The translations under genes and the position numbers were made by a program. A stretch of DNA of 64,000 nucleotides from Pectobacterium atrosepticum (GTDB lineage Bacteria > Pseudomonadota > Gammaproteobacteria > Enterobacterales > Enterobacteriaceae). Positions 1 through 64,000 of this stretch are shown one piece after another. The stretch spans positions 3,472,001 through 3,536,000 of the forward strand of contig CP036163.1 in NCBI GenBank assembly GCA_019056595.1. The letters run 5' to 3'. The notes under the pieces are model-generated. The model was given only the letters and a program-made list of their open reading frames with translations. It did not search any database and had not been told where the DNA came from. Numbering within the stretch: position 1 is the stretch's first letter; each line of letters opens with the position of its first letter.

Positions 1-255
1 GCGGATGAGTTTTTTTCTATCGATAAGCTCATTGGTTTCTGGATTGTAGTACCTGCTTGGCCAAATCTCTGATGGGTGAATACTCAGCGCATCGGCGATA
101 AGCCATTCTCCCTTGGGCCAAGGGCGCGAGAGCGCGTTGGCTAGCGTAGATGAGCTTAATCCGGCCGCTCGCGATACCGCCGCCAGCGTCGTATTTTTCT
201 TGCGCAGTGCAGCAATGATATCAGCGGGATGCCAGTCTTGTTTCCTTAAAATCAT
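1..255 (-). CDS. sfsB: Ner-like DNA-binding regulator Nlp/SfsB, cut by window edge
   Basis: The reverse strand reads ATG at 255 without a stop to base 1, giving 85 codons; the E. coli protein is about 92 residues, so only the last few are missing beyond the edge. The sequence starts MILRKQDWHPADIIAALRKK and contains the helix-turn-helix stretch SSSTLANALSRPWPKGEWLIA, typical of the Nlp/SfsB family. These proteins descend from the Ner repressor of Mu-like phages and bind DNA; in E. coli SfsB affects maltose genes. As in E. coli it lies beside ispB, though here two DUF1323 genes intervene. It is transcribed away from them, so the 188-bp gap must serve both directions. Confidence 0.9.
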   Translation of the reverse strand, partial: MILRKQDWHPADIIAALRKKNTTLAAVSRAAGLSSSTLANALSRPWPKGEWLIADALSIHPSEIWPSRYYNPETNELIDRKKLIR

Positions 256-309
256 ATTCCTTCCCTTATTTGCTATAAGACGACTGTAGATTAGTGGTAT
301 AAATAACGG

Positions 310-401
310 ATGTTAGTTATATGCCGGACTAACATGACATTATTATTTGGAAATAATATAGCATTAATTTTTCTTAAAACTCTCAATTAATTTCCAAATA
401 A
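310..401. promoter_or_regulatory. Inverted-repeat cluster between divergent regulators (operator candidates)
   Basis: Three symmetric elements lie in the gap between sfsB and the first DUF1323 gene. ATGTTAGT (310-317) pairs with ACTAACAT (328-335). TATTATTT (341-348) and AAATAATA (351-358) form a perfect palindrome around GG. The 12-mer TTATTTGGAAAT (343-354) recurs inverted as ATTTCCAAATAA (390-401). Such symmetry is expected of operators for the flanking regulators; which protein binds is inference. Confidence 0.5.
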
Positions 402-442
402 GCGCGTTTTTGTTAGGGATGGCACTATCAGGATGAATGGCA

Positions 443-829
443 ATGAAAAAAGAGTGGTTTGCTACCAGCGAATTGGTTGGAGTAGGCGGCCTTCCGAAAT
501 CAAGACAAGGATTGAATAAGCGCGCCCGCGAGGATGGATGGGAGAAGCGTCGCCGTAAAGGTGTCCAAGGAAGAGGAGTGGAGTACTTAATTCACAGCTT
601 GCCGGATACGGTAAAAAAGTCCCTATTACTCGAAATCGAGCCTTCCGCCTACTCGGCGAAACAGCCTGCAGCGCTAGCTGTATGGATGCAAATTTATCAG
701 CAACTATCTGAAAAAGAAAGAGATGAGCTAATCGCTTATATTCTGCGAATCGGGGTGTCCGCCACGCTGAGCCAGTTAGGCATCACTCCGTCGGATGAGG
801 AACCTGTCTCATCAATGGTGATTGACTGA
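443..829 (+). CDS. DUF1323/YfeC-like DNA-binding protein, copy 1
   Basis: A 128-residue protein beginning MKKEWFATSELVGVGGLPKS. The first 60 residues form a Mu-type winged helix DNA-binding domain (like the N-terminus of phage Mu transposase and repressor: LPKSxxGLNKRAREDGWEKRRRKGVQGRGVEY). The C-terminal part (LSEKERDELIAYILRIGV...LSQLGI) matches the tail of E. coli YfeC/YfeD, a DUF1323 pair. The ATG at 443 is chosen over in-frame 437 because it aligns with the start of the paralogue at 1079 and has AGGATG seven bases upstream. It is probably a transcription regulator, possibly self-regulating through the upstream inverted repeats; the target is unknown. Confidence 0.8.
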   Translation: MKKEWFATSELVGVGGLPKSRQGLNKRAREDGWEKRRRKGVQGRGVEYLIHSLPDTVKKSLLLEIEPSAYSAKQPAALAVWMQIYQQLSEKERDELIAYILRIGVSATLSQLGITPSDEEPVSSMVID

Positions 830-981
830 TTCCGCTGCTGGCGATCTCTTCGATCGTTAATCGCAGCGATGAGAAGGAACCTGTATTTTCTTTCGCTTTG
901 TAGGTCTGTTCTGGTCGCGATGTTTTGGCATCGCGTTGGACTTCATCATTTCTTCTATTGCTTAGATGTGTCGGTAACGTG

Positions 982-1030
982 TAAAAGTTAGCGGTTTAGG
1001 TAATTATAGTCTACTATATGGAAACTTTTA
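982..1030. promoter_or_regulatory. Spaced inverted repeat upstream of second DUF1323 gene
   Basis: TAAAAGTT (982-989) is matched by AACTTTTA (1023-1030), a perfect 8-bp inverted repeat 33 bp apart, just before the ribosome site of the second DUF1323 gene. The bases between are AT-rich and could hold the promoter. Operator function is inferred from position and symmetry only. Confidence 0.35.
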
Positions 1031-1078
1031 GGTGAATTGACGCAATGCCTGTTCAAAACAAACAAGGGAGTGACGAGT

Positions 1079-1453
1079 ATGGACAAAGAATGGTTTGCAA
1101 CAAGTGAGTTGGTTGGCGTAGGTGGGTTGCCTAAGTCACCACAGGGACTGAATAAACGGGCACGAGACGACGGTTGGGAAAAACGCAGGCGGAAAGGGAT
1201 TCAAGGACGTGGCGTAGAATACTCTATTCGCAGTTTGCCCAATGAGGTCAGGAATTCTCTGTTAGTGAAAGAGAATCCTCCAACAGAATATTATCGTATC
1301 GATAATGAGCCGACGCTGCTGTCATCATGGGTGCATATTTTCCATCAGCTATCCGTTGATGAACGAGCTCGACTGATTAATTTCATCTTGCGTGAAGGAA
1401 CAATAGCGATGTTGTCTCGGCTGGATGATGTCACAATCGATCAGACTGCCTAG
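1079..1453 (+). CDS. DUF1323/YfeC-like DNA-binding protein, copy 2
   Basis: A 124-residue paralogue of the gene at 443-829: the N-terminal Mu-type DNA-binding domain is almost identical (DKEWFATSELVGVGGLPKS; RKGIQGRGVEY), while the linker has diverged and the C-terminus (LSVDERARLINFILREGT) follows the YfeC tail. The ATG at 1079 is preferred to an upstream in-frame ATG at 1037 because AAGGGAG lies eight bases before it and the domain begins there. Tandem copies recall the E. coli yfeC-yfeD pair. The 250-bp gap between the copies suggests separate promoters. DNA target unknown. Confidence 0.8.
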   Translation: MDKEWFATSELVGVGGLPKSPQGLNKRARDDGWEKRRRKGIQGRGVEYSIRSLPNEVRNSLLVKENPPTEYYRIDNEPTLLSSWVHIFHQLSVDERARLINFILREGTIAMLSRLDDVTIDQTA

Positions 1454-1534
1454 TCTGTCGAGCAAGTAGCGCTGCCGGGCAGCGCTACTCAGGCAATAAC
1501 CAACGTTCTTGTCAGATAAAAATCTAACACCATG

Positions 1535-2506
1535 CTAGAAATCGCGCTGTACGGCTAAGTGGGCGAGTCCTTCAAGTGCCATACGGTATGGCGTTTTCGG
1601 TAGCAGTTGTAGCGCGTTGATCGCTTTATCTGCCTCTTCTTCGGCACGTTGACGCGTGTAATCAAGTGAACCGCATTGCTGCATCGCGGCAAGAATAGGC
1701 TCCAGCAGGTGACGCCCGTTTCCTTCTTCAATCGCCTGACGAATTAGCGAACTCTGTTCCGCATTACCCTGACGCATAGCGTGTAACAGTGGTAGCGTTG
1801 GCTTGCCTTCATTGAGGTCATCGCCCGTGTTTTTGCCCAACGTTTTACCGTCTGCACTGTAGTCAAGCAGATCGTCAATTAACTGGAACGCGGTGCCAAG
1901 ATAGCGTCCATAGTCCTGAAGTGCTTTTTCTTGCTCTGGCGTAGCGCCTGCAAGGATGGATGAGGATTGAGCTGCGGCTTCAAATAAACGCGCCGTTTTG
2001 CTGTAAATGACGCGCATATAACTTTCTTCTGTGATATCCGGGTCGTTGCAATTCATTAACTGCAAGACCTCCCCTTCAGCAATCACGTTGACTGCTTCTG
2101 ACATCAGTGCCAGCACGCGTAAGGATTCGAGGCTGGTCATCATCTGGAAGGCGCGGGTATAGATAAAGTCCCCAACCAGCACGCTCGCCGCGTTGCCGAA
2201 GGCCGCATTCGCTGTCGCTTTACCTCGGCGCATGTCGGATTCATCTACCACATCATCATGCAGCAGCGTTGCGGTATGGATAAATTCGATCAGTGCGGCG
2301 ACGGTGACGTGTTTATCACCGTTATAGGCAAGGGCTCTGGCTGCAAGCACAGCAATCATTGGACGTATACGTTTCCCACCACCGCTAATGATGTAATGAC
2401 CAAGCTGGTTGATCAAAACGACGTCGGAATTCAGTTGTTCAAGAATGACTTTATTAACAGCCGCCATATCCTGTGTGGTTAATGTTGTAATTTGTTCTAG
2501 ATTCAT
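1535..2506 (-). CDS. ispB: Octaprenyl diphosphate synthase IspB
   Basis: Condenses isopentenyl diphosphate units onto farnesyl diphosphate to make the C40 side chain of ubiquinone and menaquinone. The 323-residue protein has both aspartate-rich prenyltransferase motifs: DDVVD at residues 84-88 (with RRGKATANAA following) and LIDDLLDYSAD near residue 210, plus the GGGKRIRP substrate motif at 42-49. The chosen ATG (MNLEQITTL) matches the E. coli start; the reading frame extends four codons upstream to a TTG. It is divergent from rplU, as in E. coli, and essential in that species. Full length, no anomaly seen. Confidence 0.97.
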   Translation of the reverse strand: MNLEQITTLTTQDMAAVNKVILEQLNSDVVLINQLGHYIISGGGKRIRPMIAVLAARALAYNGDKHVTVAALIEFIHTATLLHDDVVDESDMRRGKATANAAFGNAASVLVGDFIYTRAFQMMTSLESLRVLALMSEAVNVIAEGEVLQLMNCNDPDITEESYMRVIYSKTARLFEAAAQSSSILAGATPEQEKALQDYGRYLGTAFQLIDDLLDYSADGKTLGKNTGDDLNEGKPTLPLLHAMRQGNAEQSSLIRQAIEEGNGRHLLEPILAAMQQCGSLDYTRQRAEEEADKAINALQLLPKTPYRMALEGLAHLAVQRDF

Positions 2507-2661
2507 GGTTTGTGCCAACGTATGTCTTCAACACTGCCGTAAGATTGCTGCTGCATATCGGCAAGACGAAACTGATTGCGCCGATTGTACTTGAAAAATG
2601 AGAGAGATAAACGGCAGTTCATACGTTGTATTCTTTTTCTTCACATCCGTTGATTATGCAC

Positions 2662-2690
2662 TTGTCATCCTCAGTATTTTTGCGTAGAAT
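2662..2690 (+). promoter_or_regulatory. Sigma-70 promoter for rplU-rpmA
   Basis: TTGTCA (2662-2667), a 17-bp spacer and TAGAAT (2685-2690) precede a GC-rich discriminator (TCGCGCCC), as is common for growth-rate-controlled ribosomal promoters. The start of transcription would lie near 2697, about 65 bases before the rplU start codon. Confidence 0.75.
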
Positions 2691-2726
2691 TCGCGCCCTA
2701 TTATGAATATTTATAGCGCGCTCTGA

Positions 2727-3074
<348 letters not shown>

Positions 3075-3093
3075 GACTAGGAGAGCGGATTAA

Positions 3094-3351
3094 ATGGCAC
3101 ACAAGAAAGCTGGCGGTTCAACCCGTAACGGTCGTGACTCTAACGCACAACGTCTGGGCGTAAAACGTTTTGGCGGCGAAAGTGTATTGGCTGGTAACAT
3201 CATCGTTCGTCAACGTGGCACCAAATTCCACGCAGGAACTAATGTTGGCTGCGGGAAAGACCATACTCTGTTTGCTTTGACTGACGGTAAAGTTCAGTTT
3301 GAAGTTAAAGGCCCAAAAAACCGTAAATTTATCAGCATCGTTGCTGAATAA
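3094..3351 (+). CDS. rpmA: 50S ribosomal protein L27
   Basis: An 85-residue protein beginning [20 protein letters not shown], with the conserved body [20 protein letters not shown] and [17 protein letters not shown]. The flexible N-terminus of L27 reaches the peptidyl-transferase centre in known ribosome structures. AGGAGAG lies just upstream of the ATG. The gene is followed at once by a strong terminator, so rplU-rpmA is a two-gene unit. Confidence 0.98.
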
Positions 3352-3377
3352 TTTTTCGCGTTAGGTCTTACGGATTT

Positions 3378-3406
3378 AAGCCCCGCAATTCTTTGCGGGG
3401 CTTTTT
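3378..3406 (+). terminator. Intrinsic terminator of rplU-rpmA
   Basis: AAGCCCCGCA (3378-3387) pairs with TGCGGGGCTT (3394-3403) around a six-base loop and runs into a T tract. It separates rpmA from yhbE. Confidence 0.9.
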
Positions 3407-3440
3407 ACATTCTGATTCTGAGTAAACCATCTGGATAAGT

Positions 3441-4403
3441 ATGAATACTAAACAACAGACGGGTATCGGTCTCTGTCTGGCGCTTACCACGGCTGTTTGT
3501 TGGGGGGCGTTGCCGATAGCCATGAAACAGGTTCTGGTAGTTATGGAGCCTTCTACTATTGTTTGGTATCGCTTTCTTATCGCGTCGATTGGACTCGGCA
3601 TTATTCTGTCATCCCGTAAGAAGTTACCGCCAATGCGAGTTTTCCGTCATCGGCGTTGGTGGGTTCTGCTGCTGATTGCGACGGCGGGCTTATTAGGTAA
3701 TTTTGTTTTCTTTAGCTCGTCTCTGCAATATCTGAGTCCGACAGCGTCTCAGGTTATTGGACAGCTTTCCCCAGTTGGTATGATGTTCGCCAGCGTACTA
3801 ATCCTTAAGGAAAAGATGCGTGGCACGCAGATCATTGGGGCAATCATGCTGATCTGTGGTCTGATTTTATTCTTTAATACCAGCCTGATTGAGATTTTTA
3901 CCCGGTTAACAGACTACACGCTGGGTGTACTGCTCGGCGTTTGCGCATCGGCAGTATGGGTATCTTATGGTGTAGCGCAGAAAGTCCTGTTACGGCGTCT
4001 GACATCGCAGCAGATTCTGTTTCTGCTCTATGTTCTGTGTGTTGTCTTTATCACGCCTTTTGCCAAGCCTGACGTTATTTTCCAGCTTAGCGGGTGGCAG
4101 TTTATCTGCCTACTATTCTGCGGCGCGAATACATTGATTGGGTATGGCGCGCTAGCGGAGGCGATGGCTCGCTGGCAAGCGTCACAGGTTAGCGCGGTTA
4201 TTACCTTGACGCCGCTGTTTACACTGTTGTTTTCTGATTTACTTGCGTTGGGGTGGCCGAGTTTTTTCGCTGCGCCGGTGCTGAACTGGATTGGCTATTT
4301 TGGCGCGTTTGTCGTTGTTGCTGGTGCTATGTTTTCCGCTATCGGACACCGTTTCCTCCCCGGAAAAAAAGAACCAGTACCACCATTGATGGCGCAAAAG
4401 TAG
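3441..4403 (+). CDS. yhbE: EamA/DMT-family inner-membrane transporter YhbE
   Basis: A 320-residue hydrophobic protein with about ten predicted membrane segments in two EamA repeats (first repeat roughly residues 8-145, second 155-295). Diagnostic stretches include TTAVCWGALPIAMKQVL, LQYLSPTASQVIGQLSPVG and YGALAEAMARWQASQVSAVI, closely following E. coli YhbE in sequence and place between rpmA and obgE. Members of this superfamily export or import metabolites; the substrate of YhbE is not known. The start at 3441 matches the homologue (MNTKQQTGIGLCLALTT). Confidence 0.93.
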   Translation: MNTKQQTGIGLCLALTTAVCWGALPIAMKQVLVVMEPSTIVWYRFLIASIGLGIILSSRKKLPPMRVFRHRRWWVLLLIATAGLLGNFVFFSSSLQYLSPTASQVIGQLSPVGMMFASVLILKEKMRGTQIIGAIMLICGLILFFNTSLIEIFTRLTDYTLGVLLGVCASAVWVSYGVAQKVLLRRLTSQQILFLLYVLCVVFITPFAKPDVIFQLSGWQFICLLFCGANTLIGYGALAEAMARWQASQVSAVITLTPLFTLLFSDLLALGWPSFFAAPVLNWIGYFGAFVVVAGAMFSAIGHRFLPGKKEPVPPLMAQK

Positions 4404-4630
4404 ATTAAGAAAAGCGTATTGCGGCAGGTCACTGCCATCTTTTGACATTTTGCATGCGTTGTTTATTTTTAATACAGATGAAATTATTGAGGCAGGCAGG
4501 TACAATCCTGCTCCTTTGCTGGAATGCGTTCTAGTGCGTCAGTTTTTTAATGGTGAGTAGAAATACGCTACATGCCTTAAAATCAAAAAGTTACGCCAAA
4601 GAGAACCAATAACAAGCCTAAAACACGTAG

Positions 4631-5836
<1,206 letters not shown>

Positions 5837-5868
5837 TTCATTCTTCTGCTAGTCAATTTTCGCCTATC

Positions 5869-5903
5869 ACGGCCTTACCCTGTCAGGGTAAGGCCGTATT
5901 CTT
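5869..5903. terminator. Bidirectional terminator between obgE and dacB
   Basis: ACGGCCTTACCCTG pairs with CAGGGTAAGGCCGT as a near-perfect hairpin (5869-5897), followed on the plus strand by ATTCTTAT. It sits between two convergent genes and can serve both. Confidence 0.8.
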
Positions 5904-5906
5904 ATA

Positions 5907-7340
5907 TTAGTTGCTCTGATAAATGTCTTTGTAGAGACGGCTTTCAAATCTCACCAGAGGGACGCGACGTGCGCGCTGGTCTTCTGGCGGTACGGCATAG
6001 CCAGACAGGAACTGGACAAATGCCATACGCTGGCCGCTCGCGGTGGTAATGAACCCCGCCAGATTGTATACGCCCTGTAACGCCCCAGTTTTAGCCGAAA
6101 CTTTGCCGTCAACGCCAGCTTCATGCAGGCCGCCACGATAGCGTAGCGTGCCGTCATAGCCGGAAAGTGGGAGCATCGTGATGTAATTCAGCTCATTATC
6201 ATGCTGCGCGATGTACTGTAATACCTGCATCATCGTTTCCGGTGAAATCAGGTTGTGCCGTGACAGACCTGAACCATCCACAACAATACTGTTTCCTAAA
6301 TCTACACCCGCCTTCTGCCTCAGGATCTGACGCACAGCATCGGCACCTGCACGCCATGTGCCTGGCACGCTAAAGCGCTCATGCCCAATGGTACGAAAAA
6401 CCGTATCGGCAATCATGTTGTCCGATTTTTTCAGCATGATAGTGAGCAGGTCGTGTAGCGGAGGCGATTGTGTCTGGGTTAGCACAGTCCCGGCTGGCCC
6501 CGGCTGCGTCTGGCGGCGCAAACTACCTTTAATGCGGATATCCGCCTGCTGAAGTTCATCTTTAACGATAGCGCCAGCATAGCTAGCCCCATCCTGAATC
6601 GCGAACGCCAACGGAAGTGGTTCTGTTCGCTGGGTTAGGCAGCCAGTGAGCGTAAAGCGATTCAATTCTCCGGGGACCACGTCCAGTTCGCAGTACTGGG
6701 CATCGGTAGATCCTTTAGCCAGCGTGCGCACCTCGCTGAACATCTGTACCGGATAATAGGATGCAACGCGGATAAAGGCGTTATCACCCGCTTTAGGCGC
6801 GCTGTAGAGTGAGACGGAAAAGCAGTTACGATCGACAATTGCAGCGCCCGGCGGGGCACTGAAACACTGTGTCATGTCGTTCCAAGGCCAGCCTGGTGCT
6901 TTGTCGTGACTGGCAAAAACGGAGGTATCGATTAGCACATCGCCTGCGATTTCCCGTATTCCTCGTTTCCTTAATTCCTGCACCATATTCCGTATTTGTT
7001 GGCGCTTCAGGGTCGGGTCACCGCTAAACCGTACGATCAGGTTGCCGTTTAGCAGGCTGCCGGTAACTGGGCCATGACTTTCCATCGTAGTGATGAATCG
7101 ATAATCCGGACCCAATTGCAGTAATGCAGCTAATGCGGTTATCACCTTTTGCGTACTGGCAGGAAGCGCCATTTGCTGGCTATTGAAGGCCATGCTGGGT
7201 GTTGTTGCGCCAACTTTTTGTACCAATAACGCCAAATTGGCGCCATCAGGCAAATATTGACGATGATCTTCAACAGAAGCTGCATTGGCATGCAGAACAA
7301 AAGCGCAGGCAAGTCCGGTAACAATCGATGAAAAACGCAT
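5907..7340 (-). CDS. dacB: D-alanyl-D-alanine carboxypeptidase/endopeptidase PBP4
   Basis: The 477-residue product equals E. coli PBP4 in length. A signal peptide (about residues 1-20, ending HANA) sends it to the periplasm. The three penicillin-binding active-site motifs are visible: STQK (Ser62-Lys65), SDN near 325 and KTG in VSAKTGALQG near 435. It trims and cleaves peptidoglycan cross-links and is non-essential in E. coli. It is divergent from greA, with 268 bp between, as in E. coli. No break or missing residue seen. Confidence 0.96.
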   Translation of the reverse strand: MRFSSIVTGLACAFVLHANAASVEDHRQYLPDGANLALLVQKVGATTPSMAFNSQQMALPASTQKVITALAALLQLGPDYRFITTMESHGPVTGSLLNGNLIVRFSGDPTLKRQQIRNMVQELRKRGIREIAGDVLIDTSVFASHDKAPGWPWNDMTQCFSAPPGAAIVDRNCFSVSLYSAPKAGDNAFIRVASYYPVQMFSEVRTLAKGSTDAQYCELDVVPGELNRFTLTGCLTQRTEPLPLAFAIQDGASYAGAIVKDELQQADIRIKGSLRRQTQPGPAGTVLTQTQSPPLHDLLTIMLKKSDNMIADTVFRTIGHERFSVPGTWRAGADAVRQILRQKAGVDLGNSIVVDGSGLSRHNLISPETMMQVLQYIAQHDNELNYITMLPLSGYDGTLRYRGGLHEAGVDGKVSAKTGALQGVYNLAGFITTASGQRMAFVQFLSGYAVPPEDQRARRVPLVRFESRLYKDIYQSN

Positions 7341-7608
7341 AATCTCAGCTAAGAACGGGGTAACGTGTGGTCATACTACGGCGCAATAAGGTCTAAAGTA
7401 AACGATGACCCTCATTGAACTCTGGGGTAAAATACGTATCAAAATGCAAAACCGCTGCTAGCCTGGATATTTTGTTCTGGGGCTGGTTGCTTTTGTTTTA
7501 TGTCCAGTGAGGACTGGCACGTTGCAGAGACTCCGTCGCCTTTGATTTTTAGCGCGTCAGGATGACGATTATTTGAGTCTTACGGACTTTTTTAGAGGTA
7601 TAGACAAT

Positions 7609-8088
7609 ATGAAACAATATCCGATGACGTTGCGTGGTGCTGAAAAATTGCGCGAAGAGCTTGATCATCTGAAATCTGTGCGCCGACCTGAGATTATTAC
7701 GGCGATTGCGGAAGCACGTGAGCACGGCGATCTGAAAGAAAATGCAGAATATCATGCTGCACGTGAGCAGCAGGGTTTCTGCGAAGGGCGTATTCAAGAC
7801 ATTGAAGCCAAACTGTCTAACGCGCAGATTATCGATGTTACGAAAATGGCCGCTAACAACGGGCGTGTCATTTTTGGTGCAACCGTGGCGGTGATGAATC
7901 TGGATAGCGAGGAAGAGCAAACCTACCGGATTGTTGGCGATGACGAAGCGGATTTTAAGCAAAATCTGATTTCTGTTAACTCTCCGATCGCGCGTGGCCT
8001 GATCGGTAAAGAACAAGATGATGTCGTTGTCATCCGTACGCCGGGCGGCGACGTGGAATACGAAGTACTGAAGGTCGAATATCTATAA
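7609..8088 (+). CDS. greA: Transcript-cleavage factor GreA
   Basis: A 159-residue protein starting [20 protein letters not shown]. The N-terminal coiled-coil (residues 1-75) carries the acidic tip [19 protein letters not shown], which enters the RNA-polymerase secondary channel to stimulate cleavage of backtracked RNA; the C-terminal globular domain binds polymerase ([18 protein letters not shown]). One residue longer than E. coli through TKMAANNGR. The ATG at 7609 with AGAGGT upstream fits the family start; the frame opens earlier at 7573 but that part is not conserved. Confidence 0.97.
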
Positions 8089-8135
8089 ATTTACCATTTT
8101 GTTGATTAAAACAGCAAAAATTGTAAAGAAAAGAA

Positions 8136-8156
8136 AAAGGCCGCTTGCGGCCTTTT
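8136..8156. terminator. Terminator between convergent greA and yhbY
   Basis: AAAGGCCGC and GCGGCCTTT form a compact hairpin with a T run on the plus strand and A-rich sequence before it, so it can stop transcription from both sides. Confidence 0.85.
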
Positions 8157-8215
8157 CTCTAACCGAGAGGCATGGCACCTTTCCGTTAAAGCTGAGTATC
8201 CTGAAATAAAAAGTG

Positions 8216-8509
8216 TTATCGTGGTAACACAATTTTACGTTCTTTCGCAGGGCGGTAGAGCACCAGCGTATGGCCGATGACCTGTACGTTAGCGGCACCC
8301 GTTTCACGAACAATCGCTTCAACAATCAAGGCTTTGGTTTCGCGATCTTCTGTCGCTACTTTTATCTTGATCAGTTCGTGATGCGCTAATGCTTGTTCGA
8401 TCTCAGCCAGAACACCTTCGGTGAGACCGTTATTACCTAGCATGACAACCGGTTTTAGCGGATGTGCCAAGCCTTTCAGGTGTTGTTTTTGTTTATTACT
8501 TAGGTTCAT
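8216..8509 (-). CDS. yhbY: CRM-domain RNA-binding protein YhbY
   Basis: A 97-residue protein identical in length to E. coli YhbY. It consists of one CRM domain, including the GxxG-type loop VMLGNNGLTEGVL and the strand ending VLYRPAKERKIVLPR. YhbY associates with pre-50S particles in E. coli. The start MNLSNKQKQHLKGLAHPLKP matches the family. It diverges from rlmE, another 50S-maturation gene, across about 140 bp. Confidence 0.95.
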   Translation of the reverse strand: MNLSNKQKQHLKGLAHPLKPVVMLGNNGLTEGVLAEIEQALAHHELIKIKVATEDRETKALIVEAIVRETGAANVQVIGHTLVLYRPAKERKIVLPR

Positions 8510-8653
8510 TGTCTTTTTTACTTAGGTTGGGATTGAAAACGGTTCATTCTACCGCCATCTCATGATTATAACCAATTTGACTGTTCTGATTGGTAATATG
8601 TGAGAAGTTTCTTCCCCACCACGAGCGTGTTACTGAGAATAGTTGGAAAATCG

Positions 8654-9283
8654 ATGGCGAATAAAAAGCGTTCTGCAAGCTCCAGTCGCTGGTTGCAGGA
8701 ACACTTTAGCGATAAATATGTGCTGCAGGCCCAGAAAAAAGGCCTGCGCTCACGTGCTTGGTTTAAACTTGACGAAATACAGCAGAGCGACAAACTGTTT
8801 AAACCCGGCATGACAGTTGTGGATTTAGGCGCAGCACCTGGTGGTTGGTCACAATATGTGGTCACGCAAATTGGTGGAAAGGGTCGAATTATCGCGTGTG
8901 ATATTTTACCGATGGATCCGATTGTTGGCGTCGATTTCCTGCAAGGGGACTTTCGTGATGAACTGGTCCTCAAAGCCTTGCTCGAAAGAGTTGGCGATAG
9001 CAAAGTTCAGGTGGTGATGTCTGACATGGCCCCTAACATGAGTGGTACACCAGCTGTTGATATTCCGAAATCGATGTATCTGGTTGAATTAGCACTTGGT
9101 ATGTGTCGGGATGTATTAGCGCCAGGCGGAAGTTTCCTGGTGAAAGTGTTTCAGGGAGAAGGCTTTGATGAATACCTGCGGGAAATTCGCTCCCTGTTTA
9201 CGAAGGTGAAAATTCGTAAACCAGACGCTTCACGTGCCCGGTCTCGTGAAGTGTATATTGTAGCGACAGGGCGCAAACTGTAG
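8654..9283 (+). CDS. rlmE: 23S rRNA 2'-O-ribose methyltransferase RlmE (FtsJ/RrmJ)
   Basis: The 209-residue enzyme methylates U2552 in the A-loop of 23S rRNA using S-adenosylmethionine. The SAM-binding motif [14 protein letters not shown] lies near residues 56-69, and the K-D-K-E catalytic set expected of FtsJ enzymes is consistent with Lys in RAWFKLDEI, Asp in [10 protein letters not shown], Lys in [10 protein letters not shown] and Glu in [10 protein letters not shown]. The start [17 protein letters not shown] at 8654 matches E. coli; the frame from 8600 is too long. It lies directly upstream of ftsH, as is usual. Confidence 0.97.
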
Positions 9284-9330
9284 TACCCTAACGCTGTTTT
9301 TTAACACAGTTGTAATATGAGGTTAATCCC

Positions 9331-11277
9331 TTGAGTGACATGGCGAAAAACCTAATTCTCTGGTTAGTCATCGCAGTTGTGCTGATGTCTGTTTTCCAGA
9401 GCTTTGGGCCCAGCGAGTCGAATGGCCGTAGGGTGGATTATTCAACCTTCTTGACCGAAGTGAATCAGGATCAGGTCCGTGAAGCACGTATTAACGGGCG
9501 TGAGATCAGTGTTATCAAAAAAGACAGCAACAGATACACGACTTACATTCCTGTCAATGACCCCAAGCTACTGGATAACCTGCTAACGAAGAACGTGAAA
9601 GTCGTTGGTGAACCACCGGAAGAGCCGAGTTTGTTGGCTTCTATCTTTATTTCCTGGTTCCCGATGCTGTTACTGATTGGTGTCTGGATCTTCTTCATGC
9701 GTCAAATGCAAGGCGGCGGCGGTAAAGGTGCCATGTCCTTCGGCAAGAGCAAAGCGCGTATGTTGACTGAAGATCAGATCAAGACGACGTTTGCTGATGT
9801 AGCCGGTTGCGACGAAGCGAAGGAAGAGGTTAGCGAGCTGGTCGAGTACCTGCGTGAACCTAGCCGTTTCCAGAAACTGGGTGGTAAAATTCCATCAGGC
9901 ATTTTGATGGTCGGGCCGCCGGGAACCGGTAAAACATTGCTGGCGAAAGCCATTGCCGGTGAAGCGAAAGTGCCTTTCTTTACGATTTCCGGTTCTGACT
10001 TCGTTGAAATGTTTGTCGGTGTCGGTGCCTCCCGTGTTCGTGACATGTTCGAACAGGCGAAGAAAGCTGCACCCTGCATCATCTTTATCGATGAAATCGA
10101 CGCCGTTGGCCGTCAACGTGGCGCAGGTTTAGGCGGTGGTCACGATGAACGTGAACAAACGCTGAACCAAATGCTGGTTGAGATGGACGGCTTTGAAGGC
10201 AACGAAGGCATTATTGTTATTGCGGCGACTAACCGTCCCGATGTTCTGGATCCCGCGTTGCTGCGTCCAGGCCGTTTTGACCGTCAGGTTGTTGTTGGTC
10301 TGCCGGATGTTCGCGGTCGTGAACAAATTCTGAAAGTCCATATGCGTCGCGTACCGCTATCTCCAGATATGGATGCGTCAGTTATCGCGCGTGGTACGCC
10401 AGGCTTCTCTGGTGCGGATTTGGCTAATCTGGTTAACGAAGCTGCATTGTTCGCTGCTCGTGGCAACAAACGTGTTGTTTCGATGGTCGAGTTCGAGAAA
10501 GCTAAAGACAAAATCATGATGGGTGCAGAGCGCCGCTCCATGGTAATGACGGAAAAGCAAAAAGAATCGACGGCGTATCATGAAGCCGGACACGCCATCA
10601 TCGGTCGTCTGGTGCCAGAGCACGATCCGGTACATAAAGTAACGATCATTCCGCGTGGTCGCGCACTAGGCGTAACGTTCTTCCTGCCTGAAGGGGATGC
10701 GATCAGCGCTAGCCGTCAGAAGCTGGAAAGCCAGATCTCTACGTTGTACGGCGGTCGACTGGCCGAAGAGATTATTTACGGCGTAGAACATGTCTCTACT
10801 GGCGCGTCCAATGACATCAAAGTCGCAACGTCGATTGCCCGTAACATGGTTACGCAGTGGGGCTTTTCTGAAAAACTCGGTCCATTGCTCTATGCGGAAG
10901 AAGACGGTGAAGTATTCCTCGGTCGCTCCGTAGCAAAAGCCAAGCACATGTCAGATGAAACGGCACGCATCATCGATCAGGAAGTGAAATCTCTGGTTGA
11001 ACGTAACTACTTGCGTGCTCGCGAACTGTTGATGGCAAATATGGACATCCTTCATTCAATGAAAGACGCGTTGATGAAGTATGAAACCATTGATGCGCCG
11101 CAGATCGATGACCTGATGGGACGTAAGAAAGATGTACGTCCGCCTGCGGGTTGGGAAGAGTCTCGCTCTGACAACGATTCTGGTAACGGTGGTGCACCTA
11201 AAGCCCCTACGCCTGTCGATGAGCTGCAAACGCCTAATCCAGATAACACAATGTCTGAGCAAGTGGACGACAAATAA
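9331..11277 (+). CDS. ftsH: Membrane-anchored ATP-dependent zinc protease FtsH
   Basis: A 648-residue AAA+ protease with two membrane segments (about 8-28 and 100-124), the ATPase Walker A GPPGTGKT near 195, Walker B FIDEID, the arginine-containing SRH segment, and the zinc-protease motif HEAGH near 420. It degrades LpxC, sigma-32 and unassembled SecY. I place the start at TTG 9331 because GAGG lies eight bases before it; the ATG at 9340 (MAKNLILW, the classical E. coli start) is too far from that site. Highly conserved except for the variable C-terminal tail. Confidence 0.97.
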
Positions 11278-11308
11278 TTCGCTCGTGATAGACATCTGTA
11301 ACGTTACG

Positions 11309-11336
11309 AAACCCCAGCTCAGGCTGGGGTTTTTTA
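11309..11336 (+). terminator. Intrinsic terminator after ftsH
   Basis: AACCCCAGC (11310-11318) pairs with GCTGGGGTT (11323-11331), with a tetraloop and a T tract of six. Confidence 0.9.
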
Positions 11337-11395
11337 CGAGTAATGTTCTTCAAATCATACTCCATGCTAACTACACCAGAATGCGGAGGTAAAAC

Positions 11396-12229
11396 ATGCA
11401 ACTGGTTGCCAGAGACTCAACGCTGGACCTTTCCTGTCCACACGTCATGGGCATTCTTAATGTTACGCCGGACTCTTTTTCCGATGGCGGCAAGCACAAC
11501 AAGTTCGATACCGCATTACTGCACGTTCAAGAGATGATTACCGCTGGTGCGACCCTGATCGATATTGGCGGTGAATCGACGCGCCCCGGTGCGGATGAGG
11601 TGAGCACAGAAGAAGAGCTGGAACGCGTGGTGCCTGTGATCGAAGCTATTGCTAAACGTTTTGACGTATGGATTTCGGTCGATACTTCAAAACCGGAAGT
11701 GATGATGGCATCGGCGCTGGCGGGAGCGCACCTGATTAATGATATCCGCGCTTTGCAAGAGCCTGGTGCTCTGGAGGCTGCGGCGGCAACAGGTTTGCCA
11801 GTGTGCCTGATGCACATGCAGGGTATGCCGAGAACCATGCAGCACAAACCTCATTATGATGATCTGATGCAGGACATCGGGAATTTCTTACAACAGCAGA
11901 TTGAACGCTGTGTGAGCGCAAATATTCCGAAAAGTAAGCTATTGCTGGATCCTGGGTTCGGATTCGGTAAGAATCTTGCCCATAATTACGCGCTTCTGGC
12001 TCGCCTGAGCGAGTTACATCGTTTTGAACTGCCGCTTCTGGTTGGCATGTCGAGGAAGTCCATGATTGGACAGCTCCTCAATGTACCGCCTGCACAGCGT
12101 GTTCATGGTAGCGTCGCTTGCGCAGTGATCGCTGCGATGCAGGGTGCACAGATTATTCGCGTTCACGATGTTAAAGAAACGGCTGATGCCATGCGCATTG
12201 TTGAGGCCACCCTTTCTGCGAAGGAATAA
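11396..12229 (+). CDS. folP: Dihydropteroate synthase
   Basis: This 277-residue TIM-barrel enzyme joins 4-aminobenzoate to hydroxymethyl-dihydropterin diphosphate in folate synthesis and is the sulfonamide target. Signature 1 appears as [15 protein letters not shown] (residues 17-31) and signature 2 as [12 protein letters not shown] (near 59-70); the pterin-site DPGFGFGK and the MSRKS loop follow. GCGGAGG stands before the ATG. It precedes glmM by seven bases, so the two are probably co-transcribed. Confidence 0.97.
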
Positions 12230-12236
12230 AAACAAG

Positions 12237-13574
12237 ATGAGTAACCGCAAATATTTTGGTACCGATGGTATACGTGGCAAGGTTGGTGATACGCCGATTA
12301 CACCTGACTTTGTGCTTAAACTGGGTTGGGCTGCTGGGAAAGTGCTAGCGCGACATGGTTCTCGTAAAATTATTATCGGCAAAGATACCCGTATTTCTGG
12401 CTATATGTTGGAGTCTGCTCTGGAAGCTGGGCTGGCCGCTGCCGGTTTGTCGGCTTCTTTTACCGGCCCGATGCCTACGCCTGCGGTTGCTTATCTCACT
12501 CGAACATTCCGTGCTGAAGCAGGTATCGTTATTTCTGCTTCTCACAATCCTTATTATGACAACGGTATTAAATTCTTCTCGATTGACGGCACAAAGCTAC
12601 CTGATGACGTGGAGGAAGCCATTGAAGCTGAGATGGAAAAACCGCTGACGTGTGTTGAGTCTTCAGAGTTAGGTAAAGCGAGTCGCATTGTTGACGCTGC
12701 CGGGCGCTATATCGAATTTTGTAAGGGGACTTTCCCGGGCGAACTGAGTCTTAATGGCTTAAAGATTGTCGTCGATTGTGCCAATGGCGCTACCTACCAT
12801 ATTGCGCCCAGTGTTTTGCGTGAGCTTGGTGCTAAAGTCATCGCGATTGGCTGTGAGCCGGATGGCATGAATATCAACGAAGAGTGCGGTGCAACGGATG
12901 TCAGACAGCTACAGGCTCGCGTGCTGGCTGAAAAGGCGGATGTTGGGCTGGCATTCGACGGCGATGGCGATCGACTCATTATGGTCGACCATTTGGGTAA
13001 CAAGGTCGATGGCGATCAGATTCTGTATATCATCGCCCGCGAAGGCTTACGTCAGGGACAACTACGCGGCGGTGCGGTAGGTACCCTGATGAGTAACATG
13101 GGGCTTGAGGTCGCGTTAAAGCAACTCGGTATCCCGTTTGCTCGTGCCAAGGTGGGCGACCGCTATGTGTTAGAAATGATGCAGACAAAAGGGTGGCGCA
13201 TTGGTGCGGAAAACTCCGGCCATGTCATCCTGTTAGATAAAACCACGACGGGCGATGGTGTGATTGCCGGTTTGCAAGTACTTACTGCGATAGTGAAAAA
13301 CCATATGAGTCTGCATGATTTATGCAGCGGTATGAAGTTATTCCCACAGATTCTGGTTAACGTGCGGTTTACGGGTGAAAACGATCCGCTGGAAGACAAA
13401 AGTGTGCAGCAGATTACGCAGGATGTAGAAAAAGAGTTGGCCGGACGCGGGCGAGTATTACTGCGTAAATCTGGTACTGAACCACTTATCCGCGTGATGG
13501 TTGAAGGTGAACACGAAGAGACAGTAATAGCGCAGGCGAATCGTATTGCTGATGCAGTGAAAGCCGTCAGTTGA
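12237..13574 (+). CDS. glmM: Phosphoglucosamine mutase GlmM
   Basis: Converts glucosamine-6-phosphate to glucosamine-1-phosphate for peptidoglycan and lipopolysaccharide precursors. The 445-residue protein carries the phosphorylated active serine in VISASHNP (Ser102), the metal-binding DGDGDR loop near 241-246, the sugar-binding GAENSGH and the phosphate-binding [12 protein letters not shown] near the C-terminus. The ATG at 12237 gives the E. coli length; the frame that opens at 12144 lies inside folP and is rejected. Confidence 0.97.
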
Positions 13575-13605
13575 GGTTTTTTTGATTCACCAATCAGGTA
13601 GATAA

Positions 13606-13647
13606 GGCTTTCGAGATAGACCTTGTGTCGAAAGCCGCTGTTTTTTT
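13606..13647 (+). terminator. Possible terminator after glmM
   Basis: GGCTTTCGA (13606-13614) pairs with TCGAAAGCC (13628-13636) around a 13-base loop; a run of seven T follows after GCTG. The interrupted T tract makes it weaker than the others here. Confidence 0.5.
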
Positions 13648-13824
13648 CTGCAATCAACCTGTGGTGACCAAATTACCCTTGCGTACGTTACATCCTTTGG
13701 TTAGTATTCAGACCCGCTTGATAAGGGATGTACCATACATCCTGCTTAGCGGAATGACGCGCGGTTTACCGCCAGAATATAGCATCTCCATGAATCATGG
13801 GGAAAACGGTTAACGGGTACGACT

Positions 13825-14157
13825 ATGTACGAAGCTCTGTTAGTAATTTTCCTGTTAGTGTCGATCGGGTTAGTTGCCTTGATCATGCTTCAGCAGGGTA
13901 AAGGTGCTGATATGGGAGCCTCGTTCGGAGCAGGTGCTTCTGCCACTTTGTTCGGTTCGAGCGGCTCTAGTAATTTCATGACCCGCATGACGGCGATACT
14001 GGCGACCCTGTTCTTCATTATCAGTCTTATTCTGGGCAACTTGAGTACGCTGCAGAAAAAAGGCGGTGCATGGGATAACCTGAGCCAGCCAGAAAAAGTC
14101 GAGCAGACGACAACGCCTGTTGCGCCTTCAACGCCGGCAAGTGACATTCCGAAGTAA
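13825..14157 (+). CDS. secG: Sec translocase subunit SecG
   Basis: A 110-residue inner-membrane protein with two membrane helices (about 3-22 and 52-72) separated by the conserved cytosolic loop QQGKGADMGASFGAGAS, followed by a variable proline- and threonine-rich tail. SecG aids protein translocation through SecYE. The gene sits 24 bases ahead of tRNA-Leu(GAG), the arrangement of E. coli secG-leuU. Confidence 0.96.
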   Translation: MYEALLVIFLLVSIGLVALIMLQQGKGADMGASFGAGASATLFGSSGSSNFMTRMTAILATLFFIISLILGNLSTLQKKGGAWDNLSQPEKVEQTTTPVAPSTPASDIPK

Positions 14158-14181
14158 GCGTTTTAAAGCAGTAATTGTGAT

Positions 14182-14268
14182 GCCGTGGTGGTGGAATTGG
14201 TAGACACGCTACCTTGAGGTGGTAGTGCCCGATTGGGCTTACGGGTTCAAGTCCCGTCCTCGGTACCA
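14182..14268 (+). tRNA. leuU: tRNA-Leu(GAG)
   Basis: An 87-nt class II tRNA with encoded CCA (14266-14268), anticodon GAG at 14216-14218, a long variable arm and the T-arm ACGGGTTCAAGTCCCGT. It corresponds to E. coli leuU. The acceptor stem GCCGTGG/CCTCGGT has a T-T mismatch at pair 5:68, where E. coli has A-U; all other pairs are normal. Confidence 0.95.
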
Positions 14269-14275
14269 ACATAAA

Positions 14276-14306
14276 AAATAGACGTCGATAGACGTCTATT
14301 TTTTTG
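14276..14306 (+). terminator. Terminator after secG-leuU
   Basis: ATAGACGTC (14278-14286) pairs with GACGTCTAT (14291-14299) around GATA, then a run of seven or more T. Confidence 0.9.
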
Positions 14307-14328
14307 TCTTTAATTTACTGTCTCAGCC

Positions 14329-14929
14329 TTACAGGCGCACCAACTGCTTGCCAAAGTGTTTTCTGTCTAATAAGTCGATAAAGGCTTGAGGCGCGTTCTC
14401 TATTCCCTCAATAATATTCTCCCGATATTTCAATCGTCCTTTCTCAACGGCATCGAGTAGCCAAATATCGGCTTCCGCATTACTACTTTGGGTTTGGCTA
14501 TTTTATTCAGGCCAAAATATGCGGAACGTCCCAGTGTTCCTGCTGCCCCAAAAAAAATAGAAGGCGACAACGTCGTCGGCAGTACGCGATGAGTAATAAA
14601 ATCCTGAGGTGTGCCAACATAGTATTTCTGCCGGCCTGAAAAGGTGAATACGCAGTCTCCAAACTGAAATTTTGGATTTTTCGTTGCTACGATATTACCT
14701 ATTGTTTCTCCTTAAATAACCTATCCCGGCTTGATAGGGCTAACAAAGGCCGTATTTTGCTGAGTCGAGTGCGTGTGTATTGGTCAATAGATAGCCACTT
14801 ATTTTCAACTATGTATTCGCCGGATTGTAACGCATTGATCTGGCGCTCTTCGAACCTGAAATTCTCTAACTGGGCTGGGCCATCAGGATGGTGAGCGAGT
14901 ACGATTAGTTTATTTGTTAACGGGTTCAT
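14329..14929 (-). pseudogene. Remnant of a CurA-like NADP-dependent oxidoreductase
   Basis: Three in-order pieces of a zinc-type (MDR) NADP-dependent oxidoreductase are readable on the minus strand. The N-terminus starts MNPLTNKLIVLAHHPDGPAQ (14929). A middle piece reads LSPSIFFGAAGTLGRSAYFG around 14530-14570. The C-terminus, ending GRLKYRENIIEGIENAPQAF and then FGKQLVRL-stop at 14329, is in another frame. The NADP-binding Rossmann core is deleted and frames shift between pieces; about 200 codons remain against the roughly 345 of intact CurA-type enzymes. Non-functional. Confidence 0.8.
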
Positions 14930-14969
14930 AATATCCCCTATATTTATCATTCATTACGCATGGCTTGAT

Positions 14970-15205
14970 GGCTGGTTCAGGCAGCGTTATCGTGCGCATG
15001 TGAAGACCAGCGATATTTTGGCCATTTGAGGCTGAAAATGACGATGGCTTTTATCAGATAGGTCAAAATCCACACCAATGAGACTTCGTTCTATATTTTG
15101 GTGTAGCGTGGGGTGCCATAGTTAGGAAGTGTTTTCAGTCTTGGCGTAGCTTATTCCGCTAATGTCTGTATGACCTGACGCCCGAGCATGCTGTAAATGC
15201 TGAAG
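14970..15205 (-). other. Decayed membrane-protein scrap
   Basis: The minus strand reads two hydrophobic stretches in separate frames, SGAMSTVIIFSIYSMLGRQV (around 15165-15225) and VSLVWILTYLIKAIVIFSLK (around 15030-15090), divided by stops. They look like membrane helices of a lost transporter, perhaps an exporter once linked to the adjacent peptide synthetase. The family cannot be named with confidence. Confidence 0.35.
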
Positions 15206-15209
15206 ATAA

Positions 15210-16372
15210 TCACGGTGGACATTGCGCCGCTGACGGATAAAAAGACGTACCGGTAAATAAGGCGACATTCTGCGCAAAATACGCCAGACGTTCAGCTTCA
15301 TTCATGTTTGCTGAACCGTCGATGTTGATCTCTGGCGTAGGCTGGTCCAACACTAATACGGTGGGTATCATGCCTTTTTCCGCGAACTGCTGCGCCATTT
15401 CAAAAGCGATAGTTGCGCCGAGAGACCATCCTCCGAGTACCAGACGAGATTAATGAACGATGTCACCAGCCTGTGAAAGATAGAAAGCGCAATCGTTTTG
15501 ATATCGGCGTTATAAGGTTGGTTAACGCTAAAATTGGGCACCTGAATACCGTAGATCGGATAGCTTTCGCCCAATTTACGCGCCAGCCTGGAATGACACA
15601 GCACGTTACCGCCCGCTGGGTGGATAGAAGCAAGGTGGGGTTATCTTCAGGCTGCCCACGATTGAGAGTCACCCTTGCTGTTTGAGTCTGGGATCCTTTT
15701 TCTTCAATCACGCGGGCCAACTGGGTAATGCTGCTGTTTTCAAACAACTGCCCCAGAGACAGGGATGTCCCAAAATGCTGATTAACGCTGAGGATAAGTT
15801 TTAACGCGCTGAGAGAATTCCCGCCAAGCGTGAGGAAGCTCTCCTGCGTATCAACGGTATCGTTTTGTAAAATATCGCGATAAATCTTATGCAGGTTGTG
15901 TTAGTGCTGATTTTCTGGCGCATGGAACGAGACATTTTTTTCCACCGAAGGCAGAGGTAACGCGGCATAATTTATCTTACCGCTGGCGGTTAATTGCTTA
16001 GCATAAGCTTGATGGTGGTGCTGGAGAATAATGCATTGCTGTAGTTCATAGTAAACAGCAAACCGCCATTATCTCTATCTTCTTCTATCCATAAATTCAG
16101 ATCTACTTTGGCACTGCCATAATCGACTTTTAGCAGTTTATATTTTATTCCGCTATTTCGACTGTGAAAATGAGGCAATACCTGATACGGCAATATTTCC
16201 TGAAACAGTGGGTTTATTTGGGGGGTACGAGTATAGGTGATTTCATCCAGAATATAATTGAATGGCACATCCTGATACTTCATGGTTTCTTCACATTCTA
16301 TGCGGGCAGCATCAATCAGATGAATAATACTAGCGTATCTCCCTGCAACAGGCGAAAGTAATTCTATATTTA
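15210..16372 (-). pseudogene. Remnant of a non-ribosomal peptide synthetase terminal module (C-PCP-TE)
   Basis: On the minus strand: the C-terminal half of a condensation domain (HLIDAARIECEETMKYQDVP, 15990-16340); directly joined, the A10 end motif of an adenylation domain (LTASGKINYAALPLP, near 15970-16010) with the rest of that domain deleted; a peptidyl carrier domain with the phosphopantetheine site LGGNSL (near 15800-15820); and a thioesterase with the nucleophile motif GGWSLGA (near 15410-15430). At least two frameshifts and several stops interrupt it, so it cannot make product. It is the tail of a formerly larger synthetase gene. Confidence 0.8.
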
Positions 16373-16785
16373 CGGCATAAAAGTCCTTCCACGACTTTTT
16401 CACCATCTTTACCCCACCGTGGAAACTGTTCGGTAGCGGCGTTATAGTCGCCCTGATTAAACCGGCGTAATAATGTCGATTTCTCCAAGTTTTCTACTCC
16501 TAGATAGTAAGTAAATGAGGTTAATGCGCCAAATTTATTTCCATTGAGATCAAATTTTACGTACTTCTGAACTCCAGTTTTCGCTGTTTTTAAGTTTTTA
16601 CATAATAGAAATTCAGCCTCCTGAGAGGTGGTCTCATTATCAAAATTTTCATTTTTCAGTATTAAATGTCCATATCCAATGGTCCATCTTCCTGCTGTGT
16701 CAAGATACCTTGTTAATCTCAGACCTTCAACGTTATTAGTCAGATCAAGGCCAGCCTAGTTGATTGTATTTGGAATTTTAGTCAT
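16372..16785 (-). pseudogene. GH24 phage-type lysozyme with amber codon, 3' truncated
   Basis: From ATG at 16785 the frame reads MTKIPNTIN, then TAG at 16758-16756, then AGLDLTNNVEGLRLTRYLDT and AGRWTIGYGH, and later STLLRRFNQGDYNAATEQFP and KVVEGLLCR. The E-x8-D-x5-T catalytic signature of T4/P21-type lysozymes is intact (Glu in VEG, Asp in YLD, Thr in WTIGYGH). Relatives have NQAG here, so TAG probably arose from CAG by one transition. The frame holds to about 16372, where sequence passes into the synthetase remnant in another frame, losing the last residues. A good ribosome site (AGAGGAA) precedes the ATG. Confidence 0.75.
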
Positions 16786-16789
16786 TTTT

Positions 16790-17142
16790 TTATTCCTCTT
16801 GGGTTATTTGGGGGAGAATAAGATTAGTATATTCATCAATTAACCGCATAATGCTTTCTAGTGGATCGATCGAAGTAAACTGCATTTCTATATCGACGTG
16901 CTGACTATTTCTTCCCTTTTTATCTTCTCCAGCATCAATCCTCGTGGAGTAGAAAGGGCGACCAGGGCAGCTCGACGTGGTGCCGAGGATCGAGCTGAAT
17001 CGTAATTATCTTTGGGGTTAACGCGCCATCTGCATCACGTTCAAAAAAAAGGATCTAGCGTTTGTTGATATTGATGAGCAATAAATTGATTGGCGGCGGT
17101 AGCCGCGTGCTGCATGCAGCGAGTAATGTCTGCAAATGTCAT
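16790..17142 (-). pseudogene. Frameshifted DUF2589-like gene
   Basis: Starting at ATG 17142 the minus strand reads MTFADITRCMQHAATAANQF, ending at a run of eight T near 17041. After one shift it reads FERDADGALTPKIITIQLDP; after another VALSTPRGLMLEKIK; after a third HVDIEMQFTSIDPLESIMRL, with a stop at 16790. The pattern (helical N-terminus with a repeated MQHA/ANQF motif, then a beta-rich middle and the LP-VAL-PRGLM-LE signature) resembles DUF2589 proteins, whose role I do not know. Four bases separate it from the lysozyme start, so the two were an operon. Confidence 0.55.
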
Positions 17143-17488
17143 TGCCTTTGATGACGTAACGTGATTTTCTCTTGGATATTATCCACATTATCTGGTTTTT
17201 TATTTTTCCCCATAATTCAATTTTTGAATGAAATTTTCTCTCCTTATCTTATTTTTAGTTGCTAAGCGTAAGCAGCCTAGAGGGAAATAAATGATGATTT
17301 TAGAAAGTGTTAATAGCTAATAAAATAGGGTCACATCAGTCATTGTGTTGGATATGTCATGCAATGTGTCATAGGCCATTTATTCATGGTTTAAGAATTC
17401 ATTGCGTTGGTTTTTTATACATTTATGAAATTATTACGCCATTATGGTTTATTTCGAATACCATTATTGTTGATAATGGTATTCCTCC
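17143..17488. other. AT-rich gap without a supported gene
   Basis: Low-GC sequence that probably held the promoter of the DUF2589-like/lysozyme pair and the lost 5' half of the LuxR-type regulator. On the plus strand near 17430-17500 a frame reads HYGLFRIPLLLIMVFLRGFL, which weakly recalls the end of a response-regulator receiver domain; stops prevent any longer reading. Confidence 0.4.
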
Positions 17489-17839
17489 GTGGTTTCTTAT
17501 GTGAAACACCATGTTATTGGAGTCATTCTTAAAACATCACCCTTCGATTCCATTGCTCAGGCATTAAAAACAGTATCGATGGGTATGGTCTGCTTGCCGG
17601 ATGATGGGGTGGTTTATGAGGGATGGAGTGTAGATAACAGCGTAAAAGGCAAACTCCGTGAAAGACAACATGAAGTTTTGCAACTGATTGTATCAGGCGC
17701 TTCTAATAAGCAAATTAGTCGGACATTAAACATCAGCGCAGGAACCGTTAAGTCACATTTGGAGTCGATTTTCAGACGGCTTAATGTGCGTAATAGAACG
17801 CAGGCTGCGATCGTGTTGTTAGAAGAAGAACGAAGATAA
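17489..17839 (+). pseudogene. Truncated LuxR/NarL-type response regulator
   Basis: The open part encodes 116 residues. A linker-like segment (SPFDSIAQALKTVSMGMVCL) leads to a complete LuxR-type helix-turn-helix (residues about 55-115: LRERQHEVLQLIVSGASNK, ISAGTVKSHLESIFRRLNV). Full-length family members carry a receiver domain of about 120 residues in front; here only traces are visible upstream. The open frame begins at a GTG with no clear ribosome site. Possibly still translated as a bare DNA-binding domain, but decay is more likely given its surroundings. Confidence 0.65.
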
Positions 17840-18045
17840 GTTTTATTCATTGCATTATTTATATTTAGTTATTGTCTGATTTAAGCATTAGGGAATCTTC
17901 ATCGCGTTATCTCTTTCTGCCGCCCTAGCAGTGAGTCTTTCCTCAATGGTCGGCCAGCTTTGTGGCTAGCGTGACAGCACAAGATCGGTCCACAAAAAGT
18001 GGAATATCTATTGCGTGATGGCCGCTGCCAGGCGACCCGCGGATG

Positions 18046-18074
18046 TTGACAAAGGAACGTATTCCGCGTATAAA
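18046..18074 (+). promoter_or_regulatory. Strong sigma-70 promoter for metY-rimP-nusA-infB
   Basis: TTGACA (18046-18051), an exact 17-bp spacer and TATAAA (18069-18074). Transcription would begin near 18081, about 70 bases before tRNA-fMet. Upstream, 17840-18045 holds no gene I can support. Confidence 0.8.
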
Positions 18075-18149
18075 AATTGCCTTCGAACCAATCCTATGGA
18101 TAACTTGCATTTATGCAGTTGTCAGCGTAGTATTTGCCACGTTTTCGGA

Positions 18150-18226
<77 letters not shown>

Positions 18227-18359
18227 CTTAACTTCCAGTAAAGTGTTTTTTCAAATACGTCTTCACTCAATTTCTATCTCTTTTTGCAGTGATTTTTGAA
18301 AAAATCCTTCACCGAAAGTTATGCCGCGTTTGTAAGCGGTATTAGGGTCCAGTTGCATA

Positions 18360-18386
18360 AAGCCCCGATTTATCGGGGTTTTTTGT
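18360..18386 (+). terminator. Terminator/attenuator between metY and rimP
   Basis: CCCCGA/TCGGGG hairpin (18363-18378) followed by a six-T tract. The position between the tRNA and rimP suggests it sets how much transcription enters the nusA operon. Confidence 0.8.
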
Positions 18387-18443
18387 TATTTGGCAACAAA
18401 CAACTGGGCTATTAGGCCCTTTTTTTATGTCTTGGGGGTGGAC

Positions 18444-18896
18444 TTGTCCACATTAGAGCAAAAATTAACAGAGATGATTTCAGCACCCGTTGCTGCATTA
18501 GGCTACGAATTGGTTGGGATTGAGTTCATCCGTAGTCGCCAATCGACGCTGCGTATCTATATTGATAGTGAAGACGGGATCACTGTTGATGATTGTGCTG
18601 ATGTCAGCCACCAAGTCAGTGCGGTATTGGACGTAGAAGATCCAATCACTGTCGCCTATAACCTGGAAGTTTCGTCTCCAGGTCTTGAGCGTCCCTTATT
18701 CACGGCGGCACATTATCTGCATTTCGTCGGAGAAGAGGTGGCAGTGGTGCTGCGTATGGCAGTCCAGAATCGCCGTAAATGGTTGGGTGTGATCAAAGCT
18801 GTTGACGGCGAAATGATCACCATAACAGTGGAAGGCAAAGATGAAGTATTCGCACTGAGCAACATTCAGAAAGCGAATCTTGTACCCCACTTTTAA
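18444..18896 (+). CDS. rimP: 30S maturation factor RimP
   Basis: A 150-residue protein starting at TTG 18444 ([21 protein letters not shown]), with the GGGGG-rich ribosome site CTTGGGGGTG just before it; this gives the E. coli length. The N-terminal alpha/beta domain ([20 protein letters not shown]) is followed by an SH3-like C-terminal domain ending [11 protein letters not shown]. RimP assists assembly of the small subunit. It is the first protein gene of the operon, 21 bases ahead of nusA. Confidence 0.95.
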
Positions 18897-18917
18897 AGTT
18901 TGGATGAGGCAACTAGG

Positions 18918-20447
18918 ATGAACAAAGAGATTCTGGCTGTTGTTGAAGCAGTTTCCAATGAGAAATCCCTTCCGCGCGAGAAGATTTTTGAAGCGTTGGA
19001 AACCGCACTGGCGACAGCGACCAAGAAAAAATACGAGCAGGAAATTGATGTACGCGTCAGTATTGATCGCAAAACGGGCGATTTTGATACCTTCCGTCGT
19101 TGGTTAGTGGTGAATGAAGTCACTCTGCCAACTCGCGAAATTACGCTTGATGCTGCGCAATTTGAAGATCCTTCTCTTGATGTTGGCGGTTACGTTGAAG
19201 ATCAAATCGAATCCGTAACCTTTGACCGTATTACGACGCAAACAGCAAAACAGGTTATCGTACAGAAAGTTCGTGAAGCTGAACGTGCGATGGTTGTTGA
19301 TCAGTTCCGTCAACAAGAAGGCGAAATTATCACCGGTGTCGTGAAGAAGGTAAACCGTGATAATATTTCGCTTGAAGTCAGACCAATCGATGGTTCTAAC
19401 ACCAGTGCAGAAGCGGTAATTGGCCGTGAAGATATGCTGCCTCGTGAAAATTTCCGCCCTGGCGACCGTATTCGTGGCGTACTGTACTCTGTTCGTCCCG
19501 AAGCTCGCGGTGCTCAACTGTTTGTCAGCCGTTCCCGTCCGGAAATGCTGGTTGAACTCTTCCGCATTGAAGTGCCAGAAATCGGTGAAGAAATTATCGA
19601 GATTAAGGCAGCGGCCCGCGATCCGGGTTCACGTGCGAAAATTGCAGTGAAGACGAATGACAAGCGTATCGATCCTGTCGGTGCTTGTGTCGGTATGCGC
19701 GGTGCGCGTGTACAGGCCGTTTCCAGTGAACTGGGCGGCGAGCGTATTGATGTCATTCTGTGGGATGACAACCCAGCACAGTTTGTGATCAATGCAATGG
19801 CACCTGCTGATGTGGTATCGATCGTCGTTGATGAAGATACCTACACGATGGATATCGCTGTTGAGTCGAGCAATCTGGCTCAGGCGATTGGTCGAAACGG
19901 GCAGAACGTACGTCTGGCTTCCCAACTGTTGAAACAGCATCGTTCAGAAGATCGTTGGGAACTGAACGTGATGACAGTGGAAGATCTTCAAGCCAAGCAT
20001 CAGGCCGAAGCACATGCTGCAATCGACGTCTTTACCAAGCACCTTGATATTGATGAAGAGTTTGCGACTGTGCTGGTTGAAGAAGGTTTCTCTTCACTTG
20101 AAGAATTGGCCTACGTGCCAATCAAGGAACTGTTGGCTATCGAAGGCTTTGATGAAGAAACCGTTGAAGCATTGCGTGAACGTGCTAAAGCTGCATTAAC
20201 AACGCTGGCACTGGCGCATGAAGAAAGCCTTGGTGACGGTCAACCTGCTGAAGACTTGCTTAGCTTGCCTGGGCTGTCGCGTGAGTTGGCGTTCAAGCTT
20301 GCTGCGATCGGTGTTTGTACGCTGGAAGATCTTGCTGAACAGGGCGTTGACGACCTGACAGATATTGAAGAGCTCAATGATGAGCAAGCGGGCGAATTGA
20401 TTATGGCCGCACGTAATATCTGTTGGTTTGGCGACGACAACGAATAA
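18918..20447 (+). CDS. nusA: Transcription elongation/termination factor NusA
   Basis: The 509-residue protein has the N-terminal polymerase-binding domain (1-125), S1 (about 135-205), KH1 and KH2 (about 205-352, including [15 protein letters not shown] and [15 protein letters not shown]) and two C-terminal acidic repeats (about 370-500). It modulates pausing, termination and antitermination. The ATG at 18918 follows CTAGGA. It is 14 residues longer than E. coli NusA (495): about six extra residues lie in the S1 domain ([15 protein letters not shown] near 153-167) and about seven at the end of KH2 ([14 protein letters not shown] near 337-350). Confidence 0.96.
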
Positions 20448-20472
20448 CGAACTGTAGCAGGAAAGGAACAGC

Positions 20473-23175
20473 ATGACAGATGTAACCGTAAAATCGCTGG
20501 CCGCAGAGATTCAAACTCCGGTTGACCGCCTGGTACAGCAGTTTGCTGATGCGGGAATGACCAAGTCTGCATCGGACTCTGTGACCCAGCATGAAAAAGA
20601 AACGTTATTAGCGCATTTGAACCGCGATCGCGGTAATGCGCCGAGTAAATTGACGCTGCAACGCAAAACGCGCAGCACGTTAAATGTCCCTAGCACTGGC
20701 GGTAAAAGTAAGTCGGTGCAGATCGAAGTCCGCAAGACACGCACTTATGTAAAACGCGATCCGATTGAGGCCCAACAGGCTGAAGAGGAAGAGCAGGCAC
20801 GGCGTGAAGCGGAAGAACAGGCACAACGTGCCGCTGAAGAGCAGGTTAAACGCGAGGCCGATCTGCGCGAAACTGCTGAGAAAGCGAAGCGTGCTGCCGA
20901 CGAGCAAGCCAAACGTGAAGCCGCCGAAAAAGCTAAGCGTGATGTAGCGGAAAAAGAAAAAGTGACGAACCAACAAAACGAAAATATGACCAAGCCAGCT
21001 CAGTCTGAGAAAGCGAAACGCGAAGCGGAAGCTGCCGAACTTAAGCGTAAAGCAGAAGAAACTGCACGTCTTAAAGTTGAAGAAGAAGCACGTCGTATTG
21101 CTGAAGAAGCTCGCCGTATGGCTGAAGAAAACGCCGGGCGTTGGGAAGCGGAAAGCGCGACTAAACCTGAAGAATCTGCCGATTATCACGTGACGACGTC
21201 TCATCATGCCCGTGAAGCGGAAGATGAAAACGACCGTCAGGTTGAAGGTGAACGCCGTACTCGCACCCGTGCTGCTAAAGTAACCAAGCAGAAGAAAGGC
21301 AATCGTCAGTCTGAGTCTAAAGCTGACCGTGAAGAAGCGCGTGCTGTTACCCGTGGCGGTAAAGGCAAGCGTAAGCCAAGTTCACTGCAGCAGAGCTTCA
21401 ATAAGCCTGTTCAGGCGGTTAACCGTGATGTTGTGATTGGTGAAACCGTTACTGTTGCTGAACTGGCTAACAAAATGGCAGTTAAAGGCTCTCAGGTCAT
21501 CAAAACGATGATGAGACTGGGTGCGATGGCAACCATCAACCAGGTCATCGACCAGGAAACCGCGCAACTCGTTGCGGAAGAGATGGGCCATAAAGTCATC
21601 CTGCGTCGTGAGAACGAGCTGGAAGAAGCCGTAATGAGCGACCGTGACATGGGTGTTGCTGCGGAATTCCGCGCGCCGGTCGTGACCATCATGGGTCACG
21701 TCGACCACGGTAAAACCTCTCTGCTTGACTATATCCGTTCAACCAAGGTAGCAGCAGGCGAAGCGGGTGGTATTACCCAGCATATCGGTGCTTACCACGT
21801 TGAAACAGACAACGGTATGATTACGTTCCTGGATACACCGGGACACGCCGCGTTTACCGCAATGCGTGCTCGTGGTGCTCAGGCTACGGATATCGTGGTA
21901 CTGGTTGTGGCGGCAGATGATGGCGTGATGCCTCAGACAATCGAAGCTATCCAGCACGCGAAAGCGGCGCAGGTTCCTGTTGTTGTCGCAGTAAACAAAA
22001 TCGATAAGCCTGATGCCGATCCAGACCGTGTGAAAACCGAGCTGTCTCAGTACGGTATCATGCCGGAAGAGTGGGGCGGTGAATCTCAGTTTGTCCACGT
22101 ATCCGCTAAAGCTGGTACGGGTATCGACGAACTGCTGAATGCGATTCTGTTGCAGGCCGAAGTTCTGGAACTGAAAGCTGTCCGCAGCGGCATGGCAAAC
22201 GGTGTAGTGATCGAATCCTTCCTGGATAAAGGTCGTGGCCCGGTTGCAACCGTACTGGTTCGTGAAGGTACGCTGAATAAAGGCGATATCGTTCTGTGCG
22301 GCTTTGAATATGGCCGTATCCGTGCGATGCGTGATGAGTTAGGTCGTGAAATTACGTCCGCAGGTCCTTCTATTCCTGTAGAAATTCTCGGTATGTCCGG
22401 TGTCCCTGCCGCAGGTGATGAAGCCACGGTTGTTCGTGACGAGAAGAAAGCACGTGAAGTTGCCTTGTATCGTCAGGGTAAATTCCGTGAAGTCAAACTG
22501 GCTCGTCAGCAGAAATCTAAACTGGAAAACATGTTTGCTAACATGACAGAAGGTGAAGTTTCTGAACTGAACATCGTTCTGAAATCTGACGTTCAGGGCT
22601 CTTGCGAAGCGATTTCCGATTCACTGCAGAAACTGTCTACTGATGAAGTGAAAGTGAAGATCGTCGGTTCCGGTGTGGGCGGTATCACAGAAACGGACGC
22701 CACGCTGGCAGCGGCATCGAATGCGATTATCCTTGGCTTTAACGTTCGTGCAGATGCATCAGCTCGCCGCGTAGTTGAAGCGGAAAGCTTGGATCTGCGT
22801 TATTACTCCGTCATCTATGATTTGATCGACGAAGTGAAACAGGCGATGAGCGGTATGCTGGCGCCGGAATATAAGCAAGAGATCATCGGTCTGGCCGAAG
22901 TACGTGACGTCTTTAAATCACCGAAATTTGGCGCTGTCGCTGGCTGTATGGTGACTGAAGGTATCGTTAAACGTCACAACAAGATCCGTGTACTGCGTGA
23001 CAACGTGGTTATCTATGAAGGCGAGTTGGAATCTCTGCGCCGCTTTAAAGATGACGTTAACGAAGTCCGTAACGGTATGGAATGTGGCATCGGCGTGAAG
23101 AACTACAACGACGTTCGCCCAGGCGATATGATCGAAGTCTTTGAAACGATTGAGATCAAACGTACGATCGCGTAA
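20473..23175 (+). CDS. infB: Translation initiation factor IF-2
   Basis: A 900-residue GTPase that brings initiator tRNA to the 30S subunit and promotes subunit joining. It has the IF2N domain (1-50), a long charged, Lys/Glu/Ala-rich linker (about 95-310), a second IF2N domain, then the G domain with GHVDHGKT near 407-414, DTPGH (G3) and NKID (G4), and domains II to IV ending [13 protein letters not shown]. The linker accounts for the small length difference from E. coli (890). Shorter forms from internal starts, known in E. coli, may exist here too. Confidence 0.97.
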
Positions 23176-23249
23176 TCCGTTTTCAGCGACGACGTAAGTG
23201 ATTCGTAAGGGGGGCCTAGTGCCCCCCGATTTTTACTGGAGGATTTATC

Positions 23250-23648
23250 ATGGCAAAAGAATTCAGCCGCACCCAGCGCGTTGCGCAGGAAATGCAAAAA
23301 GAAATCGCCATTATCATTCAACGTGAAGTGAAAGATCCGCGCATCGGCATGGCGACCGTATCCGGTGTCGAAGTGTCTCGCGATTTAGCGTATGCCAAGG
23401 TCTTTGTGACCTTCCTGAATGATAACGAGCCAGAGCAAGTTAAAATAGCGGTGAAAGCACTGCAAGATGCGTCTGGCTTTATCCGTATGATGATCGGCAA
23501 AGCAATGCGCCTGCGCGTTGTTCCAGAATTGACGTTCTCCTATGACAACTCATTGGTTGAAGGGATGAGAATGTCCAATCTGGTGACCAATGTGGTCAGA
23601 AATGATACGGAACGTCGTTCTGTTACGGGTGAAGATCAGGAGGATTAA
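23250..23648 (+). CDS. rbfA: 30S ribosome-binding factor RbfA
   Basis: A 132-residue KH-like protein ([40 protein letters not shown]) that binds the 5' end helix of 16S rRNA during 30S maturation and cold adaptation. GGAGG precedes the ATG. Its stop codon overlaps the truB start by one base (TAATG), so translation of the two is probably coupled. Confidence 0.97.
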
Positions 23649-24592
23649 TGAGTCGTCCTCGTCGCCGTGGCCGTGATGTACACGGCGTATTGTTATTAGA
23701 TAAGCCGCAGGGCGTGTCGTCTAATGATGTTTTGCAGAAAGTAAAACGGATTTTTAACGCTAACAGAGCGGGACATACGGGTGCGTTGGATCCATTAGCA
23801 ACCGGTATGCTGCCGATTTGTCTTGGGGAAGCGACGAAGTTTTCTCAATATTTGCTGGATTCTGATAAACGCTACCGTGTCATTGCTCGGCTTGGGCAAC
23901 GAACCGACACCTCTGATGCCGACGGTAACGTGATCGAAGAACGTGCTATTGGTTTTTCTGCTACGGATCTGGAACTCGCACTGGAGAGCTTTCGCGGCAC
24001 CACGCAGCAAGTGCCATCCATGTACTCGGCGCTGAAATATCAGGGGCGTAAGCTGTATGAGTATGCACGTCAGGGGCTGACGGTTCCGCGTGAAGCGCGT
24101 GAAATCACCGTGTATGAACTTCAGTTCATTCGCTGGGAAGGTGATGAGCTGGAACTGGAAATTCACTGCTCGAAAGGGACGTACATCCGTACCATTATTG
24201 ACGATCTGGGTGAACAGTTGGGCTGTGGCGCGCATGTGATTTACCTGCGCCGCTTGCAGGTTGCTATTTATCCTACCGAAAGAATGGTGACGCTAGAGCA
24301 GCTAGCGGCATTGGCCGAGCAGGCTCAGACGCAAGAGCACTCACTTTCGCTGAGCCTTGATTCGTTGCTCATGCCGATGGAAAGCCCGGTTATTGATTTC
24401 CCTGAAGTGAATTTGCCGCTAGTTGTTGCAGGCTATTTGAAGTTGGGACAAGCCGTTCAGGCAGCGAATGCGCCGTTGAACGGCATGGTGAGGATCACCG
24501 AAGGTGATGCGCACAAATTTATCGGAATGGGCGAAATTGACGGCGATGGCCGCGTTGCACCACGGCGTTTGGTTGTTGAGTTTCCGGTGTAA
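23648..24592 (+). CDS. truB: tRNA pseudouridine-55 synthase TruB
   Basis: Modifies U55 of the T-loop in nearly all tRNAs. The 314-residue protein has the catalytic aspartate in [14 protein letters not shown] (Asp48), the KxxGR substrate motif ([16 protein letters not shown]) and the C-terminal PUA-like domain (about 250-314). Length equals E. coli TruB. The start lies within the rbfA stop. Confidence 0.97.
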
Positions 24593-24713
24593 ATCCGCCC
24601 GTTGCTGCCTTGCTATCGCAGAATGCTGAAGGTAGAATAGCGCGGCTTGACTATTGGGTGGCTGAATTAGAGATCGGCGCCTGTTTTTTTATCTATAATG
24701 TTGGAGTATTACA

Positions 24714-24983
24714 ATGTCTCTAAGTGTTGAAGCTAAAGCTAAAATCGTAGCAGACTTCGGTCGTGGCACTAACGATAGTGGTTCTACTGAAGTTCAGGTT
24801 GCTTTGCTGACTGCGCAGATCAACCATCTGCAAGGCCACTTTTCTGAGCACAAAAAAGATCACCACAGCCGTCGTGGTCTGCTGCGTATGGTTTCTCAGC
24901 GTCGTAAGCTGCTGGACTACCTGAAGCGTAAAGATGTAGCACGTTACACCAGTCTGATCGCGCGTCTGGGTCTGCGTCGCTAA
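24714..24983 (+). CDS. rpsO: 30S ribosomal protein S15
   Basis: An 89-residue four-helix protein ([40 protein letters not shown]) that binds 16S rRNA at the central domain early in assembly and represses its own translation in E. coli. TTGGAG lies before the ATG. It is followed by a terminator and by the pnp leader. Confidence 0.98.
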
Positions 24984-25001
24984 GTCTTCTGCGTTTCAGT
25001 G

Positions 25002-25028
25002 GGAAGGGGCCTCTTTTGGCCCCTTTCT
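25002..25028 (+). terminator. Intrinsic terminator after rpsO
   Basis: AAGGGGCC (25004-25011) pairs with GGCCCCTT (25018-25025), then TTCTTCT. In E. coli partial read-through from rpsO feeds pnp. Confidence 0.85.
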
Positions 25029-25097
25029 TCTAGGAAGCATTAGCAAAACAGAGTAGTGTATTGTTGTTAATAGGATCTTTCATTACAGAGGTTCGCG

Positions 25098-25150
25098 CGG
25101 CTAATGAGAGGCTTTATCTGCATAAGCAAGATAAGGGTTGTCATTAGTCG
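25098..25150 (+). promoter_or_regulatory. Long hairpin in pnp leader (RNase III processing site)
   Basis: CGGCTAATGA (25098-25107) pairs with TCATTAGTCG (25141-25150), with an inner TTATCT/AGATAA stem. In E. coli the equivalent pnp leader hairpin is cut by RNase III and the cut stem is used by PNPase to repress its own synthesis; the same control is likely here. The rpsO-pnp gap of E. coli also encodes the small RNA SraG, not verified here. Confidence 0.75.
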
Positions 25151-25232
25151 TGAGAATGTAGTGCAAAGGTCGGGAGTTCACTGGTGCGTTTATCTTGAAT
25201 ACGTGTAACGCGCCCCAGCTAAGGATATTATT

Positions 25233-27353
25233 TTGCTGAATCCGATCGTTCGTAAGTTTCAATATGGTCAGCATACCGTCACATTAGAGACAGGTATGAT
25301 GGCACGCCAGGCAACCGCCGCTGTGATGGTAAGCATGGATGACACAGCGGTATTCGTTACCGTTGTCGGCGCTAAAAGCGCTAAACCCGGCCAAAGTTTC
25401 TTCCCATTGACGGTTAACTATCAGGAGCGTACCTACGCTGCTGGACGTTTCCCCGGTGGTTTTTTCCGCCGTGAAGGTCGTCCAAGTGAAGGCGAAACGC
25501 TGACTTCCCGTCTGATTGACCGTCCGATTCGCCCTCTGTTCCCAGAAGGCTTCCTGAATGAAGTTCAGGTGATTGCGACTGTGGTTTCCGTCAACCCACA
25601 GGTTAGCCCTGATATCGTTGCTATGATTGGTGCTTCTGCGGCGCTGAGCCTGTCTGGTATCCCGTTCAGCGGCCCTATCGGTGTTGCACGCGTCGGTTAC
25701 CTGAACGACCAGTATGTCCTGAACCCAACGACAGATGAACTGAAAGAAAGCCGTCTGGATCTGGTCGTTGCAGGTACACAAGGCGCCGTTCTGATGGTGG
25801 AATCCGAAGCTGAATTGCTGAGTGAAGATCAGATGCTCGGTGCGGTGGTTTTTGGCCACGAGCAACAGCAAATCGTTATCGAAAACATCAACTCACTGGT
25901 TGCAGAAGCTGGCAAACCGAAGTGGGAATGGCATGCGCCAGAAGTTAATGTTTCTTTAGAGCAGCGCGTACAGGCTCTGTCTGAAGCACGTTTGGGTGAC
26001 GCTTACCGCATTACCGAAAAACAAGAGCGTTATGCACAAGTTAACGTTATCAAAACTGACGTTGTTGCCGCTCTGCAAGCCGAAGATGAAACGCTGAATG
26101 CCGGTGAGATCCAGGAAATTCTGGGCAACATTGAGAAAAACGTTGTGCGTGGCCGTGTACTGGCTGGCGAACCGCGTATCGATGGCCGTGAAAAAGACAT
26201 GATTCGTGGTCTGGATGTGCGTACTGGCGTACTGCCGCGTACCCACGGTTCTGCATTGTTCACCCGTGGTGAAACGCAGGCATTGGTAACTGCAACGCTG
26301 GGTACTGAGCGTGACGCGCAGAATATCGATGAACTGACCGGTGAACGTACCGATCGCTTCCTGCTGCACTACAACTTCCCTCCGTACTGTGTCGGCGAAA
26401 CCGGTATGGTTGGTTCGCCTAAGCGCCGTGAAATCGGTCACGGTCGTCTGGCTAAGCGCGGCGTGTTAGCTGTAATGCCAAAGGCGAACGAATTCCCGTA
26501 CACCGTGCGTGTGGTGTCTGAAATCACGGAATCTAACGGTTCTTCTTCCATGGCGTCTGTCTGCGGTGCTTCTCTGGCGCTGATGGATGCAGGTGTGCCA
26601 ATTAAATCAGCCGTTGCGGGTATCGCGATGGGTCTGGTGAAAGAAGGCGACAACTTTGTTGTGCTGTCCGACATTCTGGGTGACGAAGACCACCTAGGCG
26701 ATATGGACTTCAAGGTTGCTGGTAGCCGTGAAGGTATCACCGCGCTGCAAATGGATATCAAGATCGAAGGGATTACTCGTGAGATCATGCAGGTTGCTTT
26801 GAATCAAGCCAAAGGTGCGCGTTTGCACATTCTGGGTGTGATGGAGCAGGCAATCAGCACGCCGCGTGGCGATATCTCCGAATTTGCACCACGTATTCAC
26901 ACCATCAAAATCAGTACCGATAAGATTAAAGACGTGATCGGTAAAGGTGGTTCTGTGATTCGTGCGCTGACGGAAGAAACGGGCACGACTATTGAAATTG
27001 AAGACGATGGTACTGTGAGGATTGCTTCAACCGACGGCGAAAAAGCGAAACACGCGATTCGTCGTATTGAAGAGATCACTGCCGAAATCGAAGTCGGCCG
27101 CGTGTATCAGGGTAAAGTTACCCGCATCGTTGATTTTGGTGCTTTCGTTGCTATCGGCGGCGGTAAAGAAGGCTTGGTGCATATTTCTCAGATCGCAGAC
27201 AAGCGCGTAGAGAAAGTGACTGACTATCTGCAGATGGGTCAGGAAGTGCCGGTCAAGGTTCTGGAAGTTGATCGTCAGGGCCGCGTGCGCTTAAGCATCA
27301 AAGAAGCCAATCCGCAAACTCAGGAAGCGGCAGCCCCGTCTTCTGAGGAATAA
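25233..27353 (+). CDS. pnp: Polynucleotide phosphorylase
   Basis: A 3'-5' phosphorolytic exoribonuclease and degradosome subunit. The 706-residue protein has two RNase PH domains (about 1-210 and 315-545) linked by a helical domain, then KH ([20 protein letters not shown]) and S1 ([20 protein letters not shown]) domains. The start is a TTG at 25233, as in E. coli, with AAGGA upstream; a rare start that fits its tight autoregulation. Confidence 0.97.
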
Positions 27354-27375
27354 CGACTGTTAAAACGGTCTTATG

Positions 27376-27402
27376 GCACCTTGCCTGATTATGGCAAGGT
27401 GC
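27376..27402 (+). other. 10-bp hairpin downstream of pnp
   Basis: GCACCTTGCC (27376-27385) and GGCAAGGTGC (27393-27402) form a perfect stem with a seven-base loop but no T tract. It may protect the pnp 3' end or slow read-through into nlpI rather than terminate. Confidence 0.5.
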
Positions 27403-27488
27403 TGCGTGTATCGTAAGGATATGGATGTCCTTGCGTTGAGCGGTCCGGGACAGGATGTTCATCCAATGTTTGTCTTCGGGAGTGGGAA

Positions 27489-28373
27489 ATGAAGCCTTTC
27501 TTGCGCTGGTGTTATGTTGCAACAGCACTCATGCTGGCAGGATGCAGCAACACGGATTGGCGTAAAGACGCAGTATTGGCGATTCCGTTACAGCCGACTT
27601 TACAGCAGGAAGTGATCCTGGCACGCATGGAACAAATCCTTGCAAGCCGGGCATTAACCGATGATGAGCGAGCACAGCTATTATATGAGCGCGGAGTGCT
27701 GTATGATAGTCTCGGGTTACGGGCATTAGCGCGGAATGATTTTTCACAAGCGCTGACTATCCGCCCTGATATTCCAGAAGTTTTTAACTATTTGGGTATC
27801 TATTTAACGCAGGCAAGCAATTTTGATGCTGCCTATGAAGCGTTTGATTCTGTACTAGAGCTTGATCCAACTTACAATTACGCGCGTTTAAACCGTGGCA
27901 TCGCTTTGTATTATGGCGGTCGCTATCTGTTAGCGCAGGATGATCTGCTGGCGTTTTATCGAGACGATCCGAATGATCCTTTCCGTTCGTTATGGCTGTA
28001 TCTTGTGGAGCGAGAAATCAATCCAGAGACGGCCAAAATTGCGTTGAAGAAACGCTATGACGACGTCAAGAAAGGGCCTTGGGGATGGAATATTGTCGAA
28101 TTCTACCTGGGCAGTATCAGTGAAAAAACACTGATGCAGCGTTTACAGGAAGAAGCTACGAATAACACTTCGCTCGCTGAGCATCTCAGTGAAACTGACT
28201 TCTATTTAGGTAAGCACTACCTAAGTCTGGGGGACAAGAACACCGCTTTGGCGCTGTTCAAGCTGACGGTTGCCAACAACGTCCATAACTTTGTTGAGCA
28301 CCGCTATGCATTGTTGGAATTGGCGCTATTAGGCCAAGAGCAAGACGACCTATCAGGATCGGACCAGCAATAG
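27489..28373 (+). CDS. nlpI: Outer-membrane lipoprotein NlpI
   Basis: A 294-residue lipoprotein: a signal peptide ending in the lipobox LAGC, with Cys19 as the lipidated residue, then TPR-like helical repeats (for example [40 protein letters not shown] and [20 protein letters not shown]). In E. coli NlpI is an adaptor that controls peptidoglycan endopeptidases such as MepS through the protease Prc. Length and gene position between pnp and deaD match E. coli. Confidence 0.96.
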
Positions 28374-28410
28374 CTGACGAACACTTAATCAGCCTGAAAA
28401 ACTTCGGTTA

Positions 28411-28436
28411 TCACCTTCACGGGTGAGGGCTTTTTT
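28411..28436 (+). terminator. Probable terminator after nlpI
   Basis: CCTTCA (28414-28419) and TGAGGG (28424-28429) form a short stem, with one wobble pair, ahead of six T. Confidence 0.6.
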
Positions 28437-28477
28437 GTTCGCTTTTTAATCCAATTTGAGCCGGTTCACACTTTTCA

Positions 28478-28555
28478 ATGAAAATGACTGAAAATTTTCA
28501 CGACAAGTTATGTAGACTGGCCGCCATGTCTAATGAGGCACGTGTACATGACTGA
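28478..28555 (+). CDS. yrbN: Small protein YrbN
   Basis: A 25-residue open frame ([20 protein letters not shown], then ARVHD and TGA) that overlaps the first eight bases of deaD. It sits where E. coli encodes YrbN, a small protein of about the same length between nlpI and deaD, and the FHD-LCRLAA core is what I recall of that family. The overlap suggests translational coupling with deaD; whether the peptide itself acts or is only a leader is unknown. Confidence 0.75.
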
Positions 28556-30470
28556 TTTATTTACTTCTTTTTCCGATTTGGGGCTGTCTGCTCCTATTAT
28601 TAATGCCCTGACCGATCTGGGCTATGAAAAACCATCGCCGATTCAGGCTGAATGTATTCCTCACCTGCTGAACGGTCGCGATGTGCTGGGTATGGCACAG
28701 ACCGGCAGTGGTAAAACTGCGGCTTTTGCTCTGCCATTACTCAATAATTTAAAACCTGAGTTAAAAGCGCCGCAGATGTTGGTGTTGGCTCCAACCCGTG
28801 AACTGGCTGTTCAGGTTGCTGAAGCTTGTAGTGATTTTGCCAAGCATATGCACGGCGTTAACGTTGTTGCACTGTACGGCGGCCAGCGTTATGACGTTCA
28901 ACTGCGCGCTTTGCGTGGTGGAGCACAGATTGTTGTTGGTACTCCAGGTCGTCTGCTGGACCACCTGAAACGCGGTACGCTGGATCTGTCCAACCTGAGT
29001 GGTCTGGTACTGGATGAAGCTGATGAAATGCTGCGTATGGGCTTCATCGAAGATGTTGAAAACATCATGGCTCAGATCCCTGCTACGCATCAAACTGCAC
29101 TGTTCTCTGCAACCATGCCAGAAGCGATTCGCCGCATTACGCGTCGTTTCATGAAAGATCCACAGGAAGTTCGCATCCAATCAAGCGTGACTACGCGTCC
29201 AGACATCAGCCAGAGCTACTGGACGGTGCAAGGTATGCGTAAAAATGAAGCGCTGGTTCGTTTCCTTGAAGCTGAAGATTTTGATGCGGCGATTATTTTC
29301 GTTCGTACCAAGAATGCTACGCTGGAAGTGGCCGAAGCGTTGGAACGTAGTGGTTATAACAGTGCCGCGCTAAACGGTGACATGAACCAAGCGCTGCGTG
29401 AGCAAACGCTGGAGCGCCTGAAAGATGGTCGTCTGGATATCCTGATTGCGACCGACGTTGCGGCGCGTGGTCTGGACGTTGAGCGTATCAGTCTGGTAGT
29501 CAACTACGATATCCCGATGGACTCCGAGTCTTACGTGCACCGTATTGGTCGTACCGGTCGTGCTGGTCGTGCTGGTCGCGCATTGCTGTTTGTAGAAAAC
29601 CGCGAGCGTCGCCTGCTGCGCAACGTTGAACGCACAATGAAGCTGGCGATTCCTGAAGTGGAATTGCCAAATGCGGAATTGTTGGGGCAACGCCGTCTGG
29701 CTAAATTTGCTGCAAAAGTACAGCTACAGCTGGAAAGCAGCGACTTGGATATGTACCGCGCTCTGCTGACGAAGCTGCAACCGCAGGAAGAGCTGGATAT
29801 CGAAACGCTGGCTGCTGCTCTGCTGAAAATGGCGCAGGGTGAACGTCCTCTGATTCTGCCGCCGGAACCGGCATTCCGTCCTCGCCGCGAATTCCGCGAT
29901 CGTGATGAGTCTCGTAGTGATTCACGTGGCGATCGTCGCCGTGAACCCCGCGATGCTCGCGATGCTCGCGATTCCCGTGAACCCCGTGACGGTGACCGTC
30001 CACAACGCCGTGAGCGTCGTGAGTCGGGTGAAATGGAACTGTATCGTATCGAAGTGGGTCGTGATGACGGTGTTGAAGTACGTCATATCGTTGGTGCTAT
30101 CGCCAACGAAGGTGATATCAGCAGCCGCTACATCGGTAACATCAAGCTGTTCGGGTCTCATTCGACGATCGAACTGCCGAAAGGTATGCCGGGCGACCTG
30201 CTATCACACTTTACCCGCACGCGTATTCTGAACAAACCAATGAATATGCAATTGCTGGGTGATGCAGTAGCACAGCCAGAACGTCGTGGCGGCAGCCGTC
30301 CTGCTGGTGCTGGTACGGGTGGTGAACGTCGTGATGGCGCAGCTCCACGTCGCTCTTTCGGTGGTGGTGAACGCCGTGAAGGTAACGCTAACGGCGGTGA
30401 GCGTCGTGAACGTTCTGTCAACCGTGATGCGGCACCGCGTGCTCCACGTCGTCGTCCTGCTGACGCGTAA
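28548..30470 (+). CDS. deaD: Cold-shock DEAD-box RNA helicase DeaD (CsdA)
   Basis: A 640-residue RNA helicase. The Q motif ([14 protein letters not shown]), Walker A (AQTGSGKT), DEAD in [13 protein letters not shown] and [15 protein letters not shown] are all present. The C-terminal RNA-binding domain ([20 protein letters not shown]) is flanked by arginine-rich low-complexity stretches (about 440-495 and 575-640). It helps ribosome assembly and mRNA decay in the cold. The start at 28548 ([16 protein letters not shown]) matches homologues and lies within yrbN. Confidence 0.97.
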
Positions 30471-30525
30471 GCTTCAATACAATTTGTTTTAATGCGGATT
30501 GTTTCAACGAAATAAGCTGCAATGC

Positions 30526-30556
30526 AAAACGACCCGTTCACGGGTCGTTTTTTTTT
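30526..30556. terminator. Strong terminator after deaD
   Basis: AAAACGACCCG (30526-30536) pairs with CGGGTCGTTTT (30541-30551) around TTCA, then a T tract; symmetric enough to serve the convergent yhbW as well. Confidence 0.9.
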
Positions 30557-30582
30557 GGCTGCAATAAATCTATCTATATATG

Positions 30583-31590
30583 TCAGAGCGTCTTCTGCAC
30601 ATCCATCGCAATTTCAAAAGATTGTAAACGTGCTTGATGGTCAAAGATCTGACCATTAATCATCACTTCATCTGCCTGAGTTTCACGCAAAAGACTCTGT
30701 AACCCATGACGGACTTTCGTGCGATCGCCGACAATCGACAGCCGTAAGGCTTGCTCAGTGCCAAACTGTTCGGCAGGTGACCCGACTGTGCTGATGTTTT
30801 CTACTGGTGCGGGCAGCGGGCCCGGTGTGCCACGGCGTAGGTTGATGAACTGTTGCTGCATCGAAGTGAAGAGGAAGCGTGCATCCCGATCGCTATCGGC
30901 TGCAACCACATTGATGCAAACCATCGCGTAAGGCTTGGCGTGGGTGGCTGAAGGGACAAAATTCTCACGGTAGAGGCGGAATGCTTCCAGCAACATATCG
31001 GGTGCAAAATGGGCAGCAAAGGCGAAAGGTAAACCCAGTCTTGCTGCCAGCTGTGCACTGTACAGGCTAGAACCCAGTAGCCAGATCGGAACGTGTAAAC
31101 CTTGTCCTGGGACGGCCTGTACTGCCTGACCCGGTTGTGCATCAGCGAAGTAGCGCTGTAGTTCCTGCACATCGCGTGGGAAATCTTCGATATCGCCATT
31201 AAGGTGACGACGTAGTGCCATCATGGTGCGTTGATCGGTCCCGGGTGCGCGGCCTAATCCCAAATCGATACGGCCAGGATACAGCGATTCCAATGTACCG
31301 AACTGCTCGGCGATGACGAGCGGCGAGTGGTTCGGCAGCATAACTCCACCAGAACCGAGACGGATGCGCTGCGTACCCGAAGCAAGATAGCCGAGAAGCA
31401 CCGATGTTGCTGCACTGGCGATACCGGTCATGCTGTGGTGTTCCGCTAGCCAATATCGGTGATAGCCCCATTTTTCTGTATGTTGTGCCAGATCCAGCGA
31501 GCGATGGAAGGCGTCACGTGCTGTCGCACCTTGCGGAATCGGCGCAAGATCGAGGACGGAAAACACAGCGGATTGAGAAGGTGTGGACAT
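30583..31590 (-). CDS. yhbW: Luciferase-like monooxygenase YhbW
   Basis: A 335-residue flavin-dependent TIM-barrel protein of the bacterial luciferase superfamily. Conserved stretches are [40 protein letters not shown] and [16 protein letters not shown]. It is near full-length similar to E. coli YhbW, whose substrate is not established. ATG 31590 gives the E. coli length; a GTG at 31614 with AAGG eight bases upstream is an alternative that would add eight residues. Confidence 0.92.
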
Positions 31591-31755
31591 AATATGGCTC
31601 ACTTTGTTGTTCACTGACTCTACCTTGTCGATAGATGCTAACGCTGTCAGTCAATGATGAAAGTCAGAGCAGTATGATGGAATGTCGCGGTTATACGTAG
31701 TTCAAAGGTGCGCTTAGGAAGGAAAGGGCGGTTGGCCGCCCTGACAGGATGTGAG

Positions 31756-32634
31756 TTATTGAACGAGCTCAAGGCCGGCGACGCGACGCCAGTAGCCGTT
31801 ACAATCGGCCTGATTTTGCAGCGTTAATGGCATATTGCCTTGTTCGTTGGCGCGGAAGGTATCCAACATAGCCGGAGTGGTGATGTCGTTTGGAGACAGC
31901 CGGACAATATCGACCAAATCCCGCATTGACGTCAGCTCGTTGCCGAGGTTGTAGCAATAGCCGCTTTGCGTCTGGATGCCATTGAGGACAAAGACCTGCT
32001 GATTCTCCTGCGACAGCATTTTCCTGCCTTGCGGGTAGCTAAGGCAGCAGGTTTCGCATTCATCTTTCGGCCGATCTTCTGAGCGGGCGGTGAAGCAACG
32101 TGCGGAATAGGCTAATGGCAAATGGCCATAGCTGAGCACTTCCACTTCAAACTGATGGCGAAAACCAAGCTCTTCACACTGGTTCAGCAGGTTTTGTAGC
32201 CAGTCACGAGAGAGTTCGACCGGCATGCACCAGCGCACCATGCCTTGTTTGTGCAGCACACGTAGGGTGTACGCGTTGTAGCAGTTGAGCGCGTGTCCGG
32301 CGACAAATGGCAGGTTGCGTTCGGCTGCGATGTTGACTGCGCCCAGATCGTTAGCTTCCAGCAAGAACTCGCCATTTTCCACATAGCGTCTTAACTCCGT
32401 GAGTTCAGACGGTGCCTGTAAGAGTGCCAAGGTAGAGATCACCACCTGCTTGCCGCTGTTGGCGACTTCGCGGGCAACGTGGAACCAGTCCGCCACTTTC
32501 ATCAGACGGCGCTTGCTGCACACCGTTTCGCCGAGATAAACGATATCGGCGCTGCTGTTCACCGCGGCCTGATAAAACGCCTCGACGTCTTCTTTCGGCC
32601 AATAGTAGAGGATATTGCCTAATGCGTATTTCAT
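31756..32634 (-). CDS. ubiV: Anaerobic ubiquinone hydroxylation protein UbiV
   Basis: A 292-residue U32-peptidase-family protein that with UbiU carries out O2-independent hydroxylation in ubiquinone synthesis, known from E. coli. Its 4Fe-4S cysteines are seen in GETVCSKRR (near residue 39) and ARCFTARSEDRPKDECETCC (near 180-197). AGGAG lies five bases before ATG 32634, which matches E. coli. It starts 11 bases after ubiU ends, so the two form an operon. Confidence 0.95.
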   Translation of the reverse strand: MKYALGNILYYWPKEDVEAFYQAAVNSSADIVYLGETVCSKRRLMKVADWFHVAREVANSGKQVVISTLALLQAPSELTELRRYVENGEFLLEANDLGAVNIAAERNLPFVAGHALNCYNAYTLRVLHKQGMVRWCMPVELSRDWLQNLLNQCEELGFRHQFEVEVLSYGHLPLAYSARCFTARSEDRPKDECETCCLSYPQGRKMLSQENQQVFVLNGIQTQSGYCYNLGNELTSMRDLVDIVRLSPNDITTPAMLDTFRANEQGNMPLTLQNQADCNGYWRRVAGLELVQ

Positions 32635-32645
32635 ATGTTCTCCTG

Positions 32646-33641
32646 CTACTGCCATTTACGATGATACGCGCCAAGCGTGGTCTGCGTGCCTTCTGCCACT
32701 GCGCCTAATGCATCCATCCAAGCCTGAGTGGGTACGAATGTCTCAGGATTGGCACGGCAGCGATCAATAGCCTGTCGCCATACCTGCGTAATCTGGCTGA
32801 CGTAGGCCGGGCTGCGCTGGCGACCCTCTATCTTCACGGAGGCAATATTGGCAGCGATCAGTTCAGGCAGAAGCTCCAGCGTGTTCAGGCTGGTTGGTTC
32901 TTCCAGTGCATGGTAGCGCTGCCCATCGACCAAATAGCGGCCTTTACACAACGTGGGATAACCGGCGTTTTCATCGTCCTGATAGCGGTCGATCAGGATA
33001 TTGTTCAGACGCGATTCCATGCCGTTTTCCGTCTGCTGCCAGCGTACAAACCGCGCAGGCGAGCAGGCACCCACGGTATTCGGTGATTCGCCCGTCAGAT
33101 AAGAAGAGAGATAGCAGCGTCCTTCCGCCATGATGCACAGGCTACCGAAGGCGAAAACTTCGAGCGGCACTGGGCTGGTGCGAGCGATTTGCTTCACCTG
33201 ATGAATGGACAGCACGCGCGGCAGCACGATACGTGAGACATCGAAATGACGATGATAGAAACGGATCGCTTCAGTGTTAGTTGCGGAAGCCTGAACCGAC
33301 ACGTGGCGCTCGATGTCTGGATAGCGCTCGGCGGCATATTCCAACATGGCGAGGTCGGCGAGGATCAGCACATCGGCGCCGACCTGCGCGGCCATATCCA
33401 CGGCGCGCTGCCAGCGTTGATAGCCGTTCGGGTGAGCAAACGTATTGATGGCGATATGCAGTTTACGCCGATGGCGGTGCACGTACTCACGTGCTTCCTG
33501 TAGTTTCTTATCGGTAAAATTCAGCCCGGCAAAATGACGTGCGTTGGTGTCATCTTTCAGGCCGATATAGACCGCATCCGCGCCATTATCGATGGCCGCT
33601 TTCAGTGCTGGCAGATTACCAGCGGGGCAAAGCAATTCCAT
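32646..33641 (-). CDS. ubiU: Anaerobic ubiquinone hydroxylation protein UbiU
   Basis: A 331-residue partner of UbiV starting MELLCPAGNLPALKAAIDNG. The Fe-S cysteines appear in GSLCIMAEGRCYLSSYLTGE, VGACSPARF and YPTLCKGRYL. U32-type glycine/aspartate core (DAVYIGLKDDTNARHFAGLN) intact; it is a quinone-synthesis factor, not a protease, by E. coli genetics. The ATG at 33641 is preferred to the open frame from 33692. Divergent from ubiT. Confidence 0.95.
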   Translation of the reverse strand: MELLCPAGNLPALKAAIDNGADAVYIGLKDDTNARHFAGLNFTDKKLQEAREYVHRHRRKLHIAINTFAHPNGYQRWQRAVDMAAQVGADVLILADLAMLEYAAERYPDIERHVSVQASATNTEAIRFYHRHFDVSRIVLPRVLSIHQVKQIARTSPVPLEVFAFGSLCIMAEGRCYLSSYLTGESPNTVGACSPARFVRWQQTENGMESRLNNILIDRYQDDENAGYPTLCKGRYLVDGQRYHALEEPTSLNTLELLPELIAANIASVKIEGRQRSPAYVSQITQVWRQAIDRCRANPETFVPTQAWMDALGAVAEGTQTTLGAYHRKWQ

Positions 33642-33997
33642 ATACAATCCTTCATTAATCCCTTCGGAGCCGTAGCGGCTCGGTACGATCAATGATGTTC
33701 AGACTGATGACCGCTTTTATGACGGGCGTTCTGCCTGCCGCCTTTGTGGGCCGTCGTAAGCGATTATTTATCAGTCGATGAATGTTGTTAACGATTGGAA
33801 ATTTTAATTAACCCATCAGGTAAGGACTTTGATTTAAGGCAGTGAATGGTGCTAATCGTCGCGCAAGGACAAAATCTGTTGGGCATAATCGGATAAGCGA
33901 CTAAATTATTGACATAGACCTCTGCCGCTTGCGGTGGATGTGGCAAAATGTTTGCAGATTATCTGAACAGTCAGATTGCTTTAAGAGGAGTACGCCA
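33642..33997. promoter_or_regulatory. Divergent ubiUV / ubiT control region
   Basis: A 356-bp gene-free region between the divergent anaerobic ubiquinone genes. In E. coli the ubiUV genes respond to oxygen through Fnr. By eye I found only partial Fnr half-sites (for example TTGAT at 33829-33833) and no full TTGAT-N4-ATCAA palindrome, so this control is not shown by the sequence alone. Confidence 0.4.
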
Positions 33998-34522
33998 GTG
34001 TTGGAAAAACTACGAGCGCAGATTGTGCGTCAGGGACCGAGCTTATTAGGTAAGCCACTCAAGTTCACTCCCTTTGCGCTACAGCGTCAGGTTTTGGAAC
34101 AGATGTTGGGCTGGCAGTTCCGTCAGGCGCTGGAAGAGGGCGATCTGGCATTTCTCGAAAGCCGCTGGCTGAAAATTGAAGTGCGTGATGTCGGTTTGCA
34201 GTGGTTTATGACGCTGCGTGAGGGGCGTCTGGTGGTAAGCCACGATGAGACGCCAGATGTCAGCTTCAGTGCGGATGCAAACGATCTGATTTTGATCGCC
34301 GCGCGTAAAGAGGATCCCGACTCGCTGTTTTTCCAACGTCGTCTGCGCATTGAGGGCGACACCGAATTAGGTTTGTATGTGAAGAACCTGATGGATGCCA
34401 TTGAGCTGGAGGCTATGCCTGCGCCACTGCGTATTGGTCTGCTACAACTGGCGAACTTTGTTGAAGCTGGCTTACAGGAGGGCGTAGTGCAAACAACGAA
34501 TCACGCGCCAGTATCATGCTAG
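33998..34522 (+). CDS. ubiT: Ubiquinone synthesis accessory factor UbiT (SCP2 lipid-binding)
   Basis: A 174-residue SCP2-domain protein needed with UbiU and UbiV for anaerobic ubiquinone synthesis; it probably binds the prenylated intermediates. Features: SLLGKPLKFTPFALQRQVLE, DVSFSADANDLILIAARKED, FFQRRLRIEGDTELGLYVKN. The start is GTG 33998, with GAGGAG seven bases upstream and the E. coli length; the frame from 33929 is not conserved. It overlaps yhbS by seven bases, so translation is probably coupled. Confidence 0.94.
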   Translation: MLEKLRAQIVRQGPSLLGKPLKFTPFALQRQVLEQMLGWQFRQALEEGDLAFLESRWLKIEVRDVGLQWFMTLREGRLVVSHDETPDVSFSADANDLILIAARKEDPDSLFFQRRLRIEGDTELGLYVKNLMDAIELEAMPAPLRIGLLQLANFVEAGLQEGVVQTTNHAPVSC

Positions 34523-35058
34523 TTCGGGTGGAAATTCCCGTTGATGCGGCAGGGATCGACAGCTTATTGCGTCGTTCTTTTCCTACGGGTGCAGAAGCCG
34601 ATCTGGTGCATCAACTGCGTGAAGACGGCTTATTGACGCTTGGCGTCGTGGCAACCGACGATGAAGGTGGCGTGGTGGGCTACGCCGCATTCAGCCCAGT
34701 GCTGATCGAAGGTGAGGATCGGCAGTGGGTAGCGCTTGCACCGTTGGCGGTAGACGAAAGTCTGCGTCGACAGGGCGTGGGTGAGAAGCTGGTCTACGAA
34801 GGGTTGGATGCGCTGAATGAATTTAGCTATACCGCCGTTGTTGTGCTGGGTGAGCCTGCGTACTATTCCCGCTTTGGTTTCGTTCCGGCTACGGAGCACC
34901 AGTTGCATTGTCGCTGGCCGGACAGCGAATCGACTTTTCAGGTCTACCCACTGGCGGACAATCAGGTTGCCGGTGAAGAGTCGTCTGAAGGCGAAAGTGG
35001 ATTTGAAGATGCCATCGGGCTGGTTGAATACGCCGAGCCGTTTAACCGCTTTCTCTAG
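34516..35058 (+). CDS. yhbS: GNAT-family N-acetyltransferase YhbS
   Basis: A 180-residue acetyltransferase with the acetyl-CoA loop [18 protein letters not shown] (near 81-98) and the typical C-terminal YSRFGFVPA. Close to E. coli YhbS but about 13 residues longer, from an acidic insertion near the C-terminus ([13 protein letters not shown]). The physiological substrate is not known. The ATG lies inside the ubiT 3' end. Its own 3' end overlaps the convergent yhbQ by 17 bases. Confidence 0.93.
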
Positions 35059-35353
35059 CTGAGAGCGTATCAATACAAAGCGCCTGAGGCTGGTCTTGTA
35101 CCAGCCTTTCTTTTTGGTTTTTGCTTAACTGCTTAATGCGGTATTCCAGCTTAAGTGCATTTGAACGATCGCCTGCCAGACAGTGAAACACTAGCGTCAA
35201 CTCCCCTTTCCCCCGCAGTGCTTTTGCCCCTTTTCCTGCTTGATGTTGATTCATGCGACGGCTGACATCCGTCGTGATACCGGTATACAGCGCCCCGGCG
35301 ACCGTGCGAAGTATGTACAGATACCAGCGGGAGTGTTCGGCGTGTTCAGTCAT
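35042..35353 (-). CDS. yhbQ: GIY-YIG nuclease-family protein YhbQ
   Basis: A 103-residue single-domain protein with the GIY-YIG core seen as [20 protein letters not shown] (GIY replaced by LYI, YIG by YTG as usual in this subfamily), the conserved arginine in [16 protein letters not shown] and the glutamate in [12 protein letters not shown]. Related E. coli YhbQ is a structure-specific nuclease homologue of UvrC-type domains. Convergent with yhbS. Confidence 0.92.
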
Positions 35354-35532
35354 GATTTTGTCTGCGGTTTCTCGGAAGCAGTCTTATTGGCAGTCAGTGT
35401 AGGGTGCTTATCTTGTTACGTGAAGTAGCACGTCGCTGTTGTGAAACGGATTGCAACCTCCCGTAAGGAAATAATTTGCCTGCTCTGCCACAGTTTCTCC
35501 CTGTACTTAGGGAGAAGCCGCTATGCTTATTC

Positions 35533-35661
<129 letters not shown>

Positions 35662-35794
35662 TATGACTTCAACCAGAAGCATTGGGCGATCTGCGACTGT
35701 GTGCTGCCGCCTCTTTATTCATTTATGAAGGGCGGAGCTGGTCGACAAGGCTATCAGCGCTATTCCCCAGCTTGGCCTTATTCTGGGCAGTATG

Positions 35795-35862
35795 TGTGAT
35801 AAAAATCACATATAATCATTATCTATTGCATTTCTCTTACATCAAGTGTGAATGAATGCACA
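35795..35862 (+). promoter_or_regulatory. Tandem CRP sites with CytR half-site (deoP2-like)
   Basis: TGTGA-N6-TCACA (35795-35810) is a perfect CRP site; a second, TGTGA-N6-GCACA, spans 35847-35862. Their centres are 52 bp apart, nearly the spacing in E. coli deoP2, where CytR binds between two CRP dimers. TTGCATT (near 35827-35833), resembling the CytR octamer, lies between them. The gene start is 265 bp further on, leaving a long leader. Confidence 0.8.
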
Positions 35863-36126
35863 AAATAGTCCGGCATGGCGTGTTCAAATATCTGATATGT
35901 CCACGTGTATAAAGCGTTTCTTTCGATATCGTTCTTTCGGTGTTGAAATAATCACAGGATGAAGGGTAGAGGAAGGTTGACTGCGGCGAGAAGGATCTCG
36001 GTGCCGCTACAGGTTGTTTCTCCTGAGCGCTATCTTCAAGGAACCAAGTCCGCTCGCCAAACGTACTGGTTTTACACCAGTTAATGTTCAGGGCCGGTTA
36101 GACCGGCTGACGAGTTGGAGAGTTGT

Positions 36127-36906
36127 ATGACCAAGCTGACCACGGCCGCGCAGCGCGCGCTGGCGTTGATGGATTTAACCACGCTGAATGAGGATGATAC
36201 GGATGAAAAAGTGACGGCACTCTGCCGTCAGGCAAATAGCCCGGCAGGAAAAACTGCTGCTATCTGTATCTATCCACGTTTTATCCCCCTGGCGAAAAAA
36301 ATCCTGCGTGAGCAGGGTACGCCGGATATCCGTATTGCGACGGTGACCAACTTCCCGCACGGCAATGATGATGTTGACATCGCTGTTGCAGAAACCAGAG
36401 CGGCGATAGCCTATGGCGCTGATGAAGTTGATGTCGTATTCCCTTACCGAGCACTGATTGCAGGCAATGCGCAAATTGGTTTTGAGCTGGTGCAGGCATG
36501 CAAAGCCGTATGTCAGGATGCCCACGTGCTGCTGAAGGTGATCATCGAGACAGGCGAGCTGAAACAGGAAACGCTGATACGTCAGGCGAGCGAGATTGTC
36601 ATTGATGCGGGTGCCGACTTCATTAAAACCTCAACCGGTAAAGTGCCGGTGAACGCGACGCCGGAGAGTGCCTCGATCATGCTGAAGACGATCCGCGATA
36701 AAGGCGTGGGTGAGTATGTCGGCTTTAAAGCCGCTGGCGGCGTGCGTAACGCGGAAGACGCCGCCATTTATCTGCAACTGGCGGACGATATCATGGGCGC
36801 TGAATGGGCGAATGCGCAGCATTTTCGCTTTGGCGCATCCAGTTTGCTGGCGAGCCTGCTGACAACGCTCGGACACGCGGCAGCGGCCCCACAGGGCAGC
36901 TACTAA
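36127..36906 (+). CDS. deoC: Deoxyribose-phosphate aldolase
   Basis: Cleaves 2-deoxyribose-5-phosphate to acetaldehyde and glyceraldehyde-3-phosphate. The 259-residue class I aldolase has the Schiff-base lysine in [10 protein letters not shown] (Lys167), the catalytic Asp102 in DEVDVVF and the second lysine in VGFKAAGGV. First gene of deoCABD. ATG 36127 after GGAGAG gives the E. coli length; the frame from 36115 is not conserved. Expression is probably activated by CRP and repressed by CytR, judging from the upstream sites. Confidence 0.97.
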
Positions 36907-37035
36907 TCATGCGGCCACGGCGCACTATTTTATTCGTGACATCATGTTGTTGATGGCTGCATTGGTCCACAACAGCAAGTGTGCTCGCAGCGACAGTCTG
37001 CTGAGCCATATCAGAATTCATCAGGAGTACAGACC

Positions 37036-38364
37036 TTGTTTCTGATTCAAGAAATTATTCGTAAGAAGCGTGATGGAAAAACTCTGAGCGAAGAGGAGAT
37101 CCGCTTTTTTATCAACGGTATTCGTGACAATACCGTCTCTGAAGGTCAGATTGCCGCTCTGGCGATGACCATTTACTTTCACGACATGTCGATGGATGAG
37201 CGTGTGGCGCTGACGTTGGCGATGCGTGACTCCGGTACAGTGCTGAACTGGAAGAGCCTGAACCTGAACGGACCGCTGGTGGACAAACATTCTACCGGCG
37301 GCGTAGGGGATGTTACCTCGCTCATGCTGGGGCCGATGGTCGCCGCTTGTGGTGGCTACGTCCCGATGATCTCTGGGCGTGGGCTTGGACATACTGGCGG
37401 CACGCTGGATAAGCTCGAAGCGATTCCGGGACTGGATATTTTTCCGAACGATGAAAATTTTCGTCGCATCATCCAGCAGGTTGGCGTCGCGATTATTGGG
37501 CAGACCTCATCGCTGGCTCCGGCGGATAAACGCTTTTACGCTACCCGTGATATTACCGCTACGGTCGATTCGATCCCGCTGATTACGGCGTCGATTCTGG
37601 CGAAGAAGCTGGCCGAAGGGCTGGATGCGTTAGTGATGGACGTTAAAGTGGGTTCCGGGGCGTTTATGCCGACCTATGAGCTGTCCGAACAGCTGGCGCA
37701 GGCGATTGTCGGCGTAGCAAATAACGCAGGATGCCGCACCAGCGCATTATTGACGGACATGAATCAGGTGCTGGCCTCCAGCGCGGGTAATGCGTTGGAA
37801 GTGCGGGAAGCCGTGCGTTTCCTGACGGGAGAGAGCCGCAATCCACGCCTGTATGATGTTACTATGGCGCTATGTGGCGAGATGCTTCTAGCGGGCGGAC
37901 TAGCAAGCTCGGCGGACGACGCGCATTCACGTTTGCAGGCCGTGTTGGATAACGGCAAAGCCGCCGACGTCTTTGGCCGCATGGTCGCCGCACAGCGTGG
38001 ACCGGGCGATTTTGTCGAACACTACGATCGTTACCTGCCGGTGGCGACGTTAAGTAAGCCGGTGTTCGCGACGCGTGAAGGCATTGTGACCGCGATGGAT
38101 ACCCGTGCTCTGGGCATGGCGGTCGTGTCGCTGGGCGGCGGACGTCGTCAGGCCTCGGATACGATCGATTACAGTGTCGGTCTGGATAGCATGATTAGCC
38201 TGGGTGAACGCGTTGACGCGCAGCGCCCGCTGGCGGTGATCCACGCCAATACGGAAGCGCAATGGCAGCAGGCGGCGAATGAAGTCCGAGCTGCGATCCA
38301 ACTGGGCGATACGGCACCAGAAAAGACTCCGATGGTCTATCGTCGGGTGAGTGCGGAAGCGTGA
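37036..38364 (+). CDS. deoA: Thymidine phosphorylase
   Basis: Phosphorolysis of thymidine to thymine and deoxyribose-1-phosphate. The 442-residue protein shows the family signature [20 protein letters not shown] and the phosphate-binding KHSTGGVGD. The start is TTG 37036, as in E. coli, with AGGAG eight bases upstream. A 129-bp gap separates it from deoC. Length and motifs are intact. Confidence 0.96.
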
Positions 38365-38405
38365 TTGCGTAGGGTTGGCGATAGATAACCTTGAATTGAT
38401 TTTCC

Positions 38406-38421
38406 CCTGCCGGTAGGCAGG
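38406..38421 (+). other. Intercistronic hairpin deoA-deoB
   Basis: CCTGCC-GGTA-GGCAGG is a perfect six-base-pair stem with a tetraloop, with no T tract. It may stabilise or punctuate the mRNA between deoA and deoB. Confidence 0.45.
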
Positions 38422-38453
38422 GCGTGAGCGCATCGCTGCGCAGGAGAGAAAGA

Positions 38454-39677
38454 ATGAAACGTGTACATATTATGATTCTCGACTCGTTCGGGATCGGCAG
38501 CAGTGCTGATGCAGAACGCTTTGGTGATGTCGGTTCGGATACACTGGGCCATATTGCTCAGGCGTGTGCGGCGGGAAAGGCGAATAAAGGGCGCAGCGGC
38601 GCGCTGCATTTGCCAAATCTGAGCCGTCTGGGTCTAGGTAAAGCCGCCGAAGCCTCAACGGGAACGTTCCCAGCAGGGCTGGATGAAAACGCAGACATTA
38701 TCGGTGCTTACGCGCACGCCAGTGAAATTTCTTCGGGTAAAGATACACCGTCTGGTCACTGGGAAATTGCCGGTGTGCCTGTCCTGTTCGACTGGGGCTA
38801 TTTTAAAGATGAAGAAAACAGTTTTCCGCAGGAACTGCTGGATAAACTGGTGAAGCGCGCCAATCTGCCAGGCTATCTGGGCAACTGTCATTCTTCCGGT
38901 ACGGTGATTCTGGATCAACTGGCTGAAGAACATATGAAAACGGGCAAGCCGATTTTTTACACTTCTGCGGATTCGGTGTTCCAGATTGCCTGCCATGAAG
39001 AGACGTTCGGTCTGGATAAGCTGTACGAGCTGTGTGAAATTGCCCGCGAAGAGCTGACTGAAGGGGATTACAACATCGGGCGAGTGATCGCGCGTCCGTT
39101 TATCGGTGACAAACCCGGCAACTTCGAGCGTACTGGCAACCGTCACGATCTGGCCGTTGAACCGCCAGCGCCGACCATCCTGAAAAAGTTGGTGGATGAA
39201 AAAGGCGGTGAAGTGGTTTCCGTCGGTAAAATTGCGGATATCTACGCGCAGGTCGGTATCACGAAGAAAGTGAAGGCGACCGGCATCGATGCGCTGTTTG
39301 ACGCCACGCTGAAAGAGATGGATAGCGCGGGCGACAACACGATCGTGTTTACCAACTTTGTGGATTTCGACTCCGCCTACGGGCACCGCCGCGATATTCC
39401 GGGCTATGCGGCTGCGCTGGAGCTGTTCGATCGCCGTTTACCCGAGCTGATGTCCCGCGTGACGGGCGATGACATCCTGATTTTGACTGCCGATCACGGC
39501 TGTGATCCGAGCTGGCACGGGACCGATCATACCCGCGAAAACGTACCGGTGTTGATCTATGGGCCGAAAGTGAAGCCGGGGTCATACGGTCACCGTGAAA
39601 CCTTCGCCGATATCGGGCAGACGGTCGCAGCCTACTTTGGCCTGTCGCCTATGGACTACGGTAAATCGATATTGTAA
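38454..39677 (+). CDS. deoB: Phosphopentomutase
   Basis: Interconverts (deoxy)ribose-1-phosphate and -5-phosphate, linking the phosphorylases to DeoC. The 407-residue alkaline-phosphatase-superfamily enzyme has metal ligands in [13 protein letters not shown] near the N-terminus and [18 protein letters not shown] near 340-360, plus the active-site threonine in [12 protein letters not shown]. Start at 38454, with AGGAG upstream. Same length as E. coli. Confidence 0.97.
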
Positions 39678-39721
39678 AAACACCGTTTTTAGTGAAACTT
39701 GATTAATTAAGGAATAAACGC

Positions 39722-40441
39722 ATGGCTACGCCACATATTAATGCAGAAATGGGTGATTTCGCGGACGTTGTACTGATGCCGGGCGACCCGCTGCGCGCTA
39801 AGTTTATTGCAGAAACCTTTTTGGATGACGCCCGCGAAGTGAACAACGTGCGTGGCATGTTAGGGTTCACCGGCACGTATAAAGGCCGTAAAATTTCGGT
39901 CATGGGTCACGGTATGGGTATTCCATCCTGCTCGATCTATGCGAAAGAGCTGATCACCGAGTTTGGCGTGAAGAAGATCATCCGCGTGGGTTCCTGCGGT
40001 GCGGTACGTGAAGACGTCAAACTGCGCGATGTGGTGATCGGTATGGGCGCCTGTACGGATTCCAAAGTGAACCGTATGCGTTTCAAAGATCACGACTATG
40101 CGGCTATTGCCGATTTCGACATGGTGCGTAATGCCGTTGATGCTGCTAAAGCACGCGATGTTTCTGTCCGCGTAGGTAACATCTTCTCCGCCGATCTGTT
40201 CTACACGCCAGACCCGCAGATGTTCGACGTGATGGAAAAATACGGCATTCTGGGTGTAGAAATGGAAGCCGCCGGTATCTACGGCGTAGCGGCAGAGTTC
40301 GGTGCGAAAGCGCTGGCAATCTGTACCGTTTCTGACCACATTCGTACCGGTGCACAAACCACCTCAGAAGAGCGTCAGACTACGTTCAATGAGATGATCG
40401 AGATCGCGCTGGAATCCGTTCTGCTTGGCGATAACGAGTAA
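39722..40441 (+). CDS. deoD: Purine-nucleoside phosphorylase
   Basis: Splits purine (deoxy)nucleosides by phosphorolysis. The 239-residue hexameric-type enzyme carries the signature [16 protein letters not shown] and the catalytic aspartate in [14 protein letters not shown] precedes the ATG. Last gene of the deo operon; its products feed DeoB and DeoC. Confidence 0.97.
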
Positions 40442-40490
40442 CATTATTTAGCCCACGCATACTACTCGGCGGTTTGTCTGTAGCTGCCAG

Positions 40491-40529
40491 GCAGGTCTGA
40501 ATTCGTAAGTCAGCGGATTCAGACCCTGC
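40491..40529 (+). terminator. Hairpin ending the deo operon
   Basis: GCAGGTCTGAAT (40491-40502) pairs with ATTCAGACCCTGC (40517-40529) with one bulge and a 14-base loop. The following TATTTCC is a poor T tract, so termination strength is uncertain. Confidence 0.5.
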
Positions 40530-40721
40530 TATTTCCTATGACCCCTATAGCGACAGATGCGCTGACCCGCGCGTAATATCGGTGTTCTTCTTTATCAGCG
40601 CACGCTTGCTAAGGTGCCGCACGCTACTGTTTTATCTATTTTCCAGGTTCGAGCGCCGTGATTCACGACAAGTTAGGTTCTATGACTTGTTTTATGAAAA
40701 GCTGAGTTCATAATTAATAAT

Positions 40722-40740
40722 GAAAATAATAATCATTATT
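40722..40740 (+). promoter_or_regulatory. Fur box of TonB receptor gene
   Basis: This 19-mer matches the GATAATGATAATCATTATC consensus at 16 of 19 positions. It ends 21 bases before the receptor start, overlapping an unlikely upstream ATG at 40720. Iron repression by Fur is expected. Confidence 0.8.
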
Positions 40741-40761
40741 ATTATTAATTCTGGGAAAGAG

Positions 40762-43014
40762 ATGAAAGCATTCATTCTGAAAAAGCGTATCGCGGGTATG
40801 CCAACGAAACTGGCGGTGTTAATCGGTGTACTGTGCAGCGGCATGGCCATGCCGCTGTTGGCTGAAGAGCCGCCAACAGCGGTACAACCCACCACAGCAT
40901 CCTCTGCATCAGAAAAGGAAACTCGCGGCGACACGATGACCGTCGTGGCTAAGCCAGGTAATACGTTCCGTGCAGGGGGTGACGATCTGGTTCCCGCCTA
41001 TCTGGATGGACAAATTGCGAATGGTGGACGTCTCGGTTTTCTGGGGCAGCAGAATGCGCGTGATGTGCCATTTAACGTGATTAGCTATACCGACAAGATG
41101 ATCCTGTCCCAGCAGGCGGAAACGCTGGCTGATGTCGTGAAGAACGATGCCTCTATTCAAACTCTGAAAGGCTTTGGCAATTTTATGGAAACCTATCGCA
41201 TCCGTGGTTTTACGCTGGATGGCGATGATATTACCTTCGGAGGACTGTATGGTGTGATGCCGCGTCAGATGGTGTCGACCAATATGGTTGAACGCGTAGA
41301 AGTCTTTAAAGGTGCCAGTGCATTTGTTAACGGGGTATCTGGTAGCGGGATTGGGAGTGGCGTCGGCGGTTCGATAAACGTGGAACCGAAGCATGCGACA
41401 GATGATCCACTCACTCGTTTGACCGTTGACTATGAATCGAAAAACAAGATTGGTGGTGGGGTGGATGTCGGTCGTCGTTTTGGTGATAACGATGAGTTTG
41501 GTGTACGTGTCAATGTGTTGCACCGCGAAGGAGAAGGCGCCATTCACCACCAAAAAGACCGTATGTCGATGGCCTCTGTTGGCCTTGATTATCGCGGCGA
41601 TCGTTTCCGTACTTCATTGGATGCAGGCTACCAGCACCAGACCGTGCACGGTGGGCGAATTGCAGTAGGTACTGGGAGCGCCACAGTAATCCCTTCTGCC
41701 CCGGATGCCACATTAAATTATGGTCAGAAATGGGTCTCGACTGACCTGAAAACGACTTTCGGTATGTGGCGCAGCGAATATGATGTTGCCGACAACTGGA
41801 CGTTGTATTCCGGTATCGGTAGCAGTCGAGCGGATGAATATGGAGTCTATGGTTCACCTAAGCTGACGGATAACAACGGCAATGCGACAATATCGCGGAT
41901 GGATGTCCCCTTTAAACGTGATACGTTCTCCGGCTTGTTAGGCATCCGTGGACAGTTTGATACAGGCGCGGTGACACATAAAGTTAATATCGGTTATTCA
42001 GGTGTGTATGCGAAAAGTCGAACGGCTTACACGATGTCTGACAATGTCGGGCCAATCGATATTTATCATCCTGGTGATATTAGTAACCCTCCGTCTATCT
42101 ACTTTGGTGGGGATATGGGGGATCCTAAAGTACGTAACCGTGTCAGAAGTGCGGGGCTTTCGTTGTCTGATACCCTATCGATTATGGATGATAAAGTTGC
42201 GTTGACTGCTGGGTTACGTCGGCAAGAAATTATGGTACGTAACTATAGTTATGAAGGGATTGAAGAAAGTGACAGTACCTTTAACCGTACTAAAGTCACG
42301 CCAGCATACGGTTTGGTTGTGAAGCCGTGGGAGAATATTTCTCTGTATGCCAACCATATAGAGTCATTATCACCGGGCGGCATTGCGCCGTTTAATGCTG
42401 CGAATAAAGGGAAAGTCACGGGAATTTATGTTGCTAAACAGAATGAAGTGGGCGTGAAGTTTGACTATGAGCGGGTAGGTGGATCGCTGGCGCTGTTTGA
42501 AATTAAGCGACCAAATGAATATATCAATAGTCAGACGGGCAATTTCGGGATTTACGGCGAGCGCCGCCATCGCGGCATGGAACTCAATGTGTTTGGTGAG
42601 CCGGTATTTGGCCTGCGACTGAACGGTAGTGCGACATGGATTGCAGCACAGCAGATTAAAACGGATGGTGGCGCTAACAATGGTAAAGATGTTGTCGGCG
42701 TGCCACGCTATCAACTGGTTCTTGGGTCAGAATATGATATCAAATCCGTCGAGGGGCTAACGCTGTCGGGAACGGCGATCCGTTCCGGTTCACAGTATGC
42801 GAATAACAGTAATACTATGAAGCTCAAACCGTGGACGCGATTGGATCTTGGCGCGCGCTACAGTATGCCGATGAACGATCACACGCTGGTCTGGCGAGCC
42901 AATGTTGAAAACGTAACGAATGAAAAATATTGGTCGTCAGTCAACGATTCCGGTGCCTATCTGTATCAAGGCGATCCGCGTTCACTGAAACTGTCTATGT
43001 CAGTCGACTTCTAA
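40762..43014 (+). CDS. TonB-dependent siderophore receptor
   Basis: A 750-residue outer-membrane receptor. A signal peptide ends near residue 34 (PLLAEEPP), a TonB box (DTMTVVA) follows near 55-65, then a plug domain (about 70-205: TLADVVKNDASIQTLKGFGN, ETYRIRGFTLDGDDITFGGL, VERVEVFKGAS) and a 22-strand-type barrel ending in the outer-membrane C-terminal phenylalanine (LSMSVDF). It imports a ferric siderophore by proton-motive force through TonB. The plug resembles ferrichrome-type receptors such as FcuA, a weak guess at ligand. The start at 40762 (MKAFILKKRIAG) follows GGGAAAGAG; the ATG at 40720 lies in the Fur box. Confidence 0.92.
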   Translation: MKAFILKKRIAGMPTKLAVLIGVLCSGMAMPLLAEEPPTAVQPTTASSASEKETRGDTMTVVAKPGNTFRAGGDDLVPAYLDGQIANGGRLGFLGQQNARDVPFNVISYTDKMILSQQAETLADVVKNDASIQTLKGFGNFMETYRIRGFTLDGDDITFGGLYGVMPRQMVSTNMVERVEVFKGASAFVNGVSGSGIGSGVGGSINVEPKHATDDPLTRLTVDYESKNKIGGGVDVGRRFGDNDEFGVRVNVLHREGEGAIHHQKDRMSMASVGLDYRGDRFRTSLDAGYQHQTVHGGRIAVGTGSATVIPSAPDATLNYGQKWVSTDLKTTFGMWRSEYDVADNWTLYSGIGSSRADEYGVYGSPKLTDNNGNATISRMDVPFKRDTFSGLLGIRGQFDTGAVTHKVNIGYSGVYAKSRTAYTMSDNVGPIDIYHPGDISNPPSIYFGGDMGDPKVRNRVRSAGLSLSDTLSIMDDKVALTAGLRRQEIMVRNYSYEGIEESDSTFNRTKVTPAYGLVVKPWENISLYANHIESLSPGGIAPFNAANKGKVTGIYVAKQNEVGVKFDYERVGGSLALFEIKRPNEYINSQTGNFGIYGERRHRGMELNVFGEPVFGLRLNGSATWIAAQQIKTDGGANNGKDVVGVPRYQLVLGSEYDIKSVEGLTLSGTAIRSGSQYANNSNTMKLKPWTRLDLGARYSMPMNDHTLVWRANVENVTNEKYWSSVNDSGAYLYQGDPRSLKLSMSVDF

Positions 43015-43045
43015 CGACGGTAACCGTCATACTCATACTTGTATA

Positions 43046-43070
43046 GAAAACCCACCTCAGGTGGGTTTTC
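43046..43070. terminator. Bidirectional terminator after TonB receptor
   Basis: GAAAACCCACC pairs with GGTGGGTTTTC around a three-base loop. The A and T flanks let it work for the receptor and for the convergent discoidin-type gene. Confidence 0.85.
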
Positions 43071-43103
43071 GCGTGTTTGGCCGGTCGAAATTTTTGGGAA
43101 GGG

Positions 43104-43583
43104 CTACTTAATCGCTTGGGCAGGAACCTGCGCAGCGCTGTTAAAGCTGATCTCGTTGATAGCACTCCATTTATTCACATCGGTACCAAACGTATCCAAC
43201 TTGAAGAATTTTGCTTTAACGGCAGGGAAGGTGAATTTTTCACCGTCTTTGGCATTGCTGGACGTGACCAGATTGTCAGCCAGTTTTTGCCAGGTTTTAC
43301 CGTCGGTAGAGTAGGAGACGGAGAACTTCAGCTTGCGCTCGTCCGCTTTGAAAGGAACCAGAACAAAGTTCTCAACCGATTGTTCTTTATCCAGTTCTAA
43401 CTGAACCCAACTCTCACCATTTGCTGCCCAGCGCGTTTTTACGTCACCATCGGCAATGTTGGCAGGTTTGTGACCTTTGTCTGAGTCATAAGCGGAGGCC
43501 GTAACCGCTGTGACTTGTACCGCGTAAGCGGAAAGAGAGAATAAACCGCACAGGAGCGTCGTAGCCAGAGTGTATTTTTTCAT
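43104..43583 (-). CDS. Secreted discoidin (F5/8 type C)-like domain protein
   Basis: A 159-residue protein: a signal peptide (MKKYTLATTLLCGLFSLSAYA, cleaved near 21), then one F5/8 type C or CBM32-like domain of about 125 residues. Typical elements are NIADGDVKTRWAANGESWVQ, LELDKEQSVENFVLVPFK and TDGKTWQKLADN. Such domains bind sugars or cell surfaces; no catalytic domain is attached. The ATG at 43583 follows GAGGA; the frame from 43637 is not signal-like. No operon partner. The ligand is unknown. Confidence 0.8.
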   Translation of the reverse strand: MKKYTLATTLLCGLFSLSAYAVQVTAVTASAYDSDKGHKPANIADGDVKTRWAANGESWVQLELDKEQSVENFVLVPFKADERKLKFSVSYSTDGKTWQKLADNLVTSSNAKDGEKFTFPAVKAKFFKLDTFGTDVNKWSAINEISFNSAAQVPAQAIK

Positions 43584-43785
43584 ATTATTCCTCGTAGATA
43601 ACGGATAAACCATGGCATGCCTGCAAACCAGAAACATGAAATGGAACCTTATTGTGATAAAAAAGAAACGAGGTTTTATTTATGACGATCACGTTGCGGG
43701 GATTTTTCTGTCGGGAAAAAAGGCAGGGCGGGACGGGGAGCACATTATGGCACCCGCCTTGTCGCGAGGAGTATAGATAAAGAGG

Positions 43786-44229
43786 TTAGCCGAGCGGTAG
43801 CGCCATGAGGATCGCGTCCTCTCGGCCTTGTGCCGCGGGATAATAATCGCGGCGCACGGAGACTTCGTTAAATCCCAGGCTTTCATACAGCGCGATGGCC
43901 CGCGCGTTTGACTCACGGACTTCCAGCCACAGTGTAACAATACCGCGCTGCTCCATCTCGTCGATCAGCTGTTCCAGCAACTGGCGGCCCAGCCCCTGAC
44001 GCTGGTGGTCAGGATGCACGGCGATATTGAACAACGTCGCTTCATCCAGCACCACTTGCGTGATGGCGTACGCGGCAATCTGTTCGTCATGGCTCAATTT
44101 CAGATTGAAATAACGTTCACCCTGATTGCTGATAAACGTTTTTTCCGTCCAGGGAAAGGCGTGGCTAGCTTGTTCAATTTTAAAGGCTTGTGCCAGATCG
44201 GCTGGCGTCAGAGAAGATATCGTGTTCAT
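43786..44229 (-). CDS. rimI: Ribosomal protein S18-alanine N-acetyltransferase RimI
   Basis: A 147-residue GNAT enzyme that acetylates the N-terminal alanine of S18. The acetyl-CoA loop is HPDHQRQGLGRQLLEQLIDE and the C-terminal signature is ALYESLGFNEVSVRRDYYP. Start MNTISSLTPADL at 44229 matches E. coli; it lies 50 bases inside the 3' end of holD. In E. coli yjjG and prfC follow rimI; here they are absent. Confidence 0.95.
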   Translation of the reverse strand: MNTISSLTPADLAQAFKIEQASHAFPWTEKTFISNQGERYFNLKLSHDEQIAAYAITQVVLDEATLFNIAVHPDHQRQGLGRQLLEQLIDEMEQRGIVTLWLEVRESNARAIALYESLGFNEVSVRRDYYPAAQGREDAILMALPLG

Positions 44230-44611
44230 GTTCACAGATCTGTTGCCACAGCGCCCGTTTGGCGTCGGCATTTTGATAAAGTTCAGAAAGCAGAGGGCTG
44301 GAAAGCTGGATGCCCTGTAGCGCAATGGGCTCCGCGATGCCCAGCCGCCAGCTATGGCAGCGTGCATCGGCGGGCAACATCTCTATCTGCTGCGGCGTCA
44401 GGCGGTAGGCTTGCGCAGGGGTGAGCGCAAGACTGTGCAGAACGTCGGCCAGCAGCGGTTCATCATCGGCCAGCGGTTCGGCGGAGACGATCACCAGACG
44501 CACCTGATCGGGCAGACTGACGGCGATTTCGCCTTGCAGCACCGTCGGGCGACGCAGCGTCCACTGCGTAATCCCCAGTTGCTGTAGCAGCCTGTCACGT
44601 CTTGATTCCAT
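44180..44611 (-). CDS. holD: DNA polymerase III psi subunit HolD
   Basis: The 143-residue psi protein links chi to the clamp loader. Conserved parts are RRDRLLQQLGITQWTLRRPT and LQGEIAVSLPDQVRLVIVSA at the N-terminus, and ALWQQICEHEHDI at the C-terminus. It overlaps rimI by 50 bases, in the same order as E. coli holD-rimI, and diverges from rsmC. Six residues longer than the E. coli protein at the C-terminus. Confidence 0.94.
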   Translation of the reverse strand: MESRRDRLLQQLGITQWTLRRPTVLQGEIAVSLPDQVRLVIVSAEPLADDEPLLADVLHSLALTPAQAYRLTPQQIEMLPADARCHSWRLGIAEPIALQGIQLSSPLLSELYQNADAKRALWQQICEHEHDIFSDASRSGTSL

Positions 44612-44770
44612 GCGTTATCCTGTCTGGCGTGCGAGAAAATGATTCGTGCCTATGCTAACAAACCCCGCCATGCTGCGCCAACGTCGGTGCGGTTATTTCC
44701 TCTCCGCTCTGCAACTTCGAGGCCGAAGCGTATATAATCCCCCGTTCAATGATTAAGGAGCCGTAGCCCG

Positions 44771-45817
44771 ATGTCCGCATTAACCCCCGCCAGTGAAGTC
44801 ATACTGCGCCATAGTGACGAATTTCTTTCACGCCGAGTTCTGTTTGCCGGTGATTTGCAGGATACCCTGCCCGCGCAATTTGAGGCGGCGTCGGTGCGTG
44901 TCCATTGCAACCAATATCACCACTGGCAACAGATGGCAAAGCCACTTGGGGATAATGCTCAATACAGTCTGGTAGCGGACGCTGAGCTGGTAGCGGATAG
45001 CGATACGCTGATTTATTACTGGCCAAAGAGCAAACAAGAAGCAGAATTCCAACTGTGTAACCTGCTTTCACTGCTGCCGGTCGGCGCGGAGATCTTCGTT
45101 GTTGGGGAAAACCGCAGCGGCGTACGCAGCGCTGAAACCGTGTTGTCTGATTTCGTTGAACTGGTAAAAATCGACAGCGCACGCCGCTGTGGGCTTTACC
45201 ACGGCCGAATTGATAAGCAGGCCAGCTTCACGCTGGATGATTGGTGGGACGAATATGTGACGGAAGGGGTGACGGTCAAAACGCTTCCGGGCATCTTCAG
45301 CCGTGATGGTCTGGATCCGGGCAGCAGACTACTGTTGTCTACGTTTGAGCCACATATGAAAGGCAAAGTCCTGGATATTGCGTGTGGTGCGGGTGTGCTT
45401 GCATCGGTGTTGGCGAAACAGTCGCCGAAAATTCGCCTGACGCTGAGTGATGTCAGCGCCGCAGCGGTGGAGTCCAGCAATGCAACACTGGCAGCGAATG
45501 CGCTGGAAGGCAGCGTGATTGCGAGTAACGTCTATTCAGACATCGACGGCCGCTTCGACATGATCGTGTCCAACCCGCCGTTCCATGACGGCTTGCAGAC
45601 CAGCTTGCAAGCCGTAGAAATGCTGATTCGTGGTGCGGTAACGCATCTACCGATTGGCGGACAATTACGCATCGTCGCTAACGCCTTCCTACCTTATCCG
45701 GCGCTGTTAGATGCCGCGTTTGGCAGCCATGAAGTGCTGGCGCAAACCGGACGCTTCAAGGTGTATCAGGCTACCGTTGGGCGTCCTCCACGTACAGGTA
45801 AAGGTCGCCGCCGGTAA
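44771..45817 (+). CDS. rsmC: 16S rRNA (guanine-1207-N2) methyltransferase RsmC
   Basis: A 348-residue protein made of two related methyltransferase-like domains; the C-terminal one is catalytic, with the SAM loop [15 protein letters not shown] (near 199-213) and the NPPF motif in [11 protein letters not shown] (near 265). It methylates G1207 of 16S rRNA. AAGGAG precedes the ATG at 44771. The gene ends two bases from the convergent aldo/keto reductase. Confidence 0.96.
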
Positions 45818-45819
45818 TC

Positions 45820-46812
<993 letters not shown>

Positions 46813-46925
46813 CGTCATCTTCCTCATCTTATTGGCAGTGAGAGTAGTTTGGTTGTTTATAGCACAAAGATAAATACTGCTTTCTATGCAACACTATTCA
46901 AAAATAACTAACAATGGTGGCGGCG

Positions 46926-47831
46926 ATGGATCATATTCAGGCGATGCGGGTTTTTGTGCGTATTGTCGAATTGGGAAGCTTTAGCCGTGCGGCGGAGCGG
47001 CTGGCGCTACCGCGTGCGACGGTGAGCAACACTATCAAGCAGCTTGAAGGGCGGCTGGGTGTACGTTTACTGCAACGCACGACCCGTCAGGTACAGATCA
47101 CCGATGAAGGGCGCGTTTATTATGAGCGTTGCCTGCAATTGCTTGCTGAAATTGAAGAGATCGACACACTTTTCACACAGCAAAAGCTACAGCCGGTTGG
47201 TAAAGTGCGGGTTGATATGCCGCACTCGCTGGCACGGGAAATCGTTGTTCCGGCGTTAGGGGAGTTCTATGCGCGTTATCCGCAAGTGACGCTGATGCTA
47301 AGCGCCAACGATGCGGCGATTAATGTGCTGCGTGAAGGCGTCGACTGCGTGCTGCGTGCCTGGCAGACGGATGACGAGACGCTAGCGACCCGCCATTTGC
47401 CGTCGATGCCGCAGGTAACCTGTGCGTCCGCTGACTATCTGGCGCGATATGGCGTGCCGCGTTCGCTTGATGAGCTGTCGGGGCATCACATGGTGGGCTA
47501 TTTCTCTCTGCGTACCGAATACCTTTATCCGCTGGAATTTATGTCTGGCGACGAGCGCATTACGCGTATGCTGCCCGGCACGTTGCAGGTAAACGGCGCC
47601 GATGCCTATATCGCAGGTGCATGCGCGGGATTGGGAATTATTCAGGCACCGCGTCGCGGTTTGATCTCACTTCTCGACGGTGGAGAACTGGTAGAGATTT
47701 TGCCGGAGATACCGCCGCCCGCGATGCCACTTTACGTGATGTATACGCCCGGTCGCTTTCTTGCGCCGCGGATTAGGGTGTTCATAGAATGGCTCGATGA
47801 ACTCTTTACGCGCAACGCTGCGGTGAGATGA
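46926..47831 (+). CDS. LysR-family transcriptional regulator
   Basis: A 301-residue regulator: the N-terminal winged helix (residues 1-60, SFSRAAERLALPRATVSNTI, KQLEGRLGVRLLQRTTR) and an effector-binding domain from about 90 to the end. Close in layout to the AaeR/DsdC-like group that represses or activates a divergent neighbour. The start is set at MDHIQAMRVFV; an ATG at 46914 would add four residues. About 110 bp separates it from the reductase gene, enough for a shared operator. Confidence 0.9.
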   Translation: MDHIQAMRVFVRIVELGSFSRAAERLALPRATVSNTIKQLEGRLGVRLLQRTTRQVQITDEGRVYYERCLQLLAEIEEIDTLFTQQKLQPVGKVRVDMPHSLAREIVVPALGEFYARYPQVTLMLSANDAAINVLREGVDCVLRAWQTDDETLATRHLPSMPQVTCASADYLARYGVPRSLDELSGHHMVGYFSLRTEYLYPLEFMSGDERITRMLPGTLQVNGADAYIAGACAGLGIIQAPRRGLISLLDGGELVEILPEIPPPAMPLYVMYTPGRFLAPRIRVFIEWLDELFTRNAAVR

Positions 47832-47872
47832 TGTTTTTTACAGCAAACCCCGCATTCCAGAGGAAATAATCA

Positions 47873-47900
47873 TTGACGTGAACGCGAAAACCTCTAGAAT
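47873..47900 (+). promoter_or_regulatory. Stringent-type promoter of the tRNA-Leu operon
   Basis: TTGACG (47873-47878), a 16-bp spacer, TAGAAT (47895-47900) and the GC-rich discriminator TCGCCCCC, as in stable-RNA promoters under ppGpp control. Transcription would start about 28 bases before the first tRNA. Confidence 0.8.
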
Positions 47901-47934
47901 TCGCCCCCGTAGTGATATTGCGTAAAGCAGTGTT

Positions 47935-48021
47935 GCGAAGGTGGCGGAATTGGTAGACGCGCTAGCTTCAGGTGTTAGTGTTCTTACGGACGTGAGGGTT
48001 CAAGTCCCTCTCTTCGCACCA
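47935..48021 (+). tRNA. tRNA-Leu(CAG), copy 1
   Basis: 87 nt with encoded CCA, anticodon CAG at 47969-47971 and a long variable arm. First of three tandem copies, equivalent to E. coli leuQPV. Confidence 0.97.
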
Positions 48022-48098
48022 ACATCACTACAACGGTTCTGGTTTGTCGAACCGAAGCAGTAATCAGTATTGCGTAACCAGAAATACATGACAGAGTT

Positions 48099-48185
48099 GC
48101 GAAGGTGGCGGAATTGGTAGACGCGCTAGCTTCAGGTGTTAGTGTTCTTACGGACGTGAGGGTTCAAGTCCCTCTCTTCGCACCA
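48099..48185 (+). tRNA. tRNA-Leu(CAG), copy 2
   Basis: Identical in sequence to copy 1. It lies 77 bases downstream of it in the same transcript. Confidence 0.97.
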
Positions 48186-48259
48186 TGTCGTGATAGGTTT
48201 ACCGCATAAGACAATTATTGCATAAAATAATGCTGTATAAGACAAGCAACGTTCTCAGT

Positions 48260-48346
48260 GCGAAGGTGGCGGAATTGGTAGACGCGCTAGCTTCAGGTGT
48301 TAGTGTCCTTACGGACGTGAGGGTTCAAGTCCCTCTCTTCGCACCA
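48260..48346 (+). tRNA. tRNA-Leu(CAG), copy 3
   Basis: As copies 1 and 2 except one base in the variable arm (GTCC instead of GTTC), which makes the variable stem GTCC/GGAC fully Watson-Crick. No convincing intrinsic terminator follows. Confidence 0.97.
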
Positions 48347-48465
48347 CCGAACGCCTCTGTATCTTCCTGATTTTCCTCTCTGTTTATTCTCTTTTATCCT
48401 ATTCCTGGCTATAGCGCTTTTCTGCGTTTGTTGGCAATTCTGTGCTGCTTATCATTTGCGTGTGT

Positions 48466-48756
48466 TTATAACGTCGTCAAATTAAACATGACTGACAGCG
48501 CCGCCAAACCGCCAGCTAGCGCAATGCAGGATGGCAGCAATAAATAGTGGCGCAAACGTTGATGAAACAGCATGGCGAGGGTCGCCAACAAAGCGACGGC
48601 GATAATCACTTTCAGGTGTGTCAGGTTCAGATTGAGTAGTGCCAGCAGCGGCATAATGGCACAAGGTAACAGCACGCCCCAGGCACTAGACAGGTGCTTC
48701 CCCATACACCAACTCACACCCCATAGCCCGCAGGCTGTGATCATTGCTGTCAGCAT
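48466..48756 (-). CDS. DUF1435 (YjjZ-like) small membrane protein
   Basis: A 96-residue hydrophobic protein with about three or four membrane segments (SAWGVLLPCAIMPLLALLN, KVIIAVALLATLAMLF, YLLLPSCIALAGGLAALSV). Sequence pattern and position beside the tRNA-Leu genes match E. coli YjjZ, a DUF1435 protein of unknown role listed among Fur-repressed genes. A Fur box lies 20 bp upstream of the start, in keeping with that. The family name is by recall of pattern, so moderate confidence. Confidence 0.65.
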   Translation of the reverse strand: MLTAMITACGLWGVSWCMGKHLSSAWGVLLPCAIMPLLALLNLNLTHLKVIIAVALLATLAMLFHQRLRHYLLLPSCIALAGGLAALSVMFNLTTL

Positions 48757-48775
48757 TTATCCACCCGTCAAAAAT

Positions 48776-48794
48776 GATAATGATAACTAATATC
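48776..48794 (-). promoter_or_regulatory. Fur box upstream of DUF1435 gene
   Basis: This 19-mer begins GATAATGATAA and matches the Fur consensus at 16 of 19 positions, beginning 20 bp from the start codon of the minus-strand DUF1435 gene. Confidence 0.75.
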
Positions 48795-48862
48795 ATATAA
48801 GAATTTATATCAATTACTAGCTTTTTGACGAGTAGAATGCCGGAATTTGCTACCTAGCGGCG

Positions 48863-49765
48863 TTAATCGGGATGTGAGCTGCTCAGATGCTGTCGTATTA
48901 GGTGGATCATATTCACGATCGCGGCCGATCGTTCATGTTTACGCCAGATAGCCGCAATTTGTGTATGGACTTCGGGCATGCCGATATCATGATATGTCAC
49001 ATTCTCAGCCTTAATACAGGCAAGCGACTCCGGTACAAGGGTAATGCCGAAACCTGCGGCGACCATCCCAATGGTGGCCGTCAACTGTGGGGCAAAGGGA
49101 CTGGGTCTGGGACCATAACCTGACAGGTAGCAGGTACGAATAATCATATCGTGCAGCCCCGGACATACCTCGCGTGGGAAAATAATCAGCGGCTCCTGAC
49201 GCAGCTCGCTTAGCGAAACCTGTGTTTTATGGCTAAGCGCATGCCCTGCGGGTAACACCAATTTCATTGGCTCTTCTGCCAAAATTTCCCCGTTAATATC
49301 ATCACTGAGATCGCAAGGTAAGCGCAGAAATGCGATGTCGATATTGCGTTTTTGCAATGAGGCGATAAGCGTTGCCGGGTTTTCTTCCTTCGGTAACGGT
49401 TGAACGTGCGGATGCTGCTGACAGTAGCTATGCAGCAGCCCAAGCACGGTGGGATGGAACATGGCCGACGGCGAGAAGCCCACGTTCAGGCTACCTTTCT
49501 CGCCTCGCGCAATGCTTCTTGTACGCGCGATCGCCGAATCGGTGAGTTGCAGAATCCGGCGGGCGTCTTCATACAGCGCTTGTCCCGCCTCCGTCATTTC
49601 TACGCCGCGCGTCAGTCGCTTGAACAGCGGTGTACCGATCTCCAGCTCGAATTTCTTGATCTGCTGGCTGAGCGGCGGTTGTGACATCCCCAGATTTTCT
49701 GCCGCACGAGTGAAATGCCGGGCTTGTGCAACGGCGACAAAATAGCGCAGGTAACGTAGTTCCAT
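48863..49765 (-). CDS. budR: LysR-family regulator BudR (AlsR-like)
   Basis: A 300-residue LysR protein divergent from budA-budB. N-terminal helix-turn-helix: ARHFTRAAENLGMSQPPLSQ (residues 15-34). Effector domain from about 90. In Klebsiella and Bacillus the equivalent BudR/AlsR activates acetoin synthesis in response to acetate; the same role is inferred from position and similarity. The 128-bp gap to budA holds a symmetric element (49849-49867). Confidence 0.88.
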   Translation of the reverse strand: MELRYLRYFVAVAQARHFTRAAENLGMSQPPLSQQIKKFELEIGTPLFKRLTRGVEMTEAGQALYEDARRILQLTDSAIARTRSIARGEKGSLNVGFSPSAMFHPTVLGLLHSYCQQHPHVQPLPKEENPATLIASLQKRNIDIAFLRLPCDLSDDINGEILAEEPMKLVLPAGHALSHKTQVSLSELRQEPLIIFPREVCPGLHDMIIRTCYLSGYGPRPSPFAPQLTATIGMVAAGFGITLVPESLACIKAENVTYHDIGMPEVHTQIAAIWRKHERSAAIVNMIHLIRQHLSSSHPD

Positions 49766-49848
49766 TCACGTAACTCCATATGTATCCGATCTTGAAGTGA
49801 CCTTAATTGCATATTGGAATTTTGTTCTCTTCCGCGTCAATCTTTATC

Positions 49849-49867
49849 TAAATATTAGCAATATTTA
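49849..49867. promoter_or_regulatory. Palindrome in the budR-budA gap
   Basis: TAAATATT-AGC-AATATTTA is a perfect 8-3-8 palindrome 26 bp before the budA start. It fits neither a good -10 nor a known box exactly and is a candidate operator. Confidence 0.45.
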
Positions 49868-49893
49868 AGTAATTGTGCGGTGAAAAGGAATGT

Positions 49894-50676
49894 ATGAAAA
49901 CGAGTATCGGTGAACAATCCTGTGAAGAAGCCTTTGCTAGCTACGCTTATGACTTTCGGCAGGAGCACGCAGACTGCGTTATTTATCAGACCTCATTAAT
50001 GAGTGGACTAATAAATGGCGTATACGAAGGTAGCCGAACGATGGCTGAATTATTGGAACATGGTGACTTTGGATTAGGAACATTTAATAGTTTGGATGGG
50101 GAACTGGTTGCATTAAATAGCCAGATTTTCCAGCTGTTATCTGATGGTAGCGCACGGGCGGCGAGGCCGGAGCAGAAAACGCCATTCGCGGTAATGACGT
50201 TCTTCCGCCCGACGGAAACGATCCGTTTCCATCGCTGGACCTCGCGTGAAGAAGTGCATCGCCAGATCGATGAGATCGTGGGAACAGACAATCTGTTCTG
50301 TGCGTTGCGGATTGATGGGCGTTTTCGCTGTGTTGAAACTCGCACCGTCCCTCGGCAGTGCCGGCCTTACAAGCCGATGCAGGAAGCTATTGAAGGGCAG
50401 CCGACGTTTCATTTTGAACACCGGAGCGGCAGCGTTATTGGGTTTCGCAGCCCAGCTTATACCCAGGGAATTAATGTCGCGGGTTACCACGAACACTTTA
50501 TTACTGACGATCGCCAAGGCGGTGGCCATATTCTGAATTATGACGTTGAAAACGGCACGCTGACATTTGGCGTGATCGCCAAATTGATCATCGACCTGCC
50601 TCAGGATCGGGAATTTCTCAATGCCGATCTGTCATCAGAAAACCTCAACAGCGTAATCAAGTCAGTAGAGAGCTAG
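49894..50676 (+). CDS. budA: Alpha-acetolactate decarboxylase
   Basis: Converts acetolactate to acetoin. The 260-residue protein has the zinc-ligand region GFRSPAYTQGINVAGYHEHFITDD with the HEHF motif near 195-210, and a third histidine in RQGGGHILNYDVENG. The ATG at 49894 follows AAAGGA; the frame from 49873 is not conserved. It is 21 bases ahead of budB, so both are one operon for the neutral, non-acidifying branch of pyruvate fermentation. Confidence 0.95.
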   Translation: MKTSIGEQSCEEAFASYAYDFRQEHADCVIYQTSLMSGLINGVYEGSRTMAELLEHGDFGLGTFNSLDGELVALNSQIFQLLSDGSARAARPEQKTPFAVMTFFRPTETIRFHRWTSREEVHRQIDEIVGTDNLFCALRIDGRFRCVETRTVPRQCRPYKPMQEAIEGQPTFHFEHRSGSVIGFRSPAYTQGINVAGYHEHFITDDRQGGGHILNYDVENGTLTFGVIAKLIIDLPQDREFLNADLSSENLNSVIKSVES

Positions 50677-50697
50677 TCATTTCATCGGAGTCATGTC

Positions 50698-52377
50698 ATG
50701 GAAAAGTCCACCGAAAAGCAAAGCTGGAGTAGCGGAGCTGAGCTGATTGTAAAACACTTAGAAGCGCAGGGCGTGAAGCATATCTTTGGTATTCCCGGCG
50801 CAAAAATCGATCGCGTGTTTGATGAACTGGAAGACTCGACGATTCAAACGATCCCAGTACGGCATGAGGCGAACGGCGCGTTTATGGCGGCGGCAATAGG
50901 ACGCCTCACAGGAAAAGCCGGCGTGACGCTGGTGACATCCGGCCCTGGCTGTTCCAATCTGGTGACTGGGCTGGCGACGGCAACCGCAGAGGGAGATGCC
51001 GTCGTGGCGTTAGGCGGGGCGGTCAAACGGGCGGATAAGCTCAAGTTGACGCACCAGAGTCTGGATACCGTTAGCCTGTTTCAGCCGGTTAGTAAATTCA
51101 GTGCGGAAATTACGGCTTCCTCCGCAATATCGGAGGTGTTGGCGAATGCTTTCAGGGCAGCGGAAAGTGGGCGTCCGGGGGCGGCGTTTGTCAGCCTGCC
51201 GCAGGATATCGTCAATGAACCGGTCATTAGCCCGGTGTTGGCCTGCCCGCATTTACCGTTATTAAACGGTGCACCACAGAGTGACATTGCTGAAGCAGCC
51301 AAGCTGCTGCGGCAGGCTAAAAATCCAGTGTTGCTGCTCGGATTAATGGCCAGCCAGCAGGAAAATGCGCAGGCACTGCGCCGTTTTCTGCATCATAGCC
51401 AGTTACCCGTTACCAGCACGTATCAGGCTGCTGGTGTGATCGACCAGCAACAGTTCAATCATTTTGCCGGACGTGTCGGATTATTCAACAATCAGGCTGG
51501 TGATAAGCTGCTGCAACAGGCGGACGTGATTGTCACCGTGGGTTACAGCCCGATTGAGTATGATCCATCGTTGTGGAACAACGGCAAGGCGACATTGATT
51601 CATATTGATGTACTGCGAGCGGAGATCGACAGTGCCTATCGCCCTAACATTGAGCTGCTCGGGAATATCGCGATGACGGTGGACACGCTGAATGCCTGTA
51701 TCAGCGAACCCTTTATCTTATCTTCCGGCACCCAGGCTGTATTGCAGGATCGTCAGCGTCAGCGCCACGATCTCAGCACACGTGCCATCAACATGACAGG
51801 GTTTGCAATCCACCCGCTGCGTCTGGTGCGGGCGATGCAGGATATCGTGAATGAGGATGTCACGCTGTGTGTAGATATGGGGAGTTTCCATATTTGGTTG
51901 GCGCGTTACCTGTATAGCTTCCGGGCGCGACAGATTCTGATGACTAACGGTCAGCAGACCATGGGCGTAGCATTACCGTGGGCGATCGCCGCATCGCTGG
52001 TACAACCCGGCAAGAAAGTGGTCTCCGTTTCCGGCGACGGTGGATTTATGCAATCCAGCATGGAACTGGAAACAGCGGTGCGCCTGAAAAGCAATCTCCT
52101 GCATATCATCTGGGTGGATAACGGCTACAACATGGTGGAAATCCAGCAACTGCACAAATACCATCGTCCAGCAGGCGTGTCGTTCGGGCCGATAGATTTC
52201 AAAGCCTATGCGGAAGCGTTTGGTGCAAAAGGGTTCGCGGTGGAATCTGCCGATGAACTGGTTAGCAAACTCCGTCAGGCAATGGACGTTGACGGCCCTG
52301 CGGTGATTGCTATTCCGGTTGATTATTCCGACAACCACTGGCTGATGGAGAATCTGAATATTAGTGTGCTGGTGTAG
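50698..52377 (+). CDS. budB: Catabolic acetolactate synthase
   Basis: Condenses two pyruvates into acetolactate using thiamine diphosphate but no FAD. The 559-residue enzyme has the cofactor-cycling glutamate in [20 protein letters not shown], a central domain, and the ThDP-binding [16 protein letters not shown] with the trailing NN-type asparagine in [17 protein letters not shown] lies eight bases before the ATG. It pairs with budA. A third gene of the pathway, butanediol dehydrogenase, is not in this cluster. Confidence 0.95.
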
Positions 52378-52390
52378 AAGGTATAAATTT

Positions 52391-52420
52391 TGTGCCCGCA
52401 TAATAACGATAGCGGGCACA
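52391..52420. terminator. Hairpin between convergent budB and fucO
   Basis: TGTGCCCGC (52391-52399) pairs with GCGGGCACA (52412-52420) around a 12-base loop. Neither side has a good T tract, so it may only partly terminate. Confidence 0.45.
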
Positions 52421-52443
52421 ACCTAGAGCCTTGTTGTTATGCG

Positions 52444-53595
52444 TTAATAAATAGATTGATACAGCGCTTTTATGTCGTCGATGTTGGTATCGCGCGGGTT
52501 ACCGCCGGTGCAGACATCGTCAAAGGCGGCCTGCGCCAGCGCTGGAATATCCTCTTCTCTCACGCCGACATCGCGCAATCTCGGTGGGATATCTACATCG
52601 TGAGAAAGCTGTCGCACCGCATGAATAGCTGCTTCCCTCGCCTGAGCAATCGACATATCTGTCGCGCCGTTTACCCCCATCGCAACGGCGATATCCCGGA
52701 ATTTTTCACCGGTGTAATCTGCGTTGTAGGCCATGATATGCGGCAGTAGGATCGCATTAGCGACGCCGTGCGGGGTGTTGTAGAACGCGCCGAGTGGGTG
52801 CGCCATGCCGTGTACCAGCCCAAGCCCAACGTTCGAGAACCCCATACCGGCGATGTATTGTCCCAGCGCCATCTCTTCCACGCCTTTCGGCTTCCCGGCA
52901 ACGGAATCACGCAGTGAACGGCTGATAATTTCAATGGCCTTCAGGTGCAGCGTATCAGTCAGTTCCCAGGCGGCTTTGGTGGTGAAACCCTCAATGGCGT
53001 GCGTCAGAGCGTCAATCCCCGTTGCCGCTTTCAGCGAGGCAGGCATGCTCATCATCATGTCAGGATCGACGATGGCGACAATTGGAATGTCATGTGGATC
53101 GACGCACACGAATTTGCGGCGTTTTTCTTCGTCGGTGATCACGTAATTGATCGTAACCTCTGCGGCTGTGCCTGAAGTGGTCGGGATAGCGATAATCGGC
53201 ACCGAGGGGCGTCGGGTGGGCGCAACGCCTTCGAGGCTGCGGACATCGGCGAACTCAGGATTATTGATAATAATTCCGATGGCTTTGCAGGTATCCTGCG
53301 GTGAGCCGCCGCCAATCGCGATCAGGTAATCGGCCTGCGATGCCTTGAAGTGCTCGATGCCTCTTTCCACCACGCCGATGGTAGGGTTGGGAATCACCTC
53401 ATCGTAGATATCGTAGGGCAACCCTGCCGCATCCAGCTTCGCCGTAACCTTGGCGGCGACACCGAATTTAACCAAATCTTTGTCCGTCACCAGCAGGGCT
53501 TTCTTGAACCCGCGCCGTTTTACTTCATCGGCAATCTGAGCGATAGCGCCTGTGCCAAAATAGGATGTTTCGTTAAGGATCATTCTGTTAACCAT
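52444..53595 (-). CDS. fucO: Lactaldehyde reductase / 1,2-propanediol oxidoreductase
   Basis: A 383-residue group III iron-dependent alcohol dehydrogenase, very similar to E. coli FucO over its length (IAIGGGSPQDTCKAIGIIIN; VITDEEKRRKFVCVDPHDIP). NAD-binding GGGSPQD near 97. Iron ligands Asp and His in GIDALTHAIEG and two His in GMAHPLGAFYNTPHG. It reduces L-lactaldehyde made from fucose or rhamnose. No other fuc or rha gene is nearby, so it stands alone here. The start is at 53595, five bases after AGGAG; 53598 is also an ATG. Confidence 0.93.
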   Translation of the reverse strand: MVNRMILNETSYFGTGAIAQIADEVKRRGFKKALLVTDKDLVKFGVAAKVTAKLDAAGLPYDIYDEVIPNPTIGVVERGIEHFKASQADYLIAIGGGSPQDTCKAIGIIINNPEFADVRSLEGVAPTRRPSVPIIAIPTTSGTAAEVTINYVITDEEKRRKFVCVDPHDIPIVAIVDPDMMMSMPASLKAATGIDALTHAIEGFTTKAAWELTDTLHLKAIEIISRSLRDSVAGKPKGVEEMALGQYIAGMGFSNVGLGLVHGMAHPLGAFYNTPHGVANAILLPHIMAYNADYTGEKFRDIAVAMGVNGATDMSIAQAREAAIHAVRQLSHDVDIPPRLRDVGVREEDIPALAQAAFDDVCTGGNPRDTNIDDIKALYQSIY

Positions 53596-54158
53596 CATCT
53601 CTCTCCTAATAACGTTTTATTTTGATAACGCGAAAAATACATGCTGCGCAATTCCTTGCTATTAGTATGGGAAATGCCAGCTATGAATGCCTTCCGCCTG
53701 CTGCCATGTACATCTTGTACGCTGGCACTGAGGTAAAGACGCTTGAGAAGTGGCTCACAGAATCGTGATGATGGCTGCGTAAGGTAGGGAGTAAGGCTGA
53801 GATTCGCTGTTGGGTTTTGATTGAAAAAATCTAATTTAGGCCTATTTTTATCATTATATTATCTAATTCGAATGGGTTTTTTCTTCGAGTGGCATTGTCT
53901 GAGTTGTCCGGTTTTAATGTCATTAATCTGTGCTATGTGCTCATTTAAATAATTTACGTGCTTAATTTTATCGAATATTAAGCATATTAATCTGCTTTGT
54001 TTTTTGTGAGTGGCTCGGATTTCTTCTCTTTCTATATAATTTATCTTATGACTAAGAGTGTGGTTTAACCTGCGCTTCAGTGGTAAGTTCAGTCATAAGA
54101 TATCGTTTGCGCAGTGTGTTTTATCGCCTAAACGCCATGCGCTGAAGAGGGATGAGGA
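53596..54158. promoter_or_regulatory. Gene-free control region upstream of gcvTHP
   Basis: A 563-bp AT-rich gap with no supported gene. TATAAT (54035-54040) is a likely -10 box. The 16-mer at 54097-54112 agrees with the PurR operator consensus at 11 of 16 positions, centred on CG; purine control of gcv is known in E. coli together with Lrp, GcvA and GcvR. Those sites could not be placed by eye. Confidence 0.45.
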
Positions 54159-55274
54159 ATGGCAAAGCAGACTCCGTTGTACCAACAACATCTGGCCGAT
54201 GGCGCCAAAATGGTGGATTTTCATGGCTGGATGATGCCACTGCATTACGGCTCCCAACTGGATGAGCACCACATTGTGCGTCGGGACGCTGGCATTTTTG
54301 ATGTCTCCCACATGACTATTGTCGATTTGCATGGTGTGAGAACCCGTGAATTCCTGCGTTATCTGCTGGCGAATGATGTCGCCAAACTCACACAGCCAGG
54401 CAAAGCACTTTATACCGGCATGCTGAATGCTTCCGGCGGCGTGATCGACGATCTGATTGTTTATTTTCTGACGGAAGACTATTTCCGTTTGGTAGTGAAC
54501 TCCGCGACGCGTGAGAAAGATCTCGCCTGGATCGAGCAGCATGCTGCCGCGTTCGGTGTCGACATTCGTGAGCGTGACGAGCTGGCGCTCGTCGCGGTAC
54601 AAGGTCCGCAGGCGCAGGAAAAAGTTCAAGGCCTCCTGAAGGCAAAAGGCCTGAGTGATGAAGACGTAGCTGCGGTTGCCAGCATGAAGCCGTTTTTTGG
54701 CAAACAGGCGGGGGACTTCTTCGTCGCCACGACGGGATATACGGGCGAAGCGGGTTATGAAATTGCGCTGCCAAATGAGCAGGTGGTCGATTTCTGGCAG
54801 CAACTGCTGGCGGTTGGCGTGAAGCCTTGTGGGCTTGGCGCACGCGATACGCTGCGGCTGGAAGCTGGGATGAATCTGTACGGCCAAGATATGGATGAGG
54901 GGATTTCGCCGCTGGCGGCTAATATGGGCTGGACGATCGCCTGGCAGCCGGAAGATCGCCAATTTATCGGGCGTGAGGCGTTAGTTCATCAGCGTGAAAA
55001 AGGCACTGAGCAACTGGTTGGTTTGGTGCTGACGGAAAAAGGCGTATTGCGCAATGATTTATCTGTGCGCTTTACTGATAGTGATGGCGTAATGCGCGAA
55101 GGGGTGATCACCAGCGGATCGTTCTCGCCGACGCTTGGCGTCAGTATCGCGCTGGCGCGTGTTCCGGCGGGAATTGGTGAGCAGGCTATCGTGCAGATTC
55201 GTAATCGCGAACTGCCCGTGCGCGTGACCAAACCCGGCTTTGTCCGTGCTGGAAAAGCCATCGTTCAGTATTAA
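54159..55274 (+). CDS. gcvT: Glycine cleavage system T protein (aminomethyltransferase)
   Basis: A 371-residue tetrahydrofolate-dependent enzyme that releases ammonia and forms methylene-THF from the aminomethyl-lipoyl H protein. Conserved: [33 protein letters not shown], the catalytic Asp region ([13 protein letters not shown]) and [25 protein letters not shown] lies eight bases before the ATG. First gene of gcvTHP. Confidence 0.97.
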
Positions 55275-55335
55275 TAGCAGCTTGCTTATCAAAATAAGCC
55301 TATAGAATTAACGACTTTAAGAAAGAGGGGATGCA

Positions 55336-55728
55336 ATGAGCAATGTACCAGCAGAATTAAAATACGCTACGTCACACGAATGGGTACTGCATGAAGGCGG
55401 CGGTATCTATAGCGTGGGGATTACCGAACACGCGCAGGAACTTCTGGGTGATATGGTGTTTATCGATTTACCTGAAGTGGGCACGGTGGTCGCGGCAGGT
55501 GATGACTGCGCGGTGGCGGAGTCGGTAAAAGCGGCCTCGGATATTTACGCGCCCATCAGCGGTGAGATCGTGGAAATTAACGAGGATCTGGAAAGCTCCC
55601 CTGAGCTGGTTAACAGCGCGCCTTATACCGACGGCTGGCTGTTCCGTATCAAAATTTCTGATGAGTCTGATTTGGATGAACTGCTTGATGCCGAAGGCTA
55701 TCAGGCGTCATTAGAAGAAGACGAGTAG
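55336..55728 (+). CDS. gcvH: Glycine cleavage system H protein
   Basis: A 130-residue lipoyl-carrier protein ([20 protein letters not shown]). The lipoylated lysine is Lys65 in [13 protein letters not shown]. It shuttles the aminomethyl group between P, T and L proteins. A terminator-like hairpin follows, so gcvP expression may be partly uncoupled. Confidence 0.97.
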
Positions 55729-55734
55729 TTATTG

Positions 55735-55767
55735 CACCCCAGCCTCTGTGCTGGGGTGTTTGATTTT
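55735..55767 (+). terminator. Terminator-like hairpin between gcvH and gcvP
   Basis: CACCCCAGC (55735-55743) pairs with GCTGGGGTG (55750-55758), then TTTGATTTT. It lies inside the operon and may reduce transcription of gcvP relative to gcvTH. Confidence 0.65.
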
Positions 55768-55800
55768 ATTCGCCGCGTCGTATTCCAACGCGGTAGCTAT

Positions 55801-55830
55801 CACGATTGATGCAGGCACGATTGATGCAGG
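55801..55830 (+). repeat. 15-bp tandem duplication before gcvP
   Basis: CACGATTGATGCAGG occurs twice in direct tandem (55801-55815, 55816-55830). The second copy ends in AGG, which supplies the ribosome site AGGAA for the gcvP start at 55842; the duplication also creates a second potential ribosome site. Confidence 0.9.
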
Positions 55831-55841
55831 AATTTACTGTA

Positions 55842-58715
55842 ATGACCCAGACACTCAGTCAACTCGAACATGACGGCGCGTTTATCGAGCGCCATATCGG
55901 TCCTTCCGTCAGCCAGCAGCAGCACATGCTGTCGGTGGTGGGGGCGACGTCGCTGGATGCGCTGATTCGCCAGATTGTCCCGGCGGACATTCAACTGCCT
56001 AGCCCGCCAGCGGTGGGGGAAGCCGTGACGGAACATGAGGCGTTAGCTGAGCTGAAGGCCATTGCAGGACGCAATCAACGTTACAAGAGCTATATCGGCA
56101 TGGGCTATAGCGCCGTGCTGATGCCGCCAGTGATTTTACGTAACGTGCTGGAAAACCCAGGTTGGTACACCGCCTATACGCCGTACCAGCCAGAAGTCTC
56201 TCAGGGGCGTCTTGAAGCGCTGCTGAATTTCCAGCAGGTCACTCAGGATTTAACCGGCTTGGATCTGGCTTCTGCCTCGTTGCTGGATGAAGCCACTGCC
56301 GCTGCGGAAGCGATGGCAATGGCAAAACGCATCAGTAAAATCAAACAGGCAGAACGCTTCTTCGTTGCCGATGATGTGCACCCGCAAACGCTGGATGTCG
56401 TGCGTACCCGTGCGGAAACGTTCGGTTTTGAAATTGTGGTCGGCAAGGCTGAAGAGGCGCTGAAAGACGATGCGGTGTTTGGCGTACTGCTGCAACAGGC
56501 AGGAACCACGGGCGAACTGCACGATTACAGCGACCTGATGGCCGCACTGAAAGCGCGTAAGGTCGTCAGCTGTGTGGCGTCGGATATCATGGCGTTGGTA
56601 CTGCTGACCGCACCGGGCAAGCAGGGCGCGGATATCGTCTTCGGTTCCGCACAGCGTTTCGGCGTGCCGATGGGCTACGGCGGCCCACACGCGGCGTTCT
56701 TCGCCTGTCGTGATGAACATAAACGTGCCATGCCGGGCCGTATTATCGGCGTGTCGCGCGATGCGGCGGGCAATACCGCGTTTCGCATGGCGATGCAGAC
56801 GCGTGAACAGCATATTCGCCGCGAGAAGGCGAACTCCAATATTTGTACTTCGCAGGTGTTGCTGGCCAACATTGCGGGGATGTATGCGGTATTCCACGGG
56901 CCGGAAGGGCTCAAACGTATTGCGGGGCGGATCCATCGTCTGACTGACATTCTGGCGGCAGGATTAACGCAGGGCGGGCTGCTGCTGCGCCATCGCAGCT
57001 GGTTCGACACGCTAACTATTGAGGTTGCGGACAAGGACGTGGTACTGAGCCGCGCATTAAGTTTTGGCATCAATCTGCGCAGCGATTTAGCGAGTGCCGT
57101 GGGTATCACGCTGGATGAAGCGACCACGCGTGAAGACGTGCTGGCGCTGTTCGCGGTGCTATTAGGTGACGATCACGGGCTGGATATTGAAGCGCTTGAT
57201 GCATCCATCGCTCAAGAGGTCGCGACGATCCCGGCTGGGTTGCTGCGCCATGATGGGATCCTGTCGCATCCGGTTTTCAACCGCTATCACAGCGAAACCG
57301 AGATGATGCGCTATCTGCACCGTCTGGCGCGTAAGGATCTGGCGCTGAATCAAGCGATGATTCCGCTCGGATCTTGCACCATGAAGCTTAACGCGGCGGC
57401 GGAAATGTTGCCGATTACCTGGCCGGAATTTGCCGAACTGCACCCATTCTGCCCGCCGGAACAGGCGCTGGGTTATCGTCAGATGATCGAGCAGTTATCG
57501 GGTTGGCTGGTGCAACTGACGGGTTATGATGCAGTTTGCATGCAGCCCAATTCGGGCGCACAGGGTGAATATGCGGGACTGCTGGCGATCCGTCGCTATC
57601 ATGAAAGCCGCAATGAAGCGGGTCGTCATCTCTGCCTGATCCCTAGCTCCGCGCACGGAACTAACCCAGCATCGGCGCAGATGGCGGGGATGGAGGTGGT
57701 GGTAGTTGCCTGTGACAAACAGGGCAACATCGACCTGCACGATCTGCGTGAGAAGGCGCAGGCAGCGGGTGAACAGCTTTCCTGCATCATGGTGACCTAT
57801 CCGTCTACCCACGGCGTCTATGAAGAGACGATTCGCGAAGTGTGCCAGATCGTGCATCAATACGGCGGTCAGGTGTATCTGGACGGCGCGAATATGAACG
57901 CACAGGTCGGCATTACGACGCCGGGCTACATTGGCGCGGACGTATCGCACCTGAACCTGCATAAAACTTTCTGTATTCCGCACGGTGGTGGCGGTCCGGG
58001 TATGGGGCCGATTGGCGTGAAAGCGCATCTGGCACCGTTTGTACCGGGTCATCAGGTGGTCAAAATTGATGGTGTGCTGACGGATCAGGGCGCTGTCTCT
58101 GCGGCACCGTTCGGCAGCGCTTCTATCCTGCCGATTAGCTGGATGTACATCCGCATGATGGGCGCGGAAGGGCTGAAGCAAGCCAGCCAGATGGCGATCC
58201 TGAACGCTAACTATATCGCGACACGCTTGCAGCAGGCGTATCCGGTGCTTTATACCGGCCGTGACGGTCGTGTCGCGCACGAGTGCATTCTGGATATTCG
58301 TCCACTCAAAGAAAGTACGGGCATCAGCGAAATGGATATTGCCAAACGTCTAATTGATTACGGTTTCCATGCGCCGACCATGTCGTTCCCAGTAGCGGGT
58401 ACGCTGATGGTGGAACCGACGGAATCAGAAAGTCAGGTGGAGATCGACCGCTTTATTGATGCGATGCTGGCGATCCGTGCCGAAATCAATCGCGTTGCGC
58501 AGGGCGAATGGCCGCTGGACGACAACCCGCTGGTCAATGCCCCGCACACGCAGGCAGAGCTGGTTGCCGACTGGGCGCATCCATACAGCCGCGAGCTAGC
58601 GGTATTCCCGGTAGGTAGCGAACACAAATACTGGCCGAGCGTGAAGCGTCTGGACGATGTTTACGGCGACCGTAACCTGTTCTGCTCGTGTGTGCCGATG
58701 AGCGACTATGCGTAA
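55842..58715 (+). CDS. gcvP: Glycine dehydrogenase (decarboxylating), P protein
   Basis: The 957-residue PLP enzyme decarboxylates glycine and passes the aminomethyl group to GcvH. The PLP lysine lies in [20 protein letters not shown] (near residue 706), and the N-terminal half keeps the mirror-image fold ([40 protein letters not shown]). Same length as E. coli. The ATG at 55842 ([12 protein letters not shown]) is used; the frame also opens at 55806, within the tandem repeat. Confidence 0.97.
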
Positions 58716-58770
58716 TTAACCGCACTGGCAGTCATTTACAATGTCGGTAGCGTTGTTGTTCATGGTTCTT

Positions 58771-58817
58771 TAAAGCCTCCTTTCTACAGAGGAGGCTTTA
58801 ATTTATTGATTTTTTTA
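58771..58817. terminator. Terminator after gcvP
   Basis: TAAAGCCTCC (58771-58780) pairs with GGAGGCTTTA (58791-58800) around a 10-base loop; T-rich sequence follows (ATTTATTGATTTTTTT). Symmetric, so it may also end the convergent HxlR-type gene. Confidence 0.75.
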
Positions 58818-58848
58818 TTTTTATCCCTCCTCTGTCGGCATCGTGTGC

Positions 58849-59214
58849 TTAGCCACCATCAGCCAATGTTTTGCCATGTGTCCTCATCCAGTCTGCCAGT
58901 GAATCCAGCGTTGGCTGGAGCGATTTGCCCAGTGGAGTGATCTGGTACTCCACTCGCGGTGGCACTTCTGCATACACCTTACGTTGCACCAGCTTGCGCT
59001 GTTCAAACAGGCGCAGTTGTCGTGTCAGTTCCTTCTGAGTGATAGGGGCGATAGCGCGTTGTAGTGCACTGAAGCGTACGGGTTCGCCGATCACGATCAG
59101 GCGGTACAGTATGGGTATCGCCCATTTTCCCGCGATGAGGTTGACGAAATTTACCATTGGGCACGGTTCTGCCATGTCAGATGGCGTATTTGCTGATGGG
59201 CTGTGAACAGACAT
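58849..59214 (-). CDS. HxlR-family transcriptional regulator
   Basis: A 121-residue winged-helix protein of the HxlR (DUF24) family. It has the N-terminal cysteine of these thiol- or aldehyde-sensing regulators in EPCPMVNFVNLIAGKWAIPI, followed by LYRLIVIGEPVRFSALQRAI and ITQKELTRQLRLFEQRKLVQ. The winged tip reads EVPPRVEYQITPLGKSL. Divergent by about 100 bp from a short-chain dehydrogenase, its probable target, in the manner of YodB-type switches. The signal is unknown. Confidence 0.9.
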   Translation of the reverse strand: MSVHSPSANTPSDMAEPCPMVNFVNLIAGKWAIPILYRLIVIGEPVRFSALQRAIAPITQKELTRQLRLFEQRKLVQRKVYAEVPPRVEYQITPLGKSLQPTLDSLADWMRTHGKTLADGG

Positions 59215-59315
59215 AGGGTTCCACTATCCTCTTTAGTATCCAATTGGTGCCTACTTACAAAAAGATACTATTGATGAAATACTGCCGTTTTTCAAGCAAC
59301 GAGATAGGACACATC

Positions 59316-60068
59316 ATGATGAAACGGCTACAAGATAAGTTTGCTTTGATCACGGGTGGCACCAGCGGCATTGGGATAGAAACTGCACGTCAGTTTCTGG
59401 CTGAAGGGGCGACGGTCGCGATTACTGGACGCGATGAGAAAGCGCTGGCGCGTGCGCAGGCTGAGTTAGGCCATTCTACGTTGGCGATCCGTTGCGATGC
59501 TGGAGATATCCGCGCCCAGCATGATCTGGCGCAGACGCTGGCACAACAATGGCCTCGTCTTGACGTGTTGTATGCCAATGCAGGCGATGTCACCCATCGT
59601 TCCTTGGAAGACTGGGATGAAGCGGCCTGGGATCGACTCATGGCAACCAATCTCAAAGGGCCATTCTTTCTGGTTCAGGCACTACTTCCGCTGCTGAATA
59701 ACCCGTCTTCGGTGATCCTGTGTGGATCAACCAGTGCCCATATCGGTCTACCGCAGAGCAGCGCCTACGCCGCGAGTAAAGCGGGATTACTCTCTCTGGC
59801 GCGTACGCTATCGGCTGAGCTGGTGACGCGTGGCATTCGGGTTAACGGCTTGAGTCCCGGCCCCACAGAAACGCCCGCGCTTGATAAGCTGGGTCTCTCT
59901 CCCGAACAGCAACGTGCCATGCAGGAACAAATTCGACAGTTGGTGCCGATTGGCCGTATGGGAACGCCCTGGGAGCTGGCGAAGGCAGCCGTTTTCCTTG
60001 CCTCCGACGAGTCCCGCTTTGTTGTTGGAACGGAACTGCTGGTCGATGGTGGTGTTGCCAATCTGTAG
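59316..60068 (+). CDS. Short-chain dehydrogenase/reductase
   Basis: A 250-residue classical SDR. The cofactor loop is ITGGTSGIGIETA (near 12-24), NAG appears in LYANAGDVTH, the catalytic Ser is in LCGSTSAHIG and YxxxK in SAYAASKAGLL (near 151-161). The C-terminus VVGTELLVDGGVANL is typical of family members that act on small carbonyls or quinones. ATG 59316 follows AGGA by seven bases; an ATG one codon later is also possible, and the frame from 59244 is not conserved. Confidence 0.9.
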   Translation: MMKRLQDKFALITGGTSGIGIETARQFLAEGATVAITGRDEKALARAQAELGHSTLAIRCDAGDIRAQHDLAQTLAQQWPRLDVLYANAGDVTHRSLEDWDEAAWDRLMATNLKGPFFLVQALLPLLNNPSSVILCGSTSAHIGLPQSSAYAASKAGLLSLARTLSAELVTRGIRVNGLSPGPTETPALDKLGLSPEQQRAMQEQIRQLVPIGRMGTPWELAKAAVFLASDESRFVVGTELLVDGGVANL

Positions 60069-60203
60069 GTGATGGGCCTGCGAAATCATTCGCAGGCATA
60101 TTTTCCCAATCGGAAAACAAACTGTCATTAAACTGACGCGCCAGTGACACGCTGGCGTTCTAGGGTAAGGCCTCTGTGTTTCACACTGAGCGACCCTTGA
60201 GTT

Positions 60204-61076
60204 ATGCGTGCAAAATGCTTTCCCTACCTTGTGCTGTTGCCGACGCTGGTTTTTTTGCTTGCCTTCACTTATTTCCCCCTGCTGCGCTCGGTCATCGACA
60301 GTCTGTATGACACCCGTTTGAATGCAGATACGCCGCTGTTCGTCGGGTTGGATAATTTTGCGCGTCTGGTGCAGGACGCGGTGTTCTGGCAGGCGTTGCT
60401 GAACAACGTGCTGTATATCCTGATGACGGTCGTGCCCGGCGTGCTGTTGGCGCTGTTGCTAGCGGTGCTGCTGTGGGAAAACACGCGCGTGAATCGCTGG
60501 CTGCGTACCGCCTTTTTCTTTCCGATGATTATTCCGTTGGTCAGTGCTGCGACGCTGTGGTTGTTCATCTTTATGCCGGGGCTGGGGCTGCTGGATTACT
60601 ATCTGGCGAAAGTGTTCGGCCCAATGAATAACAACTATCTCGGTATGAGCGACAGCGCGCTGGTGGCGGTGAGCGTCATTGGTATCTGGAAATTTGCTGG
60701 CTACTACATGCTGTTTTTTCTCGCCGGTCTGCAAGCTATTTCTACCTCTGCACGCGAGGCGGCGCTGATGGAAGGAGCCTCGCGGCGTCAGGTGTTTTTC
60801 TACGTCACGCTGCCGCTGCTGCGGCCAACCATCGCCTTTGTAGTGACCATCGCTTTTATCTACGCCATTACACAGATCGACCACGTTGCCGTGATGACGC
60901 GCGGCGGGCCGAATAACGCCACGACCGTGCTGCTTTATTACATTCAGGATCTGGCGAATGACACCCACGATCTGGGCAAAGCCTCTGCGGCCACCTTCCT
61001 GACGCTGGCGCTGCTGTTCGCCTTTTCCATCATGAACCTGAAAGTACTGGAGAAGGGGGCACATTATGAGCGCTGA
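60204..61076 (+). CDS. ABC transporter permease, UgpA-like
   Basis: A 290-residue inner-membrane permease of the MalF/UgpA class with six predicted helices (first at about 6-26). The EAA loop that contacts the ATPase is EAALMEGASRRQVFFYVTLP (near 190-209). It imports a carbohydrate-like solute with the next gene product. The two permease genes overlap by 11 bases. With a GpdQ-type phosphodiesterase in the same run of genes, the solute is probably a glycerophosphodiester or glycerol-3-phosphate. Confidence 0.88.
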   Translation: MRAKCFPYLVLLPTLVFLLAFTYFPLLRSVIDSLYDTRLNADTPLFVGLDNFARLVQDAVFWQALLNNVLYILMTVVPGVLLALLLAVLLWENTRVNRWLRTAFFFPMIIPLVSAATLWLFIFMPGLGLLDYYLAKVFGPMNNNYLGMSDSALVAVSVIGIWKFAGYYMLFFLAGLQAISTSAREAALMEGASRRQVFFYVTLPLLRPTIAFVVTIAFIYAITQIDHVAVMTRGGPNNATTVLLYYIQDLANDTHDLGKASAATFLTLALLFAFSIMNLKVLEKGAHYER

Positions 61077-61965
61077 AAATCAGATCGTTGATGTTCGGAG
61101 CGTGAAAAGTCAGCGTGGTGAAAGCCGAAGTGTGACTAATCCTCTTCGTGTCACGACGCGTTTTACACTGCCGCTGCTGCTGATTTGTGCCGCGTTGCTG
61201 TGGGTCAGTCCGTTTATCTGGATGCTGTCTTCTTCCATCAGCGCCAGCAGCTTTGGCGTGGACATGGCCTCGCTGTTGCCGCGTCTACCGCTGACGTTCG
61301 ATAACTTCCGCGATGCGTGGGACAGTGCCGACTGGTTACGGCTCTACACCAACACGCTGATCTTTGCGGTCGGCACGTTTCTGGTACAGCTGGTCACGAT
61401 CACCACGGCGGGCTACATCTTCGCCTACCACGAATTCCGTGGCAAAACGCTGCTGTTCTATCTGCTGCTGATTCAAATGATGATCATGCCTGTCGTTATG
61501 ATGGTGCCAAACATGATGACGCTTAAGCAGCTCGGCCTGCTCAATACCCTGACTGGCGTGATGATGCCGTATTTCGCTTCGGCATTTGGCGTGTTTCTGA
61601 TGCGTCAGGCGTTTCTCAATATCGCTAAAGAAATCGAAGAAGCCGCGTTGATGGAAGGCTGCCGCTGGTGGCAGGTGGTGTTTCACGTCCTGATTCCTAT
61701 GACCTGGCCGTCGATTCTGGCCTTCGCTACGGTCAGCATTACCTACCATTGGAACGAATATCTCTGGCCGCTGATGGTGCTCAATGACCCAGATAAACAG
61801 GTGCTGACCATCGGGCTGGTGTCGTTTGCGATGGGCGCAGAGTCCGGCGGACAGTGGGGATTGATCTGCGCGGGTACGTTGCTGGTGTGCCTGCCGCTGA
61901 TGGTGGCCTTTGTGGTGTTCCAGAAGCAGTTCCTGAGCAGCTTCGGCTTCTCGGGTATTAAGTGA
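61066..61965 (+). CDS. ABC transporter permease, UgpE-like
   Basis: A 299-residue MalG/UgpE-class permease with six helices after a polar N-terminus of about 35 residues. The EAA loop is EAALMEGCRWWQVVFHVLIP (near 187-206). The start overlaps the upstream permease end, implying coupled translation and a heteromeric channel. No substrate-binding protein gene lies between the permeases and the phosphodiesterase. Confidence 0.88.
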   Translation: MSAENQIVDVRSVKSQRGESRSVTNPLRVTTRFTLPLLLICAALLWVSPFIWMLSSSISASSFGVDMASLLPRLPLTFDNFRDAWDSADWLRLYTNTLIFAVGTFLVQLVTITTAGYIFAYHEFRGKTLLFYLLLIQMMIMPVVMMVPNMMTLKQLGLLNTLTGVMMPYFASAFGVFLMRQAFLNIAKEIEEAALMEGCRWWQVVFHVLIPMTWPSILAFATVSITYHWNEYLWPLMVLNDPDKQVLTIGLVSFAMGAESGGQWGLICAGTLLVCLPLMVAFVVFQKQFLSSFGFSGIK

Positions 61966-62067
61966 ATCGCTGATAAGGCCATGCGGATAATACTGGTTAC
62001 TTAAGCCCGTTGTTAGGGGAAACACAGGGGGAGGTTCCCGCAGGGATGCCTCACCCCTGTGGTCGCC

Positions 62068-62172
62068 CCGTGTATCTCGATGCTTAAGCGATCGGCGTTA
62101 GGCCATGCGGGTTAGTTAATTCTATTTATCAGGAGCGACACGCTCCGTGTATCTCGATCCTTAAGCGATCGG
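62068..62172 (+). repeat. Direct repeat pair between permease and gpdQ genes
   Basis: A 28-bp unit beginning CCGTGTATCTCGAT and ending CTTAAGCGATCGG occurs at 62068-62095 and 62145-62172 with one mismatch. GGAGCG-ACA-CGCTCC (62132-62146) forms a hairpin at the second copy. GGCCATGCGG is also repeated at about 61978 and 62101. The 246-bp gap holds no gene. Confidence 0.8.
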
Positions 62173-62211
62173 TGCTCGCCAACGGGCGAAATAATGATAG
62201 AGGTGGTTGTT

Positions 62212-63036
62212 ATGTTGCTGGCTCAGATTTCCGATCTGCATTTTCGCAGTGAAGGGCGCAAGCTCTATGAGTTTATTGATATTAACGGGGAAAATGCCAA
62301 AGTCATCAATCAGCTGAACGCGCTGAGCGAGCGGCCGGACGCGGTGGTCATTAGCGGCGACATCGTCAACTGTGGGCGTCCGCAGGAGTATCAGGTTGCC
62401 CAGCGCGTGTTGCAGATGCTGGATTATCCGCTGTACGTGATTCCGGGCAATCATGATGACAAGCAGCATTTCCTCAACGCGATGCGTCCACTTTGCCCGC
62501 AATTGGGCGATGATCCAGAAAATATCCGCTATGCGGTGGATGATTTTCCGATGCGCCTGCTGTTCATCGATACCAGTTTGACTGGGCAGGCGAAAGGCTG
62601 GCTGACGCCATCCACGCTAGGCTGGCTGGAACAGCAATTGCAGGATCACTCAACGCGTGAAACGGCGATCTTCATGCACCACCCGCCGCTGCCGTTGGGA
62701 TCGGCGCATATGGATCGTATCGCCTGCGAAAATGGGCACGAGCTGCTGACGCTGATCGAGCGTTTCCCACAGCTTACGCGGATCTTCTGCGGCCATACGC
62801 ATCGGCTGATTATGACGCAGCATCGGCAGGCGATTATTGCTACGGTGCCGGGCACCGTCCATCAAGTGCCGTATTTCTACTATGACGACACGTCATACTA
62901 CAACCTGGAACCTGCCAGCATTGTCATGCACCGCTATGTGCCGGTAACCGGGCTAGTGAGCTACTGCCAGTCGATCGCGTCGAACACCGGTCCTTACCTC
63001 TACGATCCACGCATCAGCTGTCCGGTGGATGCGTAA
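62212..63036 (+). CDS. gpdQ: GpdQ-type glycerophosphodiester phosphodiesterase
   Basis: A 274-residue binuclear metallophosphoesterase, equal in length and very close in sequence to GpdQ of Klebsiella (Enterobacter) aerogenes. Metal ligands are all visible: Asp8 and His10 (ISDLHF), Asp50 (SGDIVNCG), Asn80 and His81 (PGNHDD), His156 (FMHHPPLP), His195 and His197 (FCGHTHR). It has no signal peptide, so it acts in the cytoplasm on imported diesters such as glycerophosphocholine or glycerophosphoethanolamine. ATG 62212 follows GAGG. Its stop overlaps the next start (TAATG). Confidence 0.93.
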
Positions 63037-64000
63037 TGGCCGTGATTCAGTTACGCAATATCAGTAAACGCTTTGAACACATGCAGGCGCTGGCGTCGCT
63101 GTCGTTAGATATCGCCGACGGTGAGTTTCTGGTGCTGGTCGGGCCGTCAGGCTGTGGCAAAAGTACGCTGCTGCGTATGCTGGCCGGTCTGGAAGACGTG
63201 AGCGATGGGCAAATCCTTCTGGGCGACGACGACATTACGACGTGGAGCCCGAAGCAGCGTAATTTCTCGATGATCTTCCAGAACTACGCGTTGTTTCCGC
63301 ATTTGACCGTTGAGCAGAACATCACCTTTGGCATGCGGATGCGCGGCGAACCGAAGGCCGAATATCCACAGCGGGTACAGCGCGTTGCCAGCCTGCTTCA
63401 GCTTGAGCCGTTACTCAAACGCAAACCGGGAAAACTGTCCGGTGGTCAGCGTCAGCGCGTGGCGATGGCGCGTGCGATCGTGCGCGATCCTCGCTTGTTT
63501 TTGATGGATGAACCACTGTCGAATCTGGATGCTCGCCTGCGCAGCGATGTGCGGGACGGCATTATGGATCTGCATCGGCAGTTGAAAACCACCACCGTCT
63601 ACGTCACGCACGATCAGATCGAGGCAATGACGATGGCGGACAGGATCGCCGTGCTGGATCGTGGTGTGTTGCAACAGGTCGGTACGCCGGAACAGCTGTA
63701 TTCTTACCCGGCTAACGTCTTTGTCGCCGGATTTATCGGCACGCCCGCAATGAACATGGTGACGCTGGTATGTTCCGAAGGTCACGCGTTTTTACAAGCA
63801 TTGCCTGTGGTGCTGCCCGTCAGTGAAGAAACACGTTCATTAACCAGTGTGCTGCTAGGGATTCGTCCTGAGCATATTACCGAACACGCCGCGTCAGACG
63901 GCGATTTGTCATTGTCGGGAACGGTGAAGCAACGGGAGCTGTTTGGCGCGGAGTATCTGATTCATGTGGATACGCCGTTGGGAAATATTCGCTACCGTCG
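63036..64000 (+). CDS. ABC transporter ATPase, UgpC/MalK-like, cut by window edge
   Basis: The frame runs from ATG 63036 to the right edge without a stop (321 codons of an expected 350-370). Walker A GPSGCGKST (36-44), Q-loop FQNYALFPHLT, signature LSGGQRQRVAMARAI, Walker B FLMDEPLSNLDA and the H-loop VTHDQIEAMT are complete; a C-terminal TOBE-like domain (GIRPEHIT) has begun. It powers the two UgpA/UgpE-like permeases. Translation is coupled to gpdQ through the one-base stop/start overlap. Confidence 0.92.
   Translation, partial: MAVIQLRNISKRFEHMQALASLSLDIADGEFLVLVGPSGCGKSTLLRMLAGLEDVSDGQILLGDDDITTWSPKQRNFSMIFQNYALFPHLTVEQNITFGMRMRGEPKAEYPQRVQRVASLLQLEPLLKRKPGKLSGGQRQRVAMARAIVRDPRLFLMDEPLSNLDARLRSDVRDGIMDLHRQLKTTTVYVTHDQIEAMTMADRIAVLDRGVLQQVGTPEQLYSYPANVFVAGFIGTPAMNMVTLVCSEGHAFLQALPVVLPVSEETRSLTSVLLGIRPEHITEHAASDGDLSLSGTVKQRELFGAEYLIHVDTPLGNIRYR

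What the first reader, a model, noticed from the sequence alone, without database searches (positions are those of the whole stretch)
14307..18149. Accessory graveyard bracketed by two tRNA genes
Between tRNA-Leu(GAG) and tRNA-fMet there are at least five broken genes of unrelated origin: oxidoreductase, membrane protein, peptide synthetase tail, phage-type lysozyme with a DUF2589-like gene, and a LuxR regulator. In E. coli this slot between leuU and metY holds argG. The sequence shows repeated deletion and frameshift with no intact mobile element. This suggests a recombination hotspot where relatives may carry the intact versions.
Basis: partly seen in the sequence, partly recalled or inferred. 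Interest (0 to 1): 0.7.

Follow-up and report, generated by a model that had tools for sequence, protein, structure and literature searches.

The report
Worn-down peptide-polyketide gene island
The broken genes between these two tRNA genes are not junk from many sources but the worn remains of one roughly 21-kilobase gene island that many relatives still carry, in which a constant set of lysozyme-linked genes sits beside exchangeable sets of genes for making small molecules.

Summary
The observation and the gene names are right: between tRNA-Leu(GAG) 14182-14268 and tRNA-fMet 18150-18226 lie broken pieces of an oxidoreductase, a membrane protein, a peptide synthetase, a lysozyme, a DUF2589 gene and a LuxR regulator. 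'Unrelated origin' is wrong: all match, in order and strand, one ~21 kb island between the same tRNAs in 13 of 24 held congeners (P. peruviense, P. carotovorum and others). The window kept ~3.9 kb; eight deletions removed ~17 kb. By my reading of the genus tree the island is ancestral and was lost or replaced about eight times. 'Hotspot' is partly right: two congeners carry an azole-peptide (SagB/SagD-type) cluster instead, one VgrG/Hcp/Rhs genes. More interesting than the graveyard: a constant cassette (two DUF2589 genes, phage-type lysozyme, membrane protein, LuxR) stays while cargo changes; other genera have similar cassettes, mostly without those clusters, and four of ten loci compared have an apparently secreted protein of one group, one member of which hits an RNase A-like toxin family. 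A LuxR-controlled release or competition cassette with exchangeable payload is testable but unproven.

The parts
14182..14268 (+). tRNA-Leu(GAG), leuU, left border of the island
   Evidence: ARAGORN
14332..14478 (-). 3' end of the zinc-type oxidoreductase gene (residues 296-344 of 344)
   Evidence: tblastn 98% identity; colinear DNA match
14479..14486 (.). breakpoint 1, 411-415 bp missing inside the oxidoreductase gene
   Evidence: 13 relatives
14487..14947 (-). 5' part of the oxidoreductase gene (residues 1-154), with a frame change and internal stops
   Evidence: Pfam ADH_N_2
14980..15246 (-). remnant of the 208-aa multi-span membrane protein (residues 92-208), with internal stops
15028..15044 (.). 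breakpoint 2, 84 bp missing inside the membrane-protein gene
   Evidence: 84 bp in all 13 relatives
15230..15247 (.). breakpoint 3, 708-720 bp missing (thioesterase end and membrane-protein start)
15240..16002 (-). peptide synthetase: carrier and thioesterase part (residues 978-1232 of 1356), frame changes and stops
15993..16019 (.). breakpoint 4, 1549-1558 bp missing (adenylation region)
15993..16334 (-). peptide synthetase: part of the condensation domain (residues 351-464)
16332..16373 (-). further short scrap of the same condensation domain, after a 421 bp deletion (breakpoint 5)
   Evidence: DNA match to G022 and G020 only of 13 relatives; tblastn E 0.10 only
16371..16373 (.). breakpoint 6, 13.3-13.4 kb missing where resolved (G022, G020): rest of the synthetase, polyketide synthase, 120-aa, carrier, adenylation, DUF2589b, A-PCP-C and 186-aa membrane protein genes
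16369..16785 (-). phage-type lysozyme remnant (residues 1-139 of 150), one internal stop
   Evidence: tblastn 76%; Pfam Phage_lysozyme in intact copy
16784..17234 (-). DUF2589a remnant in three frames, with internal stops
   Evidence: Pfam DUF2589 in intact copy
16918..16932 (.). breakpoint 7, 112-121 bp missing inside DUF2589a
17487..17506 (.). breakpoint 8, about 438 bp missing (430-453 by relative), removing the start of LuxR
17489..17839 (+). LuxR-type regulator, C-terminal 114 of 204 residues with the DNA-binding domain whole; front half lost
   Evidence: tblastn 95%; Pfam GerE
18150..18226 (+). tRNA-fMet, metY, right border of the island
   Evidence: ARAGORN

Best explanation
SHOWN: the interval is the eroded remnant of a single ~21 kb island that sits between leuU and metY in 13 of 24 held congeners: a hybrid peptide synthetase-polyketide synthase cluster joined to a cassette of two DUF2589 genes, a phage-type lysozyme, a small membrane protein and a divergent LuxR regulator. 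Eight internal deletions (84 bp to over 13 kb, ~17 kb in all) plus frame breaks inactivated it in place. INFERRED: the island is ancestral to the genus and was lost or replaced repeatedly because its product is dispensable or costly; in intact relatives LuxR controls a small-molecule pathway, and the lysozyme/DUF2589/membrane genes help to release or deliver the product or resist it.
For: Colinear same-strand DNA matches of all fragments to one island in 13 genomes; all 13 island genes (14 probes, two of them for one polyketide synthase gene) have matches in all 13 genomes, with C-A-PCP-TE, KS-AT-KR-DH-ACP, A, PCP and A-PCP-C architecture in G017; deletion sizes agree across relatives (411-415, 84, 708-720, 1549-1558, 112-121 and 430-453 bp); the nearest genome on the tree, G017 (P. 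peruviense), has long open frames throughout; Brenneria salicis has cassette and NRPS-side genes with LuxR followed by rimP-nusA-infB; the window's genome has no DUF2589 match and its matches to the polyketide synthase front and the A-PCP-C protein are at most 38% and 37% identical.
Against: The functional half is inference: no product, expression or lysis data. Short direct repeats at breakpoints are weak: ambiguity ranges of 10, 8 and 5 bp at three, 2-4 bp at three, none at two against G022, and 6 instead of 10 against G017. The fifth deletion is resolved in only two of 13 relatives. Strains of the same species were not available, so when the deletions happened is unknown. The tree node joining the window to G017 has 92/91 support and six forks are open.
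Confidence: 0.93

Rival explanations
1. One reading: separate insertions of unrelated genes, each later broken, collected at a recombination hotspot.
For: The slot holds different genes in several congeners: azole-peptide cluster in G006/G007, VgrG/Hcp/Rhs plus MFS and GH43 in G009, integrase fragment plus acyltransferase/thioesterase scraps in G016, an ORF read by eye as a transposase in G005.
Against: All fragments in the window match a single island in order and strand.
Confidence: 0.03
2. Assembly or sequencing artefact produced the breaks.
For: No reads were available; single-base frame breaks cannot be checked.
Against: The genome is held as 2 contigs and rated 100% complete; eight separate deletions of up to 13 kb are not typical errors, and no close copies of three missing proteins tested were found elsewhere in the assembly.
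Confidence: 0.03
3. Not fully dead: the LuxR C-terminal half (17489-17839) keeps an open frame with a whole DNA-binding domain and may still act as a truncated regulator.
For: 95% identical over residues 91-204 with no internal stop; GerE domain whole.
Against: Its front half and its target operon are gone; a recent loss would also leave an open frame.
Confidence: 0.1

Closest known systems
Hybrid NRPS/type I PKS biosynthetic clusters (product here unknown)
   Same: Domain set C-A-PCP-TE, KS-AT-KR-DH-ACP, stand-alone A and PCP, A-PCP-C
   Different: Among the best 25 NCBIfam matches listed per protein no whole-pathway model reached its cut-off; the general adenylation-domain and KR-prefix models did (the front of the polyketide synthase was not scanned there). 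A DUF2589 gene lies about 100 bp upstream of the stand-alone A gene on the same strand
TOMM / linear azol(in)e peptide clusters (SagBCD type), in G006 and G007 at the same locus
   Same: In G006 the SagB and SagD models and the leader-binding model TIGR03882 are over cut-off, with 79-93% identical relatives in G007; a precursor-like ORF with a Cys-rich tail, 143 aa in G006 and 119 aa in G007
   Different: Beside the DUF2589-lysozyme-LuxR cassette and a C70-type cysteine peptidase; SagC model TIGR03603 below its cut-off
Holin/endolysin release systems (type 10 secretion, colicin lysis) - recalled
   Same: A phage-type endolysin beside small membrane proteins and a cargo
   Different: No family hit for the 186-aa membrane protein in Pfam, NCBIfam or PHROGs; DUF2589 has no counterpart there (recalled); lysis not tested
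tRNA-associated genomic islands
   Same: Variable content between two tRNA genes; Arm-DNA-bind integrase fragment beside leuU in G016, with a related DNA stretch in G009
   Different: No integrase among the G017 island proteins scanned, and the island looks vertically inherited

Membership tests
Hybrid NRPS-PKS biosynthetic cluster (ancestral form of the window locus) | Condensation, adenylation and carrier domains plus ketosynthase and acyltransferase in one locus | tested here: met
   in the intact relative G017; the window keeps only C, PCP and TE parts
Hybrid NRPS-PKS biosynthetic cluster (ancestral form of the window locus) | A functional cluster in the window itself | tested here: not met
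   eight deletions and frame breaks
Hybrid NRPS-PKS biosynthetic cluster (ancestral form of the window locus) | A known product | not testable with these tools
   no metabolite data
Collection of unrelated pseudogenes | Fragments derive from different loci | tested here: not met
   colinear with one island
tRNA integration hotspot | Different cargo at the same site in relatives | tested here: met
tRNA integration hotspot | Integrase and duplicated tRNA end (att) with the island | tested here: inconclusive
   integrase fragment in G016 and related DNA in G009; att repeats were not searched for
Lysis-type release cassette | Endolysin | tested here: met
   Phage_lysozyme in intact copy; PHROG endolysin
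Lysis-type release cassette | Holin and spanin | tested here: inconclusive
   186-aa membrane protein, three hydrophobic spans, no family hit

The most novel reading that the evidence does not exclude
The two DUF2589 genes, lysozyme, membrane protein and LuxR form an undescribed proteobacterial release or competition cassette with exchangeable payload: an NRPS-PKS product or a SagB/SagD-type azole peptide in Pectobacterium, a secreted RNase A-like toxin in other genera. The window is one payload version caught after decay.
Probability: 0.3. Interest if true: 0.75.

Novelty: new member of a known kind. Interest (0 to 1): 0.42.

Why it matters
It corrects a tempting reading: pseudogenes that look like a random pile can be one cluster eroded in place, shown only by comparison. 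It locates a peptide-polyketide cluster of unknown product and an azole-peptide cluster as alternatives at one chromosomal address in soft-rot bacteria, and points to DUF2589, a usually paired and well conserved family named in one paper of the library searched, as part of a cassette that can be tested by gene removal.

Tried and rejected
Independent insertions: rejected by colinearity. Phage origin of the lysozyme/DUF2589 genes: DUF2589b has no match at E 1e-5 in 50,697 phage records, and neither DUF2589 protein has a PHROG. DUF2589b does occur in 12 IMG/VR contigs: three (L127-L129) carry LuxR, lysozyme and membrane-protein relatives as well, and an integrase was seen in L127; nine (L130-L138) have the DUF2589 pair without a lysozyme match. 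It occurs in 4 of 72,556 plasmid records. So the direction of transfer is open. Defence system: no PADLOC hit for the eight proteins tested. Structures of the two DUF2589 proteins: AlphaFold models were poor (mean pLDDT 54.5 for DUF2589a, 41.0 for DUF2589b), so no fold search was run. Microhomology as proof of mechanism: too weak (its chance figures use exact matches between two stretches of one relative, its observed figures use equally good breakpoints, so the two are not strictly comparable). PDB sequence matches of two adenylation proteins gave only general NRPS relatives, gramicidin synthase first. Literature: 'DUF2589' is in 1 paper, seen in the search listing only; no paper held Pectobacterium with leuU and 'genomic island', or with YcaO and nonribosomal; the broader searches were seen as listings. 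PMC10991766 (passages seen) reports an azole-peptide cluster in P. betavasculorum; its place is not given in the passages seen. PMC6963963 and PMC8045196 (passages seen) do not describe this island in those passages.
Full report
Observation. ARAGORN places tRNA-Leu(GAG) at 14182-14268 and tRNA-fMet at 18150-18226. In the 3.9 kb between them the longest listed ORF is 138 aa. Among ten ORFs scanned, Pfam recognises an oxidoreductase N-terminus, part of a condensation domain and a LuxR-type DNA-binding domain.

One island, not many. The window lies in a 5.04 Mb genome of 2 contigs. A search of the interval against the 24 other held genomes of the genus gave matches in all, in some only to the flanks and tRNA genes. 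I fetched the leuU-metY intervals; 22 are in one piece, G010 and G019 are not. In thirteen of 24 (G002, G003, G004, G008, G012, G013, G017, G018, G020, G021, G022, G023, G024) the stretch that is 4.1 kb in the window spans 21.2-22.7 kb (coordinates), and the window's fragments match it in the same order and strand. Eight of the 15 genomes with the LuxR gene could be named through contig lengths: G017 P. peruviense, G004 P. carotovorum, G022 P. zantedeschiae, G013 P. brasiliense, G024 P. aroidearum, G006 P. betavasculorum, and G021 and G008 as Pectobacterium sp..

Intact anatomy (G017, from metY to leuU): LuxR (divergent), DUF2589a, phage-type lysozyme, 186-aa membrane protein, an A-PCP-C synthetase on the other strand, DUF2589b, stand-alone adenylation protein, carrier protein, 120-aa protein, KS-AT-KR-DH-ACP polyketide synthase, C-A-PCP-TE synthetase, 208-aa membrane protein, oxidoreductase: 13 genes. 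Fourteen probes for these 13 genes all match in all 13 genomes; G021 for many genes and G020 for two give only partial best matches, so they too may be decaying. The window keeps remains of 6 of the 13 genes; a further 29% match to the polyketide synthase lies in the synthetase's carrier part and is taken as a paralogue.

How the window is broken. Against the intact island the window shows eight deletions: 411-415, 84, 708-720, 1549-1558, 421, 13,299-13,430, 112-121 and 430-453 bp. The fifth is resolved only against G022 and G020; for the other 11 relatives the sixth gap includes it and reads 13.7-15.2 kb. Summed against G022 they come to about 17 kb. Against G022 the ambiguity range at the breakpoints is 10, 8 and 5 bp at three, 2-4 bp at three and 0 at two; G017 gives 6 instead of 10. 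This fits ordinary illegitimate deletion but does not prove it. DUF2589 has no match in the window's genome, and the matches there to the polyketide synthase front and the A-PCP-C protein are at most 38% and 37% identical, so they belong to other clusters.

History. A tree of the adjacent nusA-infB DNA, with Brenneria salicis added and the root at the midpoint, puts the window beside G017 (support 92/91; 14 of 23 inner branches well supported, 6 forks open). The NRPS-PKS state is scattered over the genus. In B. salicis the cassette and the NRPS-side genes within the contig are present, LuxR being followed by rimP-nusA-infB. G336, of another genus, carries relatives of the same genes at 51-83% identity; its place in the chromosome was not checked. 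So the island is most simply ancestral. By my reading, genomes without it fall into eight groups: G000, G005, G006, G007, G010, G016, G019 and the five-genome group G001, G009, G011, G014, G015. In that group G001 and G015 keep an oxidoreductase tail by protein match and G001, G011, G014 and G015 by DNA; G001, G011 and G015 also have weak matches in the LuxR region. In G010 leuU and metY are 44 kb apart on opposite strands.

Other cargo. G006 and G007, not sisters, keep LuxR, both DUF2589 genes, lysozyme and the membrane protein. Beside them G006 has SagB- and SagD-type proteins and a leader-binding protein over cut-off, a TPR protein, and a C70-type cysteine peptidase, with 79-93% identical relatives in G007, and both have a precursor-like ORF with a Cys-rich tail. 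The likeness of that tail to streptolysin-type precursors is recalled, not tested. G009 holds VgrG, Hcp, an Rhs/PAAR protein, an MFS transporter and a GH43 enzyme. G016 holds an integrase fragment and acyltransferase and thioesterase scraps.

The constant cassette. In a draw of 295 genomes of the family, 13 have DUF2589, each with two matches; a lysozyme relative lies in the ~3.5 kb loci around them in 12 of 13, G062 being the exception. In the genus 17 of 25 genomes have DUF2589: 16 with two matches, G021 with one; those of G005 and G015 lie elsewhere than leuU-metY. In a phylum-wide draw 8 of 398 have it, 7 with two matches; against my reading, none of the seven outside the genus showed the lysozyme in its ~3.5 kb loci. 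I read neighbourhoods of 11 of the 13 family genomes (G017 was known; G334 was not fetched): in eight, DUF2589b is 66-78% identical to that of G017 and lies with DUF2589a and lysozyme relatives, and seven of these eight have a LuxR relative over nearly its full length; G162 and G005 have a distant pair (about 30%) with a lysozyme, G062 (25%) has none. Of the eight, only G336 has NRPS-PKS relatives. Burkholderia stagnalis has relatives of LuxR (30%), DUF2589b (71%), DUF2589a (45%) and lysozyme (54%). Ten cassette loci outside the leuU-metY site, two of them near-identical, were compared: an apparently secreted ORF of about 160 aa in 7, a cysteine-peptidase-looking ORF (by eye) in 4, relatives of the 186-aa membrane protein in 7, a second small membrane protein in 6, and an apparently secreted ORF of about 175 aa in 4. 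One of these four (L127) was scanned and hits PF18431, 'Bacterial CdiA-CT RNAse A domain', over cut-off.

Mechanism. Shown: one island, eroded in place; a constant cassette with differing neighbours. Inferred: LuxR controls production; lysozyme with a membrane protein opens the wall or releases product; the DUF2589 proteins act as a pair. Against: no holin or spanin family hit, no lysozyme beside DUF2589 in the distant genomes, no expression data, and neighbours in a variable slot can be chance. I give this reading 0.3.

Verdict. The graveyard is ordinary decay of one cluster; the cassette it reveals is worth a test.

Noticed in passing
L046 (G006, P. betavasculorum) 4639-11157 and L047 (G007): SagB/SagD-type azole-peptide cluster with C70-type peptidase and a Cys-rich-tailed precursor-like ORF, in place of the NRPS-PKS genes.
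   Followed up: partly
L127 5188-5721, relatives in L121, L122, L128: Apparently secreted ~175-aa ORF beside the DUF2589-lysozyme cassette; the L127 copy hits the bacterial RNase A-like (CdiA-CT) family.
   Followed up: partly
L048 (G009) 2280-14224: VgrG, Hcp and Rhs/PAAR genes plus MFS and GH43 genes in the same leuU-metY slot.
   Followed up: no
L053, L054, L052 (G010): leuU and metY are 44 kb apart on opposite strands; a lysozyme relative (81%) sits alone at about 553 kb.
   Followed up: no
L050 (G016) 901-2430: Arm-DNA-bind integrase fragment beside leuU and scraps of an acyltransferase and a thioesterase.
   Followed up: no
L088 (P. versatile KC01) 8132-10612: LuxR relative (41%) and 186-aa membrane protein relative (53%) without any DUF2589 match in the locus: perhaps another decayed cassette.
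   Followed up: no
L130-L138 (IMG/VR contigs): DUF2589b/DUF2589a pairs without a lysozyme match on contigs classed as viral.
   Followed up: no
G000:C2:3893852-3907205 and 4504799-4549984: Other large PKS and NRPS genes in the window's genome, only distantly related to this island.
   Followed up: no
window 47935-48346: Three tRNA-Leu(CAG) genes in tandem.
   Followed up: no
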